This document shows, piece after piece, positions 1-64,000 of a stretch of 64,000 nt of DNA. The position numbers were made by a program, and so were the translations under genes. Below the pieces are notes generated by a model. It was not told where the DNA came from, ran no database searches, and saw nothing but the letters and a program-made list of their open reading frames with translations. Position 1 is the stretch's first letter; every line of letters starts with the position of its first letter. The stretch spans positions 372,001 to 436,000 of the forward strand of contig DS990592.1 in the NCBI GenBank assembly GCA_000155695.1, given 5' to 3'. Origin of the DNA: Verrucomicrobiia bacterium DG1235 (GTDB taxonomy: Bacteria > Verrucomicrobiota > Verrucomicrobiia > Opitutales > Opitutaceae).

Positions 1-133
1 ACTGGGGGAAAACCTGAAGCTGAGCTTTGGGCTAGGCAATTTGCCTCAGGACTGTTTTACTCGTTTTTAGCGTTTCGGCTTTTCCTTTCGAAGCGCTGTT
101 CTTTCTGCCTAATCCTTATCCTCGCTGCCGATT

Positions 134-562
134 ATGAGACTGCTCGATTCTGTCCGTGCCCCGTTGCTTTGTGTTGTTTTAGCTTTGTTCGCGTCTTCAG
201 CTCGGGCGGATTTCGAGACGTTTGCGATTGGGAGCGCGATCGATACGCTGGACCACTTTATGCAGGCGGGGGTGGATCGGAATCCGAGTCGCGGGGCGAT
301 TTTGATGGAGTCTTTCGAGGTCGACGAGCGGCGGACGGAGTACGAGACGCGACGGCTGTATCGGAGGGAGCGGGATTTACTGGCGGGCTATGTGTCGATC
401 TCGAGCGACATTTATGGATATGAGATCGAGAAGAGTTTGTTTGGGACGAGCGTCGAGGTGGAGGGCGGTATCGAGACGGAGGAGGGGCTGACGGCGGAGT
501 TTAGGGCTAGGGTGGTTTACCGGGGGAATCGCTGGTTGATCGCGCATCTGGAGATTGAGTAG
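134..562 (+). CDS. Small secreted protein of unknown function
   Basis: A 142-residue protein with a clear N-terminal signal peptide: basic start, hydrophobic stretch to about residue 22, likely cleavage after SARA. The mature part is about 117 residues, acidic, and without cysteines. The pattern (helical first half, then a strand-rich end closing with GNRWLIAHLEIE) resembles periplasmic NTF2-like or SnoaL-like proteins, but I do not recognise a family. ATG at 134 is the first start that gives a signal peptide. It stands alone; the stop codon lies inside a tract of imperfect 7-bp repeats. Confidence 0.6.
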   Translation: MRLLDSVRAPLLCVVLALFASSARADFETFAIGSAIDTLDHFMQAGVDRNPSRGAILMESFEVDERRTEYETRRLYRRERDLLAGYVSISSDIYGYEIEKSLFGTSVEVEGGIETEEGLTAEFRARVVYRGNRWLIAHLEIE

Positions 563-591
563 TGAGTGGTGAGTTTGGGGAAATGGGGGAT
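557..591 (+). repeat. Heptanucleotide tract (5 imperfect units)
   Basis: Five consecutive 7-bp units (GAGTAGT, GAGTGGT, GAGTTTG, GGGAAAT, GGGGGAT) overlap the stop codon of the preceding gene. Similar 7-bp-period tracts occur at 4767, 51599, 55534, 57707 and 58119. Confidence 0.5.
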
Positions 592-710
592 TTCGGGGAG
601 TGGGCTTGCTTTATAAATTGAAAAGCTAGCTTGGGTGAATTGTGATGGGGACGTATCTGGTGAATTGCCGCGTTTTGGCAGTTGCCATCGTTTAACTCCT
701 GTACCCTAAA

Positions 711-1175
711 ATGAATACATCGCTTATTACGATCGCTGGCATCGGCCCTTCTGCGGCTGCCATCCTCGCGAAAAATGGATACGCTTGCGTTGAGGACATT
801 GCGAAGAGCGATGTCGAGACGCTTTGCGAAGTGCCGGGTTTCGGTCCGGTACGGGCTGAAAATGTGATCGCCGCGGCGCGGGCGATTGCGCCGCTTGCCA
901 AGGCCAATAAGGCCAATAAGGCCAAGGGCGGACCGAGCAAGCCTAAGAAGGCAAAGGTGGAGAAGGCCTCAAAGTCGAAGAAGGCAAAGGTGGAGAAGGC
1001 CTCAAAGTCGAAGAAGGCAAAGGTGGAGAAGGCCTCAAAGTCGAAGAAGGAGAAGGCTCCGAAATCGAAGAAGGGGAAGTCAGACAAAAAGAAGAAAAAG
1101 GGGAAGAAAGGCGGAAAGTCCGCCAAGTCTTCCAAGCAAAAGAAGAAGTCGAAGAAAAAGTCCGTTAAGAAATAG
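711..1175 (+). CDS. Helix-hairpin-helix protein with Lys-rich histone H1-like tail
   Basis: 154 residues. Residues 1-60 form a helix-hairpin-helix unit with the hairpins GIGPSAA (about 10-16) and VPGFGPVRA (about 44-52), as in non-specific DNA-binding HhH proteins. From about residue 63 the protein is almost only Lys, Ala, Ser, Glu and Pro, with the 11-residue unit KAKVEKASKSK repeated three times, ending in a dense Lys run. This is the composition of bacterial H1-like / AlgP-like tails that bind DNA by charge. The inferred role is a nucleoid-associated or DNA-compacting protein. The length of the tail probably varies between strains because it is built of exact DNA repeats. Confidence 0.65.
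   Translation: MNTSLITIAGIGPSAAAILAKNGYACVEDIAKSDVETLCEVPGFGPVRAENVIAAARAIAPLAKANKANKAKGGPSKPKKAKVEKASKSKKAKVEKASKSKKAKVEKASKSKKEKAPKSKKGKSDKKKKKGKKGGKSAKSSKQKKKSKKKSVKK
948..1070 (+). repeat. Tandem 33-bp repeat, 3 exact copies plus a partial one
   Basis: Units at 948-980, 981-1013 and 1014-1046 are identical at the DNA level; 1047-1070 is a shortened, diverged fourth copy. Each encodes one KAKVEKASKSK unit of the Lys-rich tail. DNA-level identity points to recent expansion by slippage or recombination. Confidence 0.85.
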
Positions 1176-1193
1176 GGACGAGTTCTGGGGCGG

Positions 1194-1970
1194 CTACTTC
1201 ACTTTTCCGGCTTCGTTTTCGAGAAGGACGTTTGAGACGACTGCGGTGTCGGAGGTGACTGGCAGGTGTGAGGTGAAGGCGATGCCGACGTAGAATGGGC
1301 CGTCGAGGCTGAGCTCAGCGGGTTTGCCGACTTGTTTGAGGGGACCGCCATTTTCGGTTGCCCAAAGAGTGAATTGATCGCCTTTTTTCTGGATGCCGAG
1401 GCGGACTGGCTTGCCTTTGGCGGGGACGTTGCTGGCGGAGGCTTCGACGCGGAGGTTTTCGTAGATGTCGGCTCCTTTGTCGGGGCGGGTGGCGAGGTGG
1501 ACGAGGCCGACGCCGTGGAGGGCTACCATGATTTCCTTGGCATCGTCATCGAGTTCCTGGCGGAAGATGAGCACGACTTTGCGGTCGCCGTAGCCGTCGG
1601 GATTTGGAAATTCGATGTCGGCTGCTAGGGAGACGTCGCCTTCCATGCGTTTCCAGAGGTAGCGAAACTCGTCGCGGAAGTACCAGATGTTATATCCGGC
1701 GGAGTCGATGGTGTAGGATCCGGTTTCGGCGTCGTAGCTAGCGGAGCCGGGGACGAGCGGGCCGCCGACGTCGGACTGGCCTTGGAAGATGCCGATGGGT
1801 TCGTCGAAGTTGACGGTGGGGCGGTGGAAGCCGGCGGGAGGCGGGACTTGCTGGTGGGTGGCTGAGCCTGGCTGAGCCCAGTCGGGGGCTTGGGGAGTGG
1901 CGGCATGGAGCAGCATTGCGGCGGCTAAAGCTGAGAAGGAAAGGAGCGGGGTACGGAGGGTATTTCGCAT
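1194..1970 (-). CDS. Secreted protein with concanavalin-like (DUF1349/LamG-type) fold
   Basis: 258 residues with a signal peptide (about 1-24, ending LLHAATPQA). The body, with IGIFQGQSDVGG, YNIWYFRDEFRYLWKRMEGD and a late WATENGGPLKQVG segment, matches the beta-sandwich domain often found alone or fused to TolB-type propellers in Verrucomicrobiota and Planctomycetota. I infer a glycan-binding or structural role in the periplasm. No catalytic residues were recognised. ATG at 1970 gives the signal peptide directly. It is convergent with the HhH gene. Confidence 0.55.
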   Translation of the reverse strand: MRNTLRTPLLSFSALAAAMLLHAATPQAPDWAQPGSATHQQVPPPAGFHRPTVNFDEPIGIFQGQSDVGGPLVPGSASYDAETGSYTIDSAGYNIWYFRDEFRYLWKRMEGDVSLAADIEFPNPDGYGDRKVVLIFRQELDDDAKEIMVALHGVGLVHLATRPDKGADIYENLRVEASASNVPAKGKPVRLGIQKKGDQFTLWATENGGPLKQVGKPAELSLDGPFYVGIAFTSHLPVTSDTAVVSNVLLENEAGKVK

Positions 1971-2105
1971 AGGGGGCCGAATTTGGCAGGTAGTAGCCTC
2001 GAGGGGAATCCGAAAGCGTGGCTAGGGATGCGCAAATCTGCTAATGCGTAAGACTAGGGCTTTGGGCGCTTGGCAGGCAGGTCCGAGACCTTTTGGCGAA
2101 CGGGA

Positions 2106-2255
2106 ATGCTGGTGGGCGCGTGTATTGGGTTTTTGGTTACGTGTCTGTGGGTGGTTTTAGGGATCAAATGGGTTATGGGGCTGTTTTCTGTGGAGGGGCC
2201 GTTGATTTGTATAAAATCTACGTCTTGTATCAATGAAGTTGATAAACGTACCTAA
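2106..2255 (+). CDS. Possible small membrane protein (doubtful)
   Basis: ATG at 2106 opens 49 residues with one long hydrophobic stretch (GACIGFLVTCLWVVLGIKWVMGLF), then a short polar tail. No Shine-Dalgarno sequence and no recognised family. It may be chance coding in the 420-bp gap between two genes. The rest of that gap (1971-2393) is AT-rich toward the regulator downstream and shows nothing else I can name. Confidence 0.2.
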   Translation: MLVGACIGFLVTCLWVVLGIKWVMGLFSVEGPLICIKSTSCINEVDKRT

Positions 2256-2393
2256 TGATTGTTTTGTCTTTTATCATTTGTTAGTGGCGAATTTATAGTT
2301 TTTATTAAAAAAACCGATACCCCTTTGAAGGACTTTCCCCACGTAATGGCATGAAGCGCCGGTCTGTGCCTTATGATTCCCCCCCCAGCGACA

Positions 2394-4109
2394 ATGGCCA
2401 ATATTCTACTAGTTGATTCAGACGAGATTGCTCAGCGAGCCATGAAAGGCATTCTGGGGCGAGGGGATCATCGTTTCGTAGCGGTAGATTCAGTTGCCGA
2501 GGCGTGGAATTTCATTCGTCGCAACGTGAAGGTGGATCTTGTGATATTGGAGTTGAAGCTGAAGGGCGAAGGGGGGCTGCAGCTGATTCAGCGTCTGAAG
2601 GCGGACTGTTTTTTGAGTTCGATTCCTATGGTTGTCTACACGGCGCACGCTGACCGCGAGAGCGTGAAGACGGTGCTGCAGATCAAGGTGCAGAACTTTC
2701 TTCTCAAGCCTTACCGGGAGGAGGCGGTTTACGCGGAGATTTCGCGGTCTAAGGAGAATCCGTGGCGATTGAAGCTTTTCGAGAGCGCGAAGTCTTTTTG
2801 CGCCCGGACAAATCTTCCTGAGGAGAAGTTTCGGCGGATGCTGGTGGGTATGTGCGCGACTCTTGAAGCGTCGAAGGAGGTTTTGGTCGGGCTTACGAAG
2901 AAGCAGGAGATCGAGCCAATCGAGAAGGAGCTCGATAGGCTCTCAAAGCTCGCTCGAATGGTGGGGGCGCATGGGATTGTCGCTTGTGTGCAAGAGTTGA
3001 AGGCGAAGGTTAAGACGGTCGACTGGCCTGGGTTTGAGGCGAATTTGGAGGCTTTGGATTTCGCGGCTGGTCTTTTGTTTAACCATCTCAAGCCGTCGCA
3101 TTGTCCTGAGGATTTTCTTTCGGAGGCTGAGATCAACAGCGAGAAGGAGGCGCGGGAACGAGCCTTGTGGGAAAACGCGGCGTCGGAAGAGCGTTGTCCG
3201 GTAATTGGCTGGGAGCAGCTTCAGCGTGAAATCGACAAGCTATCGGATTGTCCGATCGTGGATTCTATCGCCGCTGGTTTTCAGATGTCGGCGACGGGGC
3301 ATCCGACCTCCTTGAGTCCGCTTCTGGATCTGGTGAGAAAGGATCCGGGGCTGACGGCTCAGATCTTGATGTCGGCGAACAAGCTTAAGAAGAAGGATAA
3401 GGAAGAGGGGGATTCCGCTATCGAAGAATCGCGTATGGCGGTGGGGCTGCTCGGGGAGAATCGCTTAGCGTCTTTGGCTGCCGGTTTCGTAACGGTGGAG
3501 GAGCGGATGTTTGATGCGCCGCCGCACGCGAGTTGGGCGAATTTCCGTATGTTTCAGTTGGGTACGGCTCGCTTGGCTCAGTTTGTCTGCAAGTATCTGG
3601 AGATGCCGAATCTCGAAGCTGCAGCTTACACTGGCGGGCTTCTGCATGACTTGGGTAAGATTTTGTTGATTCATCTGCATCCGTTCGCGTTTCAGGCGAT
3701 TCTGCAGTACGCGCTGCAGACGGGGGTGAAGCTGGAGACGGCGGAGCGCTTTTTCATTGGGGCGAGCACGCAGGAGATGGCTATCTATTTTGCGGAGAAG
3801 CACGGCTTGCCGCGTCGTTTCACCAATGTGTTGCGGTGGATGCATGATCCGGAGGACGCGACTGAAGACGCGGAGCTGGTGGCGCTCGTTTCTCTGGCTC
3901 GAGATCTGTGTCGCCACAATCATGTGGGTTTTGCCGGTGATACGCCTCAGGACAATGCTATCAGTTTGGCGGATACGCCCGAGTGGCGAGTGTTGCGCAG
4001 TCGTGTTTACCTGAATTTCGATCTGAAGAAGTTTGAACTGCAGGCCCATCGCGAGTGTCTTGAGCTCAAGCGTGAATTGCTTGGATTGGTATCGAAAAAC
4101 GATCAGTAA
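2394..4109 (+). CDS. Receiver-HDOD response regulator with altered phospho-acceptor
   Basis: About 571 residues from ATG 2394 (an in-frame ATG at 2373 would add seven residues; the receiver fold starts right after the second). Numbered from 2373, residues 9-125 are a CheY-like receiver with T in VVYTAHA and K in LLKPY, but the usual Asp at the end of strand 3 is Glu60 (VILELKL) and the acidic pocket reads D15-S16-D17. A helical linker follows (about 140-270), then an HDOD domain (about 275-470) keeping HDLGK at the HD position. HDOD proteins act in signalling, motility and stress control. I infer a receiver that is locked or phosphorylation-independent. It stands alone, with no adjacent kinase. 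Confidence 0.8.
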   Translation: MANILLVDSDEIAQRAMKGILGRGDHRFVAVDSVAEAWNFIRRNVKVDLVILELKLKGEGGLQLIQRLKADCFLSSIPMVVYTAHADRESVKTVLQIKVQNFLLKPYREEAVYAEISRSKENPWRLKLFESAKSFCARTNLPEEKFRRMLVGMCATLEASKEVLVGLTKKQEIEPIEKELDRLSKLARMVGAHGIVACVQELKAKVKTVDWPGFEANLEALDFAAGLLFNHLKPSHCPEDFLSEAEINSEKEARERALWENAASEERCPVIGWEQLQREIDKLSDCPIVDSIAAGFQMSATGHPTSLSPLLDLVRKDPGLTAQILMSANKLKKKDKEEGDSAIEESRMAVGLLGENRLASLAAGFVTVEERMFDAPPHASWANFRMFQLGTARLAQFVCKYLEMPNLEAAAYTGGLLHDLGKILLIHLHPFAFQAILQYALQTGVKLETAERFFIGASTQEMAIYFAEKHGLPRRFTNVLRWMHDPEDATEDAELVALVSLARDLCRHNHVGFAGDTPQDNAISLADTPEWRVLRSRVYLNFDLKKFELQAHRECLELKRELLGLVSKNDQ

Positions 4110-4225
4110 ATACTGCAGTCAAAGTGACTGTCCAAGAGTTGTTCGAGCGTGCTTTGGCCTATCTCTGATTGGCCTTGTCGATTAGTATCAGCTATTTGAG
4201 TACAAACCCTAAGTCTATCCAACCT

Positions 4226-4765
4226 ATGAAAAAGTTATCTCTGTTGTTGCTCGCATTTGTAGCATTGTCTGTTCAGGGCGTCTCCGCCGCGCATCATGAA
4301 GGGGAGGATTATCTCCTGAAGTCAGTCTTGCTGCAGAAGCAGGATTTTTCAACGGGTCGCCTTATTGAATTGGCGAATGCGTTTTCCGAGGAAGGTTACG
4401 ACTGGCAGCCCGCTGAGGGAATACGCTCGGTGAAGGACGCCGTCCTGCATGTTGCGGCTGGTAATTATTTTCTTGCTACGAAGCTAGGCGCTACGCTTCC
4501 GGAAGGGATTGAGCCGTTCAGTCTTGAGAAGACGATTGAAACGAAGGCCGAGGCGATTGCGACTTTGGAGGCTTCGGTTGAGTTTGCTCGGAAGACGGTT
4601 GTGGGACTTTCCGAGTCCGAGCTTGAGGAGAAGTCGGATTTTTTTGGTAACGAGGTGAACAAGCTCTTTATTCTGCTGCAGTGGAGTGATCACACGAATG
4701 AGCATTTGGGGCAGCTGATCGCTTATGCGCGCTCATCCGGAGTGGTTCCGCCTTGGAGCCAGTAA
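4226..4765 (+). CDS. Exported DinB-family protein
   Basis: 179 residues from ATG 4226, chosen because it opens a good signal peptide (MKKLSLLLLAFVALS, cleavage near SAAHH). The mature part has the DinB four-helix pattern: a first helix with FSTGRLIELANAF, then WQPAEGIRSVKDAVLHVA, with a His in each of HVAAGN and HTNEHLGQL, which would be the metal-binding triad of the DinB/YfiT fold. Bacterial members of this type are often thiol- or metal-dependent transferases of unknown substrate. It lies 116 bp after the HDOD gene. Confidence 0.65.
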   Translation: MKKLSLLLLAFVALSVQGVSAAHHEGEDYLLKSVLLQKQDFSTGRLIELANAFSEEGYDWQPAEGIRSVKDAVLHVAAGNYFLATKLGATLPEGIEPFSLEKTIETKAEAIATLEASVEFARKTVVGLSESELEEKSDFFGNEVNKLFILLQWSDHTNEHLGQLIAYARSSGVVPPWSQ

Positions 4766-4766
4766 G

Positions 4767-4794
4767 GAGTAGTGAGTAGTGGTTGGTGAATTGA
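4767..4794 (+). repeat. Heptanucleotide tract (4 units)
   Basis: GAGTAGT, GAGTAGT, GGTTGGT, GAATTGA start directly after the DinB-like stop codon. Same 7-bp period as the tracts near 557 and 55534. Confidence 0.5.
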
Positions 4795-4818
4795 CGGGGG
4801 TGAGTTTTGCTGGGAGGT

Positions 4819-5607
4819 TTAGGATGGTTTGGGGTGGGTGAACTCGCTTTCGTTCCACTTGATTTCGTGCGGATCGAAGCCGCAGGCTAGGGTGGGCTTT
4901 ATGATATCGAAATAAGGGGAGAGGTCGAAGTCTCCGGGGGCGAAGAGACTGTGGTGCCGGATATGGGCTTGCTCTTCGTAGACGATGGTGCCGTGGGGCG
5001 TGCGTTCTCCGTCGACTCGGAATTCCGGTAGGATGGGGTACTTGATGGTGTGAAAGGTTTCGGCGATGAGGGAGGAGCAGATGGCGCGGGTAGGATCCCC
5101 GCTTCCGATGGCGAGGAGCTTGCGTCTCCATTTGTTGGGTACGGGCGGTTTTTGGATAAGGTAGCGGGCGAGATCGAATATGTTCTTGAGATCGTAGCTG
5201 TTGCCAAGCCGGGTCATGGAATAGGCGATGAGGGAGTCGATCTCGGCGCTTGAAAGTCCGGAGGGGCGGCAGATGCGGGTGTGTGTGTCGGCGTAGATAT
5301 TGAGTGGCGACAGGCGCACGCCGTCGATGATGTCGGCTTCGAGCAAGGTCTTCGATGCGGGGTTTTCGGGATCTTCATCAACGGCGTCGCCGATGTAGAG
5401 AGCGGCGTGCGACCAGGTGGACTGGGTTAGGTACTTGATGGCGATGCTGAAGCGGCTGCGGCCTTCGACGAGGAGCACGTCTCCTTTTTTCAGGGTTTTG
5501 GCGAGCTCGTTAACTGAGCAGGTGGCGACGCGTACGCCGCGTTGGCTAGGTTGTGAGAGGTAGCTGGCCAGCTTTCGGCCAATGGAGCGAGTGAAGGGTA
5601 GGGGCAC
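4819..5607 (-). CDS. YiiX/YebB-like NlpC/P60-fold cysteine hydrolase
   Basis: 262 residues. It shows the circularly permuted NlpC/P60 (papain-like) layout: KKGDVLLVEG, then the catalytic His in STWSHAALYIG (about residue 87) and the nucleophile in AICSSLIAETF (Cys near residue 177). Such enzymes act on peptidoglycan peptides, acyl chains or amides. No signal peptide is visible, so it may be cytoplasmic or peripheral. The start is GTG at 5607; no in-frame ATG lies close upstream. It is convergent with the DinB-like gene. Confidence 0.65.
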   Translation of the reverse strand: MPLPFTRSIGRKLASYLSQPSQRGVRVATCSVNELAKTLKKGDVLLVEGRSRFSIAIKYLTQSTWSHAALYIGDAVDEDPENPASKTLLEADIIDGVRLSPLNIYADTHTRICRPSGLSSAEIDSLIAYSMTRLGNSYDLKNIFDLARYLIQKPPVPNKWRRKLLAIGSGDPTRAICSSLIAETFHTIKYPILPEFRVDGERTPHGTIVYEEQAHIRHHSLFAPGDFDLSPYFDIIKPTLACGFDPHEIKWNESEFTHPKPS

Positions 5608-5674
5608 GGGATGAGGATTCAGGATTGTTGAGCTGGAATCAAGCGGACAATACGTGTAAAGGGGTTGGATCGGG

Positions 5675-7318
5675 CTATGCTTCGTGTAGGGAGATTTTGG
5701 CGACGCGTCGAACGTAGTAGTGTACGCGTTTGAGATTGCCTATCAGGTCGGATTCGAGGCGGAAGAGTTCCATGCGTGTGAGTTCTCGGCCGACGAGTCG
5801 CGTTTGGAGATCGCGTTCCGCGGTTTCGGCGAGTTTGTTGTAGGCCTCTTTTGCGGCGAGGAGCTTTTTGATGTCGTCCGGGTCGCGGTTGGTGGTTACC
5901 AGCATGGCGAGACGCATGTTTTTAAGGAGTTCCTGATGGAGGCTTAAAAGGGCCTTCTTCGTGGCGTCGCTGATCACGAGTCCGGTTCGCAGGCGGTCGT
6001 GTCCGAGGGGTAGGATATGGTTGTCTAGGGTGTCGCCGATGTTTTCCCATGTATTGACGAGAGTGATCACTTCGTGAATGGCGGCTTGGTCGCGCTTCTC
6101 GAGTTTGGTGGCGTCGATTTTGGCGAGGTAGTTGAGGATCTCGGTTTGCAGGTCGTCGACTTCGTCGTCGCATTTGGCGAGCTCGTTAAGTCTGGAGGCG
6201 TCACTGCTGATGGCGGCGATTGGGATTTCTTCGGACATTTTAAGGGCAATCGCGGCGAGGCGTCCGGTTTCGAGTCGGGCGCGGTCGATAGCGAGCGACG
6301 GTGTATCGAGAAAGAGGGGGTCGAGGTAGATCGGCTTCGAGGCGTTTTGTGGTCTGTGTATTTTATCTGGCACTACGCGGTAGGCGAGTCGGGCGAGCGG
6401 TCCGGCGAATCCGATGAAAATGAGGAGATTGATTACGTTGAAGACGGTGTGGGCGATCGCGATCTTTCGTCCAAGGGAGTGATCGCCTAGGAGGGAGTCC
6501 GCCAGATACTGGCTCGCTTCGGAAAGCTGTGGAATGAAGGCGACCCAGAGGGCGACGCCAACGGTATTGAACACGACATGGATGAAGACGATTCGCCATG
6601 CGGCGGGCGGGCGTCCGAGGGCTGCGAGGGCGGCGGTGATGCAGGTGCCGATATTTGCTCCGAAGGCGATGGAGATGGCTCCTTCTAGGGGGAGCAGTCC
6701 TTGGTTTGCGAATACCATGGCGAGCCCGATTGTCGCGGCGGAGCTTTGTACGATAGCGGTAAAGGCGAGCCCGATGAGAATGCCCCATAAGGGAGAGTCG
6801 ATGGTTTGCATCGCGTCCAGAAAGGGTTGGTAGGTTCGCAGCGGGCGGGTGGCGTCTCCCATCTCCTGCATGCCGAAGAAAATGGCTCCGAGCCCGAGGA
6901 TGAGCATGCCAACTTGAGAGAGGCGCTCGTATTTTTTGATGAAGGAGAGGACGAGGCCGAGGGCGAGGAGGGGGGCGCCCGCTTCGGCGATTTTGAATGC
7001 GATGATTTGAGCGGTGACGGTGGAGCCGACATTTGCTCCGAAGATGACGCCGACGCTTTGGGCGGCGGTGATGAGTCCGACTGAGGAGAAGCCGACGAGC
7101 AGGACAGTGGTGACTGAAGAGGATTGGACAGTGGCGGTGATGGCGATGCCGCTGAGGGTCGCGGTGAAGCGGTTTTTGGTGAAGGCTCCGAGCAGGGCTT
7201 TCATGCGGGCTCCGGCGAGGTTGTTGAGGGCCTGGGTCATGAGGGACATGCCCAGAATGAAAATGGCTAGACCGCCGAGGAGGGAGATGAGGATAGAGCC
7301 GATATTGGGGGAATTCAT
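5675..7318 (-). CDS. Na+/phosphate cotransporter with PhoU-like tail
   Basis: 547 residues from ATG 7318 (a longer frame starts at 7372, but membrane segment 1 starts right after 7318). It has two inverted Na/Pi-cotransporter repeats, each carrying the QSS signature (QSSSVTT and QSSAATIG), with about eight membrane helices to residue 330. The last 200 residues are helical and PhoU-like, as in bacterial NptA/YjbB proteins. It would take up or export phosphate driven by sodium, consistent with a marine lifestyle. Single gene; no pho box recognised. Confidence 0.85.
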   Translation of the reverse strand: MNSPNIGSILISLLGGLAIFILGMSLMTQALNNLAGARMKALLGAFTKNRFTATLSGIAITATVQSSSVTTVLLVGFSSVGLITAAQSVGVIFGANVGSTVTAQIIAFKIAEAGAPLLALGLVLSFIKKYERLSQVGMLILGLGAIFFGMQEMGDATRPLRTYQPFLDAMQTIDSPLWGILIGLAFTAIVQSSAATIGLAMVFANQGLLPLEGAISIAFGANIGTCITAALAALGRPPAAWRIVFIHVVFNTVGVALWVAFIPQLSEASQYLADSLLGDHSLGRKIAIAHTVFNVINLLIFIGFAGPLARLAYRVVPDKIHRPQNASKPIYLDPLFLDTPSLAIDRARLETGRLAAIALKMSEEIPIAAISSDASRLNELAKCDDEVDDLQTEILNYLAKIDATKLEKRDQAAIHEVITLVNTWENIGDTLDNHILPLGHDRLRTGLVISDATKKALLSLHQELLKNMRLAMLVTTNRDPDDIKKLLAAKEAYNKLAETAERDLQTRLVGRELTRMELFRLESDLIGNLKRVHYYVRRVAKISLHEA

Positions 7319-7440
7319 GAAAGCAATAGTTGAAGGGGGTGGTTGGATGAGCGGGGAGCAGCCTGTTCTCAAATGATACGGCAGGGAGGATTTTTCAAGC
7401 GGCGACTGTGCGCGGATGCGTCTTGCGGTGAGCTAGACGC

Positions 7441-7469
7441 AAAAAAATCGCGCCGGGCGGGGCGCGATT
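7441..7469 (-). terminator. Rho-independent terminator of the pectate-lyase-fold gene
   Basis: A 9-bp stem (7446-7454 with 7461-7469, arm AATCGCGCC) and a run of seven T on the minus strand (7441-7447), placed just after the gene that ends at 7517. Confidence 0.8.
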
Positions 7470-7516
7470 GGTGGTGCGGTGGTGATTCGCCGATGAGATG
7501 GTCTCTTCGGGTCTCT

Positions 7517-10486
7517 TTATTGATCGTCCGAGAGGCGAATGCGATAGAGGGAGGAACGGGCGGTGATGTAGAGGTCCTTTTTGTCTGGACCGCCGAAGAC
7601 CAGGGTGGCGGGGCGTTCAGGGACGCGGATCGTCTCGAGTTTTTTGCCGTCGGGATCGAAAACGTGGATTTGTCCGGCTGCGATGAATACGTTTCCAGCG
7701 GAATCGACTGCGAGGTCGAGCTCTCCTTCTTCTGCGAAAAGTTTTGGCGAATGGAGGCTGCCGTCGTTGTTTACTGAATACTTCCAGACTTTTTGCCCGA
7801 ATTCGTCGGCGAGGTAGTAGGGGTGACCTGGGACGGCTGGTCGGAGCGTAAAGCCGCGCCGAAGGGTTTCGAGGCCGGTGACATAGGTTCGACCGTCGAG
7901 TGCGGGGTAGTGCAGGGAGGGCGTGGTGGTGGAGGCTTCGAAGAGGTCGTGAGCGTCTCGCCAGCGGTGGCCGGGCAAGAGTGCGGTTTGGTCTGGCCGG
8001 GATTTGGCTGCATCTCCCTTCAGGGCGACGATGAGGCTGTCCTGAGTATTGGGATCTAGAGAGAAAACTTTTTTGGAGGCTGTGAGTATGATCAGATTGT
8101 CGTCTTGATCGCAGGCTAGGGCGACTGGGGCTATGGGAGTGTCGCTTACGAGGGAGAGGCGGTCTTCGGTAGCGGACCATTTGTAGATGCGGTGCCAGCG
8201 GGAGTCGGAGAAATAGACGTTTCCTCGTGAGTCGGAGGTGGCGGCGTCAATGAACTGGAATCCATCGGCGATCTTTTCGATGCGGGGATCGGGTTCTTGG
8301 AGTTGTGAGGGTTCGCTGGATACATGGAGTCGAGCGATTTCGCGGGAACGGATTTCGGCGCCGGAGGTTTCGTCGTAGAGTGTGTTGTCGTAGGAGTATT
8401 TGGTGGGGCTGTAGACGTGGATGCCGCGGAAATCGAGATCGTGTGAATTGCGTGTTTTGATGCCGTAGGGGTAGGGCGAGATCATTCGATCGACGCGGTA
8501 AAGGTAGGTATTGGCGAAGAGGATGTTGCTTGAATTTTCGATTTCTATGGGAAGAGCGTTGGGGCCTTCGCCGCTTTCTTCCTCGAATTGCATGGCGTAG
8601 AATTTCCAATTGGAGACGCCTTGTAGTTGGACTTCGGCGCGGACGTGGTGTTCGGATGAAACTTGATAGACGCGGCCTTCGGTGGACGTATTCGAGATAC
8701 GCATACCGGATGCGGCGTAGGGGCTCGGCGTCCAAATGTCCTTGAAGGTGCCTCCTCCTCCGTCGGTGACCCAGAGGCTGGTGTATTGGGAGTCCCAGCG
8801 ACGTTCCAGATTTCCGTCGGCGGTGCGGTTGTCGTTGTAGGTGGGAACGTTTGTGCCGTCGGCGTTGTAGGTGCCGTGTCCACCGTGGAAGCGGACGTCG
8901 TTTACGAGGGAATTGGGGCCGGCCATCCACTTGAGAGCGAGAGCGCTGGGGTTTGCTCCACCGGTGTTGAGCCCGATGCCGGTGAGGATATTGGTTCCGT
9001 TTTTAGGTGCGGTGAGGAGCGGGATGGGAGGTCCGGAAACGGCGGGGACCGGAGGCAAGAAGCGAGCGAGAGCGGCTTTGTTCGAGGTGTCTATGCCCCA
9101 GCGTTTGAGGCGTTCCAGATCGAGCTCCGGAATCTCAGCTTCGCCCATGAATGCGGGAGTATAGTCGCGAATGAAAATCTGGGTGTTGAGAGGGTGAAGG
9201 CCGATAAGTACGGTATCTGGCTGGAGCTCGATGGGCTCGCTCACTCGGTAGCGGCCGAGGGGTAGGTAGATCGTCTTATAAGACGCGATGGCGGCTCGGA
9301 GGGCTTCGGTGTCGTCGGTCTCGCCGTCTCCGTGGGCTCCGAGATCTTTGATATTCACCCATTCGCGTTGAGGCGGTAGGGCGGGAATGTCAGTCGGCGT
9401 GGCGGAGGGTAGCGTATCCAGAGGCTGGATATCGTGAGAAGTGGCGATCTTCGGCTTGCTGTTTAGGGAGTCGATCTGGAGTCCGTGGGTAAAGTCTTTG
9501 ACGCGATAGACTTCGCTTGGGGCTGGGATTGTTTTTCCGCTTTTACGGAATGAAGCGAGGATGGGAACGTTTTTCGCGAAGACGTTTTGGAGATTGAACT
9601 GAGGGCGGGCGTTGTACTCGTCGCTGATGACGAGGGCCGGGCCTGAGATGTTTTCTAAGATAGAATCGGCGAGGTAGAGCTCCTCCGCTCTGTCCGGGTT
9701 GACCATGATGGCGGTTGGCGTGTCCTGGATATGGATACGCAGTAGGGTGAGGCCAGCCTCTTCGGTACGAATTGCGGCGACGCGTTGTCCTTCAAAGTGG
9801 GAATCGACCATGACGAAAGGCCAGCTAGGGGAAGGCTTGGTGGTGAGGATGCCGTAGTCGCCTCCGAAGAAGCGGCAGTCCTCGATTTCGTTGCCGACTT
9901 TTTCGACGCCCGCTTTGCCCGAGCCGATGCGGAAGTCCATGTGGGCGAGGTAGCAGTGTTGGGCGTAGTGGGAGCGCACGCCGATGGCGGCTGGATTGCC
10001 GTCGGCAATCTCAATGTCTATGTTGCTTATGGCGCTGTAGAAGGTCCCCGGGTTCGCGTCTCTGATGGGGCGGTCCTCTCGGGGACGATTGCTGGTGAAT
10101 TGAATCAAGTAACGCTCTTCGCCATGCTGAAAGCCGGGCGTGTTTTCGCCGATGAGGAAGGTCGGTCGATTCTTTCCGAAGCCGATGAGGCGGATGCCTT
10201 TCCAGACGTGGAGGGTTTTGGTGAGGCGGTAGCGTCCTTCTGGGACGAAGAGGATGCCGTATTCAGATTTCTCTTGCACGGCGTTGATTGCCATCTGGAG
10301 GGCGGCGGTGTCGTCTGCGACGCCATCGCCGACGACGGGGAAGTTTTCAGGCGTCAGGTAGATCGCTTGTGAATCGTCGAGTCTCTCCGTATAGAATGAG
10401 TCGTTCGCGTGGGCGATGGTTAGGTGCTGGGCGGCGCAGCAAATTAGGAGGGTTAGCGTGGGTATCAAAGCACTTAGCTTGGGCAT
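7517..10486 (-). CDS. Secreted pectate-lyase-fold protein with C-terminal beta-propeller
   Basis: About 989 residues from ATG 10486, chosen because it opens a signal peptide (MPKLSALIPTLTLLICC, cleavage near AHA). It has two Pectate_lyase_3 / GH55-type right-handed beta-helix segments, each starting with the typical GDGxxDDTxALxxAI motif (GDGVADDTAALQMAI early; GDGETDDTEALRAAI near residue 385). The last 250 residues look like an NHL/SMP-30 propeller (DSRGNVYFSDSRWHRIYKW, DSAGNVFIAAG). The likely role is binding or cleaving a polysaccharide outside the cytoplasm; the substrate cannot be told from sequence. It is divergent from the lipoprotein gene at 10683. Confidence 0.75.
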   Translation of the reverse strand: MPKLSALIPTLTLLICCAAQHLTIAHANDSFYTERLDDSQAIYLTPENFPVVGDGVADDTAALQMAINAVQEKSEYGILFVPEGRYRLTKTLHVWKGIRLIGFGKNRPTFLIGENTPGFQHGEERYLIQFTSNRPREDRPIRDANPGTFYSAISNIDIEIADGNPAAIGVRSHYAQHCYLAHMDFRIGSGKAGVEKVGNEIEDCRFFGGDYGILTTKPSPSWPFVMVDSHFEGQRVAAIRTEEAGLTLLRIHIQDTPTAIMVNPDRAEELYLADSILENISGPALVISDEYNARPQFNLQNVFAKNVPILASFRKSGKTIPAPSEVYRVKDFTHGLQIDSLNSKPKIATSHDIQPLDTLPSATPTDIPALPPQREWVNIKDLGAHGDGETDDTEALRAAIASYKTIYLPLGRYRVSEPIELQPDTVLIGLHPLNTQIFIRDYTPAFMGEAEIPELDLERLKRWGIDTSNKAALARFLPPVPAVSGPPIPLLTAPKNGTNILTGIGLNTGGANPSALALKWMAGPNSLVNDVRFHGGHGTYNADGTNVPTYNDNRTADGNLERRWDSQYTSLWVTDGGGGTFKDIWTPSPYAASGMRISNTSTEGRVYQVSSEHHVRAEVQLQGVSNWKFYAMQFEEESGEGPNALPIEIENSSNILFANTYLYRVDRMISPYPYGIKTRNSHDLDFRGIHVYSPTKYSYDNTLYDETSGAEIRSREIARLHVSSEPSQLQEPDPRIEKIADGFQFIDAATSDSRGNVYFSDSRWHRIYKWSATEDRLSLVSDTPIAPVALACDQDDNLIILTASKKVFSLDPNTQDSLIVALKGDAAKSRPDQTALLPGHRWRDAHDLFEASTTTPSLHYPALDGRTYVTGLETLRRGFTLRPAVPGHPYYLADEFGQKVWKYSVNNDGSLHSPKLFAEEGELDLAVDSAGNVFIAAGQIHVFDPDGKKLETIRVPERPATLVFGGPDKKDLYITARSSLYRIRLSDDQ

Positions 10487-10542
10487 CGGAATGCGGGTCG
10501 GTTGGGGGTTGGGGTTGAAATCCCGAGTCTTTTTAAGATGCA

Positions 10543-10560
10543 AATTAGTGCAATCTAATT
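10543..10560. promoter_or_regulatory. Palindrome between divergent genes
   Basis: AATTAG, a 6-bp spacer, then CTAATT: perfect 6-bp arms in the intergenic space upstream of both the pectate-lyase-fold gene and the lipoprotein gene. The position fits an operator for one or both; the regulator is unknown. Confidence 0.35.
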
Positions 10561-10682
10561 CGAATGAAGCATTTTTCGTTTTTTGGGTTTAGGGGTTGTT
10601 TGGATAGTAAGTTTGAATGAATGTTTTCGTTTTCCGGCGCGTCTCATCAGGGTGTTTCGGTAGAACCTCAGATCTCGCAACT

Positions 10683-11846
10683 ATGTTTAAAAACTCTCAA
10701 GAATGGATCTTGCTTCAATGGAGTGGCGCTTCGGGCGCGATCCGTATTTACGGTATTTTGTTTGCATTGCTGGGGTCTGTTTTCCTGGCGGGTTGTTCGA
10801 CGGGTGAGTCGGCTTTTCGGCAAGGAGATTACGCGGAGGCGGCGCGGGTGTCGGCGGATCGCTTGTCCCGTCAGCCGAAGAGCGAAAAGGCGGCGGAGAT
10901 TTTTCTGAATGCGTATCCGCAGGCGAGGGCGGAGTGGCTTGAGAGAGCGAAGCAAGCGGAGGGGGACATGGCCGATCCGTTTCGTTGGGAGCGGGTTTTC
11001 GCGGCTTACGAGGTATTGAGAGATCTGTCGAATCGAGCGGCCTTGACTCCGTTTGCTGGAAGCAGGGGAATCGTCATCGACTATCACAACGAGGATTTGG
11101 AGACAGCCCGCGTGAATACGGTGTCGGCTCGGGTGGCGATTGGAGACGGTCTTGTGGGCACGGGAGATCTTTACGCGGCAAGAGAGGCGTTTGGCCACTA
11201 TCAGGTTGCGATGGATTTTGCGGGAAGAAGAGAGGATTTGCTGCAGAAACTCGAGGTGGCGAGACGGCAGGGGACGCTTTACGTGGGCGTTGATCCGGTG
11301 GTGGCTCAGGAGCACGGAATCAATCCTGACAAGTTAGGCTCGGTTCTGATTATGGAGCTCGAGCGGCATCCGGTCAGCGGCTTTGTTTCCTTTTTGCCCA
11401 GCGCGGAATTGGGAGATATCGTGGCCTCTCGGTTTTTGGAGATGTCGATTGGCGAGTTGTCAATCGATAGGGTTGAGGCGGAAGTCGGGCAGCGCGAATA
11501 TCACCGTGTATTGTCTACGGAACTACAGGATGAGGATGCGGAACCGCGGGAAGTTCGGGCCAAGGTATTCAGGCGCGAGAAGAAGCTGGTGTCATCTTGT
11601 CCGGTGCAATTGCGAATATTTGACGGCGAATCGGGTGATGTCGTATTTGTTAGAGAGTTCGATGGACGCAGTGTTTGGTCGGCGCAATGGGATGTGCTTG
11701 TTGGGAACAAGAGGGCAGTCGCTGGCGAGGAGCTTCATCTTTCCGAGCCGCCAGATCCGGAACTGGCGGAACTGGCTCAGCGCTTGTCGGAGTCGATCAC
11801 TGCAGAGGCTCGCGATATGTTGGCTGTGTATTTCGATGAGCGATAG
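10683..11846 (+). CDS. Lipoprotein with TPR-like helical N-terminal part
   Basis: About 387 residues from ATG 10683. A hydrophobic segment ends in the lipobox LAGC, so the mature protein is probably a lipoprotein starting CSTGESAF. The first 180 mature residues are helical with tetratricopeptide-like spacing (FRQGDYAEAARVSADRL; DLYAAREAFGHYQVA). The second half is strand-rich and unlike anything I recognise. It may be an envelope assembly or chaperone-type protein. A further in-frame ATG at 10617 would add a non-signal leader and is less likely. Confidence 0.6.
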   Translation: MFKNSQEWILLQWSGASGAIRIYGILFALLGSVFLAGCSTGESAFRQGDYAEAARVSADRLSRQPKSEKAAEIFLNAYPQARAEWLERAKQAEGDMADPFRWERVFAAYEVLRDLSNRAALTPFAGSRGIVIDYHNEDLETARVNTVSARVAIGDGLVGTGDLYAAREAFGHYQVAMDFAGRREDLLQKLEVARRQGTLYVGVDPVVAQEHGINPDKLGSVLIMELERHPVSGFVSFLPSAELGDIVASRFLEMSIGELSIDRVEAEVGQREYHRVLSTELQDEDAEPREVRAKVFRREKKLVSSCPVQLRIFDGESGDVVFVREFDGRSVWSAQWDVLVGNKRAVAGEELHLSEPPDPELAELAQRLSESITAEARDMLAVYFDER

Positions 11847-12323
11847 CTACTGTCGCGTCGCGGCATAAAGGCGTGTCGGTTTAGCTGCACTGTGTAGTTG
11901 GATGTTAGGTACGCATAGAGTTGAGGAGTCGAGTCTAGCGAATGGTGTCTAGGATTACTGAATACACGAGAGAGACGATGATGAGTGAGGCGAAGATAAG
12001 TGTAGTGATCATGGTGTGTGTTGGTTCGAAGGTTTTTGGTGTTGGTTGATGTTGTTGAACCTTCTTAATCATAATGCGTGCCAACTACTGGTGATTGTTT
12101 GCTAAGTCACTGTCTGACAGGTTTATAAAATATTTTTGGGATCTCCCGCTTTTTAGGACCCTTCGCTTCCGTCCCGTTTTTGGGATGAGATGAATCCCAG
12201 CTCTGGGGCGAATTGAGCTGTAGGGGCTGGATCTATAGTTATAAGGCCAAATAGATTGAGGTATTCGGGTTTGTTACGAGAATCTTTCTGTTTTCACACC
12301 CCTTTGCTCTAATTTCCCCAACT
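11847..12323. other. 477-bp gap before the xylanase gene
   Basis: Holds one possible 25-codon frame on the minus strand (11935-12012) and AT-rich DNA from about 12100 that probably contains the xylanase promoter. No other structure seen. Confidence 0.4.
11935..12012 (-). CDS. Possible 25-aa single-span membrane peptide
   Basis: ATG at 12012 opens 25 codons ending at TAG 11935-11937. The peptide is one hydrophobic helix (TLIFASLIIVSLVYSVIL) closed by a charged end (DTIR), the layout of bacterial small membrane proteins. There is no good Shine-Dalgarno sequence, so it may be chance. Confidence 0.25.
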   Translation of the reverse strand: MITTLIFASLIIVSLVYSVILDTIR

Positions 12324-13436
12324 ATGACTTTATTCAAATGGAAGCTCCGGGCGAAGATCGCCGCAACCGTCGTCGCCGCGCTGATTTCTGGCGATATAGT
12401 GTACTCCCAAAACGAACCAATTGATGAGATTATGGGCCTAAAAGACATAGCCACTTTTCCGGTTGGCACCGCGATGAGCACTCGTTGGTACGAGCGTATG
12501 CCGGAGTTGGCAGAGGTGCACTTCAAGCACTTCGACAGTGTGACCGCGGGCAATGCGATGAAGATGCACTTTGTGGCGAAGGAAGCGGGCGCCTACGACT
12601 TCGGACCGGCGGATCAGATGCTGGAGTTTGCGGAGAGGCATGATCAGCGACTGTTTGGACATACTTTGATTTGGCACAGCGCGACGCCTGATTGGGTGGA
12701 GGAGTTGGCCAAGGATCCTGTGGCGCTCGACGCGTTTATGAAGGACTACATCCATACCTATGTGGGCCGCTATAAGGGTAAGGTGGCCGGTTGGGATGTG
12801 GTGAACGAGGCGATGAATACGAAAGGTCCTGGGTATCGGGAGTCAGTTTGGTATCAGGCGCTGGGGAAGGATTACATATCTAAGGCTTTCAGGTACGCTC
12901 ACGAAGCTGATCCGGAGGCGGTGTTGTTTTATAATGACTTTAATATCGAGCGCGACCTGGAGAAGCTCGATACTGCTTTGGGGATGATCGCGGATTTGAA
13001 GTCGCAAGGAGTGCCGATAAGCGGGCTTGGGTTTCAGATGCACATCCGCATGGATATACCCGATGAGACGATTGCGGAGGCTTTGCGGAAGGGCGCGGCA
13101 ATGGGGCTGCAGATTCACCTTTCGGAGGTCGATATCATTTTCAATCGGCACGATGACTCGCGCGGTGGAGGGGAGCAGGTCTATACGGAACTCACCAATG
13201 AGATGAGGGAGAAGCAGGCGGAGAAGTATCGGAAGCTCGCGCTGATGTACCGATCGATCGTGCCGGAGGAGCAGCAGTTTGGGATCACCTTTTGGGGGTT
13301 TAACGATCGTGGAAGCTGGATCCGGCCGTTTTTCAATATTATGGATTGGCCCTGTCTTTTCGATGAGGAGCTGGAGCCGAAGCCAGCGTATCATGGATTT
13401 GCTGAGGGGCTGCAGGCTCCGTTGGAGGATTTCTGA
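12324..13436 (+). CDS. Secreted GH10 endo-1,4-beta-xylanase
   Basis: 370 residues with a signal peptide (about 1-28, ending DIVYSQ). The rest is a single GH10 TIM barrel. The acid/base Glu162 lies in GWDVVNEAM and the nucleophile Glu268 in IHLSEVDI; LIWHS (115-119), FYNDFN (202-207) and FWGFNDRGSW near the end are the usual GH10 subsite motifs. The SVTAGNAMKM segment replaces the more common TPEN-MKW form. It hydrolyses internal xylan bonds outside the cytoplasm. No carbohydrate-binding module and no neighbouring xylan genes: a stand-alone enzyme. Confidence 0.92.
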   Translation: MTLFKWKLRAKIAATVVAALISGDIVYSQNEPIDEIMGLKDIATFPVGTAMSTRWYERMPELAEVHFKHFDSVTAGNAMKMHFVAKEAGAYDFGPADQMLEFAERHDQRLFGHTLIWHSATPDWVEELAKDPVALDAFMKDYIHTYVGRYKGKVAGWDVVNEAMNTKGPGYRESVWYQALGKDYISKAFRYAHEADPEAVLFYNDFNIERDLEKLDTALGMIADLKSQGVPISGLGFQMHIRMDIPDETIAEALRKGAAMGLQIHLSEVDIIFNRHDDSRGGGEQVYTELTNEMREKQAEKYRKLALMYRSIVPEEQQFGITFWGFNDRGSWIRPFFNIMDWPCLFDEELEPKPAYHGFAEGLQAPLEDF

Positions 13437-13829
13437 GGGGGCAGGTTTTCAATGGTTATTGTGCCTGAGGGTGAAGGTCTGGGGGGACTAATCTTGGAAA
13501 TCTAGCGGTGTTCTTGTTTGTCGCAGCTATGGAGATACGCAGCAATTTATGTGAACCAAAGACCGAGCTTTTCGTTGGACTGGTGAGGAAAAAATACAAG
13601 GTATAAGTAACCACCCGAAGGGGCGCATGTTTGTACAGGCTACAGCTGTCTGATATGATGTATCGGTAGTTGTTGGTCGGCTACATTTCCAGTTTAAGCG
13701 GGGCGGGTATAAGAGCATACTGGAGTTCTTTGTAGACGAGGTTGCGATTCACATGAAGTAAACGTGTGATAATTCGGCGGCGCTTCCCTTCTAAAGCGGG
13801 ATGAGGATGTGACTCTCCCGCTAGGGATC
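13437..13829. other. 393-bp gap, possibly with gene remains
   Basis: Between the xylanase and alaS, which converge. On the minus strand a frame without a start codon runs from about 13827 to TAG 13681-13683 and ends with a segment (RRRIITRLLHVNRNLVYKEL) that looks like a helix-turn-helix. It may be the remnant of a regulator gene; too short to assign. Confidence 0.25.
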
Positions 13830-16481
13830 TTATAGCGAGAAGACTTTGAGGGTGTTCTCGAGCTCGGCTACGTTGGTGGCGCCGCCCATGGCGAAGTCGG
13901 GTTTGCCTCCGCCGCGGCCGTCGAGCTTGGCGGTGAGGTCGCGGATGATGTCGCCGGCTTTGTGGCCTGCCTTGACGGCTTCTTGTGATGAGAATGCCAC
14001 TACGCTGACCTTGCCTTTAACTTCCGCTCCGAGGACGACGACGCCTTCGCCGAGCTTGCCGATGAGGGTGGCTCCGAGTTGACGCAGGGCGTTGGGATCG
14101 GAGGCTGTCACCTTGGCGGCTACGAGCTTGAGCCCGTTGGTTTCGGTGGCGGACTTCAGGAGATCGTCGGCGAGGTTGCCGCTGGCTTTTTGCTGGAAGC
14201 TTTTGAGCTGCTTCTCGAGCTCGGCGTTGCGAGCGAGAACGATGTCGATCTTCTTGATCAATTCGTTGGGCGCAGTGGAAAGGCTTTTCGATGCGGAAGC
14301 GATGGTGGCTTCCATGTCGTTGATATGCGAATACAGGGAGTCGCCGACGATGGCTTCGATACGGCGGGTACCGGCGGCGATGCCGGATTCGCTGGCGATT
14401 TTCAGCAGGCCGATTTCGCCGGTGGCGCGTACGTGTGTGCCGCCGCAGAGCTCTATGGAGAAGCCGCCGATGTCGACGACGCGAACGACGTCGCCGTACT
14501 TGTCGCCAAAGAAGGCGATGACTTCCTTTGGCTTTTCATTGAAGGGGGTTTCGTACCAATTTACCTTGTTGTTGGCGAGGAGCTGTTCGTTGCAGAGCTT
14601 TTCGATGAGGGCGAGCTGCTCGGGTTTGATGGCCTCGAAGTGGGCGAAGTCGAAGCGGAGGCGTTGGTCGTCTACGTAGGAACCGGCTTGGTGAACGTGG
14701 GTGCCGAGGACTTTGCGCAGGGCCCAGTGGAGGACGTGGGTCGCGGAGTGGTGGCGCTCGATGGAGCGGCGGCGTTTGACGTCGACGATGAGGTTGGCGT
14801 GGTGTCCGAGTATGTTTTCGGCGTCTCCGCTCACTTTGTGGAGGAAGCGTCCGTTGGCGTCCTTGATGGTGTCCAGAACGTCGAAGTGTCGATCTTCGAA
14901 TTCGATTGATCCGGTGTCGCCGACTTGGCCGCCCATTTCGGCGTAGAAGGGGCTGTGGTTGAAAACTAGATACGAGCTGTTGTTTTCGCCTTTGACGACG
15001 TCGATGAGTTCGTCTTCGTCTGCGAGGGTGTTGAACCCAACGAAGCGGGTTGGCTCTGCGTCGTTTTCCCTTTCTGCGATTAGGATCTGTGCGGCTTTCG
15101 CTCCGTCCTTTGATTGTTGGCGACGCTTTTCCATCTCGGCTTCGAAGCCAGCGATGTCGACCTTCATATTCCGTTGGCGGGCCATGAGCTGGGTGAGGTC
15201 GATTGGGAAACCGTATGTGTCGTAGAGGGTGAATGCGTCCAGGCCGGAGATTTGATCCTGTTCGGAAGCGATTTTATCGAAGAGCTGGATGCCTCGGTCG
15301 AGGGTGCGTCCGAAGGCGTCTTCTTCGGATTTGATGATTTTTTGGATGATTTCCTCTTGAGCTTTGAGCTCGGGGAAGACGTGTCCTAGCTGGGCAACTA
15401 CGATGGGTACGAGCTGGGCGAAGAAGCCGTTTTCGAGGCCGAGCTTGCGTCCGTACATGACGGCGCGGCGGAGGATGCGGCGCAGGACGTAGTTGCGGGA
15501 TTCGTTGCCGGGGAGAATTCCGTCGGCGATGGAGCAGCTGAGGCAGCGTATGTGGTCGGCCAATACGCGGAAGATGACGTCCTTCATCTCGACTTCGGAG
15601 ATGTTTTCGAGGTCTTCGGGAAGGGTGCGCTGGTAGGTGTGTCCGGAGAGTTTCTCGAATTCCTGGAAAAGGGTGTCGAAGAGGTCCGAGTTGTAGTTCG
15701 AGGGTGGTGTCGAGAAGTCGGTAAAGTTCTTGGACGTGGCCATGATGCCGGCGACGCGCTCGAAGCCCATGCCGGTGTCGACGTGCTGGTTTTTGAGGGG
15801 AACGAAGTCGCCTTCGGGCGTGGCGTTGAACTGGATGAATACGAGGTTCCAGATCTCGATGCAGTAAGGGGAGTCGGCGTTGACGAGGGAGCCTTTGGTG
15901 TCGCCGGCGGGAGTGAGGTCGATGTGGAGCTCGGAGCAGGGTCCGCAGGGGCCGGTGTCGCCCATCATCCAGAAGTTGTCTTTCTTGTTGCCGTAGATGA
16001 TGTGGACTTTGGGATCGAGGCCGGCTTTTTCGAAGATGGCCTTCCAGAAGTCGTAGGCTTCCTGGTCGAAGGTTGCGGGGTCGCCTTCACCTGGTTTGTA
16101 GACAGTGGCGTAGAGGCGTTCTTTGGGGAATTTCCAGACTTCTGTGATGAGTTCCCAGGCCCATTCGATGGCTTCTTGTTTGAAGTAGTCGCCGATGGAC
16201 CAGTTTCCGAGCATCTCGAAGAAGGTGTGGTGATAGGTGTCGAGGCCGACGTCTTCGAGGTCGTTGTGCTTACCGCCCGCGCGGATGCATTTCTGGGTAT
16301 CGGTGATGCGCGGGTTGGCGGATTCGCGTTCGCCGAGGAAGTAGGGGACGAACTGGTTCATGCCTGCGTTTGTGAAGAGCAGGTTCGGCGCGTCCGGCAT
16401 CAGGGAAGCGGAGGGCACGATGGCGTGCTGCTTGGATGCGAAGAAGTCGAGGAAGGACTGGCGTATTTGGTTGGAAGTCAT
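13830..16481 (-). CDS. alaS: Alanyl-tRNA synthetase
   Basis: 883 residues, the normal length for bacterial AlaRS. The class II catalytic core starts with FLDFFASKQHAIVPSASL and LLFTNAGMNQF, and the motif 2 region includes CIRAGGKHNDLEDVG. The editing domain has the zinc-site motifs HHSATHVLHW (about residue 580) and CGGTHV (about 680). The C-terminal DHHA1 part ends GRGGGKPDFAMGG. It charges tRNA-Ala in the cytoplasm. Start ATG 16481. The next gene upstream on the strand is the broken GxxExxY gene, then leuB. Confidence 0.97.
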   Translation of the reverse strand: MTSNQIRQSFLDFFASKQHAIVPSASLMPDAPNLLFTNAGMNQFVPYFLGERESANPRITDTQKCIRAGGKHNDLEDVGLDTYHHTFFEMLGNWSIGDYFKQEAIEWAWELITEVWKFPKERLYATVYKPGEGDPATFDQEAYDFWKAIFEKAGLDPKVHIIYGNKKDNFWMMGDTGPCGPCSELHIDLTPAGDTKGSLVNADSPYCIEIWNLVFIQFNATPEGDFVPLKNQHVDTGMGFERVAGIMATSKNFTDFSTPPSNYNSDLFDTLFQEFEKLSGHTYQRTLPEDLENISEVEMKDVIFRVLADHIRCLSCSIADGILPGNESRNYVLRRILRRAVMYGRKLGLENGFFAQLVPIVVAQLGHVFPELKAQEEIIQKIIKSEEDAFGRTLDRGIQLFDKIASEQDQISGLDAFTLYDTYGFPIDLTQLMARQRNMKVDIAGFEAEMEKRRQQSKDGAKAAQILIAERENDAEPTRFVGFNTLADEDELIDVVKGENNSSYLVFNHSPFYAEMGGQVGDTGSIEFEDRHFDVLDTIKDANGRFLHKVSGDAENILGHHANLIVDVKRRRSIERHHSATHVLHWALRKVLGTHVHQAGSYVDDQRLRFDFAHFEAIKPEQLALIEKLCNEQLLANNKVNWYETPFNEKPKEVIAFFGDKYGDVVRVVDIGGFSIELCGGTHVRATGEIGLLKIASESGIAAGTRRIEAIVGDSLYSHINDMEATIASASKSLSTAPNELIKKIDIVLARNAELEKQLKSFQQKASGNLADDLLKSATETNGLKLVAAKVTASDPNALRQLGATLIGKLGEGVVVLGAEVKGKVSVVAFSSQEAVKAGHKAGDIIRDLTAKLDGRGGGKPDFAMGGATNVAELENTLKVFSL

Positions 16482-16504
16482 TGTGATCGGGTTGGGCTTT
16501 TTTG

Positions 16505-16535
16505 CCCACGAATTGGACGAATGGGCACGAATGGA
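16505..16535 (+). repeat. Left 31-bp inverted repeat of the GxxExxY unit
   Basis: Pairs with 16946-16976 as an inverted repeat, 25 of 31 positions identical. Each arm contains the hexamer ACGAAT three times at 9-10 bp spacing (16508, 16517, 16527). It lies 24 bp upstream of the alaS start codon. Confidence 0.75.
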
Positions 16536-16573
16536 TTGGGAATTTGTATTGTCGCTCTAATCGAGCGACTATG

Positions 16574-16960
16574 TTATTTAATGATTCGTTTCCACTCTAG
16601 GGAGTTGGCGTGGCCGAAGTTAATGAGGATTCCGAGTCGGAGGTTGGAAGCTTACAAGTAGTTTAGTACTTGGGATTCTTCTTTGCTGGTTAGCTTCGGA
16701 AGGACTTTGAGTTCGACGACAATTTTTTCGTAGGTGATTAAATCTGCGTAGTAGGTTTCGGAAAGGCGGTGGCCTTTGTAATCTACGGTCAGTTCGGGTT
16801 GAGCGACGAATGGAAGCTTCTGAATACCGAGTTCATACTCGTAGGCTTCCTGGTAAATGGGCTCTTTGAATTCACTGCCGAGCTCGTTGTAGACTTCGAA
16901 CGCTGCCCCGATGAGTTTGTAACACTCATCAGGATACAGAACATCTTCATTCGTGTTCAT
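16574..16960 (-). pseudogene. GxxExxY protein gene interrupted by one nonsense codon
   Basis: GxxExxY (PDDEXK_3-like) proteins are small nuclease-fold proteins of unknown role, often present in many copies per genome. The frame from ATG 16960 runs through CYKLIGAAFEVYNELG, YADLITYEKIVVELK (the D...ExK metal-site pattern) and QVLNYL, then hits TAA at 16652-16654. The same frame goes on with the expected family ending (RLGILINFGHANSLEWKRIIK) to a second TAA at 16574-16576. Most family members have Lys after QVLNYL, so one AAA to TAA change explains the break. The signature itself is worn: the first Gly of GxxExxY is Glu. The start codon and first residues MNTNE are encoded inside the right inverted repeat. 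Confidence 0.8.
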
Positions 16961-16976
16961 TCGTTCGATTTGTGGG
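16946..16976 (-). repeat. Right 31-bp inverted repeat, containing the gene start
   Basis: Reverse complement matches 16505-16535 at 25 of 31 positions. Reads ATTCGT, ATTCGT, ATTTGT at 16949, 16959 and 16968. The GxxExxY start codon (16958-16960) lies inside it. It ends 13 bp before the leuB stop codon region (16989). Confidence 0.75.
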
Positions 16977-16988
16977 TGGTCTCGCTCT

Positions 16989-18086
<1,098 letters not shown>

Positions 18087-18170
18087 GAAGGGGGCCATTG
18101 AGGGGGAAAACGCTCTTTTTTAAAGCGAAAACTGCGTGGGTCTCCGCTTCCCTTCGCTCGTGGCGTTTCG

Positions 18171-21100
18171 CTAGGTGGTACTTTGGAGCAGGTAGCGTGA
18201 AAGGGTGTTGATGAGCACGTCTGGACTGAAGGGTTTGGCGAGGTGCTCGTTGGCGCCTGCTTCGGAGGAGCGTAGGTGGTCTTCTCGCATGGCGTAGGCG
18301 GATTGGGCGATGATGGGGACGCTTTGGTTGATGGCTCTGATCCTGCGGGCGACTTCGAAGCCGTCTATCTCCGGAATCTTGAGATCTAGAAGAATAAGGT
18401 GGATGGATCGCGAGGCGAAGATGTCGAGTGCTTCGCGACCGTTTTCGGCCCAGTGGATGCGCGCTCCGGTGCGTTGAAGCACGCGTTCGATGTACTCGTA
18501 GTTTGGCGCTTCGTCCTCGACGACGAGAATGTTGAAATCAGAGAAGTCGGCTTGCGCGGCGCCAGTTTCGGTCGGGAGGCTTGGACTTTTCTGGGGGTAG
18601 ATTTCTACGGGGTTGAATGGAAACGTTACCTTGAAGGTGGTGCCGAGTCCTGGAGTCGAGTCGACGGTGATGCGACCTTCCATGAGCTGGGTTAGCGTCT
18701 GGGTGATGGCGAGTCCGAGGCCGGTGCCGCGGTAGAGCTTTTTGCCTGCCTTGTCGAGTTTGTGGAAGCGGTTGAATATTTGCTGATGCTCTTCTTTGGG
18801 GATGCCAATTCCCGTATCCTGCACGATGAATTCGATAGAGGCTTTTTCGAGCATTTCCTTGTCTTGGCTGACGCTGTAGCCGAGATGGATTTCGCCTTCG
18901 TCGGTGAACTTTATGGAATTGGAAATGAGGTTCCAGAGGATTTGCTTGAGTCGAAGCGGATCGATGAGGACGAGGGTGGCTCCGCCGACGAGGAAGTGGT
19001 CGGGGACATCGCCGGTGAGGCGGAAGTCGACATTATTTTTTTTGTCTTGGCTTAGCGATTCGCGGAAGAGGGCGCCGAGTTCGTCGCAGAGTTCGCCAAC
19101 GTTGCATGGCTGAGGCGATATTTCGGCTTCGCCTGCTTCGATCGCGGAGAGGTCGAGTATGTCGTCGATGAGCGCCATGAGGGACTTGCTGCTTTGGCGG
19201 ATGATGTGGTTGAACTGTTCGCGTTCGACGTCGGAAATGTCCTTATTGTCGAGGATGTGGAGGAATCCGATGATGGCGTTCATCGGGGTGCGTATTTCGT
19301 GGGACATGTTGGCGAGGAAGGCCGACTTTAGTTTGTCCGAGTGTTCCGCTTTGCTTTTGGCGATTTCGAGTTCCTCGGTTCTCTGGTTTACGGTGCGTTC
19401 TAGGATTTCGCCTTGGGACAGGATTTTGGTGTTCGCTTCTTCCAGCCTTCGGTTGGCGCTGAGCAGGTCGGCCGTTCTTTCGCTGACTGCTATTTCGAGG
19501 CGTTTGGCTACTTCTTTGATGTTGTTGATGCGCCAGAGCACGAGTATGGCGGGGACTGCGACGACTAGAAGGGACAGGAGCACGCGAAACCAGATGGTGC
19601 CCCAGAATGGCGGGTAGATGGAGATGGCAAGCGAGTCTCCGACTTCGTTCCAGTATCCGTCTTTGTTGGCGGCCTGAACTCGGAAAATGTAGCTGCCTGG
19701 GTGCAAGTTCGTGTAGGTGACTTCGGGACGGAAGTTCGCGTGTCTCCATTCGTTGTCGAAGCCTTCCAGCAGGTAGCGGTATGTGTTTTCGGAGGGACTG
19801 ATGTAGTCGATGGCGGTGAACTCGATGGTGATGGCGTTTTGCGTTCGGGAGAGGGTTAGGCTCTCGGTGAAGAGGACGCTCTTTTGTAGCTTGCCGACTT
19901 CGCCTTCAGAGGGATCTATTTCGAGGGGTGTTCCGTAGACTCGTATTCCAGTTATGAATACATTTGGCTCATGCGTATCGTTTCGAATCTCTGCCGGCTG
20001 GAAGCGGATGAGCCCTCGGGGTTGTCCGAAATAAAGAGTTCCGTCTGTTCCTTTGGCAACGCTTCCTTCGAAGAAGTCGTTGCTGGCGAGTCCGTCGCTT
20101 AATTTGTATCCTCTGGCGGTTTCGGTTTCGGGGTCGAATCGCGCGAGTCCGTCTAGCGTGCCCAGCCATAGGATGCCTTCGTCGTCTTCGACTATCGAAG
20201 ATATGCTTCGATGGGGGATTCCGTCTGAGACTGAATAGGACTTAAAGTCGTCCGTTTCCGGCTGGTAGCGGTTGAGTCCGTTGTTGGTGGCGATCCAGAT
20301 GGTTCCCTTTGAATTCTGGATGGCGTGGATAGCGTGGGTGCTTGAAAGTGAGTTTTCATTGTCGCGGTCGTCTTGGTAGCGGATGCTTTGGGTTCGTTCC
20401 GGATTTATGCGAGTGACTCCGCTTGAGGACGTGAACCAAATCCTTTGCTGATCGTCAACGAGGACGCTATTGATCCAGTCGTTCACGATCGAGATGCCTG
20501 ATTCGCTATCGTCGCCTCGGCTGTAGTTGTAGAATCGCTCGCTACTGATTTCGTATTTGATGAGGCCGCTGCCATGAGTCGCCAGCCAGAGGTCGCCATT
20601 GGCGTCTTCCGCGATATCGCGAATGTCGTGACCGCCGATGGAATAAGGGTTGTCGGGATCGTTTACGTAGCGAGTGAGGTGGTTTTCGCCGGGCGTGTGC
20701 TTGAAGAGTCCGCCGCGGTAGGTGCCCATCCAGATGTCTCCGCGAGAGTCTTGGAAGACGCTGAGCACGGGTTGTTCGCTGATGCTGTTTGGGTCGTTGG
20801 GGTTCGGCAGGAACTTTTTTACGAGCGTTCCATTTTTTTGATACACGGCTATGCCCGCCGTGGGGTAGCCTACCCAGAGGTTTTCTTCTCTATCTTCGAT
20901 AATGGCGGCGGCTGGCGCGTTTGGTGAAATGTCTGGGTTGTGCTTGTCGAGGTGAACGACTTGGAAACGTTTTGTCCTGCTGGAGAGGCTGATGCCGTCG
21001 TAGTTGCTGCCCAGCCATAGGGAGCCTTGGTGATCGGCCCACATAGCGGTGACTCCGCTTTGCGGGAAGGAGGGATCGGATTTATCGTTGGCCCGATGGA

Positions 21101-22040
21101 AGGTACGTTGATCGTTTTGGCGGTCGTAGATGCTCAGGCCGGCGTTGCTCGCGGACCAGACTCGCCCCTGTGGGTCTACGTTTACCTGGTTTACGAAATC
21201 GGCTCTCTGGATGGGTTGTTCGTCCTGCGAGGTTTCGCCTGTCTGCGAATTCAGGAGCACCAAACCGTTGTTGCTGGTGCCGAGCCAGATTTCTTCAGGA
21301 CTTACGTAGCTGATACAGTTTATGTAGTTGCTGGATACTCCGTCGCCTCTGATGATGTCGCTAGTGAAAACCCTGCGGTCTCCGGTTTTGAGCTCGTAGC
21401 GGCTTAGGCGTCTGTTCGCGCCGATCCAAAGTCGGTTGGCGGGGTCGATGGTCATCGACTTGATGGTTCCGAATGGCTTTCCGTTTATAGCGGTGAAGGC
21501 GTCAACCTCCTCGTCGTACTGATAGACGATTCCGGTCTCGGAACTGGCGTACAGGGTGCCGTCGCTGGAGTGTAGGATAGCGTTGACCTGGTTGGAGCCC
21601 CGATTGACGGCTGAGTCGATTTCGGTGAGGTAGGAGGTGAAGTTTTCGAGCTCCGGCTGGTAGAGGCTAATGCCCAGCGTGGTCCCTATCCAGAGACGGC
21701 CTTTGGAGTCGAAGTGCAGGGCGCGGATGTCATCGTCCGGCAGGGTGTTGGGCAAGTGTGGGTCGTGGCGAAATTCTCTGACGCGATAGCCGTCGTAGCG
21801 AAAGAGCCCTTGGCGCGTGCCGATCCACATGAATCCGTCTGGACCTTGCGTGATTGTATGGATTCGCCCGACAGTGAAGTCTCCGAAGAGGTCGAGTTTT
21901 CGCAAGCTGAGCCGGAGCAGGTCTCTCTCGGGCGAAAGGTTGCGCAGCGACTGGTCTTCGCTAGCGAGGAGGGTGATTGCGAGAAGCGAGCCGAAGGACG
22001 CAAGAACCCTTGTAAAATAAAGCGACAGGCGTGGGAGCAA
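18171..22040 (-). CDS. Hybrid sensor kinase with periplasmic two-component propeller
   Basis: 1289 residues. After a short signal/anchor (1-26) come about 14 Reg_prop propeller repeats (GPDGFMWIGTRQGLFRYDG, DSKGRLWIGTTLGISLY and so on) to near 750, a Y_Y_Y domain (YTNLHPGSYIFRVQAANKDGYW), a membrane helix near 840, a coiled coil, HisKA with the phospho-acceptor His in SHEIRTPMN (about 915), HATPase (DTGIGIP, GTGLGLAI) and a C-terminal receiver with Asp in LILLDLKIP. Unlike the HTCS regulators of Bacteroidota it lacks an AraC output domain. It probably senses a sugar or other nutrient. The start is TTG at 22040; no ATG is available nearby. Single gene. Confidence 0.88.
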   Translation of the reverse strand: MLPRLSLYFTRVLASFGSLLAITLLASEDQSLRNLSPERDLLRLSLRKLDLFGDFTVGRIHTITQGPDGFMWIGTRQGLFRYDGYRVREFRHDPHLPNTLPDDDIRALHFDSKGRLWIGTTLGISLYQPELENFTSYLTEIDSAVNRGSNQVNAILHSSDGTLYASSETGIVYQYDEEVDAFTAINGKPFGTIKSMTIDPANRLWIGANRRLSRYELKTGDRRVFTSDIIRGDGVSSNYINCISYVSPEEIWLGTSNNGLVLLNSQTGETSQDEQPIQRADFVNQVNVDPQGRVWSASNAGLSIYDRQNDQRTFHRANDKSDPSFPQSGVTAMWADHQGSLWLGSNYDGISLSSRTKRFQVVHLDKHNPDISPNAPAAAIIEDREENLWVGYPTAGIAVYQKNGTLVKKFLPNPNDPNSISEQPVLSVFQDSRGDIWMGTYRGGLFKHTPGENHLTRYVNDPDNPYSIGGHDIRDIAEDANGDLWLATHGSGLIKYEISSERFYNYSRGDDSESGISIVNDWINSVLVDDQQRIWFTSSSGVTRINPERTQSIRYQDDRDNENSLSSTHAIHAIQNSKGTIWIATNNGLNRYQPETDDFKSYSVSDGIPHRSISSIVEDDEGILWLGTLDGLARFDPETETARGYKLSDGLASNDFFEGSVAKGTDGTLYFGQPRGLIRFQPAEIRNDTHEPNVFITGIRVYGTPLEIDPSEGEVGKLQKSVLFTESLTLSRTQNAITIEFTAIDYISPSENTYRYLLEGFDNEWRHANFRPEVTYTNLHPGSYIFRVQAANKDGYWNEVGDSLAISIYPPFWGTIWFRVLLSLLVVAVPAILVLWRINNIKEVAKRLEIAVSERTADLLSANRRLEEANTKILSQGEILERTVNQRTEELEIAKSKAEHSDKLKSAFLANMSHEIRTPMNAIIGFLHILDNKDISDVEREQFNHIIRQSSKSLMALIDDILDLSAIEAGEAEISPQPCNVGELCDELGALFRESLSQDKKNNVDFRLTGDVPDHFLVGGATLVLIDPLRLKQILWNLISNSIKFTDEGEIHLGYSVSQDKEMLEKASIEFIVQDTGIGIPKEEHQQIFNRFHKLDKAGKKLYRGTGLGLAITQTLTQLMEGRITVDSTPGLGTTFKVTFPFNPVEIYPQKSPSLPTETGAAQADFSDFNILVVEDEAPNYEYIERVLQRTGARIHWAENGREALDIFASRSIHLILLDLKIPEIDGFEVARRIRAINQSVPIIAQSAYAMREDHLRSSEAGANEHLAKPFSPDVLINTLSRYLLQSTT

Positions 22041-22211
22041 TGTGAGTGTCAGTTCTGAAGGTGAGGTGTTACCGAATCCGAGACCTAGAAAGGCTTGGGA
22101 ATCTACCTAAAGTTGGCAGCTCTTGGCCCTAGCGCAAGTCCTAGAGCATATAAGCGGCAGCAATTCGCTTGGTGGTTGTATTTCCGCGTCGGGCGGGTAT
22201 CTCGTGAGCTT

Positions 22212-22856
22212 ATGTCGTTAAAGGTCAGAATTTTTCCTGCCGGTTACATCCAAACAAACGCGTTCTTGCTCAGCGATCCTGAACGCGGCGAGGCGGTCCT
22301 GGTGGACGCTCCTCACGACTTGGTTGATATGGTGGACAAGGCGCTTGCCGAGGACGGCTGCGCGTTGAAGGCCTTGCTGATTACTCATGGGCACTATGAC
22401 CACATTGGCGATGTTGCGAAGTTTGCTCGGCGCGGGGTTCCGCTTTATGGTCACAAGGCTGATAAGACGCTTTTCGAGAATCCAGCCTGCATGCAGGCTT
22501 ATGCGTATCCGCCGGACATCGATCTGGAGGGGTTCGAAGTGGATCACTGGGTGGAGGACGGGTCGCGGCTCGAATTGCTCGGCCTCGAATGTGAGGTGCG
22601 GCATGTGCCCGGTCATTGTCCGGGGAACGTCCTGTTTTATTTTCCAGCTGCGAAGGCGGCCTTCGTGGGGGATGCTCTTTTCGCGGGAGGAATTGGGCGC
22701 ACGGACTTGCCAGGCGGGAGTTTTTCGGATCTTGAGCGGGCGATTCGGGAGCGGATTTATACCTTGCCGGCGGACACGGTCGTTTTGCCCGGGCATGGTC
22801 CGAATACGACGGTAGGCGACGAGATCTCGTTTAATCCCTACGTCTCTGGAGAATAG
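22212..22856 (+). CDS. MBL-fold metallo-hydrolase (glyoxalase II-like)
   Basis: 214 residues from ATG 22212; a longer frame from 22095 adds a region without family similarity. Zinc-site motifs: THGHYDHIGD (about 56-65), HVPGHCPGN, FVGDALFAGGIGRTDLPGG, and a final LPGHGPNTTVGDE. This is the short YcbL/GloB-like type that acts on thioesters such as S-lactoylglutathione, or on related cytoplasmic substrates. It is followed at 60 bp by ribD-like. Confidence 0.85.
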   Translation: MSLKVRIFPAGYIQTNAFLLSDPERGEAVLVDAPHDLVDMVDKALAEDGCALKALLITHGHYDHIGDVAKFARRGVPLYGHKADKTLFENPACMQAYAYPPDIDLEGFEVDHWVEDGSRLELLGLECEVRHVPGHCPGNVLFYFPAAKAAFVGDALFAGGIGRTDLPGGSFSDLERAIRERIYTLPADTVVLPGHGPNTTVGDEISFNPYVSGE

Positions 22857-22916
22857 GGAATTGCGCGATTGATCAAGATGCGTTCTAAGAGAACATGTTA
22901 GCTGATTTTTCCCACT

Positions 22917-24077
22917 ATGACCCAGTCTGAAAAAGAGTCGTTCATGAAGGTAGCTCTCGAGGAGGCCCGCAAGGGCTGGGGCTGCACGCACCCTCAGCCA
23001 ATGATTGGGGCCGCCCTGGTAGAAGCTGGCCAGGTGGTAGCCACCTCCTATATAGAGCAGCCCGGTTCCACAGCTCCGGAAGTTCGTCTTTTCGAAAGGC
23101 TTGGTCGGAAGCCGAAGGAGGGCGCCAGCCTGTTTCTCACTCTAGAGCCGGGCCCGAGCTCGAACCGGCTGGAGTCCGGCGTGCGCGCGATCATCGATTC
23201 GGGAGTTTCCTATGTGGTAATTGGGGCGAGCGATCCTATGCCCGAGCATGCCAATAAGGGCGCGGACGCGCTGAAGGAAGGGGGAGTGAAGGTCGAGCGG
23301 CGAATCCTCATCGAGGACTGCGAGGACCTGAATATAATATCTAATTTCTGGGTACAGAATCGAATTCCCATTTTCGCTGCGAAGTCTGCCACGACCCTTG
23401 ACGGCAAAATCGCTTGTCGCTCGGGCGAGTCGAAATGGATAACGGGCGAGCAGGCGCGCCAGAATGTGATGAAGTGGCGTCGGCTTTTTCCTTCGATCGC
23501 GGTAGGCGCTGGAACCTTGGTGGAGGATGACCCGCGATTGACAAGCCGTATCGAGGGAGAGCCGGAATGGTGTCCGATGCGTTTCGTATTTGACGGGCTT
23601 CTTCGCACAGCGATGGGTCAGTATTTGCCTTCGATCTACACGGATGACTTTCGCGACAACACGATTGTAGTGACGACTGACGCGGCGGGAACTGGATACA
23701 TTCGCCGCCTAGAGACGGAGGGGGTGAACGTTTGGGTTTTGCCGGTTGAGAACATGAAGGTTCCCTTTTCGGTCTTCCGTAAGCGTTGCGCGGACGTGGG
23801 CATCAACGGAGTCTATTTCGAGGGTGGAAGTCGTCTGGTGAGCGAGTTGCTGCACATGCGCGAGCTTAACTATCACTTCAATTATCGAGCCCCTATTTTG
23901 CTAGGCGACGACAAGGCGAAGTCGGTTTACCGCGGATTGCGTACGGAGAAGCTGGCGCAGGCGATTCGGCTAGAAAAGGTGCGCCACGAGATGTTTGGCG
24001 ACGATCAGCTGATGCGTGGGTTCGTCGGCTACCCAGCGCGACTTGACGTAGATGAAACTGTATTTAGCCACGGGTAA
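22917..24077 (+). CDS. ribD: RibD-like protein with intact reductase but degenerate deaminase domain
   Basis: 386 residues. Normal RibD deaminates then reduces the pyrimidine intermediate of riboflavin synthesis. Here the N-terminal deaminase fold aligns without gaps to the family (GCTHPQPMIGAALVE; SLFLTLEPG), but the zinc ligands are gone: the HAE motif reads A53-P-E55, the Cys of LEPC is Gly79 and the Cys of TPPC is Gly88. The catalytic Glu55 stays. The C-terminal reductase domain looks complete (AKSATTLDGKIA, SGESKWITG, AVGAGTLVEDDPRLT, FEGGSRLVSELL). I infer a reductase-only enzyme with a structural pseudo-deaminase, as known for plant PyrR. The deaminase must then be encoded elsewhere. 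Overlaps rdgB by 26 bp. Confidence 0.85.
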   Translation: MTQSEKESFMKVALEEARKGWGCTHPQPMIGAALVEAGQVVATSYIEQPGSTAPEVRLFERLGRKPKEGASLFLTLEPGPSSNRLESGVRAIIDSGVSYVVIGASDPMPEHANKGADALKEGGVKVERRILIEDCEDLNIISNFWVQNRIPIFAAKSATTLDGKIACRSGESKWITGEQARQNVMKWRRLFPSIAVGAGTLVEDDPRLTSRIEGEPEWCPMRFVFDGLLRTAMGQYLPSIYTDDFRDNTIVVTTDAAGTGYIRRLETEGVNVWVLPVENMKVPFSVFRKRCADVGINGVYFEGGSRLVSELLHMRELNYHFNYRAPILLGDDKAKSVYRGLRTEKLAQAIRLEKVRHEMFGDDQLMRGFVGYPARLDVDETVFSHG

Positions 24078-24651
24078 CCTTCACAAGGTGGAGGAGCTGC
24101 AGTCGATGTTGGCGGCGGCGAGTCTGCAAATTGAGGTGCATACTCCGATCGCAGTAGGGGGCATGCCTGAAGTTAACGAAGATCAGGATACGTTTTCTGG
24201 GAACGCTCTTAAAAAGGCTCGGGCTTTAGCGGCCTTGCTTCCGGAGGATGGCTGGGCTTTGGCTGACGACAGCGGCTTGTGCGTAGACGCGCTCGGCGGG
24301 GCCCCGGGCGTTTATTCGGCGCGCTACGCGGGTCAAGACGCGACTGATGGGGATAACATCGACAAGTTGTTGGGCGCTCTCGAAGGCGTTTCCGACGCGA
24401 AGCGAGGGGCGGGTTTTCAGTGTCATTTGGCTGTGGTCTCGCCGAATGGCGACGAGATTGTCTTCAAGGGCGAGTGTCGCGGGAGGATTATTCGGGAGCG
24501 TCAGGGTGAAGGTGGTTTTGGCTACGATCCTGTTTTCATACCGGCTGGGTTTTCGGAAAGTTTCGCAGAGTTGACGGGTGATAAGAAAGCGGAAGTGAGT
24601 CATCGGGGCATGGCGATGCGCGAGCTTGTCGCCTGGATCGGCAAGCTATAG
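24052..24651 (+). CDS. rdgB: RdgB/HAM1 non-canonical purine NTP pyrophosphatase
   Basis: 199 residues, usual length. Motifs: LATGNLHKVEEL at the start (substrate loop), EDQDTFSGNALKKA, ALADDSGLCVDALGGAPGVYSARYAG, and GEGGFGYDPVFIP. It hydrolyses dITP, XTP and similar nucleotides to monophosphates, keeping them out of DNA. ATG 24052 lies inside the end of the ribD frame, so the two are translationally coupled. Confidence 0.93.
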   Translation: MKLYLATGNLHKVEELQSMLAAASLQIEVHTPIAVGGMPEVNEDQDTFSGNALKKARALAALLPEDGWALADDSGLCVDALGGAPGVYSARYAGQDATDGDNIDKLLGALEGVSDAKRGAGFQCHLAVVSPNGDEIVFKGECRGRIIRERQGEGGFGYDPVFIPAGFSESFAELTGDKKAEVSHRGMAMRELVAWIGKL

Positions 24652-24887
24652 ACGGACGCTGCGACTTTTGAGTCTAGGTATAGGGAGCTTACCGTGTATT
24701 CGGATTTTCTGACATGGACTTGTCCCTAGGTCGCTAGGGTCTGAATAATCAAGCATTCGATAAACGGCAATTGTTTAGGCGCTTCAGCTTACTTGAGGAT
24801 TTCGTCGATTGAGAAGATAGGCGCGTTTGGTGGCTCATCACTTCGATCGTAGTGTAGTGGCGTTTATCCAACTCAAGAATTGCTCAG
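24652..24887. other. Leader region before the chemotaxis pseudogene
   Basis: 236 bp without a plausible coding frame. Probably the old promoter region of the pseudogene that starts at 24888. Confidence 0.3.
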
Positions 24888-25370
24888 ATGAAATTCACGC
24901 TTAATCAAAAATTAGTCGGCGGTTGTCTCGCTTTGGTCTCAACCGGTCTGCTCACAGGAATCGTAGGGCTTTTTGGCCTTAGCGAATTTCGAAGAGCGTA
25001 ACAGGAGGTTTGGGCCGAGGTTTCATACTCTGTTGCGCGGCTATGATCCGGAGTAGTTCGACAAACGTTGGTGGCGTTTTCTGGAGCGTGAAAATGAGGT
25101 GAAGGCGAATTGGATGAGCTTGTTACCACTATCGCTGGTTCAGTATCGATGAATTGAGACGGGGTAGGCAAGTGAACGCGGCGATTCGCGAGATCGAAAA
25201 CATTTCCCAGAGCTTGCCACGGCGACCCGATCCAGTGATTCGCCAACTTGGAATGCGAATTCGCGCGAGCAGGTGCTTGAGGAGAACCTTTGGAACGAGT
25301 GACTCCCTCAGTCGAGGAATGCAAATTGTTGGTTCATCTGCGAATAAATCGCGAAAACTGCCTGTATGAC
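24888..25370 (+). pseudogene. Remnant of a methyl-accepting chemotaxis protein gene
   Basis: ATG 24888 opens the typical MCP start (MKFTLNQKLVGGC, then a membrane helix to GLFGLSEF) but stops at TAA 24999-25001. Further on, in other frames, come fragments typical of the MCP signalling domain: DELVTTIAGSVS just before a stop (about 25107-25160) and QVNAAIREIENISQSL (about 25170-25220). A full MCP needs about 500-700 codons, while only about 480 bp remain, so the gene has lost most of its middle and carries stops and frame changes. The right edge is uncertain. Confidence 0.75.
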
Positions 25371-25549
25371 TGGAAATTTGCAGAATCTGGTTTAACTATG
25401 TTCCGCAACGAACGATAGTGGTAAGTATGCAAGACGAGACTCGGGGTTAAAACCCACTCAACGAGTTTCGGAGAGCAGACAGCAATTTCTTAATTTGGAC
25501 TGCGGGGAAACCCGCTAAGGTTCAGGATCAAGGCAACAATAAAGGGATA
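25371..25549. other. Non-coding stretch after the MCP remnant
   Basis: About 180 bp, without a supported gene. It may hold the decayed end of the MCP gene, since the terminator right after it is on the plus strand. Confidence 0.3.
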
Positions 25550-25588
25550 GCTGGCTTGGAGGGGGGCCTCCGAGCCAGCACTTTTTTT
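25550..25588 (+). terminator. Strong Rho-independent terminator
   Basis: 13-bp stem (25550-25562 with 25567-25579, one G-T pair), 4-base loop, then seven T (25582-25588). It is well placed to end transcription through the MCP remnant. Confidence 0.85.
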
Positions 25589-25617
25589 GCCCAAATGCCA
25601 GGGTCTGATCTGGCGCG

Positions 25618-25651
25618 AAAAAGCCCGTTCTGATGGGTTCTAGAACGGGCT
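25618..25651 (-). terminator. Terminator of the TorF-like porin gene
   Basis: Perfect 10-bp stem (25622-25631 with 25642-25651, arm AGCCCGTTCT), followed on the minus strand by five T. The gene ends at 25698. Confidence 0.8.
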
Positions 25652-25697
25652 CGCAATTAAATGAGGGTCCGTCTCGTGACGGATGGATGGAGTCGGC

Positions 25698-26390
25698 TTA
25701 GAAGCCGTAGCTGAATGAGACTCCGCCCCAAATGTTGTCGCCCTTGACGGTGTAGACTTCGTCGAGGTCATTGCCGGACGCGCGGACGCCGATGCTGGCG
25801 GTCAGGTTGTCCTGGAATGTGTAGACGTAGTCAGCGTTGAAGCTGTAGTAGGCGTAGGAGAAGTCGGAACTGTCTTCCTCCGCGTAGCCGATACCGGCGC
25901 CCAGCTCGATGCTGCTCTTTTCGTCGACCTTGTACGACTTGGAAACGGAAGCCTCGAGTGTGAGGACTTCGAGATCGAAGTCGTAGTAGACGTACAGGCT
26001 AGGAGCGAGCTCTACGTCGGCGCTGATGCCTGCGTAGGCCTCGAAAGTCGAGTCGTCGCCTTCCGCATCCGGGTAGTAGTAGACAGTGGCTCCGAAGTCG
26101 GCGGTGAAGGTGTCGTCGATAGCGTAGCCCCAACCTGCGTAGAGGTCGTATTCGCTAGCGTTACGGTCGTAGTCTTCGATCGACTCGTTGGCCCATAGGC
26201 CGAAGTAGCCGTCGCCGTAAGTGCCTTCGATGCTGGCTTGGATGCTTTCGTCAGCGATTTGCACGCCGCGGAAGATGTACTCGGACTCGAAACCTGCGGT
26301 GGCAGAGACTTCGATTTCCTGTGCGTTGATGGTGGCAGTAGACACGAGTGCCCCGGCCGTCGCTAGGGTAGCGAGGATTCTAGTATTCAT
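25698..26390 (-). CDS. TorF-family outer-membrane beta-barrel protein
   Basis: 230 residues. Signal peptide about 1-23 (cleavage near INAQ). The mature part begins with VSATAGFESEYIFRGVQ, the diagnostic opening of the TorF/Gcw_chp porin-like family, then alternating aromatic strands (YDLYAGWGYAI, ADFGATVYYYP, YYSFNADYVYTF) and a terminal Phe (VSFSYGF) that acts as the BAM sorting signal. It is a putative channel of unknown substrate. Single gene with its own terminator. Confidence 0.8.
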   Translation of the reverse strand: MNTRILATLATAGALVSTATINAQEIEVSATAGFESEYIFRGVQIADESIQASIEGTYGDGYFGLWANESIEDYDRNASEYDLYAGWGYAIDDTFTADFGATVYYYPDAEGDDSTFEAYAGISADVELAPSLYVYYDFDLEVLTLEASVSKSYKVDEKSSIELGAGIGYAEEDSSDFSYAYYSFNADYVYTFQDNLTASIGVRASGNDLDEVYTVKGDNIWGGVSFSYGF

Positions 26391-26592
26391 TTTCTGATTT
26401 GTAGTTTGTTTGTTAGTTTGAAGCTGGCTCTAGGAGCCACTTTCTTAGTTTCGGAATTTCGGAACAAGTTCCTCGAATTTCCGAAAGGCGACGAAACATG
26501 CCGTTACTCAGGGTGTTTGGAAGTAAAAAATGAGCGTATTCAAATTTTACTTATGAGTGCAGCCCTGACTCGCCTCGGGTAGTGGGTAAGGG

Positions 26593-27036
26593 CTAGTCGT
26601 TTTTCTGCCTGCTCAGGTAACTCTCGAGCGACCAGCGTCCTGTCCTGTAGTAGGGCAACATGGTACAAACGCCCAACAGGCACAGGTTTTTGACGAAATT
26701 GCTGCGTTGTAGGGTATCCCATAGCCATTGGTCTTCGGCGTTGGCCACCGGCGACTGGATGCCTTGAAGGGCGGGGGCATGAACAAGGGCTGTGACAACT
26801 ACTAGAAATGTGCCGAGGATGATGGCCGCTACTTTTAATCGGTATCCAAGGGCGATCATGCCGCCGCCCGTAAATAGGATTAGTCCGCAAAAAACGGATA
26901 CGGCTCTCGGGTTGGGCATCCAGGCGGGCATGAGCTTCTGTATCAGCTCGTCACTTACGAGGTGCTCTCCCCCGAGACCGATGAAAATGAGGCTGAAGAG
27001 GAGGCGAAAGACGATGTCGGAAAAGTCTTTGCTCAT
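26593..27036 (-). CDS. DoxX-family membrane protein
   Basis: 147 residues with four predicted membrane helices (about 8-26, 45-65, 69-88, 112-128). It begins FRLLFSLIFIGLGGEHLV, typical of DoxX/DoxD-like proteins, which are linked to quinone or thiosulfate redox chemistry in some organisms. Its ATG overlaps the stop codon of the SDR gene (ATGA, 27033-27036), so the two are co-translated. Function unproven. Confidence 0.7.
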   Translation of the reverse strand: MSKDFSDIVFRLLFSLIFIGLGGEHLVSDELIQKLMPAWMPNPRAVSVFCGLILFTGGGMIALGYRLKVAAIILGTFLVVVTALVHAPALQGIQSPVANAEDQWLWDTLQRSNFVKNLCLLGVCTMLPYYRTGRWSLESYLSRQKND

Positions 27037-27920
27037 GGTTTTTCGTTTTTTTGGTTTGGTCCCCAGCTTTTAATGCCGGGCAGGGTGCCGTAAAGGAGTC
27101 GATGGTAGATGGAGCGCGGAAGAACGCGGCGTATGAAGTAGAACAGACGAGCGTCCGGCGTGCCCGCGCTGCGCAGGGGCGGGCGTTTCATGTGGCTGAG
27201 TTTGAATATCTTTCGGGCCACGTCATTCGAGGTGCAGGGCGTGCGTTGCATGAGGCGCTCGACGAAGCTTTTCATGTTTTCGTAATGGCTAGCGTATTCG
27301 GGCGAGCTTTGGCCTTCGGTCTTTTGTTTGGAGTAGAGTACTTTTGTGAACGCTAGCGAGTTGATGAATCCCGGGCGCACGAGACTGACGTGGATTCCCC
27401 ACGGCCTCAGTTCGTACCAGAGGGATTCGCTGGCGCCCTCGAGGGCGAATTTAGAGGCCGAGTAGGAGGCCATGGTTGGCATGGCCATCATGCCGCCGAC
27501 TGAGGAAATGTTTATGATGCGTCCGGACCGTTTGCGCCGCATGTGTGGCAGGCACTCTCGGATCAGGTGCATGGGTCCGAGGTAGTTGACCTGCATTTGC
27601 CTTTGCTCGTCGTCGATGGTCATGTCTTCGACCGTCGAGCGGTAGGAGATGCCGGCGTTGTTGATCAGAATGTCTATCGGTCCAACTGTTTCGGCAACCT
27701 GCCTGACGAGACGCGTGATGGCTCCGTAGTCGCTCACGTCGAGAGGAACTACGGTGACACGTGGGCTTTGGGCTACGGGTTTTTGGCGAAGCTCCTCTAC
27801 GGAGTTAGGCAAGGCGGTGGCCACGATGCGGTAGCCATCGCGGTCGAAGAGCTGAATAAGCTCGTAGCCGATGCCTGAGCTGCAGCCGGTTACGAGGACG
27901 GTTTGGAAGGTGGCGTTCAA
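27033..27920 (-). CDS. Short-chain dehydrogenase/reductase
   Basis: 295 residues, Rossmann fold. NAD(P) motif TGCSSGIG (about 11-18), NNAG (about 88-91), catalytic Ser in INISSVGG, and the YSASK motif (Tyr and Lys of the active site, near 154-158). The C-terminal tail of about 45 basic residues (RRVLPRSIYHRLLYG) is typical of the membrane-associated SDR type that acts on lipids or retinol-like substrates. The start is TTG at 27920. It forms an operon with the DoxX gene. Confidence 0.85.
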   Translation of the reverse strand: MNATFQTVLVTGCSSGIGYELIQLFDRDGYRIVATALPNSVEELRQKPVAQSPRVTVVPLDVSDYGAITRLVRQVAETVGPIDILINNAGISYRSTVEDMTIDDEQRQMQVNYLGPMHLIRECLPHMRRKRSGRIINISSVGGMMAMPTMASYSASKFALEGASESLWYELRPWGIHVSLVRPGFINSLAFTKVLYSKQKTEGQSSPEYASHYENMKSFVERLMQRTPCTSNDVARKIFKLSHMKRPPLRSAGTPDARLFYFIRRVLPRSIYHRLLYGTLPGIKSWGPNQKNEKP

Positions 27921-28253
27921 TCTTGGACCCTACGCTAGATGAATCCCGCGGAAACGTAAAGCGTTGCTACTGTAATTGTGCAGCTTGCCTTATCGCTATT
28001 GGGGTGGGTGGGGCAGTTGTTTCGATTTGCCTAGGGCTATCGGCAAGCTGTTTTAACTCGCTGAGCGAGGGCGATTCTTAGGGTTCTCGTCGTTCCCTCA
28101 AAGCGCTTTTCGAGTCTCTAGGGGGCTGTCTGTAGGTTGCTCTACGGAGTGTCGTAAAAGTGGTGTTAGTGTCTTGTAAGTTAACTATCAATTGGGCTTC
28201 TAGCGGTTGATAGAGATTCGAATGAGTCGATGTTTCAGGGCACACGCCACCCT
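27921..28253. other. 333-bp divergent intergenic region
   Basis: Lies between the SDR gene (minus) and the lipoprotein-like gene (plus). It contains a perfect 7-bp inverted repeat, CTATCAA (28185-28191) and TTGATAG (28207-28213), with 15 bp between, just upstream of the plus-strand gene. This may be an operator. Nothing else seen. Confidence 0.3.
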
Positions 28254-28841
28254 ATGAAACGAAGACAAAGACAAATGCGAGTTAGCCTCATCTTACTGTT
28301 AGGACTTGTCGCGTGCTCGTTCATGAAAGCTCAAAGTTCGCTGCACTGGATGCAGGACGGAGCTTGGCTCCCTGTCTATGAGGTGCGCGGAAGTTCCCCG
28401 TATTGCTTTACTGGAGACGGTTTGGTGAAGGGAGACGACAAGGAATTGACGATGCTTTCTTCGGAAGCGTTTGGAGACGGATATTTAGAGGTCGAAATCA
28501 TCGAGAACAAACGCAGCGGGGTGGTTCGCAATGATGGGGCGCTACGCTTTTCGTCTGAGAAGGGATGGTTTCAGTTCAACGCTCGCGTAAGCTCGGATCG
28601 GGATATCGAGGACGCCTATTTTGTGATGCGTTTCGATCGCTTCGGAGAATCCTCCTATCTCTGTCGATCCTTGGGCTCGCTCAAAGCCGGCAAGGGAAAG
28701 TCGATCTCGATCTTTACTCAGCTGCGGTATGAAATGCCGAAGCAGTTGCATTTCTATTCTCGAACGGAAGAAATTCGCACGAGTTTGGTGCCGACGGGCT
28801 ACCGCTATGAGTACGGCGACTTTCAGCTCGCCGCAAAATAG
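28254..28841 (+). CDS. Exported protein of unknown function
   Basis: 195 residues from ATG 28254 (other in-frame ATGs at 28230 and 28275). The N-terminus is basic then hydrophobic (VSLILLLGLVAC); the Cys in LVAC could be a lipobox, or the protein may be cleaved after SFMKA. The mature part is strand-rich with about five aromatic motifs (LHWMQDGAWLPVYEV, GWFQFNARV) and one Cys. No family recognised. It lies 224 bp before the cytochrome operon. Confidence 0.5.
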   Translation: MKRRQRQMRVSLILLLGLVACSFMKAQSSLHWMQDGAWLPVYEVRGSSPYCFTGDGLVKGDDKELTMLSSEAFGDGYLEVEIIENKRSGVVRNDGALRFSSEKGWFQFNARVSSDRDIEDAYFVMRFDRFGESSYLCRSLGSLKAGKGKSISIFTQLRYEMPKQLHFYSRTEEIRTSLVPTGYRYEYGDFQLAAK

Positions 28842-28956
28842 TGGGCGTGGAGCGCTTCGAAACTTAGTCTATAGATGGACTCCTCGATCGCCTATGGAGC
28901 AAGTCAGATAGACGGTCTCTGACTTAAGCTATAGGGAATTGATGAAAAATTGCTCA

Positions 28957-28997
28957 TTAGCATTAATTTTTCTGATGCTAAAAATGAATAAGCATTA
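28957..28997. promoter_or_regulatory. Inverted and direct repeat upstream of the cytochrome operon
   Basis: Perfect inverted repeat TTAGCAT (28957-28963) and ATGCTAA (28975-28981), 11 bp apart, in an AT-rich stretch. The heptamer AGCATTA also recurs at 28959 and 28991, 32 bp (three helical turns) apart. The position, about 70-110 bp before the first operon gene, fits a regulator site. The regulator is unknown. Confidence 0.4.
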
Positions 28998-29065
28998 TTA
29001 ATGGCTTGGCGGGTTTGTAACTAATTGACTTTGGGCTGTCTAATGGGCCGCTTAAGGGGCCGTTT

Positions 29066-29905
29066 ATGTTAGTTGGTCCCCAAATAAAGAGTCTGTTTTA
29101 TTCTAACAAAAAGCCGCGGCTGGGGCGTTTGATCGGTCTATCTATAGCGCTTTTTCTTCTGGTGGGAGTCTCCACAGCGTTGTGGGCGCGGCGGCCGGAA
29201 ATCACCCCCGCGATCCGAGGAAAGAAGGTGGCGGAGCGAATGGGCTGTTTCGCTTGTCACGGACCCGAGGGCTTTGGCGGAGTGCCTGATCCAGTGTCGC
29301 CTGGAGGCAGGGCGCCCGGCTGGGATAATGGAATGGCCGTGCTTTACATCAACCATGAGAAGGAGATCGAGGAGTGGATTCTAGACGGCGAGCCAAAGTC
29401 CAATAATGCGCACAGCGAGCGGTTTGGCGAAGAGACGCTCGTGCCTATGCCGGCTTATCGTGATCTTGTTTCGACGGGCGAGCTGGCGGATCTGAAGGCG
29501 TATTTCATAGCAGTGGCGGAGTACTATCCAGAGATGCCGGACGAGGCGTACGAAGGAAGTGTGATTGCGAAGCGTCTCGGCTGCTTTGGTTGCCATGGTC
29601 CTTCTGGCATGGGCGGTATGGAGAACCCCAGAAGTTTCACCGGCATCATTCCATCGTGGGACGGCGAGCATTTCGAGGAGTTGGTCAAAAGCGATCATGA
29701 GCTTAGGGAGTGGATTATCGATGGCGAGGTGCGTCGGTTGATGGAGCATCCGATAGGCCGCTTTTTTATCAATCGGCAGATTATACAAATGCCTGCCTAC
29801 AAGGAGCACTTGTCGGAAGAGGAGCTGCAGAAGGTGATGATCTATATAAAATGGCTACGAGGCTATGAGGCGAAGGACAGGGAGGCGGACAACCCAATTG
29901 CGTAG
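29066..29905 (+). CDS. Membrane-anchored di-haem cytochrome c
   Basis: 279 residues. A membrane helix (about 20-40) anchors two similar class I cytochrome c domains facing the periplasm, with haem motifs CFACH (61-65) and CFGCH (173-177). Each is followed by a Gly-rich loop and by a region with a Met in an MPAY motif (PMPAYRDL; QMPAYKEHL), the likely sixth ligand. First gene of the operon, 3 bp before the next. It probably carries electrons between a membrane quinol oxidase or reductase and the exported peroxidase-like proteins that follow. Confidence 0.85.
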   Translation: MLVGPQIKSLFYSNKKPRLGRLIGLSIALFLLVGVSTALWARRPEITPAIRGKKVAERMGCFACHGPEGFGGVPDPVSPGGRAPGWDNGMAVLYINHEKEIEEWILDGEPKSNNAHSERFGEETLVPMPAYRDLVSTGELADLKAYFIAVAEYYPEMPDEAYEGSVIAKRLGCFGCHGPSGMGGMENPRSFTGIIPSWDGEHFEELVKSDHELREWIIDGEVRRLMEHPIGRFFINRQIIQMPAYKEHLSEEELQKVMIYIKWLRGYEAKDREADNPIA

Positions 29906-29908
29906 GCG

Positions 29909-31723
29909 ATGAGAACGATGAAAACGAAAAATCTACTCTATGTTTTTGTTGGCCTTTTAGTCTTGGCCACGAAGGTTTCGGCGAATGGGTCGAATGTCCT
30001 ACGACCTGAGGGGGAATTTGAATACAGTTCACCCATAAGTCTGGTGATGAGTGATTCACGCGATGAGCTGTATGTCGTCAATCAGACGCATTCATCGCTT
30101 TCTGTTGTCGATTTGAAGACGAGTCAGGTGGTGGAGACTCTCTCGCTCGGCTACTTCCCCACGGACGCGGTTGCTACCCATGATGGAAATACGCTTTTTG
30201 TCAGTTGTCTCTACGATGCCTGTATCCAAATAGTGGATCTAGAAAAACGAACGGTCGTAGATTCGGTGAAGGTTGGGCATGAACCTTATGGCCTGACCTT
30301 ATCGGAAGACGGTGAGCGGTTGTACGTGGCGAATTCGATGTCCGAGTCTGTTATGGCTCTTTCGACGCATTCGTTGGAGATTCTGTTCGAAACCCTTGTC
30401 GGAAGGAATCCGCGTTATCTGACGGAGATCGCAGACAAGGGTGTCTTGGCTGTTACGAATGGACTGTCACGTAGCGTGACGTATCTGGATTCTCATGACG
30501 GCAGGGTCTTGGAATTAAGGGATCTGGATCGGGCCTCGTTGCTGCGTGACATTGTGGCGACAAGTGATGGTTCATACGCGATTGCTGCGGGATTGATCGC
30601 TCATGACGAAATGATTACGACGCAGATCGAGCGTGGCTGGATCAATTCCAACGGCGTGTACGTTATGAAGGTCGGCAAACCGGGCCACTTCGTTACGGTA
30701 CCGCTTGATAGTCTGATCAATGGAGCGGCTAACCCCTGGGGCTTGGCGATGTCTTCGGATAATCAGCGACTCTACGTTTCCTTGGCCGGCATGCATGAGA
30801 TCGCCTACGTTGATATGGCTAGGCTATTGGATTTGGTTGATTCGACTGAACCGTTGGAGGTGACGCGACTTTCTCAGAATGTGGAAGCCTTTGACTCTTT
30901 TGGTTTGGGAAAGCGTTTTGAGACTGGGGGAAACGGTCCTCGAGGCCTGACTCTGGACGAAAAGCGGGACAAGCTTTATGTGGCCAACTACTTCACGAAC
31001 GACGTTTCGGTAATGGACGCCGTGAGCGGTGTCGTGGAGAAGCTGATACCTCTGGATTCGGAAGAGCGGGAGATGTCACTTTGGAGGCGAGGGGAGATGC
31101 TTTTTAACGACGCTAGAATGTGTCAGCAGAATTACTACAGCTGCGCGAGCTGCCATCAGGAAGATGGCACGATGGACGGCTTGAATTGGGATTTGATAAA
31201 TGACGGAAAGGGAAATCCTAAAAATGCGAAGTCTTTGCACGATGCTATGGATACGCCCCCTGTTATGTGGTCCGGGGTCAGGGCGAACATGTTTGCCGGT
31301 GTGGCCGCGGGGCAGCGTTTTCTCGGGTTTATTCCTAACGAAGAAAACCATGAGGCTTTGTTGGAATATCTTTCCAAGGCGCCGCGAGCTCCGAATCCGT
31401 TTCTGGAAGAGGATCCGGTAGCGATTGAGCGAGGTGAAGAGATTTTCAATCGGGCGCGTTGTCAGGCTTGTCACATCGCTCCGACCTATGCGGACGGAAG
31501 GAAACATGATCTAGGCTTGCGGGCTTCCTTCGAATTGCGCTCGAGGTTTTACACGCCCTCATTGAGGGAGGTTTATCGCACTGGACCGTATCTGCATCAT
31601 GGATTGGCGGATACGCTTGAAGAGATTTTCACGGAGTTCAACCCCGACAATAAGCATGGCCTGACGGCGGGACTTACCAAACTGGAAATCTCGGATCTCG
31701 TGGCATACTTAAAATCACTCTAA
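29909..31723 (+). CDS. Exported YVTN propeller fused to di-haem peroxidase-like domain
   Basis: 604 residues. Signal peptide about 1-26 (ATG 29909, or 29918). Residues about 40-370 are YVTN/NHL-type propeller blades (LYVVNQTHSSLSVVDLKT, RLYVANSMSESVMALS). Residues about 385-600 are a CcpA/MauG-like di-haem domain with CASCH (412-416) and CQACH (518-522), and a late RTGPYLHHGLADTLEEI segment as in bacterial cytochrome c peroxidases. Whether it reduces peroxide or modifies a partner protein, as MauG does, is open. Stop overlaps the next start (TAATG). Confidence 0.8.
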   Translation: MRTMKTKNLLYVFVGLLVLATKVSANGSNVLRPEGEFEYSSPISLVMSDSRDELYVVNQTHSSLSVVDLKTSQVVETLSLGYFPTDAVATHDGNTLFVSCLYDACIQIVDLEKRTVVDSVKVGHEPYGLTLSEDGERLYVANSMSESVMALSTHSLEILFETLVGRNPRYLTEIADKGVLAVTNGLSRSVTYLDSHDGRVLELRDLDRASLLRDIVATSDGSYAIAAGLIAHDEMITTQIERGWINSNGVYVMKVGKPGHFVTVPLDSLINGAANPWGLAMSSDNQRLYVSLAGMHEIAYVDMARLLDLVDSTEPLEVTRLSQNVEAFDSFGLGKRFETGGNGPRGLTLDEKRDKLYVANYFTNDVSVMDAVSGVVEKLIPLDSEEREMSLWRRGEMLFNDARMCQQNYYSCASCHQEDGTMDGLNWDLINDGKGNPKNAKSLHDAMDTPPVMWSGVRANMFAGVAAGQRFLGFIPNEENHEALLEYLSKAPRAPNPFLEEDPVAIERGEEIFNRARCQACHIAPTYADGRKHDLGLRASFELRSRFYTPSLREVYRTGPYLHHGLADTLEEIFTEFNPDNKHGLTAGLTKLEISDLVAYLKSL

Positions 31724-34700
31724 TGAGTTTTAGCATAAAAAAGAAGTATCTCTATGCCGTTGGGCTAGGCGCGACGCTGGTTGGATACGGGCTGACGCTT
31801 GAGTCGAATCCGTTTCCTTCAAGCAATGCCGCGGCGCGAATAGAGACAGAGCCAGGACGTGAGCAATTGGAGAAATCGAATCCGTCGCCCTTCGGGATAC
31901 TGACAAGTAGTCGTTGGGCTTTTGGTTCGGAGTACAAAGCGGAGTCCTTGAAACCGGTCGCTAATCCGAACCCATCGCCAGAGCCGCAGCCGCGTAGAGA
32001 TCATCCATCCGATGTGGAGCTCAGCGCGGATGGACGCAAAGCGTACGTGACGCTTCAAGGCTCGGAGCTGGAGCCCGGTTCGGAAATAGCTGTTGTGGAT
32101 CTAGAATCGAAGCGCGTGATCAAGCGTCTATCATTGAAGGTAGCGGGATCGGATTCGGTGGCAGGCTCTTCGCCGATTCGCATAATCGTTCATCCCGATG
32201 GCAGGCACTTGTTGGTGGTGAATCGATTTTCGAATTTCGCTGTGCTGCTCGATACGGAGATTGACGAAATCGTAGACGAGGTGCCTTTGGATTTCTACAG
32301 TCAGGATGGAGTGTATTCGCCTTCTGGTGACGAGCTTTATCTCGTGAATCGTTATCTGGATCAAGTTTTCGTAGTTGATGAAAACGGGAGCGATTCGAAT
32401 TCACGGCTTTCCATGCGTGTGCTCGGAGGGCTGGACGAATCACGATTTTTAGAGTCAGTCGAAGGGGATCCTTCCATTCACGCGGTTTTGAGGAAAAATT
32501 GCAGTGCGGCCGGGTGTCACGACGCGGAGCGAGGCGGTTTTTATGCGGGGGAAGACGCATTGAGAAGTTATGCCAGCGCTCTCGGGCACCTTGTTCCGGG
32601 CAAGCCGCAGGAGAGTCGATTGCTCGCAGCGACCTTGGCGACGCGGGATGGCGGATATGCCGATGCCAGCCCGAAATTTCAAAGTCACGCATTTGGCGAA
32701 GTGGTTTTTAAGAATCCGGCGAAGAGCGAGGATTTTGCTTTGATTCGCGACTGGATAGCGGATGGCAAATCGGGTCCAGGTATTCCTGTGGGCAATCCCA
32801 GAAGCAAGCCAATCAATTGCGCGGTAACGAGTGATGGAAAGTACTTGTTCGTGGGAAATACCGGGACGCAGGATATTTCAATTGTGGATACGGAAACCCA
32901 GTCGGAAGTGGGAGCGATCTATATTCAAAACACGGTAAACGACTTGCTCGTGTATACTGATGCCGAGACGGGGCGTGACTATTTGATCGTTGCCACGATG
33001 GGAATTGGCTTTGGCGTTACGAAAGAGCGGGATCCCTTCGCGGGCGAGTCATGGGACACTGAAAACACTGCGGCCCAGTACACGGTTTGGCGAGATCCAG
33101 CGACGGGTTTGCCGCTTCCGAGAGAAGAGCAGGAAGTGCTTGGGCCTTTCGACGCGGTGGACGGCACGCTCGAGATCAAGTTTCGCGACATTCAGAATGA
33201 CATCCTTTTTATCGATGTAAGTGGCTTGCGGATACCTGAGAAGGCGCCGGCAGACGATGAGCTCCAACACATCCTGTTGGCGAACAAGTACGAGGCGCAT
33301 AGAAATTGGGTCCGTTACACGTCCGATACCGCGGAGTCGACCTATGGGGATATCAAGGGAGATATTCCGCCTGCCTTGATGCGGGTTGTGGGAGCTTTTC
33401 CCGATCGTATGACGATTTCTGGTGATCGCTTATTCGTTACGATGCAGGGAAGCAATTCAGTGCAGGAGTGGCGCATAAATCCGCAGGCTTCGGACCCGAT
33501 CGACTATCTTTTGCCAGTTGGGAATTTCGAGACAGGGCTGATGCCAAAGGGTATTGCTCGCGGCAAGGACGGTACGGTTTCGGAAGGGAAGCTTATGGTG
33601 GCGAACTTTCTTGGCGGCTCGCTTAGTGTTGTGGATCGTTTGAGCGGAAAGAGCGAAGAAATCGTGGTCGATCCGTCGATAGGCGGATTGCCGTTTCCAG
33701 CCACCAATGCGGAGAGAGGAGAGGTGCTCGCCCATACTTCCTTTTTCTCCTCCGATGGAGATACGTCCTGTATTCACTGTCACGTTGGAGATACGGGTGA
33801 TGGACGGACCTGGGGAGTCAGCCAGGTGTTGGGGCAGGAGTTCCTGAATAAGGAGGATCAGAGCGGACCCATAATGATAGGAGGCTCGATGAGCGTGCCG
33901 CAAATGCGGGGCTTATTCGCGATACAGCCTTTCTTCTTCGAAGGAGTGATTTCTGGATACGAGCCGCGCTCGATGATGATGGAGCACTGTCCGGCGGACG
34001 ATTTCAAGGCGCCAAATCCCAATGGTGACTTTACGGGAATCGGAGCTCACTACGCATCGAAGGGAAATGGCGACATCCAATCGAAAATGGATACGTCGGT
34101 AGGGATCGAAAGCGATTTGGAGGAGCGTCGCGACGAGATGTTTCGAGAGCTTTCGCGCGAGATGTTTGGGAAGTCTTTTAACATGCGGGATTTTCAGCGT
34201 TTCGTGGGCGAGTGGCAAATGCACGAAGGGCGGCTGCTACCCAATCCCTTCGATCAGGCGAGTCCATCAGTGGCGCGGGGCAGGTTGCTGTTTGAAGATC
34301 CGCAGGTGGGCTGCATTTCCTGTCATACGGCGCCGCATTTCACTAAAAAGGATTTTCCTGATAATCCGCAGCAGGCGATACCGCCTGTAGTGATGTTTAC
34401 AGTACGCGATGGGTCGTTCACTCTGTTGAGCAAAAATCGCGAGGATCACAATGATGGGAAATTCCGGGACTTGGAACCATGGGATCAAGGTCGCAGTGAG
34501 GCGAAGCAAGGGCACATGACTACCTTTCCGCTTCGCGGAATATGGGATCGACCACCGGTCTTTTTGCATAACGGGATGGCGCGTACTTTACGCGAGGTCT
34601 CCGCTACTCCGGGACACCCGTCGTTGAAGAAATTTAAATATGAACCGCTGTTTGGCGGGTATCCAGAACGTCCCGACAGGCAGGAGGTAGGCTTTAACAT

Positions 34701-34848
34701 GACATTCGTTTTCGCCACCGCTGAAAACCGCGTGAAACTCCACCAGATTTCCGAGAGTCGGCTTGGTTTCGATACTCATGGGGGCACGACGCAACTTACC
34801 CGCCAGGAAATAGACGACCTGGTGAACTACATGAACTCACTCGAATAA
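31723..34848 (+). CDS. Large exported YVTN propeller / multihaem peroxidase-like protein
   Basis: 1041 residues; N-terminal signal-anchor (about 8-25). Propeller blades occur in two blocks (about 75-240 and 350-680), split by an extra haem domain with the spaced motif CSAAGCH (260-266, a CX4CH type). The C-terminal part has CIHCH (683-687) and CISCH (864-868) and ends with RGIWDRPPVFLHNGMARTLREV, as in di-haem peroxidases. It is a relative of the preceding gene with one extra domain. Overlaps the next gene by TAATG, so all are co-translated. Confidence 0.75.
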   Translation: MSFSIKKKYLYAVGLGATLVGYGLTLESNPFPSSNAAARIETEPGREQLEKSNPSPFGILTSSRWAFGSEYKAESLKPVANPNPSPEPQPRRDHPSDVELSADGRKAYVTLQGSELEPGSEIAVVDLESKRVIKRLSLKVAGSDSVAGSSPIRIIVHPDGRHLLVVNRFSNFAVLLDTEIDEIVDEVPLDFYSQDGVYSPSGDELYLVNRYLDQVFVVDENGSDSNSRLSMRVLGGLDESRFLESVEGDPSIHAVLRKNCSAAGCHDAERGGFYAGEDALRSYASALGHLVPGKPQESRLLAATLATRDGGYADASPKFQSHAFGEVVFKNPAKSEDFALIRDWIADGKSGPGIPVGNPRSKPINCAVTSDGKYLFVGNTGTQDISIVDTETQSEVGAIYIQNTVNDLLVYTDAETGRDYLIVATMGIGFGVTKERDPFAGESWDTENTAAQYTVWRDPATGLPLPREEQEVLGPFDAVDGTLEIKFRDIQNDILFIDVSGLRIPEKAPADDELQHILLANKYEAHRNWVRYTSDTAESTYGDIKGDIPPALMRVVGAFPDRMTISGDRLFVTMQGSNSVQEWRINPQASDPIDYLLPVGNFETGLMPKGIARGKDGTVSEGKLMVANFLGGSLSVVDRLSGKSEEIVVDPSIGGLPFPATNAERGEVLAHTSFFSSDGDTSCIHCHVGDTGDGRTWGVSQVLGQEFLNKEDQSGPIMIGGSMSVPQMRGLFAIQPFFFEGVISGYEPRSMMMEHCPADDFKAPNPNGDFTGIGAHYASKGNGDIQSKMDTSVGIESDLEERRDEMFRELSREMFGKSFNMRDFQRFVGEWQMHEGRLLPNPFDQASPSVARGRLLFEDPQVGCISCHTAPHFTKKDFPDNPQQAIPPVVMFTVRDGSFTLLSKNREDHNDGKFRDLEPWDQGRSEAKQGHMTTFPLRGIWDRPPVFLHNGMARTLREVSATPGHPSLKKFKYEPLFGGYPERPDRQEVGFNMTFVFATAENRVKLHQISESRLGFDTHGGTTQLTRQEIDDLVNYMNSLE

Positions 34849-35858
34849 TGCGACTAGGATTAAAGACGATTTTGACTGTTTCCGCCTTGGCCGCTCTGCT
34901 GATCGCTTGCGCTCCGAAAAAGCAGGAGACTGCTGAGGTAATTCGGATCGAACGCGATGGTTCTGAAATGGTGATTATCCCAGGAAGCATTTTCGCTATG
35001 GGGAACGATCTGACGCATCCCGACTTCGCGAACCAGGCGGTCGAAGGTAAGGCTCTGCGTCCGTACCATGTACTCATCGCCAGGGCGAAGAAGGCTTGGC
35101 AGATGGAGGCGGAACGTCCGGTGCGAAAGGTTCGCGTCGATAGGTTCGCGATCGATCGTCATGAGGTGACGAATCGGCAGTACCGGCTCTTTCTGGATTG
35201 GGTACAGTTGAACGGAGACGACAGTGTGCGACATGAAGATCAGCCGGTAGGCAAGGATCACACCCCTCGCTATTGGACTTCTTACAACCCACTGCTTCAA
35301 GACGAGGCGACCGCGGCTTTGGCTCCTTTCAGTTCGGAAACGTTTCTAAAGGATAACATGCCGGTAGTTGGCGTAGACTGGTTCGATGCCTACGCCTACG
35401 CCAAGTGGGCTGGCAAGCGTTTGCCGACCGAGGCGGAGTGGGAGCTCGCGGCGCGCGGAGACGATGAACGCCTTTGGCCATGGGGCAATAGCTGGAGCTG
35501 GGGACTTTGTAACATTGGCGGGGATAAGAGCGGTAAGGATGCTAGAGATAAAAGTCCGGATCGCGATGGCTACATTTATCCTGCTCCGGTAGGGAGCTTT
35601 GCCGATAGCGCGAGTCCTTTCGGTTGCATGGACATGGCGGGAAATGTGGCTGAATGGTGCGCGGACTGGTATTCGGAAGATGCATACAAGGTTTTCCCAG
35701 ATCGCAATCCGATTGGAACTATAGACTCGGGATACCGATCGATCCGTGGCGGCAGTTCCCAGAGCGTGCCCAGTGGAGTGCGCTGTTCCGCTCGATCATT
35801 CGAGGAACCAGAATTCAGGAAATTCACCTTAGGCTTCCGGTGCGCGAAGGATATTTAA
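34848..35858 (+). CDS. FGE/SUMF1-fold lipoprotein lacking the FGE cysteines
   Basis: 336 residues. The lipobox LLIAC puts the lipidated Cys at 21. The rest is the formylglycine-generating-enzyme fold: EMVIIPGSIFAMGND, DRHEVTNRQYRLF, PVVGVDWFDAYAYAKWAGKRLPTEAEWELAARG, GNVAEWCADWY and a GFRC ending. In true FGE the segment after RGGS carries two copper-binding cysteines; here it reads RGGSSQSVPSGVRCS, without that pair. So it is unlikely to make formylglycine. PvdO- and NirV-type relatives mature periplasmic redox or siderophore proteins, and a similar role for the cytochromes upstream is plausible. Confidence 0.8.
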   Translation: MRLGLKTILTVSALAALLIACAPKKQETAEVIRIERDGSEMVIIPGSIFAMGNDLTHPDFANQAVEGKALRPYHVLIARAKKAWQMEAERPVRKVRVDRFAIDRHEVTNRQYRLFLDWVQLNGDDSVRHEDQPVGKDHTPRYWTSYNPLLQDEATAALAPFSSETFLKDNMPVVGVDWFDAYAYAKWAGKRLPTEAEWELAARGDDERLWPWGNSWSWGLCNIGGDKSGKDARDKSPDRDGYIYPAPVGSFADSASPFGCMDMAGNVAEWCADWYSEDAYKVFPDRNPIGTIDSGYRSIRGGSSQSVPSGVRCSARSFEEPEFRKFTLGFRCAKDI

Positions 35859-35859
35859 C

Positions 35860-36879
35860 ATGAAACGCTTTTCGATAATCATATTTTCTGTCCTTAGCTT
35901 ATTGCTCGCAGCAGTTGAAGCAGAAGAGGGAATGGTGCTTGTGCCGGAGGGCGAGTTTGTGATGGGCGCTGACAATGGCGCATATGACGAGCGGCCGGCG
36001 CATGTGGTGCGCTTGTCTTCCTATTGGATAGACCGGTGCGAAGTGACGAATGCTCAATTCGCAAAGTACGCTCGAGAAAGCGAAAGGCTTATGTCGATAG
36101 AGGGAACTTGGTTTCGCTATAGCATTGAGGGTTGTTTGGATTTGATCGAGCATTTGGAAAGTGAATACGGAGGAGCTTTTTCGGAAGTAGAAACGAAGGC
36201 GCTATCAGTAGAAGATTTTCGAGTTTGGTCGGCTGTTTTGCTCGCCCTGGGGGAGCAGTCCAATAGGGAAAGCGGAGAGCTTGATGCGTTAGCATCCGTT
36301 GAGTTGCGCAGCGACGAAATCCTTTTGGCCGGCGTGGCGCGTCAGGCGAATCACCCGGTGCGAGGCGTATCGTGGAGAGATGCTAGAAGCTACGCGAACT
36401 GGCATGGAAAGCGTTTGCCAACCGAGGCGGAGTGGGAAAAGGCCGCTCGGGGAACTTCCGAGGCGGCGTATCCTTGGGGAGATGAATGGAAAGAGCTCTC
36501 TTATGAGGAAGTGTATCCGGTAGATGGTGACGACAGTTTAGAAAGTCCCTATGGCTGTGTTGGCATGTCCGGCAACGTTTGGGAATGGATAGAGGATTGG
36601 TATGGAGAGGCTTACTATTCTGAGGAAGAGAAATTTATTGATCCGCGAGGACCGGAAGGGCTTGAAAACGGTGCCTTGCCGACTCCTTACAGCGAAACGG
36701 CGCATTTGAGAACCGTCCAGCAGGGTCGCGAGTCAGATACGCGCAAAGTGATTCGCGGAGGAGGATTTGGAGGTTCTGAAAAGCAAGCTCGTTTTAATTT
36801 CCGCACGACTCGGAGACTGTGGAGCAATCCCAACTACTGGCATGCGGACATTGGCTTCCGCTGCGTGAAAGACATTTAA
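35860..36879 (+). CDS. Second exported FGE/SUMF1-fold protein lacking the FGE cysteines
   Basis: 339 residues with a signal peptide (about 1-21, cleavage near VEAEE). FGE fold: GMVLVPEGEFVMGAD, DRCEVTNAQFAKYA, HPVRGVSWRDARSYANWHGKRLPTEAEWEKAARG, MSGNVWEWIEDWY, RGGGFGGSEKQARF and GFRC. An 80-residue, mostly helical insertion (about 85-160) separates the first strands from the core. The copper cysteines of FGE are missing. It begins 1 bp after the preceding gene, its paralogue. Confidence 0.8.
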   Translation: MKRFSIIIFSVLSLLLAAVEAEEGMVLVPEGEFVMGADNGAYDERPAHVVRLSSYWIDRCEVTNAQFAKYARESERLMSIEGTWFRYSIEGCLDLIEHLESEYGGAFSEVETKALSVEDFRVWSAVLLALGEQSNRESGELDALASVELRSDEILLAGVARQANHPVRGVSWRDARSYANWHGKRLPTEAEWEKAARGTSEAAYPWGDEWKELSYEEVYPVDGDDSLESPYGCVGMSGNVWEWIEDWYGEAYYSEEEKFIDPRGPEGLENGALPTPYSETAHLRTVQQGRESDTRKVIRGGGFGGSEKQARFNFRTTRRLWSNPNYWHADIGFRCVKDI

Positions 36880-36890
36880 CACTACAAACT

Positions 36891-38066
36891 ATGATTACAG
36901 CAGACCCCCGCCCCAAACTAACAGTACGAGAGTATCCAAAAACTTCGTACGCAGACTATTATATTACTGTAACGCCCGTCGCAAACGGATCTGTGTCAGA
37001 GCTCGTTGAGGGCCTCTACGAGCAGCTGATTTCCGTTTTGAATGAGAATCAGGTACAGGTGATTCAAGAGAAAATTCATGGTAATGCATCCGTCCTAGAG
37101 GAGTTCACCTCGACGCGCACGCGGATTCTAGAGGCTGCTGGAATGGATGCGGAATTGCCATTTACCTATATCGAAGGCCGCTCGCTTGAGCAGCAGGAAA
37201 TATCGAGTATCCAGGTTTGGGGCGTGCGTAGTTTTGAAGATACGACGCTTGTGCGAACCGATGAAGATCCCGTTGCGCCTGCGCGCGTTTTCAAGGGTGA
37301 CGGTTACCAGCTGGTTTATTGCCCGCGCATTCATGGATTTGACGAGTCAAACCCAGACGACAAGGGCTGCGTGACGCATCAATGTGAAACGGTGTTTGAG
37401 AGAACGACAGCTGCCATGAGTCGCTATGGTATGTCGTTTAAGGATGTGGCTCGGACGTGGATCTATTCGAGGAGGCTCTTGGACTGGTACGGCGAGTTTA
37501 ATCGTATCCGTACGAATCATTTTCATAAGGTAGGGATCTATTCGACGGGTAAGGATCCGGTTTTCCCTGCGAGCACTGGTATCCAGGGGCGCTTTTCCGA
37601 TGAGGATATTTTCCTAGATGCTCTAGCGGTAGGGGGTGATTCTGAAAACGGGTTTAAAATGGAGCCGGTGGTTACGAGTTCCCGTCAGCATCAGGCATTT
37701 GGATACGGATCCGCTTTCTCTCGCGGCATGGTGGTTGCCCACGAAGGTTATAAAACGGTCTACATCTCAGGCACGGCGAGCATCAATGTGCTCGGAGACA
37801 GCACCTACATTGGTGATACGGAGATGCAAACTTTGGATACCTTGATGAATATCGCAGCGATTCTAGAGGACCATGGTGGAAGCCTTCGCGATATTTGCAT
37901 GGGTACAGTATACTGTAAGAATCGGGAGTCATACGAAGCGTTTAAGAGCACCATGCGAATGCTGGGAATTCCGCCGATGCCAATTGTCTGCGTGGAAGCG
38001 GATGTCTGCCGTCACGAGCTGTTGATCGAGATCGAAGTGGTGGGGATGATAAAGGATAGCGAGTGA
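36891..38066 (+). CDS. Chorismatase (FkbO/Hyg5)-like RidA-fold protein
   Basis: 391 residues, two RidA-like halves. Landmarks such as FPASTGIQGRF, the RQHQAFGYGSAFSRGMVV stretch, VYISGTASI, GDTEMQTLDTLMNIAAIL and a late VCVEADVCRHELLIEIE match the chorismatase/XanB2-type family, which splits chorismate to pyruvate plus a hydroxybenzoate or cyclohexadiene acid. No signal peptide: cytoplasmic, unlike the rest of the operon. ATG 36891 follows the FGE-like stop by 11 bp, and a terminator follows the gene, so it is the last gene of the operon. Its link to periplasmic haem chemistry is unclear. Exact reaction type not assigned. Confidence 0.7.
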   Translation: MITADPRPKLTVREYPKTSYADYYITVTPVANGSVSELVEGLYEQLISVLNENQVQVIQEKIHGNASVLEEFTSTRTRILEAAGMDAELPFTYIEGRSLEQQEISSIQVWGVRSFEDTTLVRTDEDPVAPARVFKGDGYQLVYCPRIHGFDESNPDDKGCVTHQCETVFERTTAAMSRYGMSFKDVARTWIYSRRLLDWYGEFNRIRTNHFHKVGIYSTGKDPVFPASTGIQGRFSDEDIFLDALAVGGDSENGFKMEPVVTSSRQHQAFGYGSAFSRGMVVAHEGYKTVYISGTASINVLGDSTYIGDTEMQTLDTLMNIAAILEDHGGSLRDICMGTVYCKNRESYEAFKSTMRMLGIPPMPIVCVEADVCRHELLIEIEVVGMIKDSE

Positions 38067-38109
38067 TCGTTCTTCTACCCTGATTGGCTGAGTAAAGTTG
38101 AAGCAATAA

Positions 38110-38137
38110 GGCGTCTCTGCAAAAGGGACGCTTTTTT
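38110..38137 (+). terminator. Terminator of the cytochrome operon
   Basis: 7-bp stem (38111-38117 with 38125-38131, one G-T pair) followed by six T (38132-38137), about 45 bp after the chorismatase-like stop. Confidence 0.75.
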
Positions 38138-38509
38138 GTGTCTTGGGGTTTGTGAGTCGATTTAGTTTGGACTGAAAAAGTCTTATCGATGGGAGGTCAC
38201 GATTCGGAAACGTGGCTTTATGAGATTTGTATCGCTGTAGTTGGAAAGCTGTTACCTAGGGGTTGTGCGGGCGGCTTGGAAGGGTGATATTCGATGATGC
38301 CCCTGCAGTTAGCGATGGATGCGTGTTCGATTGGAAACGCTGGGTTCACAGTGGTATAAGTGTCGTTTATTAGAAGTTCTCGATGCTTCGCACCCGGCTT
38401 TGATTCTCGACTCGAGATACTGCTGCGATTATGAAGATGGTCCTTCCTGCATCTAGCCATTTTGCTATCCAGCAGTGTTACCCCCGTGTTTCAGGACCGA
38501 TCAGATTCG
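38138..38509. other. 372-bp promoter region of the sigma-kinase pair
   Basis: No credible coding frame. Probably contains the promoter of the ECF sigma gene; no clear -35/-10 boxes recognised. Confidence 0.3.
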
Positions 38510-39064
38510 ATGGAACTCCAGTCTGCAGATCAACGAAGTCGCGTTGATCTGACCATTACGTTGTATGGTGAGCTTCGAAAACTCGCGGCGGTTCGCATGG
38601 CTGAGCAGCCAAAGCCCCAGACGCTGCAAGCCACGGCTCTCTTACATGAGGCGTGGATGCGGCTGGGCGGGGATGAGCAGCCCGATTGGAACGACCGGCA
38701 GCATTTGTTTGCGGCTGTGGCGAAGACGATGCGGCACATACTAGTCGATCGGGCTCGATGGAGAAAGCGGGTGAGGCATGGCGGGCGAATGCGACGCGTC
38801 GATCTCAGTTCTTGGAATTGGGAGCGAATTGACGAGCATGCGATTGAGAAAGGCGATGATACGCTTCTTTTGGTAAATGACGCTTTAGAGAGTCTGGCGG
38901 CTGGAGACCCGGAAACTGCGAAGCTCGTGGAGTTGCACTTTTTCGTGGGTCTTACTGTTGGTGAGGCGGCTGAATCGCTTGGGATCTCAGAGCGGACTGC
39001 GCAGCGCCGTCTTGCTTTTGCTCGGGCGTGGCTTGGGCGGGCAATCAAGGAAGCGGACGTTTAG
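38510..39064 (+). CDS. ECF-type RNA polymerase sigma factor (TIGR02999-like)
   Basis: 184 residues from ATG 38510. It shows the family's TLQATALLHEAWMRLGG and the RQHLFAAVAKTMRHILVDRARWRKRVRHGG stretch of region 2, and region 4 (VELHFFVGLTVGEAAESLGISERTAQRRLAFARAWL). This ECF group typically sits beside Ser/Thr kinase genes in Planctomycetota, Acidobacteriota and Verrucomicrobiota, and activity is thought to be set by that kinase rather than by an anti-sigma factor. The kinase starts 9 bp downstream. Confidence 0.88.
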   Translation: MELQSADQRSRVDLTITLYGELRKLAAVRMAEQPKPQTLQATALLHEAWMRLGGDEQPDWNDRQHLFAAVAKTMRHILVDRARWRKRVRHGGRMRRVDLSSWNWERIDEHAIEKGDDTLLLVNDALESLAAGDPETAKLVELHFFVGLTVGEAAESLGISERTAQRRLAFARAWLGRAIKEADV

Positions 39065-39073
39065 GAGAGTGTG

Positions 39074-42000
39074 ATGGCGAATCGACCCACAGTCGGGAGT
39101 TTGTCGCGACTTCGAAAGTTGTTCGAAGAGATTTGTGAACTGTCGGAAGAGGAACGCTCGAAGTACATTGAAAAGGCCTGTGGCGATAATGTTGATCTAC
39201 GAAACGAGCTTATTGAGCTTCTGCGAGAGTTTGATTCTGTTGATTCGGCGTTTGATGATTTGGCGAAGGGAATGATTTGGCCGGCCTTGAGTGTTCTCTG
39301 TGATGATCCTGCTAAGTTCCACGACTTGATCGAAGGCGTTGATACAGCGATGGAGCTCATGGAGGACTCGCTGATAGGTAAGACGATTTCCCATTTTGAG
39401 ATACTCGAGCCAATCGGTAGAGGCGGCATGGGAATTGTATACAAGGCGCGCGACACTGACTTGGATCGTCTTGCCGCTTTGAAGTTTCTTCCTCCTTCGC
39501 TGGGCGCGGATGAACGGTCCAAGGAGCGGTTCATTCGTGAGGCTAAGGTTGCCTCTGGTTTGGACCATCCGAATATCGCGACTGTTTACGAGATCGGCGA
39601 AACAGAGGACCATCAGCTTTTTATCGCAATGGGATATTATCCCGGAAAGTCGCTCAAGGAAATGGTCAGCAAGGGGCCGCTTGGTCTTGATCAAGCGCTG
39701 GAGTATGCGATCCAGCTCGCTAGCGGCTTGGAGAAGGCGCATGAGAACGGTGTCATCCATCGAGATGTTAAGCCCGGCAATATTATGGTCACGGAAGGGG
39801 ATCGCGTGGTTCTGCTCGATTTCGGATTGGCCAAACTGTCACATGAGTCTGGATACACGGTGTTGGGGGAGTTGGCTGGAACGATTTCCTACATGTCTCC
39901 CGAGCAAGCGAACGGAAGCTCGATTGATAGTCGAACGGATATATGGTCATTCGGGGTCGTCCTTTATGAACTGCTTACGGGGCGAACGCCATTCGAAGGC
40001 TCGAACACTCAATCAATTATTCGAGCCATTCTCGAAGATCCGCCGAAGCGTCCTAGTCAATTCGCTGCCACGCTTTCCGGACCGATAGAGTCTGTTATTG
40101 GTGGGTGCTTGGCTAAGGATCCAGAATCTAGATACGTCAGCGCGAATGATTTGCTCGAGGATTTGTTGAAATCGCGGGAGGGACTCGACTTGGGGAGAAG
40201 AAAGGGAAAGGGAACGTGGAGGGACCGGAAGCTGATTGGAGGAAAGTCCGCGTGGATTGTCTCGGGTTTGGCGCTTGCGCTTGCGGCGGGGCTTTGGTCG
40301 TTCTCCACCGCTGAGCGTGGGTACGCCTTCTCTCGGGTCGAGAGCGGACCACTGGTTGAGACAAAGGGCAATTTCGTCGATGCTGCTTGGGCGGATTTTG
40401 ACAGCGACGGGTGGATCGATGTTGTTGTGGGAAACCAGGGAGAGGGGCGTTCATCGAATGTGTATAGAAACGATGGAGGCAGCGGTTTTGTTCGGATCAC
40501 GGATAGCGCTCTTGCGGCTGAGCCGGTGGGCGGTTTCTCTTTGGCGGAAGCGGATTATGACAACGATGGTGATGTCGACTTGTTCGTAGCCTCGGATATC
40601 GGCACTGACAGCTTTTTCCGAAATGAAGGAGATTGGCAGTTTACGCGTATAAGGGAGGGCGACTGGGTTTCGAAAGCGGGCGAATCGCATCACGCCACCT
40701 GGGGTGATTTTGATACGGATGGGTTTCTGGATTTGTATGTTGCGAATTATGGAGCGGAGAGGCCTGAGGTGAATTTTTTATATCGCAATTCCGGTGATGG
40801 AGTCATGTTGCCAATTCAGACGAGCGCGAATGATGTGCCCGGTCATTCGCATGGAAGTTTGTGGAGCGACTATGACAAGGACGGGGATCCTGATCTGTTT
40901 GTTTCTGGACAGCCGTATCTTTTGTATCGGAATGATGGGGACGGTACGTTTGTGGGTGTTGATCAAGAGGCGGGTGGGATTCCGTCTGCGAAGGAGGATG
41001 TAGATGTGTTCGGCTTTACCGCTGATTTCGATAATGATGGGGATTTGGATTTTCTACAGACAACCTGGCAGCCCGAACCGAGCGTTCTACTCTACAGGAA
41101 TGAGGACGGGGCGCGGTTCGTTGATGTCACTCACATCCTGCCATCTTTGGGTGCAATAAAGGCGATGGGCGGATATTGGGGAGACTATAACAACGATGGC
41201 TATTTGGATGTTTTTATTACGGTTCGTGATGGTCCGAACATACTATTGCGAAACGAGCGGGGTCGCCAATTTTTAGTTGAGCCGAAGTCGGTAGCGACTG
41301 AGAGCGGTCTTTGGACCGCAGGAGCTAACTGGGTGGATGTCGATAATGATGGGGATCTGGACTTGATGACTGCCAACGGAATCTATGCCGAGTTTGGTCA
41401 GCCCTGCGAACTGTTCCTGAACGAAGGAGGAGACAATAATTGGCTGTGCGTCAGCCTAGAGGGCAAGAAGTCGAATCGGTCTGGAATTGGGGCGAAGGTA
41501 AAAGCCCTGGTGACTATCGAGGGTAGACCAATGAATCTGTTGCGAGAAAATGCGAATCAGAGTTTTGTTTCCAAGTTGCACTTTGGCTTGGGAAATGCGG
41601 ATACCGTCGAAGTGCTGCAGGTGGAGTGGCCGTCTGGCATCGTGCAGACACTAGAGAACATTTCAGTTAATCAATATCTCACCATAGCTGAAGAAGAAGA
41701 AGAGGAGTTAGGGGCTAGTAGAAGCGAGGAAGCAAGTTTTGTGTCCTTCACGCAAATCACGGAGGGTTCGTTGGTAGAGACTAGCGGTCAATTTGTAAAT
41801 ATCACTTGGGGAGATATCGATGGCGATGGTTTGCTTGATGCTGCGATTACGGATCTTAGTGAGGGAGGGTTTCTGCAATTGTACATGAATGATGGAGACG
41901 ATCAGTTTCATCGGGTCACTGAAGGCGAGATCGTAAACGATCCTTTTGGCCCTTGGGGAATTCGGTGGGTCGACTATGACAATGATGGAGACTTGGATGC

Positions 42001-43150
42001 CTATGTTTTGTGCGATGAAGGAACGCCAAACCGCTTTTATCAAAATAACGGTAGCGGAGCGTTTACCCGAGTTTTCGAAGGAGAGTGGGTCAGTTTGCCT
42101 TCTTCGTCTCATTGCGCTTCTTGGGGCGACTATGATAGAGATGGCTGGCTCGATTTGTATGTAGCAAATGCTGGACTTGAAGTGTTCGAATCGAACTGGC
42201 TTTTCAGGAACCTAGAGGGAAAGGGGATGGAGAGAGTTGATTCTGTGGCAACTCGTATCGAAGCGAAGACTCACGGTAGTCTTTTCAGCGATTTTAATGG
42301 CGATGGTCACTTAGATCTTCTTGTAGGCGGGCAAGATCCATTGATGTTCCGAAACGACGGATCCGGAAAATTCGTTGGAATGGGAGCCGCAGACTGGGGG
42401 ATTCCTGAATACACCGAAGATACGGATATGGGGTTGAATACGGCGGATTACGATAACGATGGAGATTTGGATATCGTGTATGTCACTTGGCGGCCGAGCC
42501 CGAGCCTTCTTTTATATAGAAACGATCAAAATCGCGTTTATCAAGAGGCGACTCATTCCCTGCCGTCGGGTGTTGTGGCTCGACCAATTGGAGTGGCGTG
42601 GGGAGACTGTGACAATGATGGATTTATTGATATGCTTGTGACTAATTTAATAGGAAAAAATCTACTGTATCGAAACAATAGAAACGGAACGTTTTCGCAT
42701 ATAGTTGATAGTCCAGTGGCTGATTTAAGAAATGTATCCGTTGATAGCGCGTGGGTCGACTATGACAATGATGGAGATTTGGACCTATCTGTGGCGAATG
42801 GAGTTTTTAGTGTTTTTGGACAGAAATGTGAATTATATCGAAACGAAGGAAACTCTAATAATTGGATTACCATTAGACTCGTTGGAATCGAATCTAATCG
42901 CTACGGAATAGGAGCTAAAGCTTTTGCCCGTGTCAGGATCAGGGAGGCCGACATGGTCTTGTTGCGTGAGTTGCAGATAGGTGGAAACGCGAATAACGGG
43001 ACGGATCATCGAATTCACTTTGGGTTGGGGGACGCCTCGCATATTGACTTGCTGCGAATCGTTTGGCCAACGGGTAGAGTTCAGGAGCTGACGAATGTGT
43101 CGGTGAATCAGTTTCTAACAGTCACAGAAAACGTTTCGGAGACGCATTGA
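39074..43150 (+). CDS. Membrane Ser/Thr kinase with duplicated FG-GAP/ASPIC ectodomain
   Basis: About 1358 residues; ATG 39074 has AGGAG 7 bp upstream (a GTG lies at 39071). An N-terminal helical region (1-95) is typical of sigma-linked kinases; the kinase domain (about 105-375) has GRGGMG, the Lys in AALKFL, HRDVKPGN and DFGLAK, and looks active. One membrane helix (about 394-412) follows. The outer part consists of two homologous halves (about 415-870 and 890-1355), each with several DxDxDGxxD calcium-binding FG-GAP/VCBS repeats and a closing ASPIC/UnbV domain (VNQYLTI; VNQFLTV). It is a receptor whose outside part should bind a ligand in a calcium-dependent way and signal to the adjacent ECF sigma factor. 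Confidence 0.85.
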   Translation: MANRPTVGSLSRLRKLFEEICELSEEERSKYIEKACGDNVDLRNELIELLREFDSVDSAFDDLAKGMIWPALSVLCDDPAKFHDLIEGVDTAMELMEDSLIGKTISHFEILEPIGRGGMGIVYKARDTDLDRLAALKFLPPSLGADERSKERFIREAKVASGLDHPNIATVYEIGETEDHQLFIAMGYYPGKSLKEMVSKGPLGLDQALEYAIQLASGLEKAHENGVIHRDVKPGNIMVTEGDRVVLLDFGLAKLSHESGYTVLGELAGTISYMSPEQANGSSIDSRTDIWSFGVVLYELLTGRTPFEGSNTQSIIRAILEDPPKRPSQFAATLSGPIESVIGGCLAKDPESRYVSANDLLEDLLKSREGLDLGRRKGKGTWRDRKLIGGKSAWIVSGLALALAAGLWSFSTAERGYAFSRVESGPLVETKGNFVDAAWADFDSDGWIDVVVGNQGEGRSSNVYRNDGGSGFVRITDSALAAEPVGGFSLAEADYDNDGDVDLFVASDIGTDSFFRNEGDWQFTRIREGDWVSKAGESHHATWGDFDTDGFLDLYVANYGAERPEVNFLYRNSGDGVMLPIQTSANDVPGHSHGSLWSDYDKDGDPDLFVSGQPYLLYRNDGDGTFVGVDQEAGGIPSAKEDVDVFGFTADFDNDGDLDFLQTTWQPEPSVLLYRNEDGARFVDVTHILPSLGAIKAMGGYWGDYNNDGYLDVFITVRDGPNILLRNERGRQFLVEPKSVATESGLWTAGANWVDVDNDGDLDLMTANGIYAEFGQPCELFLNEGGDNNWLCVSLEGKKSNRSGIGAKVKALVTIEGRPMNLLRENANQSFVSKLHFGLGNADTVEVLQVEWPSGIVQTLENISVNQYLTIAEEEEEELGASRSEEASFVSFTQITEGSLVETSGQFVNITWGDIDGDGLLDAAITDLSEGGFLQLYMNDGDDQFHRVTEGEIVNDPFGPWGIRWVDYDNDGDLDAYVLCDEGTPNRFYQNNGSGAFTRVFEGEWVSLPSSSHCASWGDYDRDGWLDLYVANAGLEVFESNWLFRNLEGKGMERVDSVATRIEAKTHGSLFSDFNGDGHLDLLVGGQDPLMFRNDGSGKFVGMGAADWGIPEYTEDTDMGLNTADYDNDGDLDIVYVTWRPSPSLLLYRNDQNRVYQEATHSLPSGVVARPIGVAWGDCDNDGFIDMLVTNLIGKNLLYRNNRNGTFSHIVDSPVADLRNVSVDSAWVDYDNDGDLDLSVANGVFSVFGQKCELYRNEGNSNNWITIRLVGIESNRYGIGAKAFARVRIREADMVLLRELQIGGNANNGTDHRIHFGLGDASHIDLLRIVWPTGRVQELTNVSVNQFLTVTENVSETH

Positions 43151-43251
43151 TATTCCTGTGAAATTTTTTGGCGGAATGTAGAGTGAAACAGCGTTTCTGG
43201 AGGCAGGGGAGCATTCTGCTCTCTATTCGCTAACGATTATTGGAGGTAAAT

Positions 43252-44388
43252 ATGAAACGAATCATTATTGTCGGAGGAATAGCGAGCGCGCTCCTATTTG
43301 CTCCCATTCTCGCATTCGCTTGTCCATCGGCCTTTGGGGGACTCGCCAAAGGAGAAACTGAAGTCGTCTATACGTTCGAGAGCGAGCCGCCATTCGCTGC
43401 ATCGCCTGAAGGGATCGCGATAGATCGACGAGGAAATAAAATCGTAACGTTGCGTACCCTTGACACGGATACAGGAGTAATAGTTGGGAACGAACTCGTG
43501 AAAATCGATCGTTGGGGAGGAGCAACAGTGATAGCGGATTTCGGTCCTGCTGAGCCGGGGCTTCTTGGCGCTCTCGGCGTGATCGTCGATCGTTGGGGGA
43601 ATGCCTATGTGGCCGTTGCTTCTGGTACGGCGACGCATGGCGTATGGAGAGTGGATCCCGACGGGGAAATGAGACATCTCGACGGGTCCGAAGGGATCTT
43701 TGTCCCCAATACCTTGACCTTTGACAATCGAGGTAATCTCTACGTTTCAGACAGCTATCCACTCGACCCGAGTGAGCCTGGCCTGATCTGGCGCTATGGG
43801 AGGCGAGGTCGCGTATTCGAAATCTGGGCAAGCGACCATTTGCTGGCCCCGGACCCGATCAATGATCCTTTGAGCCCGCCGCCACCCGCGCCGTCGTTTC
43901 CGTTGCCTGGCGTCAATGGCATCGCGTTCTATCCGCCGAATCATATCTACGCGGTGAACTCGGAAAAGAATCTTGTGCTGCATGTGCCTATCATGTCCGA
44001 CGGCACTGCGGGCGCGGTTGAGACGATCGTCGGAACTTATCCGCCGGTTGGGCCTCCGGATATGCTTTTCGCGCCCGATGGTCTGGCGGTAGATGTTCGT
44101 GGCAATCTCTACACAGTAAATCCGCCAGCTGGCTTCACGGGATTCCCTGTTTCGCCGCTGGTGAAGATCGACCCCAGAACTGGAGAGGTTGAAGCGATCG
44201 TCGACCCTATCGCCGCTCCGATCGATGACTTCGACTTTCCGACTAGTCTCGCGTTTGGGACGCGGTTTAAAGATCGGAAAACGGTGTTTACGGTAGGCAC
44301 GTCGAGTATCGCTTTCGGACTGCCTCCCGGAGCTGGCCCAAGAATCACTCAAGTGGGCGTAGGCGTCCCTGGTCGAATCGGACGCTAG
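43252..44388 (+). CDS. Exported NHL/SMP-30-type propeller protein
   Basis: 378 residues. ATG 43252 has the clear Shine-Dalgarno GGAGG (43242-43246). Signal peptide about 1-24 (cleavage after LAFA). The rest is repeats with DRWGNAYVAV, DNRGNLYVSDSYPL and DVRGNLYTVNPP, the pattern of an NHL-type six-bladed propeller, like gluconolactonase-fold proteins. Function unknown; lactonase activity is possible. It lies 100 bp after the kinase gene and could be one of its targets or partners. Confidence 0.7.
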   Translation: MKRIIIVGGIASALLFAPILAFACPSAFGGLAKGETEVVYTFESEPPFAASPEGIAIDRRGNKIVTLRTLDTDTGVIVGNELVKIDRWGGATVIADFGPAEPGLLGALGVIVDRWGNAYVAVASGTATHGVWRVDPDGEMRHLDGSEGIFVPNTLTFDNRGNLYVSDSYPLDPSEPGLIWRYGRRGRVFEIWASDHLLAPDPINDPLSPPPPAPSFPLPGVNGIAFYPPNHIYAVNSEKNLVLHVPIMSDGTAGAVETIVGTYPPVGPPDMLFAPDGLAVDVRGNLYTVNPPAGFTGFPVSPLVKIDPRTGEVEAIVDPIAAPIDDFDFPTSLAFGTRFKDRKTVFTVGTSSIAFGLPPGAGPRITQVGVGVPGRIGR

Positions 44389-44617
44389 CCCTTTTCTTTG
44401 CGGTAACTGCTATCGCCGGCCCTGCCGGTACTCCAGAGAGGATGGATTTTTCTCCGAGAAAGTGTCAGGTTAGGGTCGGCTTTCGCGTTGGTATGGGTCG
44501 AAGCTTTTGGCTGACCTGATGTTCGCGAAACTTCATTAGAGTTTGCTCGAAAAGAGGGTATTCACTGCGAATTGTAGACAAATGGCTTTTGCGCCTTAGG
44601 TCATGTTGGATGACCCA

Positions 44618-45055
44618 TCAGGTTCTGTTCTCAAGCTTGGAATTCGCGTTTGGATTCTTTTCCCGTGATCTTACTTTTTCCTGTTGCTTCAGCCATTTCC
44701 GAGCTTGTTCGAGGGTTTCGCAGATGTGGAACTTCCATGTGATGTTCATCCGGAGGCAAGTAGAGACATATTGCTGAAAAACATCTCTGACTTCTGGTTT
44801 GGTGCCAACGAGCACGACTGAGAGGCTCTTCAGATAGGCGCACATGCCGATGTCGTTAGAGGCTATTTTGGTGATGCCTTGCGCGGGCAATATGAATGCG
44901 TCGATATCGGTACCATCCAAGATCTGGTAGAGGCAATCGTCGCAGCGCGGGTCGTTGGAGAAATTGACATTTTTGGCCTTAATTTCCCATTCAGGAACCT
45001 CGCCCCAGAACCTGCAGTAGAATCCGCGTTCTTCCCATGAGTACTCGAATGGCAT
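44618..45055 (-). CDS. STAS/SpoIIAA-like small protein, function unknown
   Basis: 145 residues. It opens with EYSWEERGFYCRFWGEVP, then helices and a strand (DIDAFILPAQG) and ends in a Lys-rich tail. The pattern is that of SpoIIAA-like (STAS-related) proteins found singly in many environmental bacteria. No catalytic residues known. Cytoplasmic. The ATG at 45055 follows the terminator of the mscS-like gene, so it is its own unit. Confidence 0.5.
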   Translation of the reverse strand: MPFEYSWEERGFYCRFWGEVPEWEIKAKNVNFSNDPRCDDCLYQILDGTDIDAFILPAQGITKIASNDIGMCAYLKSLSVVLVGTKPEVRDVFQQYVSTCLRMNITWKFHICETLEQARKWLKQQEKVRSREKNPNANSKLENRT

Positions 45056-45082
45056 TGTATGAAGGAAACTTTAGGTTTTAAA

Positions 45083-45107
45083 GCCCAGCTCGATTGTCGA
45101 GCTGGGC
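45083..45107 (-). terminator. Hairpin terminator of the mscS-like gene
   Basis: A perfect 11-bp stem (45083-45093 with 45097-45107) with a 3-base loop. On the minus strand it is followed by TTTAAAA, so it may be a weak terminator after the mscS-like stop at 45189. Confidence 0.6.
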
Positions 45108-45188
45108 AGGTTTGGACTACTTATGTCCCCAATGAAAGTGGTTCTGCGAAGTAGCCGTTTATGTATCGAAAGCGTAACTACACTAGTA

Positions 45189-46031
45189 TTAGGTAGCTGC
45201 TTTCTTTCCCTCTTCTGTTTGGGCAGGGAAAAGGTGGACGTCTGTTTGAGGATAGGGGATCGATAGTCCCTCTTCGTCGAATTTGAGTTTTACCGCTTCG
45301 TGCGTGTCGAAATACACATTCCAGTAGTCCGCTGCATCGACCCAAGGTCGCACGGTGAAATTCACGCTGTTGTCGCCTAGCTCCGAAACCGCTACTACGT
45401 ATGCTGGGTCTTTCAGGACACGCTCGTCGTTGTCGAGGATATCCTGCAGAACTCTCTTGGCTTGACGGATGTCGTCGTCGTAGCCGCATCCGAAGGTCAT
45501 GTCTACGCGACGGGTGGACTTGGCGGAGAAGTTGGTTATCGCTCCACCCATCATTTGCGAATTTGGAATGATGATCACCTTGTTGTCAGGCGTGCGCATG
45601 TTGGTGGTGAGGATGGAGATTTCCTCCACGATTCCGAAGACGCCTCCACCGTCGACCGCGTCGCCTTTTTTGAAGGGGCGGAACATGATGATGAGCACTC
45701 CAGAGGCGAAGTTCGCCAAAGAACCTTGAAGGGCCAAGCCAACTGCCAAGCCAGCAGCTCCCAGTATTGCGACGAAGGAAGTTGTCTTGACCCCCAGGTA
45801 GTCAAGCGTGACTAGAATCACGCAGACCATGAGTATCATATAAATGCCATTTCCGAGGAAGCTGACGAGAGTGTCGTCCATGTTGGACTTCTTCATCGCT
45901 TTTTTGATCAGTTTGGTGATCTTGTGAGCGACCCATTTTCCTATGATGAAAATCGCGATGGCGATCCCGAGGGTGATGAGGAAGTCTAGGCCGTCTGTCT
46001 GCAGCCAATTCATGATTTTTTCTGTATCCAT
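45189..46031 (-). CDS. MscS-type small-conductance mechanosensitive channel
   Basis: 280 residues, the usual MscS length. Three membrane helices (about 15-35, 60-80, 85-108); the third carries the Gly/Ala-rich pore helix (AILGAAGLAVGLALQGSLANFASG), and the cytoplasmic beta domain reads VDGGGVFGIVEEISILTTNMRTPDN, NSQMMGGAITNFS. It releases solutes when membrane tension rises. A second MscS-like gene lies 1.3 kb upstream on the same strand. Confidence 0.92.
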   Translation of the reverse strand: MDTEKIMNWLQTDGLDFLITLGIAIAIFIIGKWVAHKITKLIKKAMKKSNMDDTLVSFLGNGIYMILMVCVILVTLDYLGVKTTSFVAILGAAGLAVGLALQGSLANFASGVLIIMFRPFKKGDAVDGGGVFGIVEEISILTTNMRTPDNKVIIIPNSQMMGGAITNFSAKSTRRVDMTFGCGYDDDIRQAKRVLQDILDNDERVLKDPAYVVAVSELGDNSVNFTVRPWVDAADYWNVYFDTHEAVKLKFDEEGLSIPYPQTDVHLFPAQTEEGKKAAT

Positions 46032-46146
46032 TTTGTAATTCTTAATGATTAGTTTTCGAGTCGAGGTCTGTTGGAGTTCCTAGGCCGCTCTTTAGAGGCT
46101 AGCTGCCTTGCGTATTGTCACATTTTTTTCGCAATCGCTTTTCGGA

Positions 46147-47223
46147 CTACTTCCATTTCAGGAGCAAACGGGTGAAGTATGTGGTATCCATTTCTTTGAG
46201 ACCGGGAAGCGGCTCAGAGTTATAGTCGTTGCTAAGACCAACTCGCAGTGTCCAGAACTCGCCTGTTCCTACTGGGAGATCGAGGGAGGATTCGTGATAG
46301 ACGCGAAAGTTTCCGAAGTCCTCGAATGAGGGATTATAGTTGAGGAGGTTGTTAAGGGACCCCCAGGTGAAGTCTTTCGAGTGAATCAGTGATAGATCAA
46401 GGCCTGGCGATTCTACCTCGGAGCCATCCTGGAAGCTCTCGAACCGGTAGGCTAGGCCGCCTCGAACCTCTAGGGATTGGTCGTCCTCTTGCAGGACGTG
46501 CTTGCCGATACCGAATGCGGTAGTGGAGCGTAGATCGAGCAATTCGATGTCATCGGTTTCGAGTTCGGTTCTCGCGTACCAAGAAAAGGTGTCGCTGAAG
46601 AAGGCGGAGTAGTCGATGCCCCCTTTGATTTCGTCAGCGGTGGTGGAGTCGTTTTCCTTGCCCTTGTCGATTCCCAGATAGAAGCGGAGTCGATCTTCGC
46701 TGCTTTGCAGGGTGGCGCTGGCGCCGATTCTCATGGCGGAGCGATCGGAGTTTCCGGATTTGCCGCTGATGTCTACGCTGGCGTTGTATTTCCAGCTGCG
46801 TTTGCTGGCGTCGGCTTGCGCTTTAAGGGCTCGGTCGGCGGGGCTGTCTTGTCCTGGCTGCCAAGCGTGGGAAATTTGGTCGGTTCGAGTTTCGAAGCTT
46901 CCTCCCTCGGTTGAGACGAGGAGCTCGTCTCCGGATCCCTCGACGGTCCCGACAAGCGTATTGCCGTCGCTGGTGGACAGGTTGATGGTGTCCTCGGTGG
47001 AGAAGTTGCTCACATCGCTTTGCTTAACCTCGATGGTCCCAGCAAAGGAGGTTTCGATCTTTATGGCGCCCTCTTCGATGGAGAGTATTTTACCGCTTAT
47101 GAAGGAACCGTCCTTGGTCTGTACGGTGCCGCCGAAAGCGAATTTGGAGGATGCTACCGCAAGCAAGAAGAGCATGAGCAGCGTGGCATTGGAGCGGAGG
47201 AAATTTAAGGGAATATGTTTCAT
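46147..47223 (-). CDS. DUF481/YdiY-like outer-membrane protein
   Basis: 358 residues with a signal peptide (about 1-31). Residues 32-130 are strand-rich with two small repeats (GSFISGKILSIEEGAIKIET; GNTLVGTVEGSGDELLVST). The C-terminal 220 residues are a DUF481 beta-barrel with alternating strands, ending in a short LLLKWK strand. Such proteins are salt-induced outer-membrane proteins in some species, which would suit its place between two mechanosensitive channels. Confidence 0.75.
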   Translation of the reverse strand: MKHIPLNFLRSNATLLMLFLLAVASSKFAFGGTVQTKDGSFISGKILSIEEGAIKIETSFAGTIEVKQSDVSNFSTEDTINLSTSDGNTLVGTVEGSGDELLVSTEGGSFETRTDQISHAWQPGQDSPADRALKAQADASKRSWKYNASVDISGKSGNSDRSAMRIGASATLQSSEDRLRFYLGIDKGKENDSTTADEIKGGIDYSAFFSDTFSWYARTELETDDIELLDLRSTTAFGIGKHVLQEDDQSLEVRGGLAYRFESFQDGSEVESPGLDLSLIHSKDFTWGSLNNLLNYNPSFEDFGNFRVYHESSLDLPVGTGEFWTLRVGLSNDYNSEPLPGLKEMDTTYFTRLLLKWK

Positions 47224-47261
47224 ACGGACCCTTTAGTTTTACCTCGCAGAAGAAAGGTCAC

Positions 47262-47302
47262 AAAAAAAGACACGCCCTGCGAAAAAAGCCGCAGGGCGTG
47301 TC
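47262..47302 (-). terminator. Strong terminator of the second MscS-like gene
   Basis: Perfect 13-bp stem (47269-47281 with 47290-47302) with an 8-base loop; seven T follow on the minus strand (47262-47268). Confidence 0.88.
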
Positions 47303-47331
47303 CTTTTGGTGAAAAAACTAAGTTAGCTTGA

Positions 47332-48189
47332 TTACTCCACAGAACGGCCGCGGATCGGCTCTGAAATGAGTTTTTCGTTGGGGATAATGACGAATCCGCC
47401 GTCTGGGCGTTTCAGTTTTGTAGTTACAGGTCCGATACCGGCTATGGTCATGATTTCGCCTTCGAACTCAAGCTCGGTTCCGATCTTGTATATGTCTCGT
47501 GAATACACGCCGGAAACGATGCTCCCAGCCATGCGCTTTAGTCCGAGCCCGAGGGCTAGTGCCAAGGCGAGAGCGATGGCTCCAAGGATGATCTGAACGG
47601 TCGCATTGAGGAGCTCGGTCTGGATGTTTATCTTTGAAAGGGCGACGGTGAGGATAAGGATGAAGATGAAGCCGAAGATGATCTTCGAAAGGGTACGGGC
47701 GTACTCGAGCCCCATGTTGTCGAGCGCGTTGAAAACTGCGTTTTTAATCACGTCCGCCACGATGAAGCCGAAGAGCAGGATCAGGGCTGCGGTGATGGCG
47801 TTCGGCATGAAGGAGATGATCGCTAGGATGATGTCCGAGATGTCCTTGATGGAGGCGGATTGGGCCGCGATCTTGATGACGAAGAGCATGGTTATCCAAA
47901 AGACTAGAGAGGCGGTGAAGGCGCCGGGGAGGGCCTTAATGCCAGCTCGCTGTAGCTGGGCGGTGAAGCCTGACCTTTCGAGCAGGTTGTTCACACCTAG
48001 CTTGTCGAAGACGATGCGTACGATCTTGGACAAGATCTTAGCAACCGCGTAGCCGATAACGATCAGAATGAGCGCAAGAAGGAGCTTGGGCAGAAATTGG
48101 GCGAAGTCGTTTACCATTTCCGTCAGGGCGGTTCTGACTTCGAGGGCAAATCCGGATAAGGAAAACTCGGTGGTGGCTAGGATTCTCAT
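47332..48189 (-). CDS. MscS-superfamily channel with conserved TM-helix repeats
   Basis: 285 residues. Two conserved TM-helix repeats (LPKLLLALILIVIGYAVAKILSKI, about 34-57; FMPNAITAALILLFGFIVADVI, about 125-147), two further membrane helices (about 168-190 and 197-217), then a short MscS-like beta domain (IYKIGTELEFEGEIMTIAGIGPVTTKLKRPDGGFVIIPN). The cytoplasmic cage of classical MscS is missing. It is of the small CmpX/YnaI-like type thought to respond to membrane tension. It follows the small gene at 48232 and the ECF sigma gene, perhaps in one unit. Confidence 0.82.
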   Translation of the reverse strand: MRILATTEFSLSGFALEVRTALTEMVNDFAQFLPKLLLALILIVIGYAVAKILSKIVRIVFDKLGVNNLLERSGFTAQLQRAGIKALPGAFTASLVFWITMLFVIKIAAQSASIKDISDIILAIISFMPNAITAALILLFGFIVADVIKNAVFNALDNMGLEYARTLSKIIFGFIFILILTVALSKINIQTELLNATVQIILGAIALALALALGLGLKRMAGSIVSGVYSRDIYKIGTELEFEGEIMTIAGIGPVTTKLKRPDGGFVIIPNEKLISEPIRGRSVE

Positions 48190-48231
48190 GCTCGTGGATT
48201 ACTTTTTCTAGAGGGCGGAGGGATATGAAAT

Positions 48232-48480
48232 TTAGGTGCGGTAGTCGGCATCCTTGTCGCCCACCGCATTGGCGGCAACTGCCAAAAAGCCCATCATAGC
48301 GGCGGGGAATCCTCGAAAGACGAAGGATGCCGTATCCTTGATGGCTTTCTCGTGCATGCTGCGTTCGATGACTTTATCTACCCGGTCCATATCTGGCGCC
48401 GGCGTGTCTGCGAGGCCAGCCTCCTCGAAAAGGAGTTGGAATTCGGCTTCGTTGAATGAGATGGCGTGTGAACTATCCAT
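48232..48480 (-). CDS. Small protein next to ECF sigma factor, possible anti-sigma partner
   Basis: 82 residues. The first half is acidic (FNEAEFQLLFEEAGLADTPAPDMDR); the second half has a short hydrophobic segment (FRGFPAAMMGFLAVAANAVG) that may be a membrane anchor. The ATG lies 5 bp after the sigma stop, a spacing typical for anti-sigma genes. No zinc-binding HxxxCxxC motif. Role inferred from position only. Confidence 0.5.
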   Translation of the reverse strand: MDSSHAISFNEAEFQLLFEEAGLADTPAPDMDRVDKVIERSMHEKAIKDTASFVFRGFPAAMMGFLAVAANAVGDKDADYRT

Positions 48481-48485
48481 GTAAG

Positions 48486-49238
48486 TTAGGGGGTCTGAGA
48501 AATGGGTTGAGGGGCGTCGTTCCCGACGCGTTCGAAAGCTGCCTTGAATGCCTCCATCGCTCGGTAGTAGCGCATCTTCGCGGCAGAGGCGCCAAGGTCG
48601 AGGGTGTCGGAAATTTCCTGTAGGGTCATTCCCAGCATGAATTTGTAGGTGATGATTTCTTTGTCTGTCGGCTTTAGGTGACTCATGGCCTCTTGGATTC
48701 GGGCCTTGTTGTCTGCGTTTTTAGGGCTGCCATGACTGGTGGAGGGCACGTCGTCCTTGACGTGATTTTCGTATGCCTCGTGCACCTGACGCTTTCTCAT
48801 GATCTTAGAGATGCGGTTGCGACAGTAATTGTGCACAATTTTATAGAGCCATGTTTTAAAGGCCGCTCGGCCTTCGAATTGGTGAATCTTGTGAAACACC
48901 TGAATAAGAGCATCTTGTGCGACTTCTTCAGCATCCTGAGGGGAGCCTACCGTTTTGAGACAAAAGTTGTATACCAGGCCTTCATAGCGCTTCACCAACT
49001 CTCGATAGGCTTCGATGTCGTCTGGCAACTGGCGCTTGCACAGTTCGACGAGCTCCGGGTCCGTTAGCTGGTCGAGAGGTCTATCATTCGGAAAGGAAAT
49101 GATGTGTGACGGGTCGTGCAAGTAGGCGAAAGGTTGAGCTGTAGTTTGCTGCGAATGATTATGTGTTTTTGGTGAAAGTAACAGTAAAAAGGCGCCCAGT
49201 ATTCGTCTCGCTACCAATATCGGCGGTTTCGAAGGCAA
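48486..49238 (-). CDS. RpoE-like ECF sigma factor
   Basis: Region 2 (YRELVKRYEGLVYNFCLKTVGSPQDAEEVAQDALIQVFHKI, FEGRAAFKTWLYKIVHNYCRNRI) and region 4 (LKPTDKEIITYKFMLGMTLQEISDTLDLGASAAKMRYYRAMEAF) are intact. The reading frame opens with TTG at 49238, and no ATG precedes region 2; a shorter start such as TTG at 49121 is more likely, because the first 40 residues look unlike protein. It lies downstream of the PVC-type gene and directly before the small possible partner. Confidence 0.85.
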   Translation of the reverse strand: MPSKPPILVARRILGAFLLLLSPKTHNHSQQTTAQPFAYLHDPSHIISFPNDRPLDQLTDPELVELCKRQLPDDIEAYRELVKRYEGLVYNFCLKTVGSPQDAEEVAQDALIQVFHKIHQFEGRAAFKTWLYKIVHNYCRNRISKIMRKRQVHEAYENHVKDDVPSTSHGSPKNADNKARIQEAMSHLKPTDKEIITYKFMLGMTLQEISDTLDLGASAAKMRYYRAMEAFKAAFERVGNDAPQPISQTP

Positions 49239-49247
49239 ACGAGGTGA

Positions 49248-52200
49248 TTAGTTTGTCTCGTTATCTGCAGAATACTTTTCGTTGAGGGCATCAGCTGACC
49301 AAAAGCCTGTTTGTTCAGCGCTTGAAGCGCGGACTTGCTCGACTAGCCCTCGGCTTACTGGGCTCGACTGGTTTCCGAAGGCATTGCGGACGTAGGTGAG
49401 GACCGCGGCGATTTCCTGATCGGTGAGTACATTGGCGAATTGAGTCATGGGAACGTGGCCGGGGTAATGTTGGCCGTTGACGTCAATAGGTCCCATGAGA
49501 CCGTGGAGCGTGAGGTCAATCAGGCGCGACGGGTTTCCGTTGACCCATGAGGTGCCGGCGAGGGGTGGGAATTGGGCGGCGGGCAAGCCTTTTCCGTCGG
49601 GTTGGTGACAGGTGGCGCAATGGCCCTCGCGAGAGTAGATTTCGGATCCAAGCGTCCAGGCCGCTTGGGCTTCGGGCGAAAGGTGCGGAGGCGCTGAGGT
49701 GGCGCTTTCTGCTGTCGTTTGGATGGTGCCGCCGAGATTGGAGAGGGCTTGCTGGTAGGCTTTGGTCATCCAGTCGTCGAGCGGGTGTTTGCCGGCGGCT
49801 TCGGCGATGGAGCGTCCATCTGGGTTGTCGAGCCATGAGGCGGCGACGATCGCCTCGAGTCGCACGCGTGGATGAGGGTCGTTTGCGGCATCGAGAAGGA
49901 GAGCGGTATGATCTGGGAAATTATAGTGGTGGTTCCGCAGGAGGCGAACGGCGGCGGCGCGGGCTTGCGGGGCTTGGGCTTCGAGGAGTTTTCGGAGGAG
50001 GCGAGTATCGAGCTCGTTGATACCGGCGGTGGTCCAGAGGGCTTCGAGTAGGTGGTGCTCGTATCGGGACGAACTTGCATCGAGGCGTTGTATCCAAGTT
50101 TCTAGGGCAGGCAGGATTTCGGAAGCGGATCGTCCTCGGAGTTCGCGGCGGGTCCGGTAGCGGGCACGCGCTTCGGGGAGTTTTAGATTTTCGAGGAGCT
50201 GCTCGATGGTGGCATCTGCGATCTGGGGTGGCGTTACGAGGGGGCGCGAGTTATGAGTGATGCGGTAGATGCGGCCGTGAGCGTGGTCGCGGAGGGGATC
50301 GCGGGCGTTGTGCTGCATGTGGCCGACGAGTTGGTTGTGCCAATCTACTACGTAGAGAGATCCATCGGGGGCGAACTCGAGGTCGACAGGGCGAAAGTTG
50401 GGATCGGAGGAGGCGAAGAGGTCTTGGCGGAATTCACTGCTGTATCCTGCTTCGGAGTCGGCGAGCGTGTGTTGTTTTGCTCCGAGGAAACCTATGCAAT
50501 TGTTTAGCAAGTAGTCGCCCTGAACGGTATCCGGAAAGTGGCGACTGGAGATGAATTCGAGACCGGAGGTCGGGCGGACGCGTTGCTCCTCTGGGACGAG
50601 TGATTCGGTGCCGACGATGAGCTGCCCATAGCGGGCTTTAACTTCAACGGGCAGCATCCAGTGCATGTCCGGGTTTGAGGTGGAGAGAAAGAAGTCTTGG
50701 CCCCAGTCGTCGTGGGCGATGCCCCAGGGATTGGGGATGTGGGTCTGGACGAGGCGTTGAAGGTGCTGGCGATTTGGGTCGAAGCGGTAGAAGCCGCCGT
50801 TTACGCCACGGACAGGGCCGTAGGCGGTTTCGACGTTGGTGTGCAGGAAGACGCCCTCGGCCATGAGAATGGAGCCGGATGGTTCGGCGGTGAAAGCGGA
50901 GATGGCGTGGTGGGTGTCGTGGGTGTCGAAGCCGGAGAGGATGATTTCGCGCGAGTCGTCGCGATCGTCGCCATCGAGGTCGCGCAGCAGGACTGAGTTC
51001 GGGGCTTGTGAAACGTAAACGCCTTCGGGGGCGAGTTCGAAGCCGATGGGCAGGTGTAGTCTGTCGGCGAATACGGTTTCTGTATCGGCTACTCCATCGC
51101 CGTCGGTGTCTTCGTAGATGAGTAGCTTGTCGTCGGGTCGGGGGTCGCCGGGGCGATAGTGTGGATAACTGGGCATGACGGCGACCCAGAGTCGGCCGCT
51201 GTTGTCGAAGGTGAGTTGGACGGGATTGGCGAGGTTTGGGAACTTTTCTTCGGAGGCGAAGAGAGCGATTTTGTAGCCGTCGGCGAGAGTGAAGGAGTCG
51301 AGGGCGGCTTGGCCGTAGAGGTAGGCGTTTTCGGCTCGTTCGGGAGCGTTGGTGGGAATGGGGGTGAGCGGCCGGGTGGCGTCGTCGGCTGCGGCGAGAT
51401 CGAAGGATTCGCCTGCGATAGCGCTCCAGATCGCCTGATCTCGGTTGGCGGTGAGTTGGCGGACTTTTTCAATCTCCTCCGGGTAGTTGTCAGATCCATA
51501 CGGCTCGAACCGGCGACCGTATGAGTGAACGCCGTTTGGCATTTGGTAGTCTTGAAGCCAATACCAGTTTTTGTCTCTGACGAGGTTTTGTAGATTTTGG
51601 GTGATGGGTGATGGGTTCTGGGTGGGCGAAGAGAGGAGGGAGGAGACGAGGTGCTTGGCGAGGCGTTGGTAGCCTGCGGCATTGAGGTGAGCTCCGTTGG
51701 TTGTGAGTTGTTCAGTGGTGTTGGCGAACCAGCGTTTAGTGGGAGTTAAGAGATCGATGAAGGGGATGCCTTTTGTGTAGGCGACCTCGCGCATGGCTTG
51801 GGTGTAGAGGGCTAGGTTTTGATTTTCTTTTTCGCCGTTCGGTAGGTCGAGGGTGGCGGAAAGGTCTTGGAAAGCGATGGGTGATATAAGGACGAGACGG
51901 GAAGGGGATTTGTCATTGTATTTCTGTGACAGGGTGTGGTTTACGAATGCGGAGAGCTCGCCACGAAAGGCGTCGAGGCCGGCGGGGCCGTCGAAGGATT
52001 CGTTGAAACCGTAGAAGGCGAGAATCGTATCGGGAGCGATTTGGCGGAGCCATTCGTCGTCTGTTGGATAGTGGCCTTCGCCGCTGTGGTGGGCGAATTC
52101 AGGGCGAAAGGCGTCGGCTCCGGTGAAGGCCCATTGGGAATTTCGGGAAGGGTGCGGGCGAAAGCCAGCGGTGAAGCCCGGATGGCTGAGGTTGCGAATG

Positions 52201-53327
52201 GTGAGCTGCTTGTCTGGGAGGCGGAGGTAGAGTTCCGTTTCGAAATAGCCGTGGTGAAGCATTCGTTCGCTGAGGCCGTTGCCGAGGATGGCGACGCGTT
52301 CGGGTGAAGGGATGAGGCTGGGAGAAGAGCCGAGGGCGAAGTCGGAGACGCGGAGGGCTTTGTCGGTCCAATGAGCGTCGTCATGGAATCCGTAAAAGGA
52401 TGGGTGGTAGGGATCGATGGGATCAACTTTGGCATTTGCGGGGACGGGGAGATCGAGGAGATGGTAGCTTGCGTTGACGAAGAGGCGTCGCAGGTCGGGG
52501 CTTAGGAGATCGACCGCCGCTCCCGCTGTAGTGGCAAAGCAGATACCGGTACTGGATCCGTCGGGAGTCGGGTAGTTTTTGAGCCAGGCGAGGGGCATCA
52601 TGGGATCGTTTTGCGGGTCGGATACGTTGGGAGAATTTGGATCGAGGGATTCGGTGACGGCTCCGCGGAGCAGGACGGTGGCAGCTTGCTGGTCGAGGTG
52701 CTCGATTCCGTAAATGTCGCTGTAGGTGAAGATGTCGGAAACGGAGTTGAGGATGGGGTGCGAGGCGTTCTTTGGTTCGATGACGCCGCGGCCGCCTTGG
52801 TCTTTGTGTTCTCCGTGGTGGTTGAGCCAATTTTCGCCGACAACGAGTTTTCCGAAGTTTTGCCAGTCGTAGCCGCCGAAGTGGTCGTCGTTCTTGAAGG
52901 CGTGAGTGGCGGTGCGGAAGGCGATGAGCGGTTTGCCGGCGTTTAGGTAATCGAGAATGGGTTGCAATTGGTCGCCGGGAAGGACGCGCCAGCGCGTGCC
53001 GAGAATCATGAGATCCGCCTCGTAGAGGGATTCGAGACCGGGGATGTTGGCGTTTTCGTTGGGATTGATAATGCCTGTTTTGGTGTCGATGGCGAAGAGG
53101 ACGGTGCAGTGAAAGCCGTGGGTTTGGCTGAGAATCTTGGCTAGCATGGGGCAGGATTCTTCGGAGCGGTATTCCTCGTCGCCGGAAATCAGGACGATGC
53201 GTTTACCGGTGTCGATGGCGGCGGGCGGTGTGAAGACGAGGCGATCGGTGGGCTCGGCCATCGAGAGACTACTGAATGAGGTGACGAGCAGGGTGAGCAG
53301 AGCGAGGACGCGGATCTGTTGGCGCAT
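49248..53327 (-). CDS. ThuA / SGNH / PVC-dehydrogenase / cytochrome c fusion protein
   Basis: 1359 residues, secreted (signal peptide about 1-24, ending LSMA). In order: a ThuA-like glutamine-amidotransferase fold (about 38-285: LISGDEEYRSEESCPMLAKIL, DLMILGTRWR); an SGNH/GDSL hydrolase (about 325-590, AILGNGLSERM at block I); a linker; a PVC-type soluble dehydrogenase propeller (about 690-1060: YEDTDGDGVADTETVFADRL); HEAT-like repeats (about 1085-1210); a cytochrome c domain with CATCH (1237-1241). PVC proteins oxidise sugars or alcohols and pass electrons to their own haem. The SGNH part would remove acetyl groups, so glycan breakdown is a reasonable guess. Confidence 0.82.
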   Translation of the reverse strand: MRQQIRVLALLTLLVTSFSSLSMAEPTDRLVFTPPAAIDTGKRIVLISGDEEYRSEESCPMLAKILSQTHGFHCTVLFAIDTKTGIINPNENANIPGLESLYEADLMILGTRWRVLPGDQLQPILDYLNAGKPLIAFRTATHAFKNDDHFGGYDWQNFGKLVVGENWLNHHGEHKDQGGRGVIEPKNASHPILNSVSDIFTYSDIYGIEHLDQQAATVLLRGAVTESLDPNSPNVSDPQNDPMMPLAWLKNYPTPDGSSTGICFATTAGAAVDLLSPDLRRLFVNASYHLLDLPVPANAKVDPIDPYHPSFYGFHDDAHWTDKALRVSDFALGSSPSLIPSPERVAILGNGLSERMLHHGYFETELYLRLPDKQLTIRNLSHPGFTAGFRPHPSRNSQWAFTGADAFRPEFAHHSGEGHYPTDDEWLRQIAPDTILAFYGFNESFDGPAGLDAFRGELSAFVNHTLSQKYNDKSPSRLVLISPIAFQDLSATLDLPNGEKENQNLALYTQAMREVAYTKGIPFIDLLTPTKRWFANTTEQLTTNGAHLNAAGYQRLAKHLVSSLLSSPTQNPSPITQNLQNLVRDKNWYWLQDYQMPNGVHSYGRRFEPYGSDNYPEEIEKVRQLTANRDQAIWSAIAGESFDLAAADDATRPLTPIPTNAPERAENAYLYGQAALDSFTLADGYKIALFASEEKFPNLANPVQLTFDNSGRLWVAVMPSYPHYRPGDPRPDDKLLIYEDTDGDGVADTETVFADRLHLPIGFELAPEGVYVSQAPNSVLLRDLDGDDRDDSREIILSGFDTHDTHHAISAFTAEPSGSILMAEGVFLHTNVETAYGPVRGVNGGFYRFDPNRQHLQRLVQTHIPNPWGIAHDDWGQDFFLSTSNPDMHWMLPVEVKARYGQLIVGTESLVPEEQRVRPTSGLEFISSRHFPDTVQGDYLLNNCIGFLGAKQHTLADSEAGYSSEFRQDLFASSDPNFRPVDLEFAPDGSLYVVDWHNQLVGHMQHNARDPLRDHAHGRIYRITHNSRPLVTPPQIADATIEQLLENLKLPEARARYRTRRELRGRSASEILPALETWIQRLDASSSRYEHHLLEALWTTAGINELDTRLLRKLLEAQAPQARAAAVRLLRNHHYNFPDHTALLLDAANDPHPRVRLEAIVAASWLDNPDGRSIAEAAGKHPLDDWMTKAYQQALSNLGGTIQTTAESATSAPPHLSPEAQAAWTLGSEIYSREGHCATCHQPDGKGLPAAQFPPLAGTSWVNGNPSRLIDLTLHGLMGPIDVNGQHYPGHVPMTQFANVLTDQEIAAVLTYVRNAFGNQSSPVSRGLVEQVRASSAEQTGFWSADALNEKYSADNETN
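51599..51626 (+). repeat. Heptanucleotide tract inside a coding region
   Basis: GGGTGAT, GGGTGAT, GGGTTCT, GGGTGGG: four 7-bp units inside the PVC-type gene, at the linker after the SGNH domain (minus strand encodes Pro/Thr/Asn-rich sequence). Confidence 0.55.
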
Positions 53328-53421
53328 GAAACGAGCGGGGTGCGGGGGAGTTTATTTACGAGTGGGGTTTGGTGGCGGTGGATTGAAAGCTAGGATAGCA
53401 TCCGCATTTGAGGCGAGAAAC

Positions 53422-54393
53422 TTAGCTGATGTTTATCGCCACCTTGCCGATGTGTTTGCCTTCGCCAAAAAGTTGGATCGCAGATGCGATTTCGCTGAAC
53501 GGATAGGGGCCGTCGATGATCGGCTTCAGGTCTCCCGTCTCGTAGAGCTGGTTGATGTAGTCGAGGTCGCGGTTGGTCTTTAGGACGACCATGCGAAGGC
53601 GTTTGCTGCTAAAGCGATGGATGAGGGGTGCAAGGGCAACGAGCTGCAGAAGCGGAAGGGTCTGGCCTCCAACGGTTGCGTAGAGGCCGCCCTCCTTCAG
53701 GGAATGGAGGTAGCGGAAGGGCGAGCGATTTGTTTTTGTATCCAAAATTAAATCATAGGCTTCTCCCATTCTCGTGAAGTCATCCGATCGGTAGTCGATT
53801 GTCCGAGCATAGCCGGCGAGGCGCATCGCTTCCGCTTTGCTGGCGCTGTCGACTCCGGTGATGTCGTCGATTCCGAGCGATTTTGCGATTTGAACACCGA
53901 GAAGGCCGACGCCGCCACCGCCGCCATTGATGAGGAGTTTTTGTCCTGGCTGGATTTTACCGACGTCGATCAGGCCCTGGATGGCTAGCATGGCCGCATG
54001 GGGAAGAGCGGCGGCGTCGATGAAGCTCATACAGGCAGGCTTTTTGCCGAGCGCGTTTTCCGGAGCGCATGTATATTCGGCGAATGCTCCGAAGCCCGCT
54101 TCCGAAAGGTCTCCGTACACGTGATCACCCGGTTTGAATTTTTCTGTCTTTCTTCCTGTCGATATGACTTGTCCTGATATTTCGACTCCGGGGATTCCGA
54201 TTTTTGGTCGTAGCAAGCCGCAAAGAAGCCGCATGTAGAAGGGTTTTCCTCGCACCATGTTCCAGTCCCAGTCGTTTACCGCTGCGGCGTGTACTTTGAT
54301 CAATACTTCGTCGTCCTTGGGCGTGGGCCTTGGGGTTTCTTCGAGCGAGAGAAGATCGGTGGATCCGTATTTTTTAAGAGCGAGCGCTTTCAT
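53422..54393 (-). CDS. MDR-family NAD(P)-dependent alcohol dehydrogenase / quinone oxidoreductase
   Basis: 323 residues from ATG 54393 (the frame is open to 54468, but family similarity starts at MKALALKKYG). GroES-like N-terminal domain (EVLIKVHAAAVNDWDWNMVRGKPF, GVEISGQVISTGRKTEKFKPGDHVYG), then a Rossmann domain with the nucleotide motif INGGGGGVGLLGVQIAK (about 145-161) and a terminal GKHIGKVAINI. The zinc ligands of classical alcohol dehydrogenases are absent, as in the quinone-reductase branch. Cytoplasmic; substrate unknown. Divergent from rlmF. Confidence 0.85.
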   Translation of the reverse strand: MKALALKKYGSTDLLSLEETPRPTPKDDEVLIKVHAAAVNDWDWNMVRGKPFYMRLLCGLLRPKIGIPGVEISGQVISTGRKTEKFKPGDHVYGDLSEAGFGAFAEYTCAPENALGKKPACMSFIDAAALPHAAMLAIQGLIDVGKIQPGQKLLINGGGGGVGLLGVQIAKSLGIDDITGVDSASKAEAMRLAGYARTIDYRSDDFTRMGEAYDLILDTKTNRSPFRYLHSLKEGGLYATVGGQTLPLLQLVALAPLIHRFSSKRLRMVVLKTNRDLDYINQLYETGDLKPIIDGPYPFSEIASAIQLFGEGKHIGKVAINIS

Positions 54394-54584
54394 TTTTCCC
54401 ACACGGGCAAGAGTGTTGATCGGAGGCTTGAGTTCGATCCTAAAGCTGTGGATGTCCAGAATGGGCAAGGGTGAAAGAGTAGACTGCCGAAAGACTCATG
54501 AGAGAGAAGGCATCAAAGTAGAGGATTGCTCGAATTTTTCGTGGATCGCTTTTGCGGGAAGGGTGTGTCTGAAAAGGGGCTGCC

Positions 54585-55514
54585 ATGGATAGTTCGAGAA
54601 ACACAGACTCATCACCAAAGTTGGGGCTTTTGCACCCGCGAAACCCGCATCAGGGGCGTTACGACTTCGCTGCTCTGGTGGCGGCTTGTCCGGAGTTGGC
54701 GGCTTTTCTGCGGCCCAATCCGAAGGGGGACCAGACGATAGATTTTGGTGATGAAGGTGCGGTGCGAGCTTTGAACGGGGCTTTGCTCGCTCACCATTAC
54801 GGCGTGAAGCATTGGATGATTCCGATGGGCTATCTTTGTCCGCCGATCCCGGGGAGAGCGGATGTAATTCACTATTTGGCGGATCTTTTGAGCGATTCGA
54901 ATGGCGGCGAAATTCCGAGGGGCAAGCGGGTGAGAGCGCTGGATATTGGGACGGGGGCGAATTGCATTTACCCGATTCTGGGGAGTCGGAGCTATGGATG
55001 GCAGTTTGTGGGGACGGATATCGACAATACTGCGGTGAAGACGGCGCGCTTGATCGTGGAATCGAATGCGTGTTTGAGGAAGCTAATCAAGGTGGTGCAG
55101 CAGAAGAATAGGGATTCGATTTTTAAGGGGATCATTCGCCCAGACGACCGGTTTGACCTGACGCTGTGCAATCCGCCGTTTCACGGTTCGGCTGAGGAGG
55201 CGCAAGCTGCGAATCAGCGGAAGCGATCGAATTTGTCGAAGGGATCACGTGTGAAGAAAACGGATACGCTGAATTTTGGTGGGCAGCAGGCGGAGCTTTG
55301 GTGCGCGGGCGGGGAGCTGCGCTTCGTTAGCCAGATGATTCGGGAGAGCGTGGCGTTCGGGGAGCAGGTTGGCTGGTTCTCTAGTTTGATTTCAAAGAGC
55401 GAGCATCTGCCTGCGTTGAAGAAGGAGCTGGGTCGTAGCGGGGCGAGTCAGGTGGAGGTGCTAGAGATGCGTCAGGGGCAGAAGGTGAGTCGTTTGTTGG
55501 CGTGGCGGTTTTGA
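54585..55514 (+). CDS. rlmF: 23S rRNA (adenine-N6)-methyltransferase RlmF
   Basis: 309 residues. LHPRNPHQGRYDFAAL at the start, then the SAM-binding RALDIGTGANCIYPILG (about 118-134), and the amino-methyltransferase motif LTLCNPPFHGS (about 193), all as in RlmF (YbiN), which methylates A1618 (E. coli numbering) of 23S rRNA. Length matches the family. Start ATG 54585. Confidence 0.93.
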   Translation: MDSSRNTDSSPKLGLLHPRNPHQGRYDFAALVAACPELAAFLRPNPKGDQTIDFGDEGAVRALNGALLAHHYGVKHWMIPMGYLCPPIPGRADVIHYLADLLSDSNGGEIPRGKRVRALDIGTGANCIYPILGSRSYGWQFVGTDIDNTAVKTARLIVESNACLRKLIKVVQQKNRDSIFKGIIRPDDRFDLTLCNPPFHGSAEEAQAANQRKRSNLSKGSRVKKTDTLNFGGQQAELWCAGGELRFVSQMIRESVAFGEQVGWFSSLISKSEHLPALKKELGRSGASQVEVLEMRQGQKVSRLLAWRF

Positions 55515-55533
55515 AGAGAAGGTGAGTTTGTAG

Positions 55534-55575
55534 GTATGAAGATTGAAGTATGAAGTATGAAGTATGAGGGATGAA
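55534..55575 (+). repeat. Left heptanucleotide tract of the four-helix-bundle unit
   Basis: Six 7-bp units in a row (GTATGAA, GATTGAA, GTATGAA, GTATGAA, GTATGAG, GGATGAA) between rlmF and the four-helix-bundle gene. The gene's own start on the other strand (ATGAAGTATAAA) reads like the same repeat, inverted. Confidence 0.8.
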
Positions 55576-55634
55576 GGGGTGGGGGCTTGGTGTGCTCGGC
55601 TTTGATTATCACTCACCTTTAGCGTCGATTTTCT

Positions 55635-56033
55635 TCACTTCTTAAGACCTTTTGCTTTTTTGGAAATTGTGGTGAAAATGGCTAGGAGCTGATTTGTTTC
55701 GTCTTGGAGGTTTTCCAGTTTTTTGGAAGGGACTATTTCTGCTTCAACAAGAAGCTCCAACCAGTAGCTGGTTTCATCCAATTCTTGGAGACAAATGCCT
55801 AGTTTAGCAATGAACTCTGAATTTGAACGCGCTCGGCGGTTTTCTCGATAGTTCGCTCCGACAGATGTGCCAGACCTAAGTATCTGTTTCCCGATTACTT
55901 GAGCCTCAGTGGATTTGGGTAAAGAGCCGTAGAGTTTGATGATTCGCAAAGCGAATTGAGTTGTCCGCTCCCGCAGATCGTCGGTTGCTTCTTCGACCAA
56001 GCAGTTAGTCTCCTCTTCGATTTTATACTTCAT
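55635..56033 (-). CDS. Four-helix-bundle protein (S23/IVP family)
   Basis: 132 residues, all helical: LRERTTQFALRIIKLYGSLP, then ILRSGTSVGANYRENRRARSNSEFIAKLGICLQELDETSYWLELL, the signature of the four-helix-bundle (S23) family first seen in 23S rRNA intervening sequences and also related to the Avd protein of diversity-generating retroelements. It probably binds nucleic acid through its basic surface. Role unknown. The start (ATG 56031-56033) falls in a sequence that repeats the flanking heptamer. The IS110 element stands directly upstream and probably cuts the gene from its old promoter. Confidence 0.85.
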   Translation of the reverse strand: MKYKIEEETNCLVEEATDDLRERTTQFALRIIKLYGSLPKSTEAQVIGKQILRSGTSVGANYRENRRARSNSEFIAKLGICLQELDETSYWLELLVEAEIVPSKKLENLQDETNQLLAIFTTISKKAKGLKK

Positions 56034-56085
56034 AGTGTTTCGTCATTCCACTCCTCAATTGTCGTCGCTTCGCTTATTGCCTGTC

Positions 56086-56155
56086 CAAGTTGTTAATCAA
56101 TGCTGCGAGGAGTCCGAAGGACAAGACTCGCCGCAGCAGCATTGTTAACAACTTG
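56086..56155. repeat. Large imperfect hairpin at the left end of IS110
   Basis: Arms 56086-56107 and 56132-56155 pair along more than 20 bp with a 2-base bulge; a second small hairpin (AGTCC-GAA-GGAC) sits in the loop. It could be part of the bridge RNA or a structural end of the element. Confidence 0.65.
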
Positions 56156-56159
56156 CCGC

Positions 56160-56355
56160 GGCGGAGCTCTGAGGGAAACTTGTGGCGTCGGCCGTCCCGC
56201 ACAACGGCTGTCGCTTTGGTTTCCCTCGAGGAATTTACCGAGAGCGCCGGCGGGGCGGAAAAGACGCCGCAAAACGAATGCTCAAGAAGAATGGACCGTG
56301 CGGATCCATCCAATAAGCGCTTCGCCGCGGCGCCTGCCTTCGCAAAAGAATAACT
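56160..56355 (+). ncRNA. Candidate bridge RNA of IS110
   Basis: IS110 recombinases use a structured bridge RNA whose two loops pair with donor and target DNA; in the IS110 group it is encoded in the non-coding left end before the gene. This leader shows a perfect 9-bp stem (56171-56179 with 56219-56227, arm GAGGGAAAC) enclosing a smaller GCCGT/ACGGC stem, then further GC-rich hairpins to about 56335. Expression strand and exact limits are inferred. No rival coding frame is convincing. Confidence 0.45.
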
Positions 56356-56367
56356 GAAAGCATAGTC

Positions 56368-57684
56368 ATGATTGAGCTGAATAACCCGTTTTGCAACCAG
56401 TCCTCGCATGCCGCTTACGCTAGCGTGGACTGGGGACACCAGACCAACTGCATACATTTTCTTCCCGCGGGATCTCGAAGCGAGCAGCGCTTCGAGGTAG
56501 CCGCCGACCCAGGCTCCATGAACGCGTTCATGGCCGGGCTGCGCGAGCGCGTCGGGCAAGGGCGAGTCGCCATCCTCAGCGAGCAGAGCAAGGGGGCTCT
56601 GGTCAACCTGCTGCTCGACTTCGAGTTCGTGGACCTGTTCGCGGTCAATCCCCTTGCCGCGGCGAGGTTCCGCAAGAGCCTCCATCCCAGCGGGGCCAAG
56701 AGCGACCCCATCGACTCAAGCGCCTTGCTTCGCATGCTCTTCACTCATCGCGACCGCATCAAGCCAGTGCTCAAGGGCGACGAGGCCAGCCGTCGCCTCG
56801 ACGCGTTAAACGCGCATCGCCGGGAGCTGGTCGAACAGCGCGTCGCGGTGGCCTTGCGTCTCAAAAGCCTGCTACGCGAGTACTATCCGCAGGCCCTGCC
56901 TATGGTCGGCGACGAGCTTTGGGACCCGATCAGCTTGGCGTTCCTGCGCAGATGGCCCTGTTACTCGAAGCTCTCCAAGTCCAAGGACCAGACACTCGAA
57001 CGCTTCTACTACGCCAACGGCAGCCGCAGCGCGAAGGCTATCGCCAAACGCGTCGCCGCGTTGCGGTCGAGCTCGAAGCTAAGCTCCGACCCCTTGCTCG
57101 AGGAGCTTGGGGCCCTGCGTCTGGGCAACTGCGTCGAGCAGCTGAGCGTATTGAACAGTCAGATACGGGCTATAGCCAAATGCGTTAAGTCCTGCTTCGG
57201 CAGCCATCCCGAGAAGGATCTCTTCGCGACGCTTCCCGGGGCCGGTGCAGCGATGGCCCCTCGGCTTGCCGCCGCCTTCGGCAGCGACAGGGAACGCTTC
57301 GAGGACGTCTCCAAGTTCCAGGTCTACGTAGGAATCGCCCCGATCAAGGTCTCAAGCGGGACGAAGAACTATACCTTCATGAGGGGGCGCTGCCATAAGT
57401 TCCTGAGGCAAAGCTTCCACGAATGGGCTGGACTGACGATCCAGTTCAGCCCTTGGGCCAAGGCTTGCTACGAGCTGATGAGGCAACGCGGCAAGCGCGT
57501 CGGCGTGGCCAAGCGCGCCCTGGCGTTCAAGTGGACTCGAATCCTCTATCGCTGCTGGAAGGACCGAACCCAGTACGACGAGGCCGCCTACGTGAGAAGC
57601 CTCGCCAAACGCGGTTCGCCGATCATCGGCAAGATGAAAGAACTCGGATTTATCGACGATGAAAACAATCTACTTTTTACTTGA
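56368..57684 (+). CDS. IS110-family transposase (bridge-RNA-guided recombinase)
   Basis: 438 residues. N-terminal RuvC-like DEDD domain (DEDD_Tnp_IS110): ASVDWGHQTNC (first Asp), AILSEQSKG (Glu), KSDPIDSSALLR (the DxxD pair, about residues 112-115). C-terminal Tnp_20 domain: LPGAGAAMAPRLAAAFG, VYVGIAPIKVSSGTK with the likely catalytic Ser, and RCHKFLRQSFHEWA. Length and motifs look intact, so it may be active. Higher GC and different codon use than the neighbours suggest recent arrival. Confidence 0.92.
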   Translation: MIELNNPFCNQSSHAAYASVDWGHQTNCIHFLPAGSRSEQRFEVAADPGSMNAFMAGLRERVGQGRVAILSEQSKGALVNLLLDFEFVDLFAVNPLAAARFRKSLHPSGAKSDPIDSSALLRMLFTHRDRIKPVLKGDEASRRLDALNAHRRELVEQRVAVALRLKSLLREYYPQALPMVGDELWDPISLAFLRRWPCYSKLSKSKDQTLERFYYANGSRSAKAIAKRVAALRSSSKLSSDPLLEELGALRLGNCVEQLSVLNSQIRAIAKCVKSCFGSHPEKDLFATLPGAGAAMAPRLAAAFGSDRERFEDVSKFQVYVGIAPIKVSSGTKNYTFMRGRCHKFLRQSFHEWAGLTIQFSPWAKACYELMRQRGKRVGVAKRALAFKWTRILYRCWKDRTQYDEAAYVRSLAKRGSPIIGKMKELGFIDDENNLLFT

Positions 57685-57706
57685 TGGAAAGGCTCAGAAG
57701 TCTCGG

Positions 57707-57741
57707 TACATCGCTCATACTTCAACCTTCATAATTCATCC
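57707..57741 (-). repeat. Right heptanucleotide tract
   Basis: On the minus strand: GGATGAA, TTATGAA, GGTTGAA, GTATGAG, CGATGTA, five 7-bp units in inverse orientation to the tract at 55534. It lies between IS110 and the MazG-like gene. Confidence 0.75.
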
Positions 57742-57745
57742 TTTT

Positions 57746-58099
57746 CTACAGTTCGTTGTATTTGGCGTGGGTGCCTTTGGCTTTGTCGACGGGGTACTTG
57801 GCGGCGTTTTTTTCGATTTTGGCTGAAACGGCTTCGACGAGGTCGATTTCGAGCTCGTGGCAGAGAAGGAGGAGGAAGGAGGCGATGTCGGCGACTTCTT
57901 CTTTGATATGTGTTTGTTTCTTGGATACGATAGCGGCTACTTCCTTAGGGTTCTTCCAAAGGAAGATTTCCTGCAACTCGGAGGCTTCGATGGAGAGGGC
58001 GGTGGCAAGGTCTTTGGGATTGTGGAATTGCTTCCAGTCGCGGGCGTCGCGGAAGGCGATGAGTTTCTCGGTGAGTTGGGAGAGTGAGGAGGAAGGCAT
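57746..58099 (-). CDS. MazG-like nucleotide pyrophosphohydrolase
   Basis: 117 residues, the single-domain size of RS21-C6/dCTPase-type MazG proteins. Metal-binding motif: EASELQEIFLW (the EExxE-like helix, about 37-47) and EEVADIASFLLLL (ExxD, about 67-79). It hydrolyses (d)NTPs to monophosphates plus pyrophosphate, as house-cleaning of abnormal nucleotides. The start ATG 58099 gives the expected N-terminus (LTEKLIAFRDARDWKQFHNP). Confidence 0.87.
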   Translation of the reverse strand: MPSSSLSQLTEKLIAFRDARDWKQFHNPKDLATALSIEASELQEIFLWKNPKEVAAIVSKKQTHIKEEVADIASFLLLLCHELEIDLVEAVSAKIEKNAAKYPVDKAKGTHAKYNEL

Positions 58100-58118
58100 G
58101 GGAGATGGTGGTAAAGAA

Positions 58119-58146
58119 TTATGAATTATGAATGGTGGAGGATGAG
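58119..58146 (+). repeat. Heptanucleotide tract upstream of the MazG-like gene
   Basis: TTATGAA, TTATGAA, TGGTGGA, GGATGAG: four 7-bp units in the same orientation as the tract at 55534. Confidence 0.6.
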
Positions 58147-58374
58147 GGGAATCGCTTTAGCCACAATGCTTGAGGAGTTTAATGACAACACAATATGTGG
58201 GATCAATCATGTGATTTGAGTCATGGAAGCGATGGCTGAGCAAAGCATTATATGGGGGTGATCTTCTTAATTTGCGAAGGGGTGGGGTTGGTTTAAGTTG
58301 ATGCGGGGATCTCGATTTTTCCGACGTCAACAGTGTGTATACGCGTTGTGAATGATAAAAGTATTACTTGCTTG

Positions 58375-58406
58375 TTGACAGTCCTACAGGCGTAGGACTT
58401 TGTATC
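58375..58406 (+). promoter_or_regulatory. Promoter with embedded palindromic operator
   Basis: A consensus -35 box TTGACA (58375-58380) is followed by AGTCCTAC-AGGC-GTAGGACT (58380-58399), a perfect palindrome with 8-bp arms that fills the spacer, and a weak -10 near 58400-58406. A repressor bound here would cover the promoter. The core TACAGGCGTA resembles the TACANNTGTA sites of BlaI/MecI/CopY-type repressors. It drives the permease gene 100 bp downstream. Confidence 0.6.
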
Positions 58407-58508
58407 AGCTATTCGCTGTTACCCTTACTCAATATCTGCGATTTCCAAGTCGGCTTCTACAAACTCTCAGCTGTGAGGTTGTGAAGTCCAAGCCCCCGAT
58501 ACTCTTCT

Positions 58509-60983
58509 ATGAAACGTTTCTTGTACGAATCGCGTCACGCGGCGCGTAAGCTCTGCTCTACCCCTATCTCGTCTCTCATGGCGATTATGGTACTCGCAAT
58601 CGCGATCGGTACCAACTCCGGAATCTACACGCTCGTAGACGATCTCTCAGTCTCCGAACCCGCTGGTACCAATGTGGAAAACGTGCTTCTCATCGGCGGG
58701 ATGCCGCGTGATCCTCAGTACACGAATTTCTTTAAAATCGATTCCGTCTTTACTGATACGATCCGTCAAAACCGTGAAGTTTTCACCGACATTTCGCAAG
58801 TCCTAGAAACGCGGCTCACGCTCACGGGCATATCAGATCCGATGAGGCTTAAAGCTCTCCGTGTCGGTCCAAATTTCGCCCAGATTATTGGCCTCCAAGC
58901 CGATGTGGGACGCGCTTTCGAGCCTCGTGACTACGATGCCGGAGCCTTGCCGGGAGCGATGATCACTCATGACACTTGGAAACGCGGCTGGAACAGTGCT
59001 CCGGATGCCATTGGCAGCATCGTGATGCTAAACGGTAAACAGCATCGCATTGTTGGAGTGCTCCCTGACAGTTTTGCATTCGAGCGTATTAAGCTTTCTA
59101 TCATAACAGCTACCCGGTTTACGTCGGAAGAGTTTTCAAATTGGACGCCGTACTGTCTTTTTTTAGGGGCGGTAAAGCCAGGCACTAGCGAGGTTCAAGC
59201 TCAGACGGAGATTACTGCCCTTGAAGCTCAACTACACGGAATGGAACGCTTGCCAGATTATTGGGAATACGTGCGTCTGGGAGTGAAAGAGTTGAACCAC
59301 TTCGAAAACGAATATCTTGAAACTCAGATGAACATCCTGCTGGGTGTCGGAATTGTCATCCTTGCGATAGCCGCCTTTAATGTGACCAATCTTACTCTTG
59401 TGCGGCTTAATCGTAGGGGAGGGGAATACGCAACCCGAGTCGCGCTCGGCGCGAGCCGTTGGGATCTGGTCCGCATTTCTGTATTTGAAAACGGGATACT
59501 CATTGTCGCTGGATTCATACTTGGCATTGGCTTCGGCCATGCGCTGATCCAAATCGCGATTAAGGGATTCGAAGGAGCAGAATGGGGACTCCTCAGCCAG
59601 CTCGGATCAAACGTCTCGCTGAACGGACGGGTTTTAGCCTACACGGGAGCCGCTTGCCTCGTTGCCCTGGTTTTCATCAGTCTCGCGACTTTGATCTTTT
59701 CGCGGACGAAATCGATTAGCGTATTCATAAAGCAAGACACGAGGAGCTCGACTGGTAGCGTCGTCTTCAATCGAGTTACCAATGCCTTGCTCTTCCTGAA
59801 GATTGCATTGACCTGCTGCCTCCTCATTCTTGGTGGATTCTTCTTTCACAGCCTGAGCAAGCTCAACCAATTCGACTTCGGCTACCGGCTCGAGAATATC
59901 CACCATGGGTACATCAACTTCCCTTATTATCGCTTTGAAAAGGAGCAGAAGCCGGTCGCGCTTTCGGCGATGCGTGAAAGCATACTAGAGGCGATCAGGA
60001 GTGTACCCGGTGTGGAAACCGTTACCATTTCCTATCTACAATGCCCACATTGGGGGAGAGACAAGCGCATCAAGCTCAAGGACACTCCCGCCGACCTGAA
60101 AGACCAAGATCTGCCTTTGGCAACGCGTGGCGACGTCGACCCAAACTTCTTTGAGCTCATTGGCTTGAAAACGATCCAAGGCGAAACGTTCGGCCCTGAG
60201 CATAACGCTTTGGATAGCGAGCCCGTCGTTGTCATAAACGAAGCCTTCGTCAAAAAGCATTTTGCCGACAAGAATCCAGTGGGCGAATTCATCGAAACGA
60301 GAAATAATGACGGCCAATATAGCAGCTATCGGATCATCGGAGTCGTAAGCGACATTAGGCGTTGGTGGAGAGAAGGCGGCGAACCGCAGCCAGGAATGTA
60401 TTTCCCGATCGCCCAAGGCAACGAAGGTTATTACTGGGGCTGGATCTATTTCAAGGCGAGGTACTGGAGTCCGGAAGTGGAGCGTCAGGTGAATGAAGCG
60501 ATCCGTCGGGTAGAGAGCGAAGTGGTGCAGAATGGATTTTCATCGCTGCGAGGCTTCGTCGCCGAATCGCAGAATTCCTTCCGCTTCATCGTCTTCATCC
60601 AGACTCTGGTCAGCGTCATCGGGCTATTGCTCTCCTGTGTCGGCATTTATTCGGCAGTGAGCAACGCCGTCGCGCAACGTAGAAGAGAGATGGGGATTCG
60701 CCTCGCGTTGGGGGCGAGTCCGAGGAGGATTCGAAACCGAATCATGATGCGCTCGGCTGCTCTTGTGATCCCTGCTCTTTTGCTTGGGGTGCTCGGGGCC
60801 TATCTCGTGCTCGTTGTATTCGACTTACTCGAAAACCAACTTCCGCTGGTCGAGCCGACGCGTTGGAGCGTGTACGCGCTTTGCGCGCTGCTTATGTTCG
60901 GGGTCGGAATGATCGCGACGCTGCAGCCGGCGCTCCAAGCCGCTAGATCAGATCCCAATCAGACGCTCGGCGACGGCAAATAG
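58509..60983 (+). CDS. ADOP-family permease (MacB/FtsX type)
   Basis: 824 residues with the duplicated layout of the acidobacterial duplicated orphan permease family: membrane helix 1 (about 20-40), a MacB periplasmic core domain (about 45-260), FtsX domain with three helices (about 275-400), a second helix near 425-450, a second MacB core (about 455-670) and a second FtsX domain (about 695-815) with the MGIRLALGASPRRIRNRI coupling loop. No ATPase gene is adjacent, as usual for this family. Export of an unknown substrate, or a mechanotransmission role, is likely. Confidence 0.85.
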   Translation: MKRFLYESRHAARKLCSTPISSLMAIMVLAIAIGTNSGIYTLVDDLSVSEPAGTNVENVLLIGGMPRDPQYTNFFKIDSVFTDTIRQNREVFTDISQVLETRLTLTGISDPMRLKALRVGPNFAQIIGLQADVGRAFEPRDYDAGALPGAMITHDTWKRGWNSAPDAIGSIVMLNGKQHRIVGVLPDSFAFERIKLSIITATRFTSEEFSNWTPYCLFLGAVKPGTSEVQAQTEITALEAQLHGMERLPDYWEYVRLGVKELNHFENEYLETQMNILLGVGIVILAIAAFNVTNLTLVRLNRRGGEYATRVALGASRWDLVRISVFENGILIVAGFILGIGFGHALIQIAIKGFEGAEWGLLSQLGSNVSLNGRVLAYTGAACLVALVFISLATLIFSRTKSISVFIKQDTRSSTGSVVFNRVTNALLFLKIALTCCLLILGGFFFHSLSKLNQFDFGYRLENIHHGYINFPYYRFEKEQKPVALSAMRESILEAIRSVPGVETVTISYLQCPHWGRDKRIKLKDTPADLKDQDLPLATRGDVDPNFFELIGLKTIQGETFGPEHNALDSEPVVVINEAFVKKHFADKNPVGEFIETRNNDGQYSSYRIIGVVSDIRRWWREGGEPQPGMYFPIAQGNEGYYWGWIYFKARYWSPEVERQVNEAIRRVESEVVQNGFSSLRGFVAESQNSFRFIVFIQTLVSVIGLLLSCVGIYSAVSNAVAQRRREMGIRLALGASPRRIRNRIMMRSAALVIPALLLGVLGAYLVLVVFDLLENQLPLVEPTRWSVYALCALLMFGVGMIATLQPALQAARSDPNQTLGDGK

Positions 60984-61080
60984 AAGGCTCATCACCCGAA
61001 GTAGTGGAAATTGCTGTTTGGTCGAAATGGAGAACGCCTCTTGCAACGCGGCATAGCGCGAGCGCTACGTTTGAGTCTAT

Positions 61081-62016
61081 TCAGAGGCTAACGGTTTTGC
61101 GTAGGCTTTCGATGTGTCGTTTTGGCGGAGCTGCGAAGAAGCGCTTGTAGTCTCGGTTGAAGTGGGAGGCGTCGTCGTAGCCGACTTTGTAGCCAGCGGT
61201 GGCCGCGTCGAGGTGCTCGTCCAGCATGAGTCTACGAGCTTCCCGGAGGCGGAGCTGTTTTTGGAACTGGATGGGGCTCATGGTGGTGACCGATTTGAAA
61301 TGCTGATGGAAGGTGGAAAGGCTCATTTCGTTGCTGCGGGCGATCTCCTCGACTTGCAGCGGCTCGCTGAATCGCTTGCTGATCTGCTTCACCGCCTTGG
61401 CGATGCGGGAGGCTTGGCCGTTGAGCAGGTTCATTCTCCGGAGGCGGTCTCCCTGTTCACCCATCAAGAGTCGATAGACGATTTCCCGGACCGTGGATTG
61501 CTGCAGGATTCGGGCGTCGGCCGGAGAATCGATCAATCTCACAAGCCTGACAATCGCGTCGAGCAAGGTCGAATCTAGCGGGCTTACGTCGATGCCTTGC
61601 TGCGAGCCGGGCCGCGACGCTTCGAGTTGTTCGCCTTCTGAGATGACCGAGCCGATCATGGCCGGCGAGATGTTGATGCGCATTCCGAGATAGGGCGTTT
61701 CCTCCGATGCTTCCAATACCTTGAGTTCGACGGGTAGCTCCACGCAGGCGAGCAAGTAGTGGTAGGGATCGTAGTGGCAAAGCCTGTCGCCGAGCCGCAC
61801 TTCCTTGCTTCCTTGGGCGATAATGCAAAGGGAAGGCTGCACCACGCTGTAGACAGGGTCCATCGCTTTCGTTGTTCGGGCAACGAAAACCCCCTCTAGC
61901 GGTTGAATGATTCCGTTGGATTGGTGAATTCGTTGCAAGCGTTCGACAAGTTCCGCTCGGTGCAATGGGTCGAGCTTCGCCTGAGGCGATGAGTGGGTGG
62001 CGGTTGAGGGGTCCAT
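61081..62016 (-). CDS. AraC-family transcriptional regulator
   Basis: 311 residues. N-terminal AraC_N cupin-like domain (YSVVQPSLCIIAQGSKEVRLG, YLLACVELPVELKVLEAS) and a C-terminal double helix-turn-helix (AEP-like VEEIARSNEMSLSTFHQHFKSVTTMSPIQFQKQLRLREARRLM; AGYKVGYDDASHFNRDYKRFF). This AraC_N group commonly controls adjacent oxidoreductase genes. It is divergent from the cupin-CMD and aldo-keto reductase genes, which are its likely targets. Confidence 0.88.
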   Translation of the reverse strand: MDPSTATHSSPQAKLDPLHRAELVERLQRIHQSNGIIQPLEGVFVARTTKAMDPVYSVVQPSLCIIAQGSKEVRLGDRLCHYDPYHYLLACVELPVELKVLEASEETPYLGMRINISPAMIGSVISEGEQLEASRPGSQQGIDVSPLDSTLLDAIVRLVRLIDSPADARILQQSTVREIVYRLLMGEQGDRLRRMNLLNGQASRIAKAVKQISKRFSEPLQVEEIARSNEMSLSTFHQHFKSVTTMSPIQFQKQLRLREARRLMLDEHLDAATAGYKVGYDDASHFNRDYKRFFAAPPKRHIESLRKTVSL

Positions 62017-62147
62017 TCTGTGTAACGTGACGTTGAATACCGACCGTTGAATTCAGTTTCTCGCAGGATTGTTCAATTTATTTCGACGAACGTCCTACCC
62101 GAATCAGAGCAGCGCGGAGTATCATGAATCTCGAAAGGACTCACCAA

Positions 62148-62951
62148 ATGAAATTGCTACTGACAACCACTCTTTGTCTCGGGCTGGCGAATTTCGCTAT
62201 GGCCCAGGAACTCGCTATCTCGCGAGCGGGCGAGCGTCCCGTGACGCAGGCCTCAGCAGAAAACTTCACCGGGAAGGCGGAAGTCGAAATGCTTTTCCTT
62301 GCGGAAGAACCGGCACGCTCCTACGGGGGGCTGGTCCGCTTCGAAGCGGGGGCTCGTACCGACTGGCACACGCACCCGCTAGGACAGACCTTGATCGTCA
62401 CAGCTGGCGTGGGTCGTGTGCAAATGTGGGGTGGCCCGATTCAGGAGATCAAGGTAGGCGACGTGGTGAACATACCGCCAAACGTGAAGCACTGGCATGG
62501 CGCATCGCCGGAGGCTTCGATGGAGCACCTCGCTTTGGGCGAACGACAGAACGGCAAGTCGGTCGAGTGGATGGAGAACGTCAGCGACGAGCAGTTCCAC
62601 GCATCCTTGCCAGGCGAATCCGAGCCGGAGGAAGAGTCCGGCCCGTCTCGGGCGCAGCAGATTTTGGGAGGCGTGGCTCCCAAGCTTGCGGAGCTGACGG
62701 ACGACGTTCTGTACGCGGATGTCTGGGAGCGACCCGAGCTGTCGAAACGCGACCGCAGTCTCGCCACGGTGAGCGCCCTTATCGCCATGAATCGTCCCAA
62801 CCAGCTTCGCTCCCACATGGCGATCGCTTTGCGAAACGGGGTCACCGAAGAGGAGCTGTCCGAGGTGATTACCCATCTTGCCTTCTACTCTGGTTGGCCC
62901 AGTTCCGTCGATGCGGTAGGCGTCGCGAAAGAGGTTTTTAAAAACGAATAG
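62148..62951 (+). CDS. Exported cupin / carboxymuconolactone decarboxylase-like protein
   Basis: 267 residues. ATG 62148 is chosen over 62124 because AAGGA lies at 62134-62138 and it opens the signal peptide (MKLLLTTTLCLGLANFAMAQ). First domain: a cupin with the metal ligands in WHTHPLGQ and HWHG. Second domain (about 165-265): carboxymuconolactone decarboxylase/AhpD-like fold (ALIAMNRPNQLRSHMAIALRNGVTEEELSEVI) without the CxxC of peroxidases. The pairing is common beside aldo-keto reductases and AraC regulators. Substrate unknown. Confidence 0.82.
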   Translation: MKLLLTTTLCLGLANFAMAQELAISRAGERPVTQASAENFTGKAEVEMLFLAEEPARSYGGLVRFEAGARTDWHTHPLGQTLIVTAGVGRVQMWGGPIQEIKVGDVVNIPPNVKHWHGASPEASMEHLALGERQNGKSVEWMENVSDEQFHASLPGESEPEEESGPSRAQQILGGVAPKLAELTDDVLYADVWERPELSKRDRSLATVSALIAMNRPNQLRSHMAIALRNGVTEEELSEVITHLAFYSGWPSSVDAVGVAKEVFKNE

Positions 62952-62985
62952 CGACTCGCAAAGAGTCATTGAAAAATCAATACAT

Positions 62986-64000
<1,015 letters not shown>

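Follow-up and report, generated by a model that had tools for sequence, protein, structure and literature searches.

A GxxExxY gene between inverted arms of iterated words: a possible REPtron-like pairing of a nuclease-fold protein with dispersed repeats

The leuB–alaS junction of Verrucomicrobiia bacterium DG1235 holds a small gene of the GxxExxY family enclosed by two inverted arms, which raises the question of what kind of element this is and of whether the gene and the arms belong together. The DNA analysed, referred to here as the window, is a stretch of 64,000 nucleotides. The left arm (16505–16535, plus strand) and the right arm (16946–16976, minus strand) match at 25 of 31 positions when inverted. 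A chance origin of these arms was ruled out, as none of 2000 dinucleotide-preserving shuffles was as good (best 21, mean 17.4). Each arm carries three ACGAAT-like hexamers at steps of 9 and 10. These words are located at 16508–16513, 16517–16522 and 16527–16532 on the left and, on the minus strand, at 16968–16973, 16959–16964 and 16949–16954 on the right, where the first word is ACAAAT. The shuffles and word positions bear out the arms and words reported in the preliminary description of this locus. A T6 run (16498–16503, plus strand) lies at the outer edge of the left arm. Two genes flank the unit and lie outside it: leuB, encoding 3-isopropylmalate dehydrogenase (16989–18098, minus strand; PF00180, the name within the family being given by resemblance), and alaS, encoding alanyl-tRNA synthetase (13830–16481, minus strand; PF01411, PF07973 and PF02272). 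The unit had been said to fill the space between them exactly. It nearly does so, with 12 bp on the leuB side and 23 bp on the alaS side, the latter including the T6 run, left over from a gap of 507 bp.

The open reading frame (ORF) of the unit codes for 102 amino acids (16652–16960, minus strand) and runs from an ATG at 16960 to an in-frame TAA (16652–16654). The ATG and the first five codons (MNTNE) reside within the right arm, as had been described. Scored from an upstream TTG start, the ORF reaches 93.8 bits against PF13366 (PDDEXK_3; cut-off 22) and 87.7 bits against TIGR04256 (GxxExxY; cut-off 35), with PF13366 being the sole family matched in a Pfam search. The TAA falls inside the family match, which continues in frame to 16583 (G000:C6:388583-388930, one TAA inside); the remainder past the stop codon (16583–16651, minus strand) corresponds to a lost C-terminus. 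In addition, the GxxExxY signature has an E in place of its first G, and by the standards of the PF13366/TIGR04256 family the window copy has neither an intact signature nor full length. Because the in-frame TAA cuts the family match and the signature is altered, this copy is probably decaying. No match was found in the defence and phage libraries or, by sequence profile, in the PDB.

The window genome contains seven GxxExxY genes, and an ungapped flank comparison located inverted arms at five of them (L003–L007), each with different words. Two wider samples were assembled. The first, at the level of the order, examined 76 of 164 GxxExxY matches in 57 genomes (the seven loci of the window genome, the best locus of each of 29 genomes, and 40 others picked by place). 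From a named species collection with 392 relatives, the second took the 80 best, chiefly from Bacteroidota, Ignavibacteria, Balneolaceae, Verrucomicrobiota, Acidobacteriota and Cloacimonadota, with some Proteobacteria and others. Following the removal of short-flank loci and duplicates, 146 of 156 loci were kept. A triple word was scored where C[AG]CN[AG]A occurs three times at a step of 8–12 with at most one mismatch overall. In the correct orientation it is present left-forward at 105 and right-reverse at 111 of the 146 loci, on both sides at 95, on at least one side at 121 and on neither at 25. GxxExxY genes are therefore regularly found between two such arms, a point that the preliminary description had put forward for checking. 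The wrong orientation gave 23 and 24 of 146, far-flank controls gave 2, 2, 9 and 9 of 95, and shuffled left flanks 14 of 438. An inverted flank score of at least 18 is reached at 103 of the 146 loci, versus 5.4% of 1500 cross-locus pairs, and 11 of the 25 loci lacking a triple word on either side still reach it. Direct (non-inverted) flank similarity of at least 18 is also common (53/146 loci), and nested or tandem arms may be partly behind it. Tandem arm arrays with steps of ~112 and 174 bp adjoin GxxExxY genes at G039:C73:118564-120206 and G056:C6:58215-59145.

Judged by these sequence comparisons, the bracketing layout is a real and general one, and it is linked with the protein. The start codon inside an arm is not a general feature of GxxExxY loci, an in-frame ATG within the left arm occurring at 25 of 86; it arises from words ending in AT followed by G. 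Eight plasmid records match GxxExxY, and among the four examined, L290, L291 and L293 have inverted arms and L292 has none.

The current proposal, to which a probability of about 0.58 is given, is that a protein of nuclease fold and its cognate dispersed repeats are paired in the manner of a REPtron, without being related to TnpA-REP. The window feature would then be a single, probably dying, representative of a system with two parts, the GxxExxY protein and short DNA arms. In most clades an arm would consist of three tandem words, typically CRCNRAN, at a step of 8–10 bp behind a CC-containing leader, and the word would be particular to each locus and to the clade of its protein. The gene would be bracketed by two arms in inverted orientation, and many more arms would reside elsewhere without a gene, either singly or as short inverted pairs. 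The protein would recognise the iterated word on DNA and process the arms. The arms, and now and then a whole arm-gene-arm unit, would be copied or inserted in trans, as is thought for the REPtron. Bracketing, word concordance, the arm–protein link, co-occurrence with the gene, and occupied and empty junctions are what the comparison of sequences provides. DNA binding, cleavage and mobilisation by the GxxExxY protein are what we infer, and the action of a nuclease-fold protein upon dispersed words of its own appears to be the best-supported account of the mechanism. The unit had been suggested to be non-autonomous, which is doubtful, as the encoded protein would itself be the natural candidate enzyme.

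Among 47 relatives, E27, D67, K79 and Q91 are invariant and E77 is nearly so, a pattern which presumably fits a PD-(D/E)XK site. The structure model is confident (pLDDT 95.6). A Foldseek search of the PDB returned, at E ≤ 0.001, chains of SSO0001 only (best 1.5e-4, TM 0.46–0.56 by query), a protein which we take to be a Cas4; lambda-type exonucleases and tRNA splicing endonucleases are weaker neighbours. With TM-scores that are moderate, the GxxExxY protein is predicted to be a small, nuclease-like enzyme of the PD-(D/E)XK fold. The dN/dS ratio is 0.03–0.14 in 8 of 14 pairs with estimable dS, with dS at about 1 or more. Syntenic copies that persist for long under purifying selection suggest host use over simple parasitism.

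The leuB–alaS junction holds a GxxExxY unit in seven of the eight genomes of the genus, with an in-frame stop in two (G000 and G003). Six of the proteins form one clade, joined by L039 of another genus, which also lies beside leuB. The protein encoded in G005 falls into a separate clade, and the junction of G002, 139 bp long, lacks both arms and ORF. The words of the leuB–alaS clade vary by species (CACGAAT, CACAGAT and CACGAAG), with left and right staying matched.

These observations bear on a host-serving enzyme-and-site system, whereby the protein would act at dispersed arms in repair, replication or regulation, much like RecBCD-type nucleases at Chi, and the spread of arms would be secondary. 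Purifying selection and the retention of the leuB–alaS copy in different species as well as in a second genus agree with such a role, as do SSO0001 as the best fold neighbour and lambda exonuclease among the weaker ones. However, at a single orthologous site the words vary from species to species, and both gene and arms are missing, or nearly so, from many relatives. A host-serving system is rated as unlikely, ahead of the other alternatives.

Further junctions were compared by eye under the names rmlD, rmlB and rmlA, which are presumed from sequence resemblance. Between rmlB and rmlA there is a unit in three genomes, a truncated ORF with a left arm and other arms in one, two inverted arms of another word without an ORF in one, and an empty junction in two (21 and 29 bp). 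The same junction in G005 (L273) holds unrelated sequence and a perfect hairpin of ~23 bp where three congeners have the unit. The rmlD–rmlB junction, also read by eye, holds an ORF-less hairpin in four cases, a solo arm in one and a decayed version in one, and is empty in two. At two junctions the unit is present in some congeners and absent from others, which is the comparison that had been advised for leuB–alaS. One by-eye comparison, of G001 with G003 (empty), places the left boundary at the ACC leader, with the right side unaligned. These sequence comparisons revealed no event of transposition, no target-site duplication and no product of excision, and the empty junctions could be losses.

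A strict arm pattern occurs 20 times in the window genome; relatives have as many as 212 such arms, and the reversed control gives 0–3. Four of the 20 belong to three ORF-less hairpins of ~73–87 bp, and the other 16 have no clear inner-side partner within ~1.1 kb. When one arm was taken per relative genome, an inverted partner was flagged for 15 of 30, with 14 at 9–131 bp and one at 316. The left arm of the window has at least 19 further matches in its own genome and at least 2, 2, 1, 1, 0, 0 and 0 in seven congeners; these counts are lower bounds, 37 first-look candidates having been scored in six of the eight genomes. The 19 copies share an element of ~37 bp (a T run and three words), the T run being partly selected by a query that included it, and their surroundings lack comparable conservation. 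A stop-free stretch below 300 nt is found at 2 of the 19, a measure that is uninformative on intergenic position. As 17 of the 19 are solo, the bracketed unit is not what multiplied.

The preliminary description had suggested an ORF-bearing mobile unit, and had named as contrary evidence arms occurring widely without an ORF or GxxExxY copies without arms. The former, half of that contrary evidence, are common, as solo arms and short hairpins, and the arm rather than the ORF-bearing unit is therefore the repeated entity. One further arrangement was observed at L262 3536-14777 (G002:C7), where same-orientation solo arms of one word are clustered and interleaved with hairpins of a second word. 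The only GxxExxY gene of G002 (L064) has this second word.

Arms co-occur with the gene, as an association only. Across 115 genomes of the phylum, at least seven strict arms are present in 40 of 52 PF13366-bearing genomes versus 0 of 63 gene-free ones (Fisher P 1.4e-20, a value that overstates independence as the genomes are related). Seven of the 52 gene-bearing genomes have no strict arm. In the set of relatives, the same threshold is reached by 37 of 40 genomes with the gene versus 0 of 17 without it. Within genus g71, 25 arms are found in the only genome that bears the gene and 0 or 1 in each of nine congeners without it. Five genomes (G105, G094, G136, G141 and G152) have 3 to 7 GxxExxY genes and no strict arms, and their arm grammar may be different.

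The link between arm and protein was measured crosswise, by comparing the left arm of one locus with the right arm of another and correlating this similarity with protein similarity between genomes. The correlation is r 0.359, versus 0.058 (sd 0.037) after permuting arms between genes within each genome, with 0 of 1000 permutations as high. Excluding pairs that share similar flanking DNA or proteins, it is 0.192 versus 0.045 (sd 0.032), again with 0 of 1000 as high. The link by which arm type appears to follow the protein beyond the host is modest but clear. By-eye inspection of clade tables found that one clade (L016, L030, L032, L045 and L053) tends to a four-word arm. Another (L002, L056, L058, L061, L063 and L068) has no triple-word arms but other repeats. 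The flanking repeats of this second clade are of small palindromic words such as GATCCCGCTTTGCGGGA.

It was also considered whether all ORF-less arms are seeded by the genome's own gene. ORF-less arms are closer to the gene arms of their own genome than to those of others in 8 of 10 genomes; the idea was rejected in this general form as the effect is clear (≤4 of 200 draws) in only three of the ten (G055, G003 and G026). Arms located at GxxExxY genes or close to them had been dropped, as had some copies in arrays (4/38 in G055, 2/25 in G006, 6/19 in G003, 6/22 in G001, 12/23 in G039, 1/12 in G044 and 1/10 in G038). G026 entered with 35 of its 98 arms and G056 was left out. Part of the genes was used in four genomes (1/3 in G026 and G039, 1/5 in G044 and 1/4 in G038).

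A different origin would make the arms older, REP-like host repeats, with the GxxExxY gene inserted between two of them in the manner of a homing nuclease. Arms do far outnumber genes (212 versus 9 in G012 and 116 versus 1 in G035), and ORF-less hairpins exist whose loop could receive an ORF. This is countered by the finding that arm type follows the protein even among genes of one genome, and by the 50 of 63 gene-free genomes in which there is no strict arm, with a maximum of 6 in the rest. The older-repeat origin comes next in order of probability and is considered improbable.

The words themselves were compared at 86 of the 95 two-armed loci, namely where left and right arms have an identical step. 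The motif was the sole basis for choosing arms; since it constrains part of each word in advance, the comparison rests on the variable positions. At these positions agreement is 0.819 for paired words, 0.828 and 0.823 within the same arm, 0.831 for unpaired words of opposite arms and 0.449 for other loci. Spacer agreement is 0.466 for paired, 0.480 for unpaired and 0.310 for other loci. Words vary between loci and agree within a locus across all six repeats equally. This looks like six copies of one recognition word, a pattern that fits site recognition over stem pairing. A motif-free autocorrelation of GxxExxY flanks found no periodic signal (6/292 versus 4/274 far flanks), and the repeat step therefore rests on the word motif.

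These figures bear on an RNA element resembling the intervening sequences (IVS) of 23S rRNA, in which the arms would pair in RNA and RNase III would process the stem. The preliminary description had pointed to this layout, and a small ORF does lie between complementary arms. Moreover, genes of PF05635, the IVS protein family, also occur between inverted iterated arms at loci presumed to lie outside rRNA. Paired words are, however, no more concordant than unpaired ones, and left–right mismatches that are G-U compatible are not enriched on the sense strand (77, versus 116 on the antisense strand). Both results argue against a stem, which would favour an excess of each, and the IVS comparison is not supported as a mechanism. 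As described in PMC4990558, the IVS with an S23 protein ORF resembles the present unit as an inserted element with a small ORF, vertical persistence and ORF decay; the window unit differs in lying outside rRNA, in a constraint on DNA words rather than on a stem, and in its protein family. The unit is located between leuB and alaS, its protein belongs to PF13366 and not to S23/IVP (PF05635), and window 14000–19000 has no Rfam match. An RNA element of this type is very improbable.

Least probable of all, an unrecognised insertion sequence with ordinary terminal inverted repeats and the GxxExxY gene as cargo would account for a gene with inverted ends at otherwise short junctions, but the mapped units L263 3790-4242 and L265 1949-2411 have no other ORF of at least 70 aa and the arms are iterated words that track the GxxExxY protein itself. 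Miniature inverted-repeat transposable elements (MITEs) are short, gene-free and dispersed, with inverted ends. The window arms are likewise short, gene-free and dispersed with inverted ends; they differ in that 17 of 19 copies are single, and perhaps also in that no target-site duplication was found at the junctions compared.

The REPtron-like pairing remains the preferred reading. The closest known systems are REPtrons, which are TnpA-REP (RAYT) genes with flanking REPs, and REPINs (PMC3116915 and PMC8266576). Shared with the GxxExxY system are a repeat-associated gene, many short gene-free copies as singlets or inverted doublets, and co-evolved types of enzyme and repeat. The two differ in their enzymes, TnpA-REP being a relative of HuH transposases and GxxExxY being PD-(D/E)XK-like, and in their repeats, as REPs are palindromic whereas GxxExxY arms are tandem words, a single arm of which is not a palindrome. 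No HuH or Y1 transposase-like protein is present at the window unit (PF13366 only, with restriction-endonuclease-like nucleases as the best Foldseek matches). The repeats do bracket the gene in inverted orientation on both sides (95/146), and gene-free copies abound in gene-bearing genomes (40/52 versus 0/63), an association with 7 of the 52 having none.

PMC8934634 describes a GxxExxY-family gene beside a reverse transcriptase. Within the excerpts seen of the literature naming the family, no account of flanking iterated arms or of a function was found, nor, in the literature searched, any description of the GxxExxY and iterated-arm arrangement. A literature search on the arm words found no bacterial repeat paper. 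If the REPtron-like reading is true, it would provide a function and a DNA substrate for a widespread, uncharacterised nuclease-like family, and account for a large group of repeats that are scattered through the genomes of environmental bacteria. It would also constitute a second route to REP-like repeat dispersal, independent of HuH enzymes, and supply a natural series of matched enzyme–word pairs with changed specificity in which recognition is directly testable.

A parallel was noted for PF05635 (23S-IVP four-helix) proteins, sampled as 30 best-per-genome loci of the order and the window copy. The inverted flank score is at least 18 at 23 of 31 loci versus 3.3% of cross pairs and 1 of 30 far flanks, and autocorrelation detects a 7-bp step in 27 of 62 flanks versus 1 of 60 far flanks. 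Triple-word arms are few (left 8, right 2 and both 1 of 31). PF05635 and GxxExxY copy numbers correlate across 57 genomes (rho 0.75). It may tentatively be postulated, with considerable doubt, that there is a general, undescribed class of enzyme-and-word systems, in which small proteins with a DNA specificity that changes from clade to clade carry their own iterated recognition words as inverted brackets and seed the genome with them. This class would hold at least two unrelated families, GxxExxY with a step of 8–10 bp and PF05635 with a step of 7 bp.

The PF05635 loci of the 30 relatives (L162–L191) are mostly bracketed by inverted, copy-specific words, in many cases with a 7-bp step, a grammar unlike that of GxxExxY. 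The PF05635 gene of the window (55677–55970, minus strand) has a 7-bp iterated word (ATGAAGT-like) downstream, with the repeats at ~55535–55577, and its flanks match weakly when inverted (score 14).
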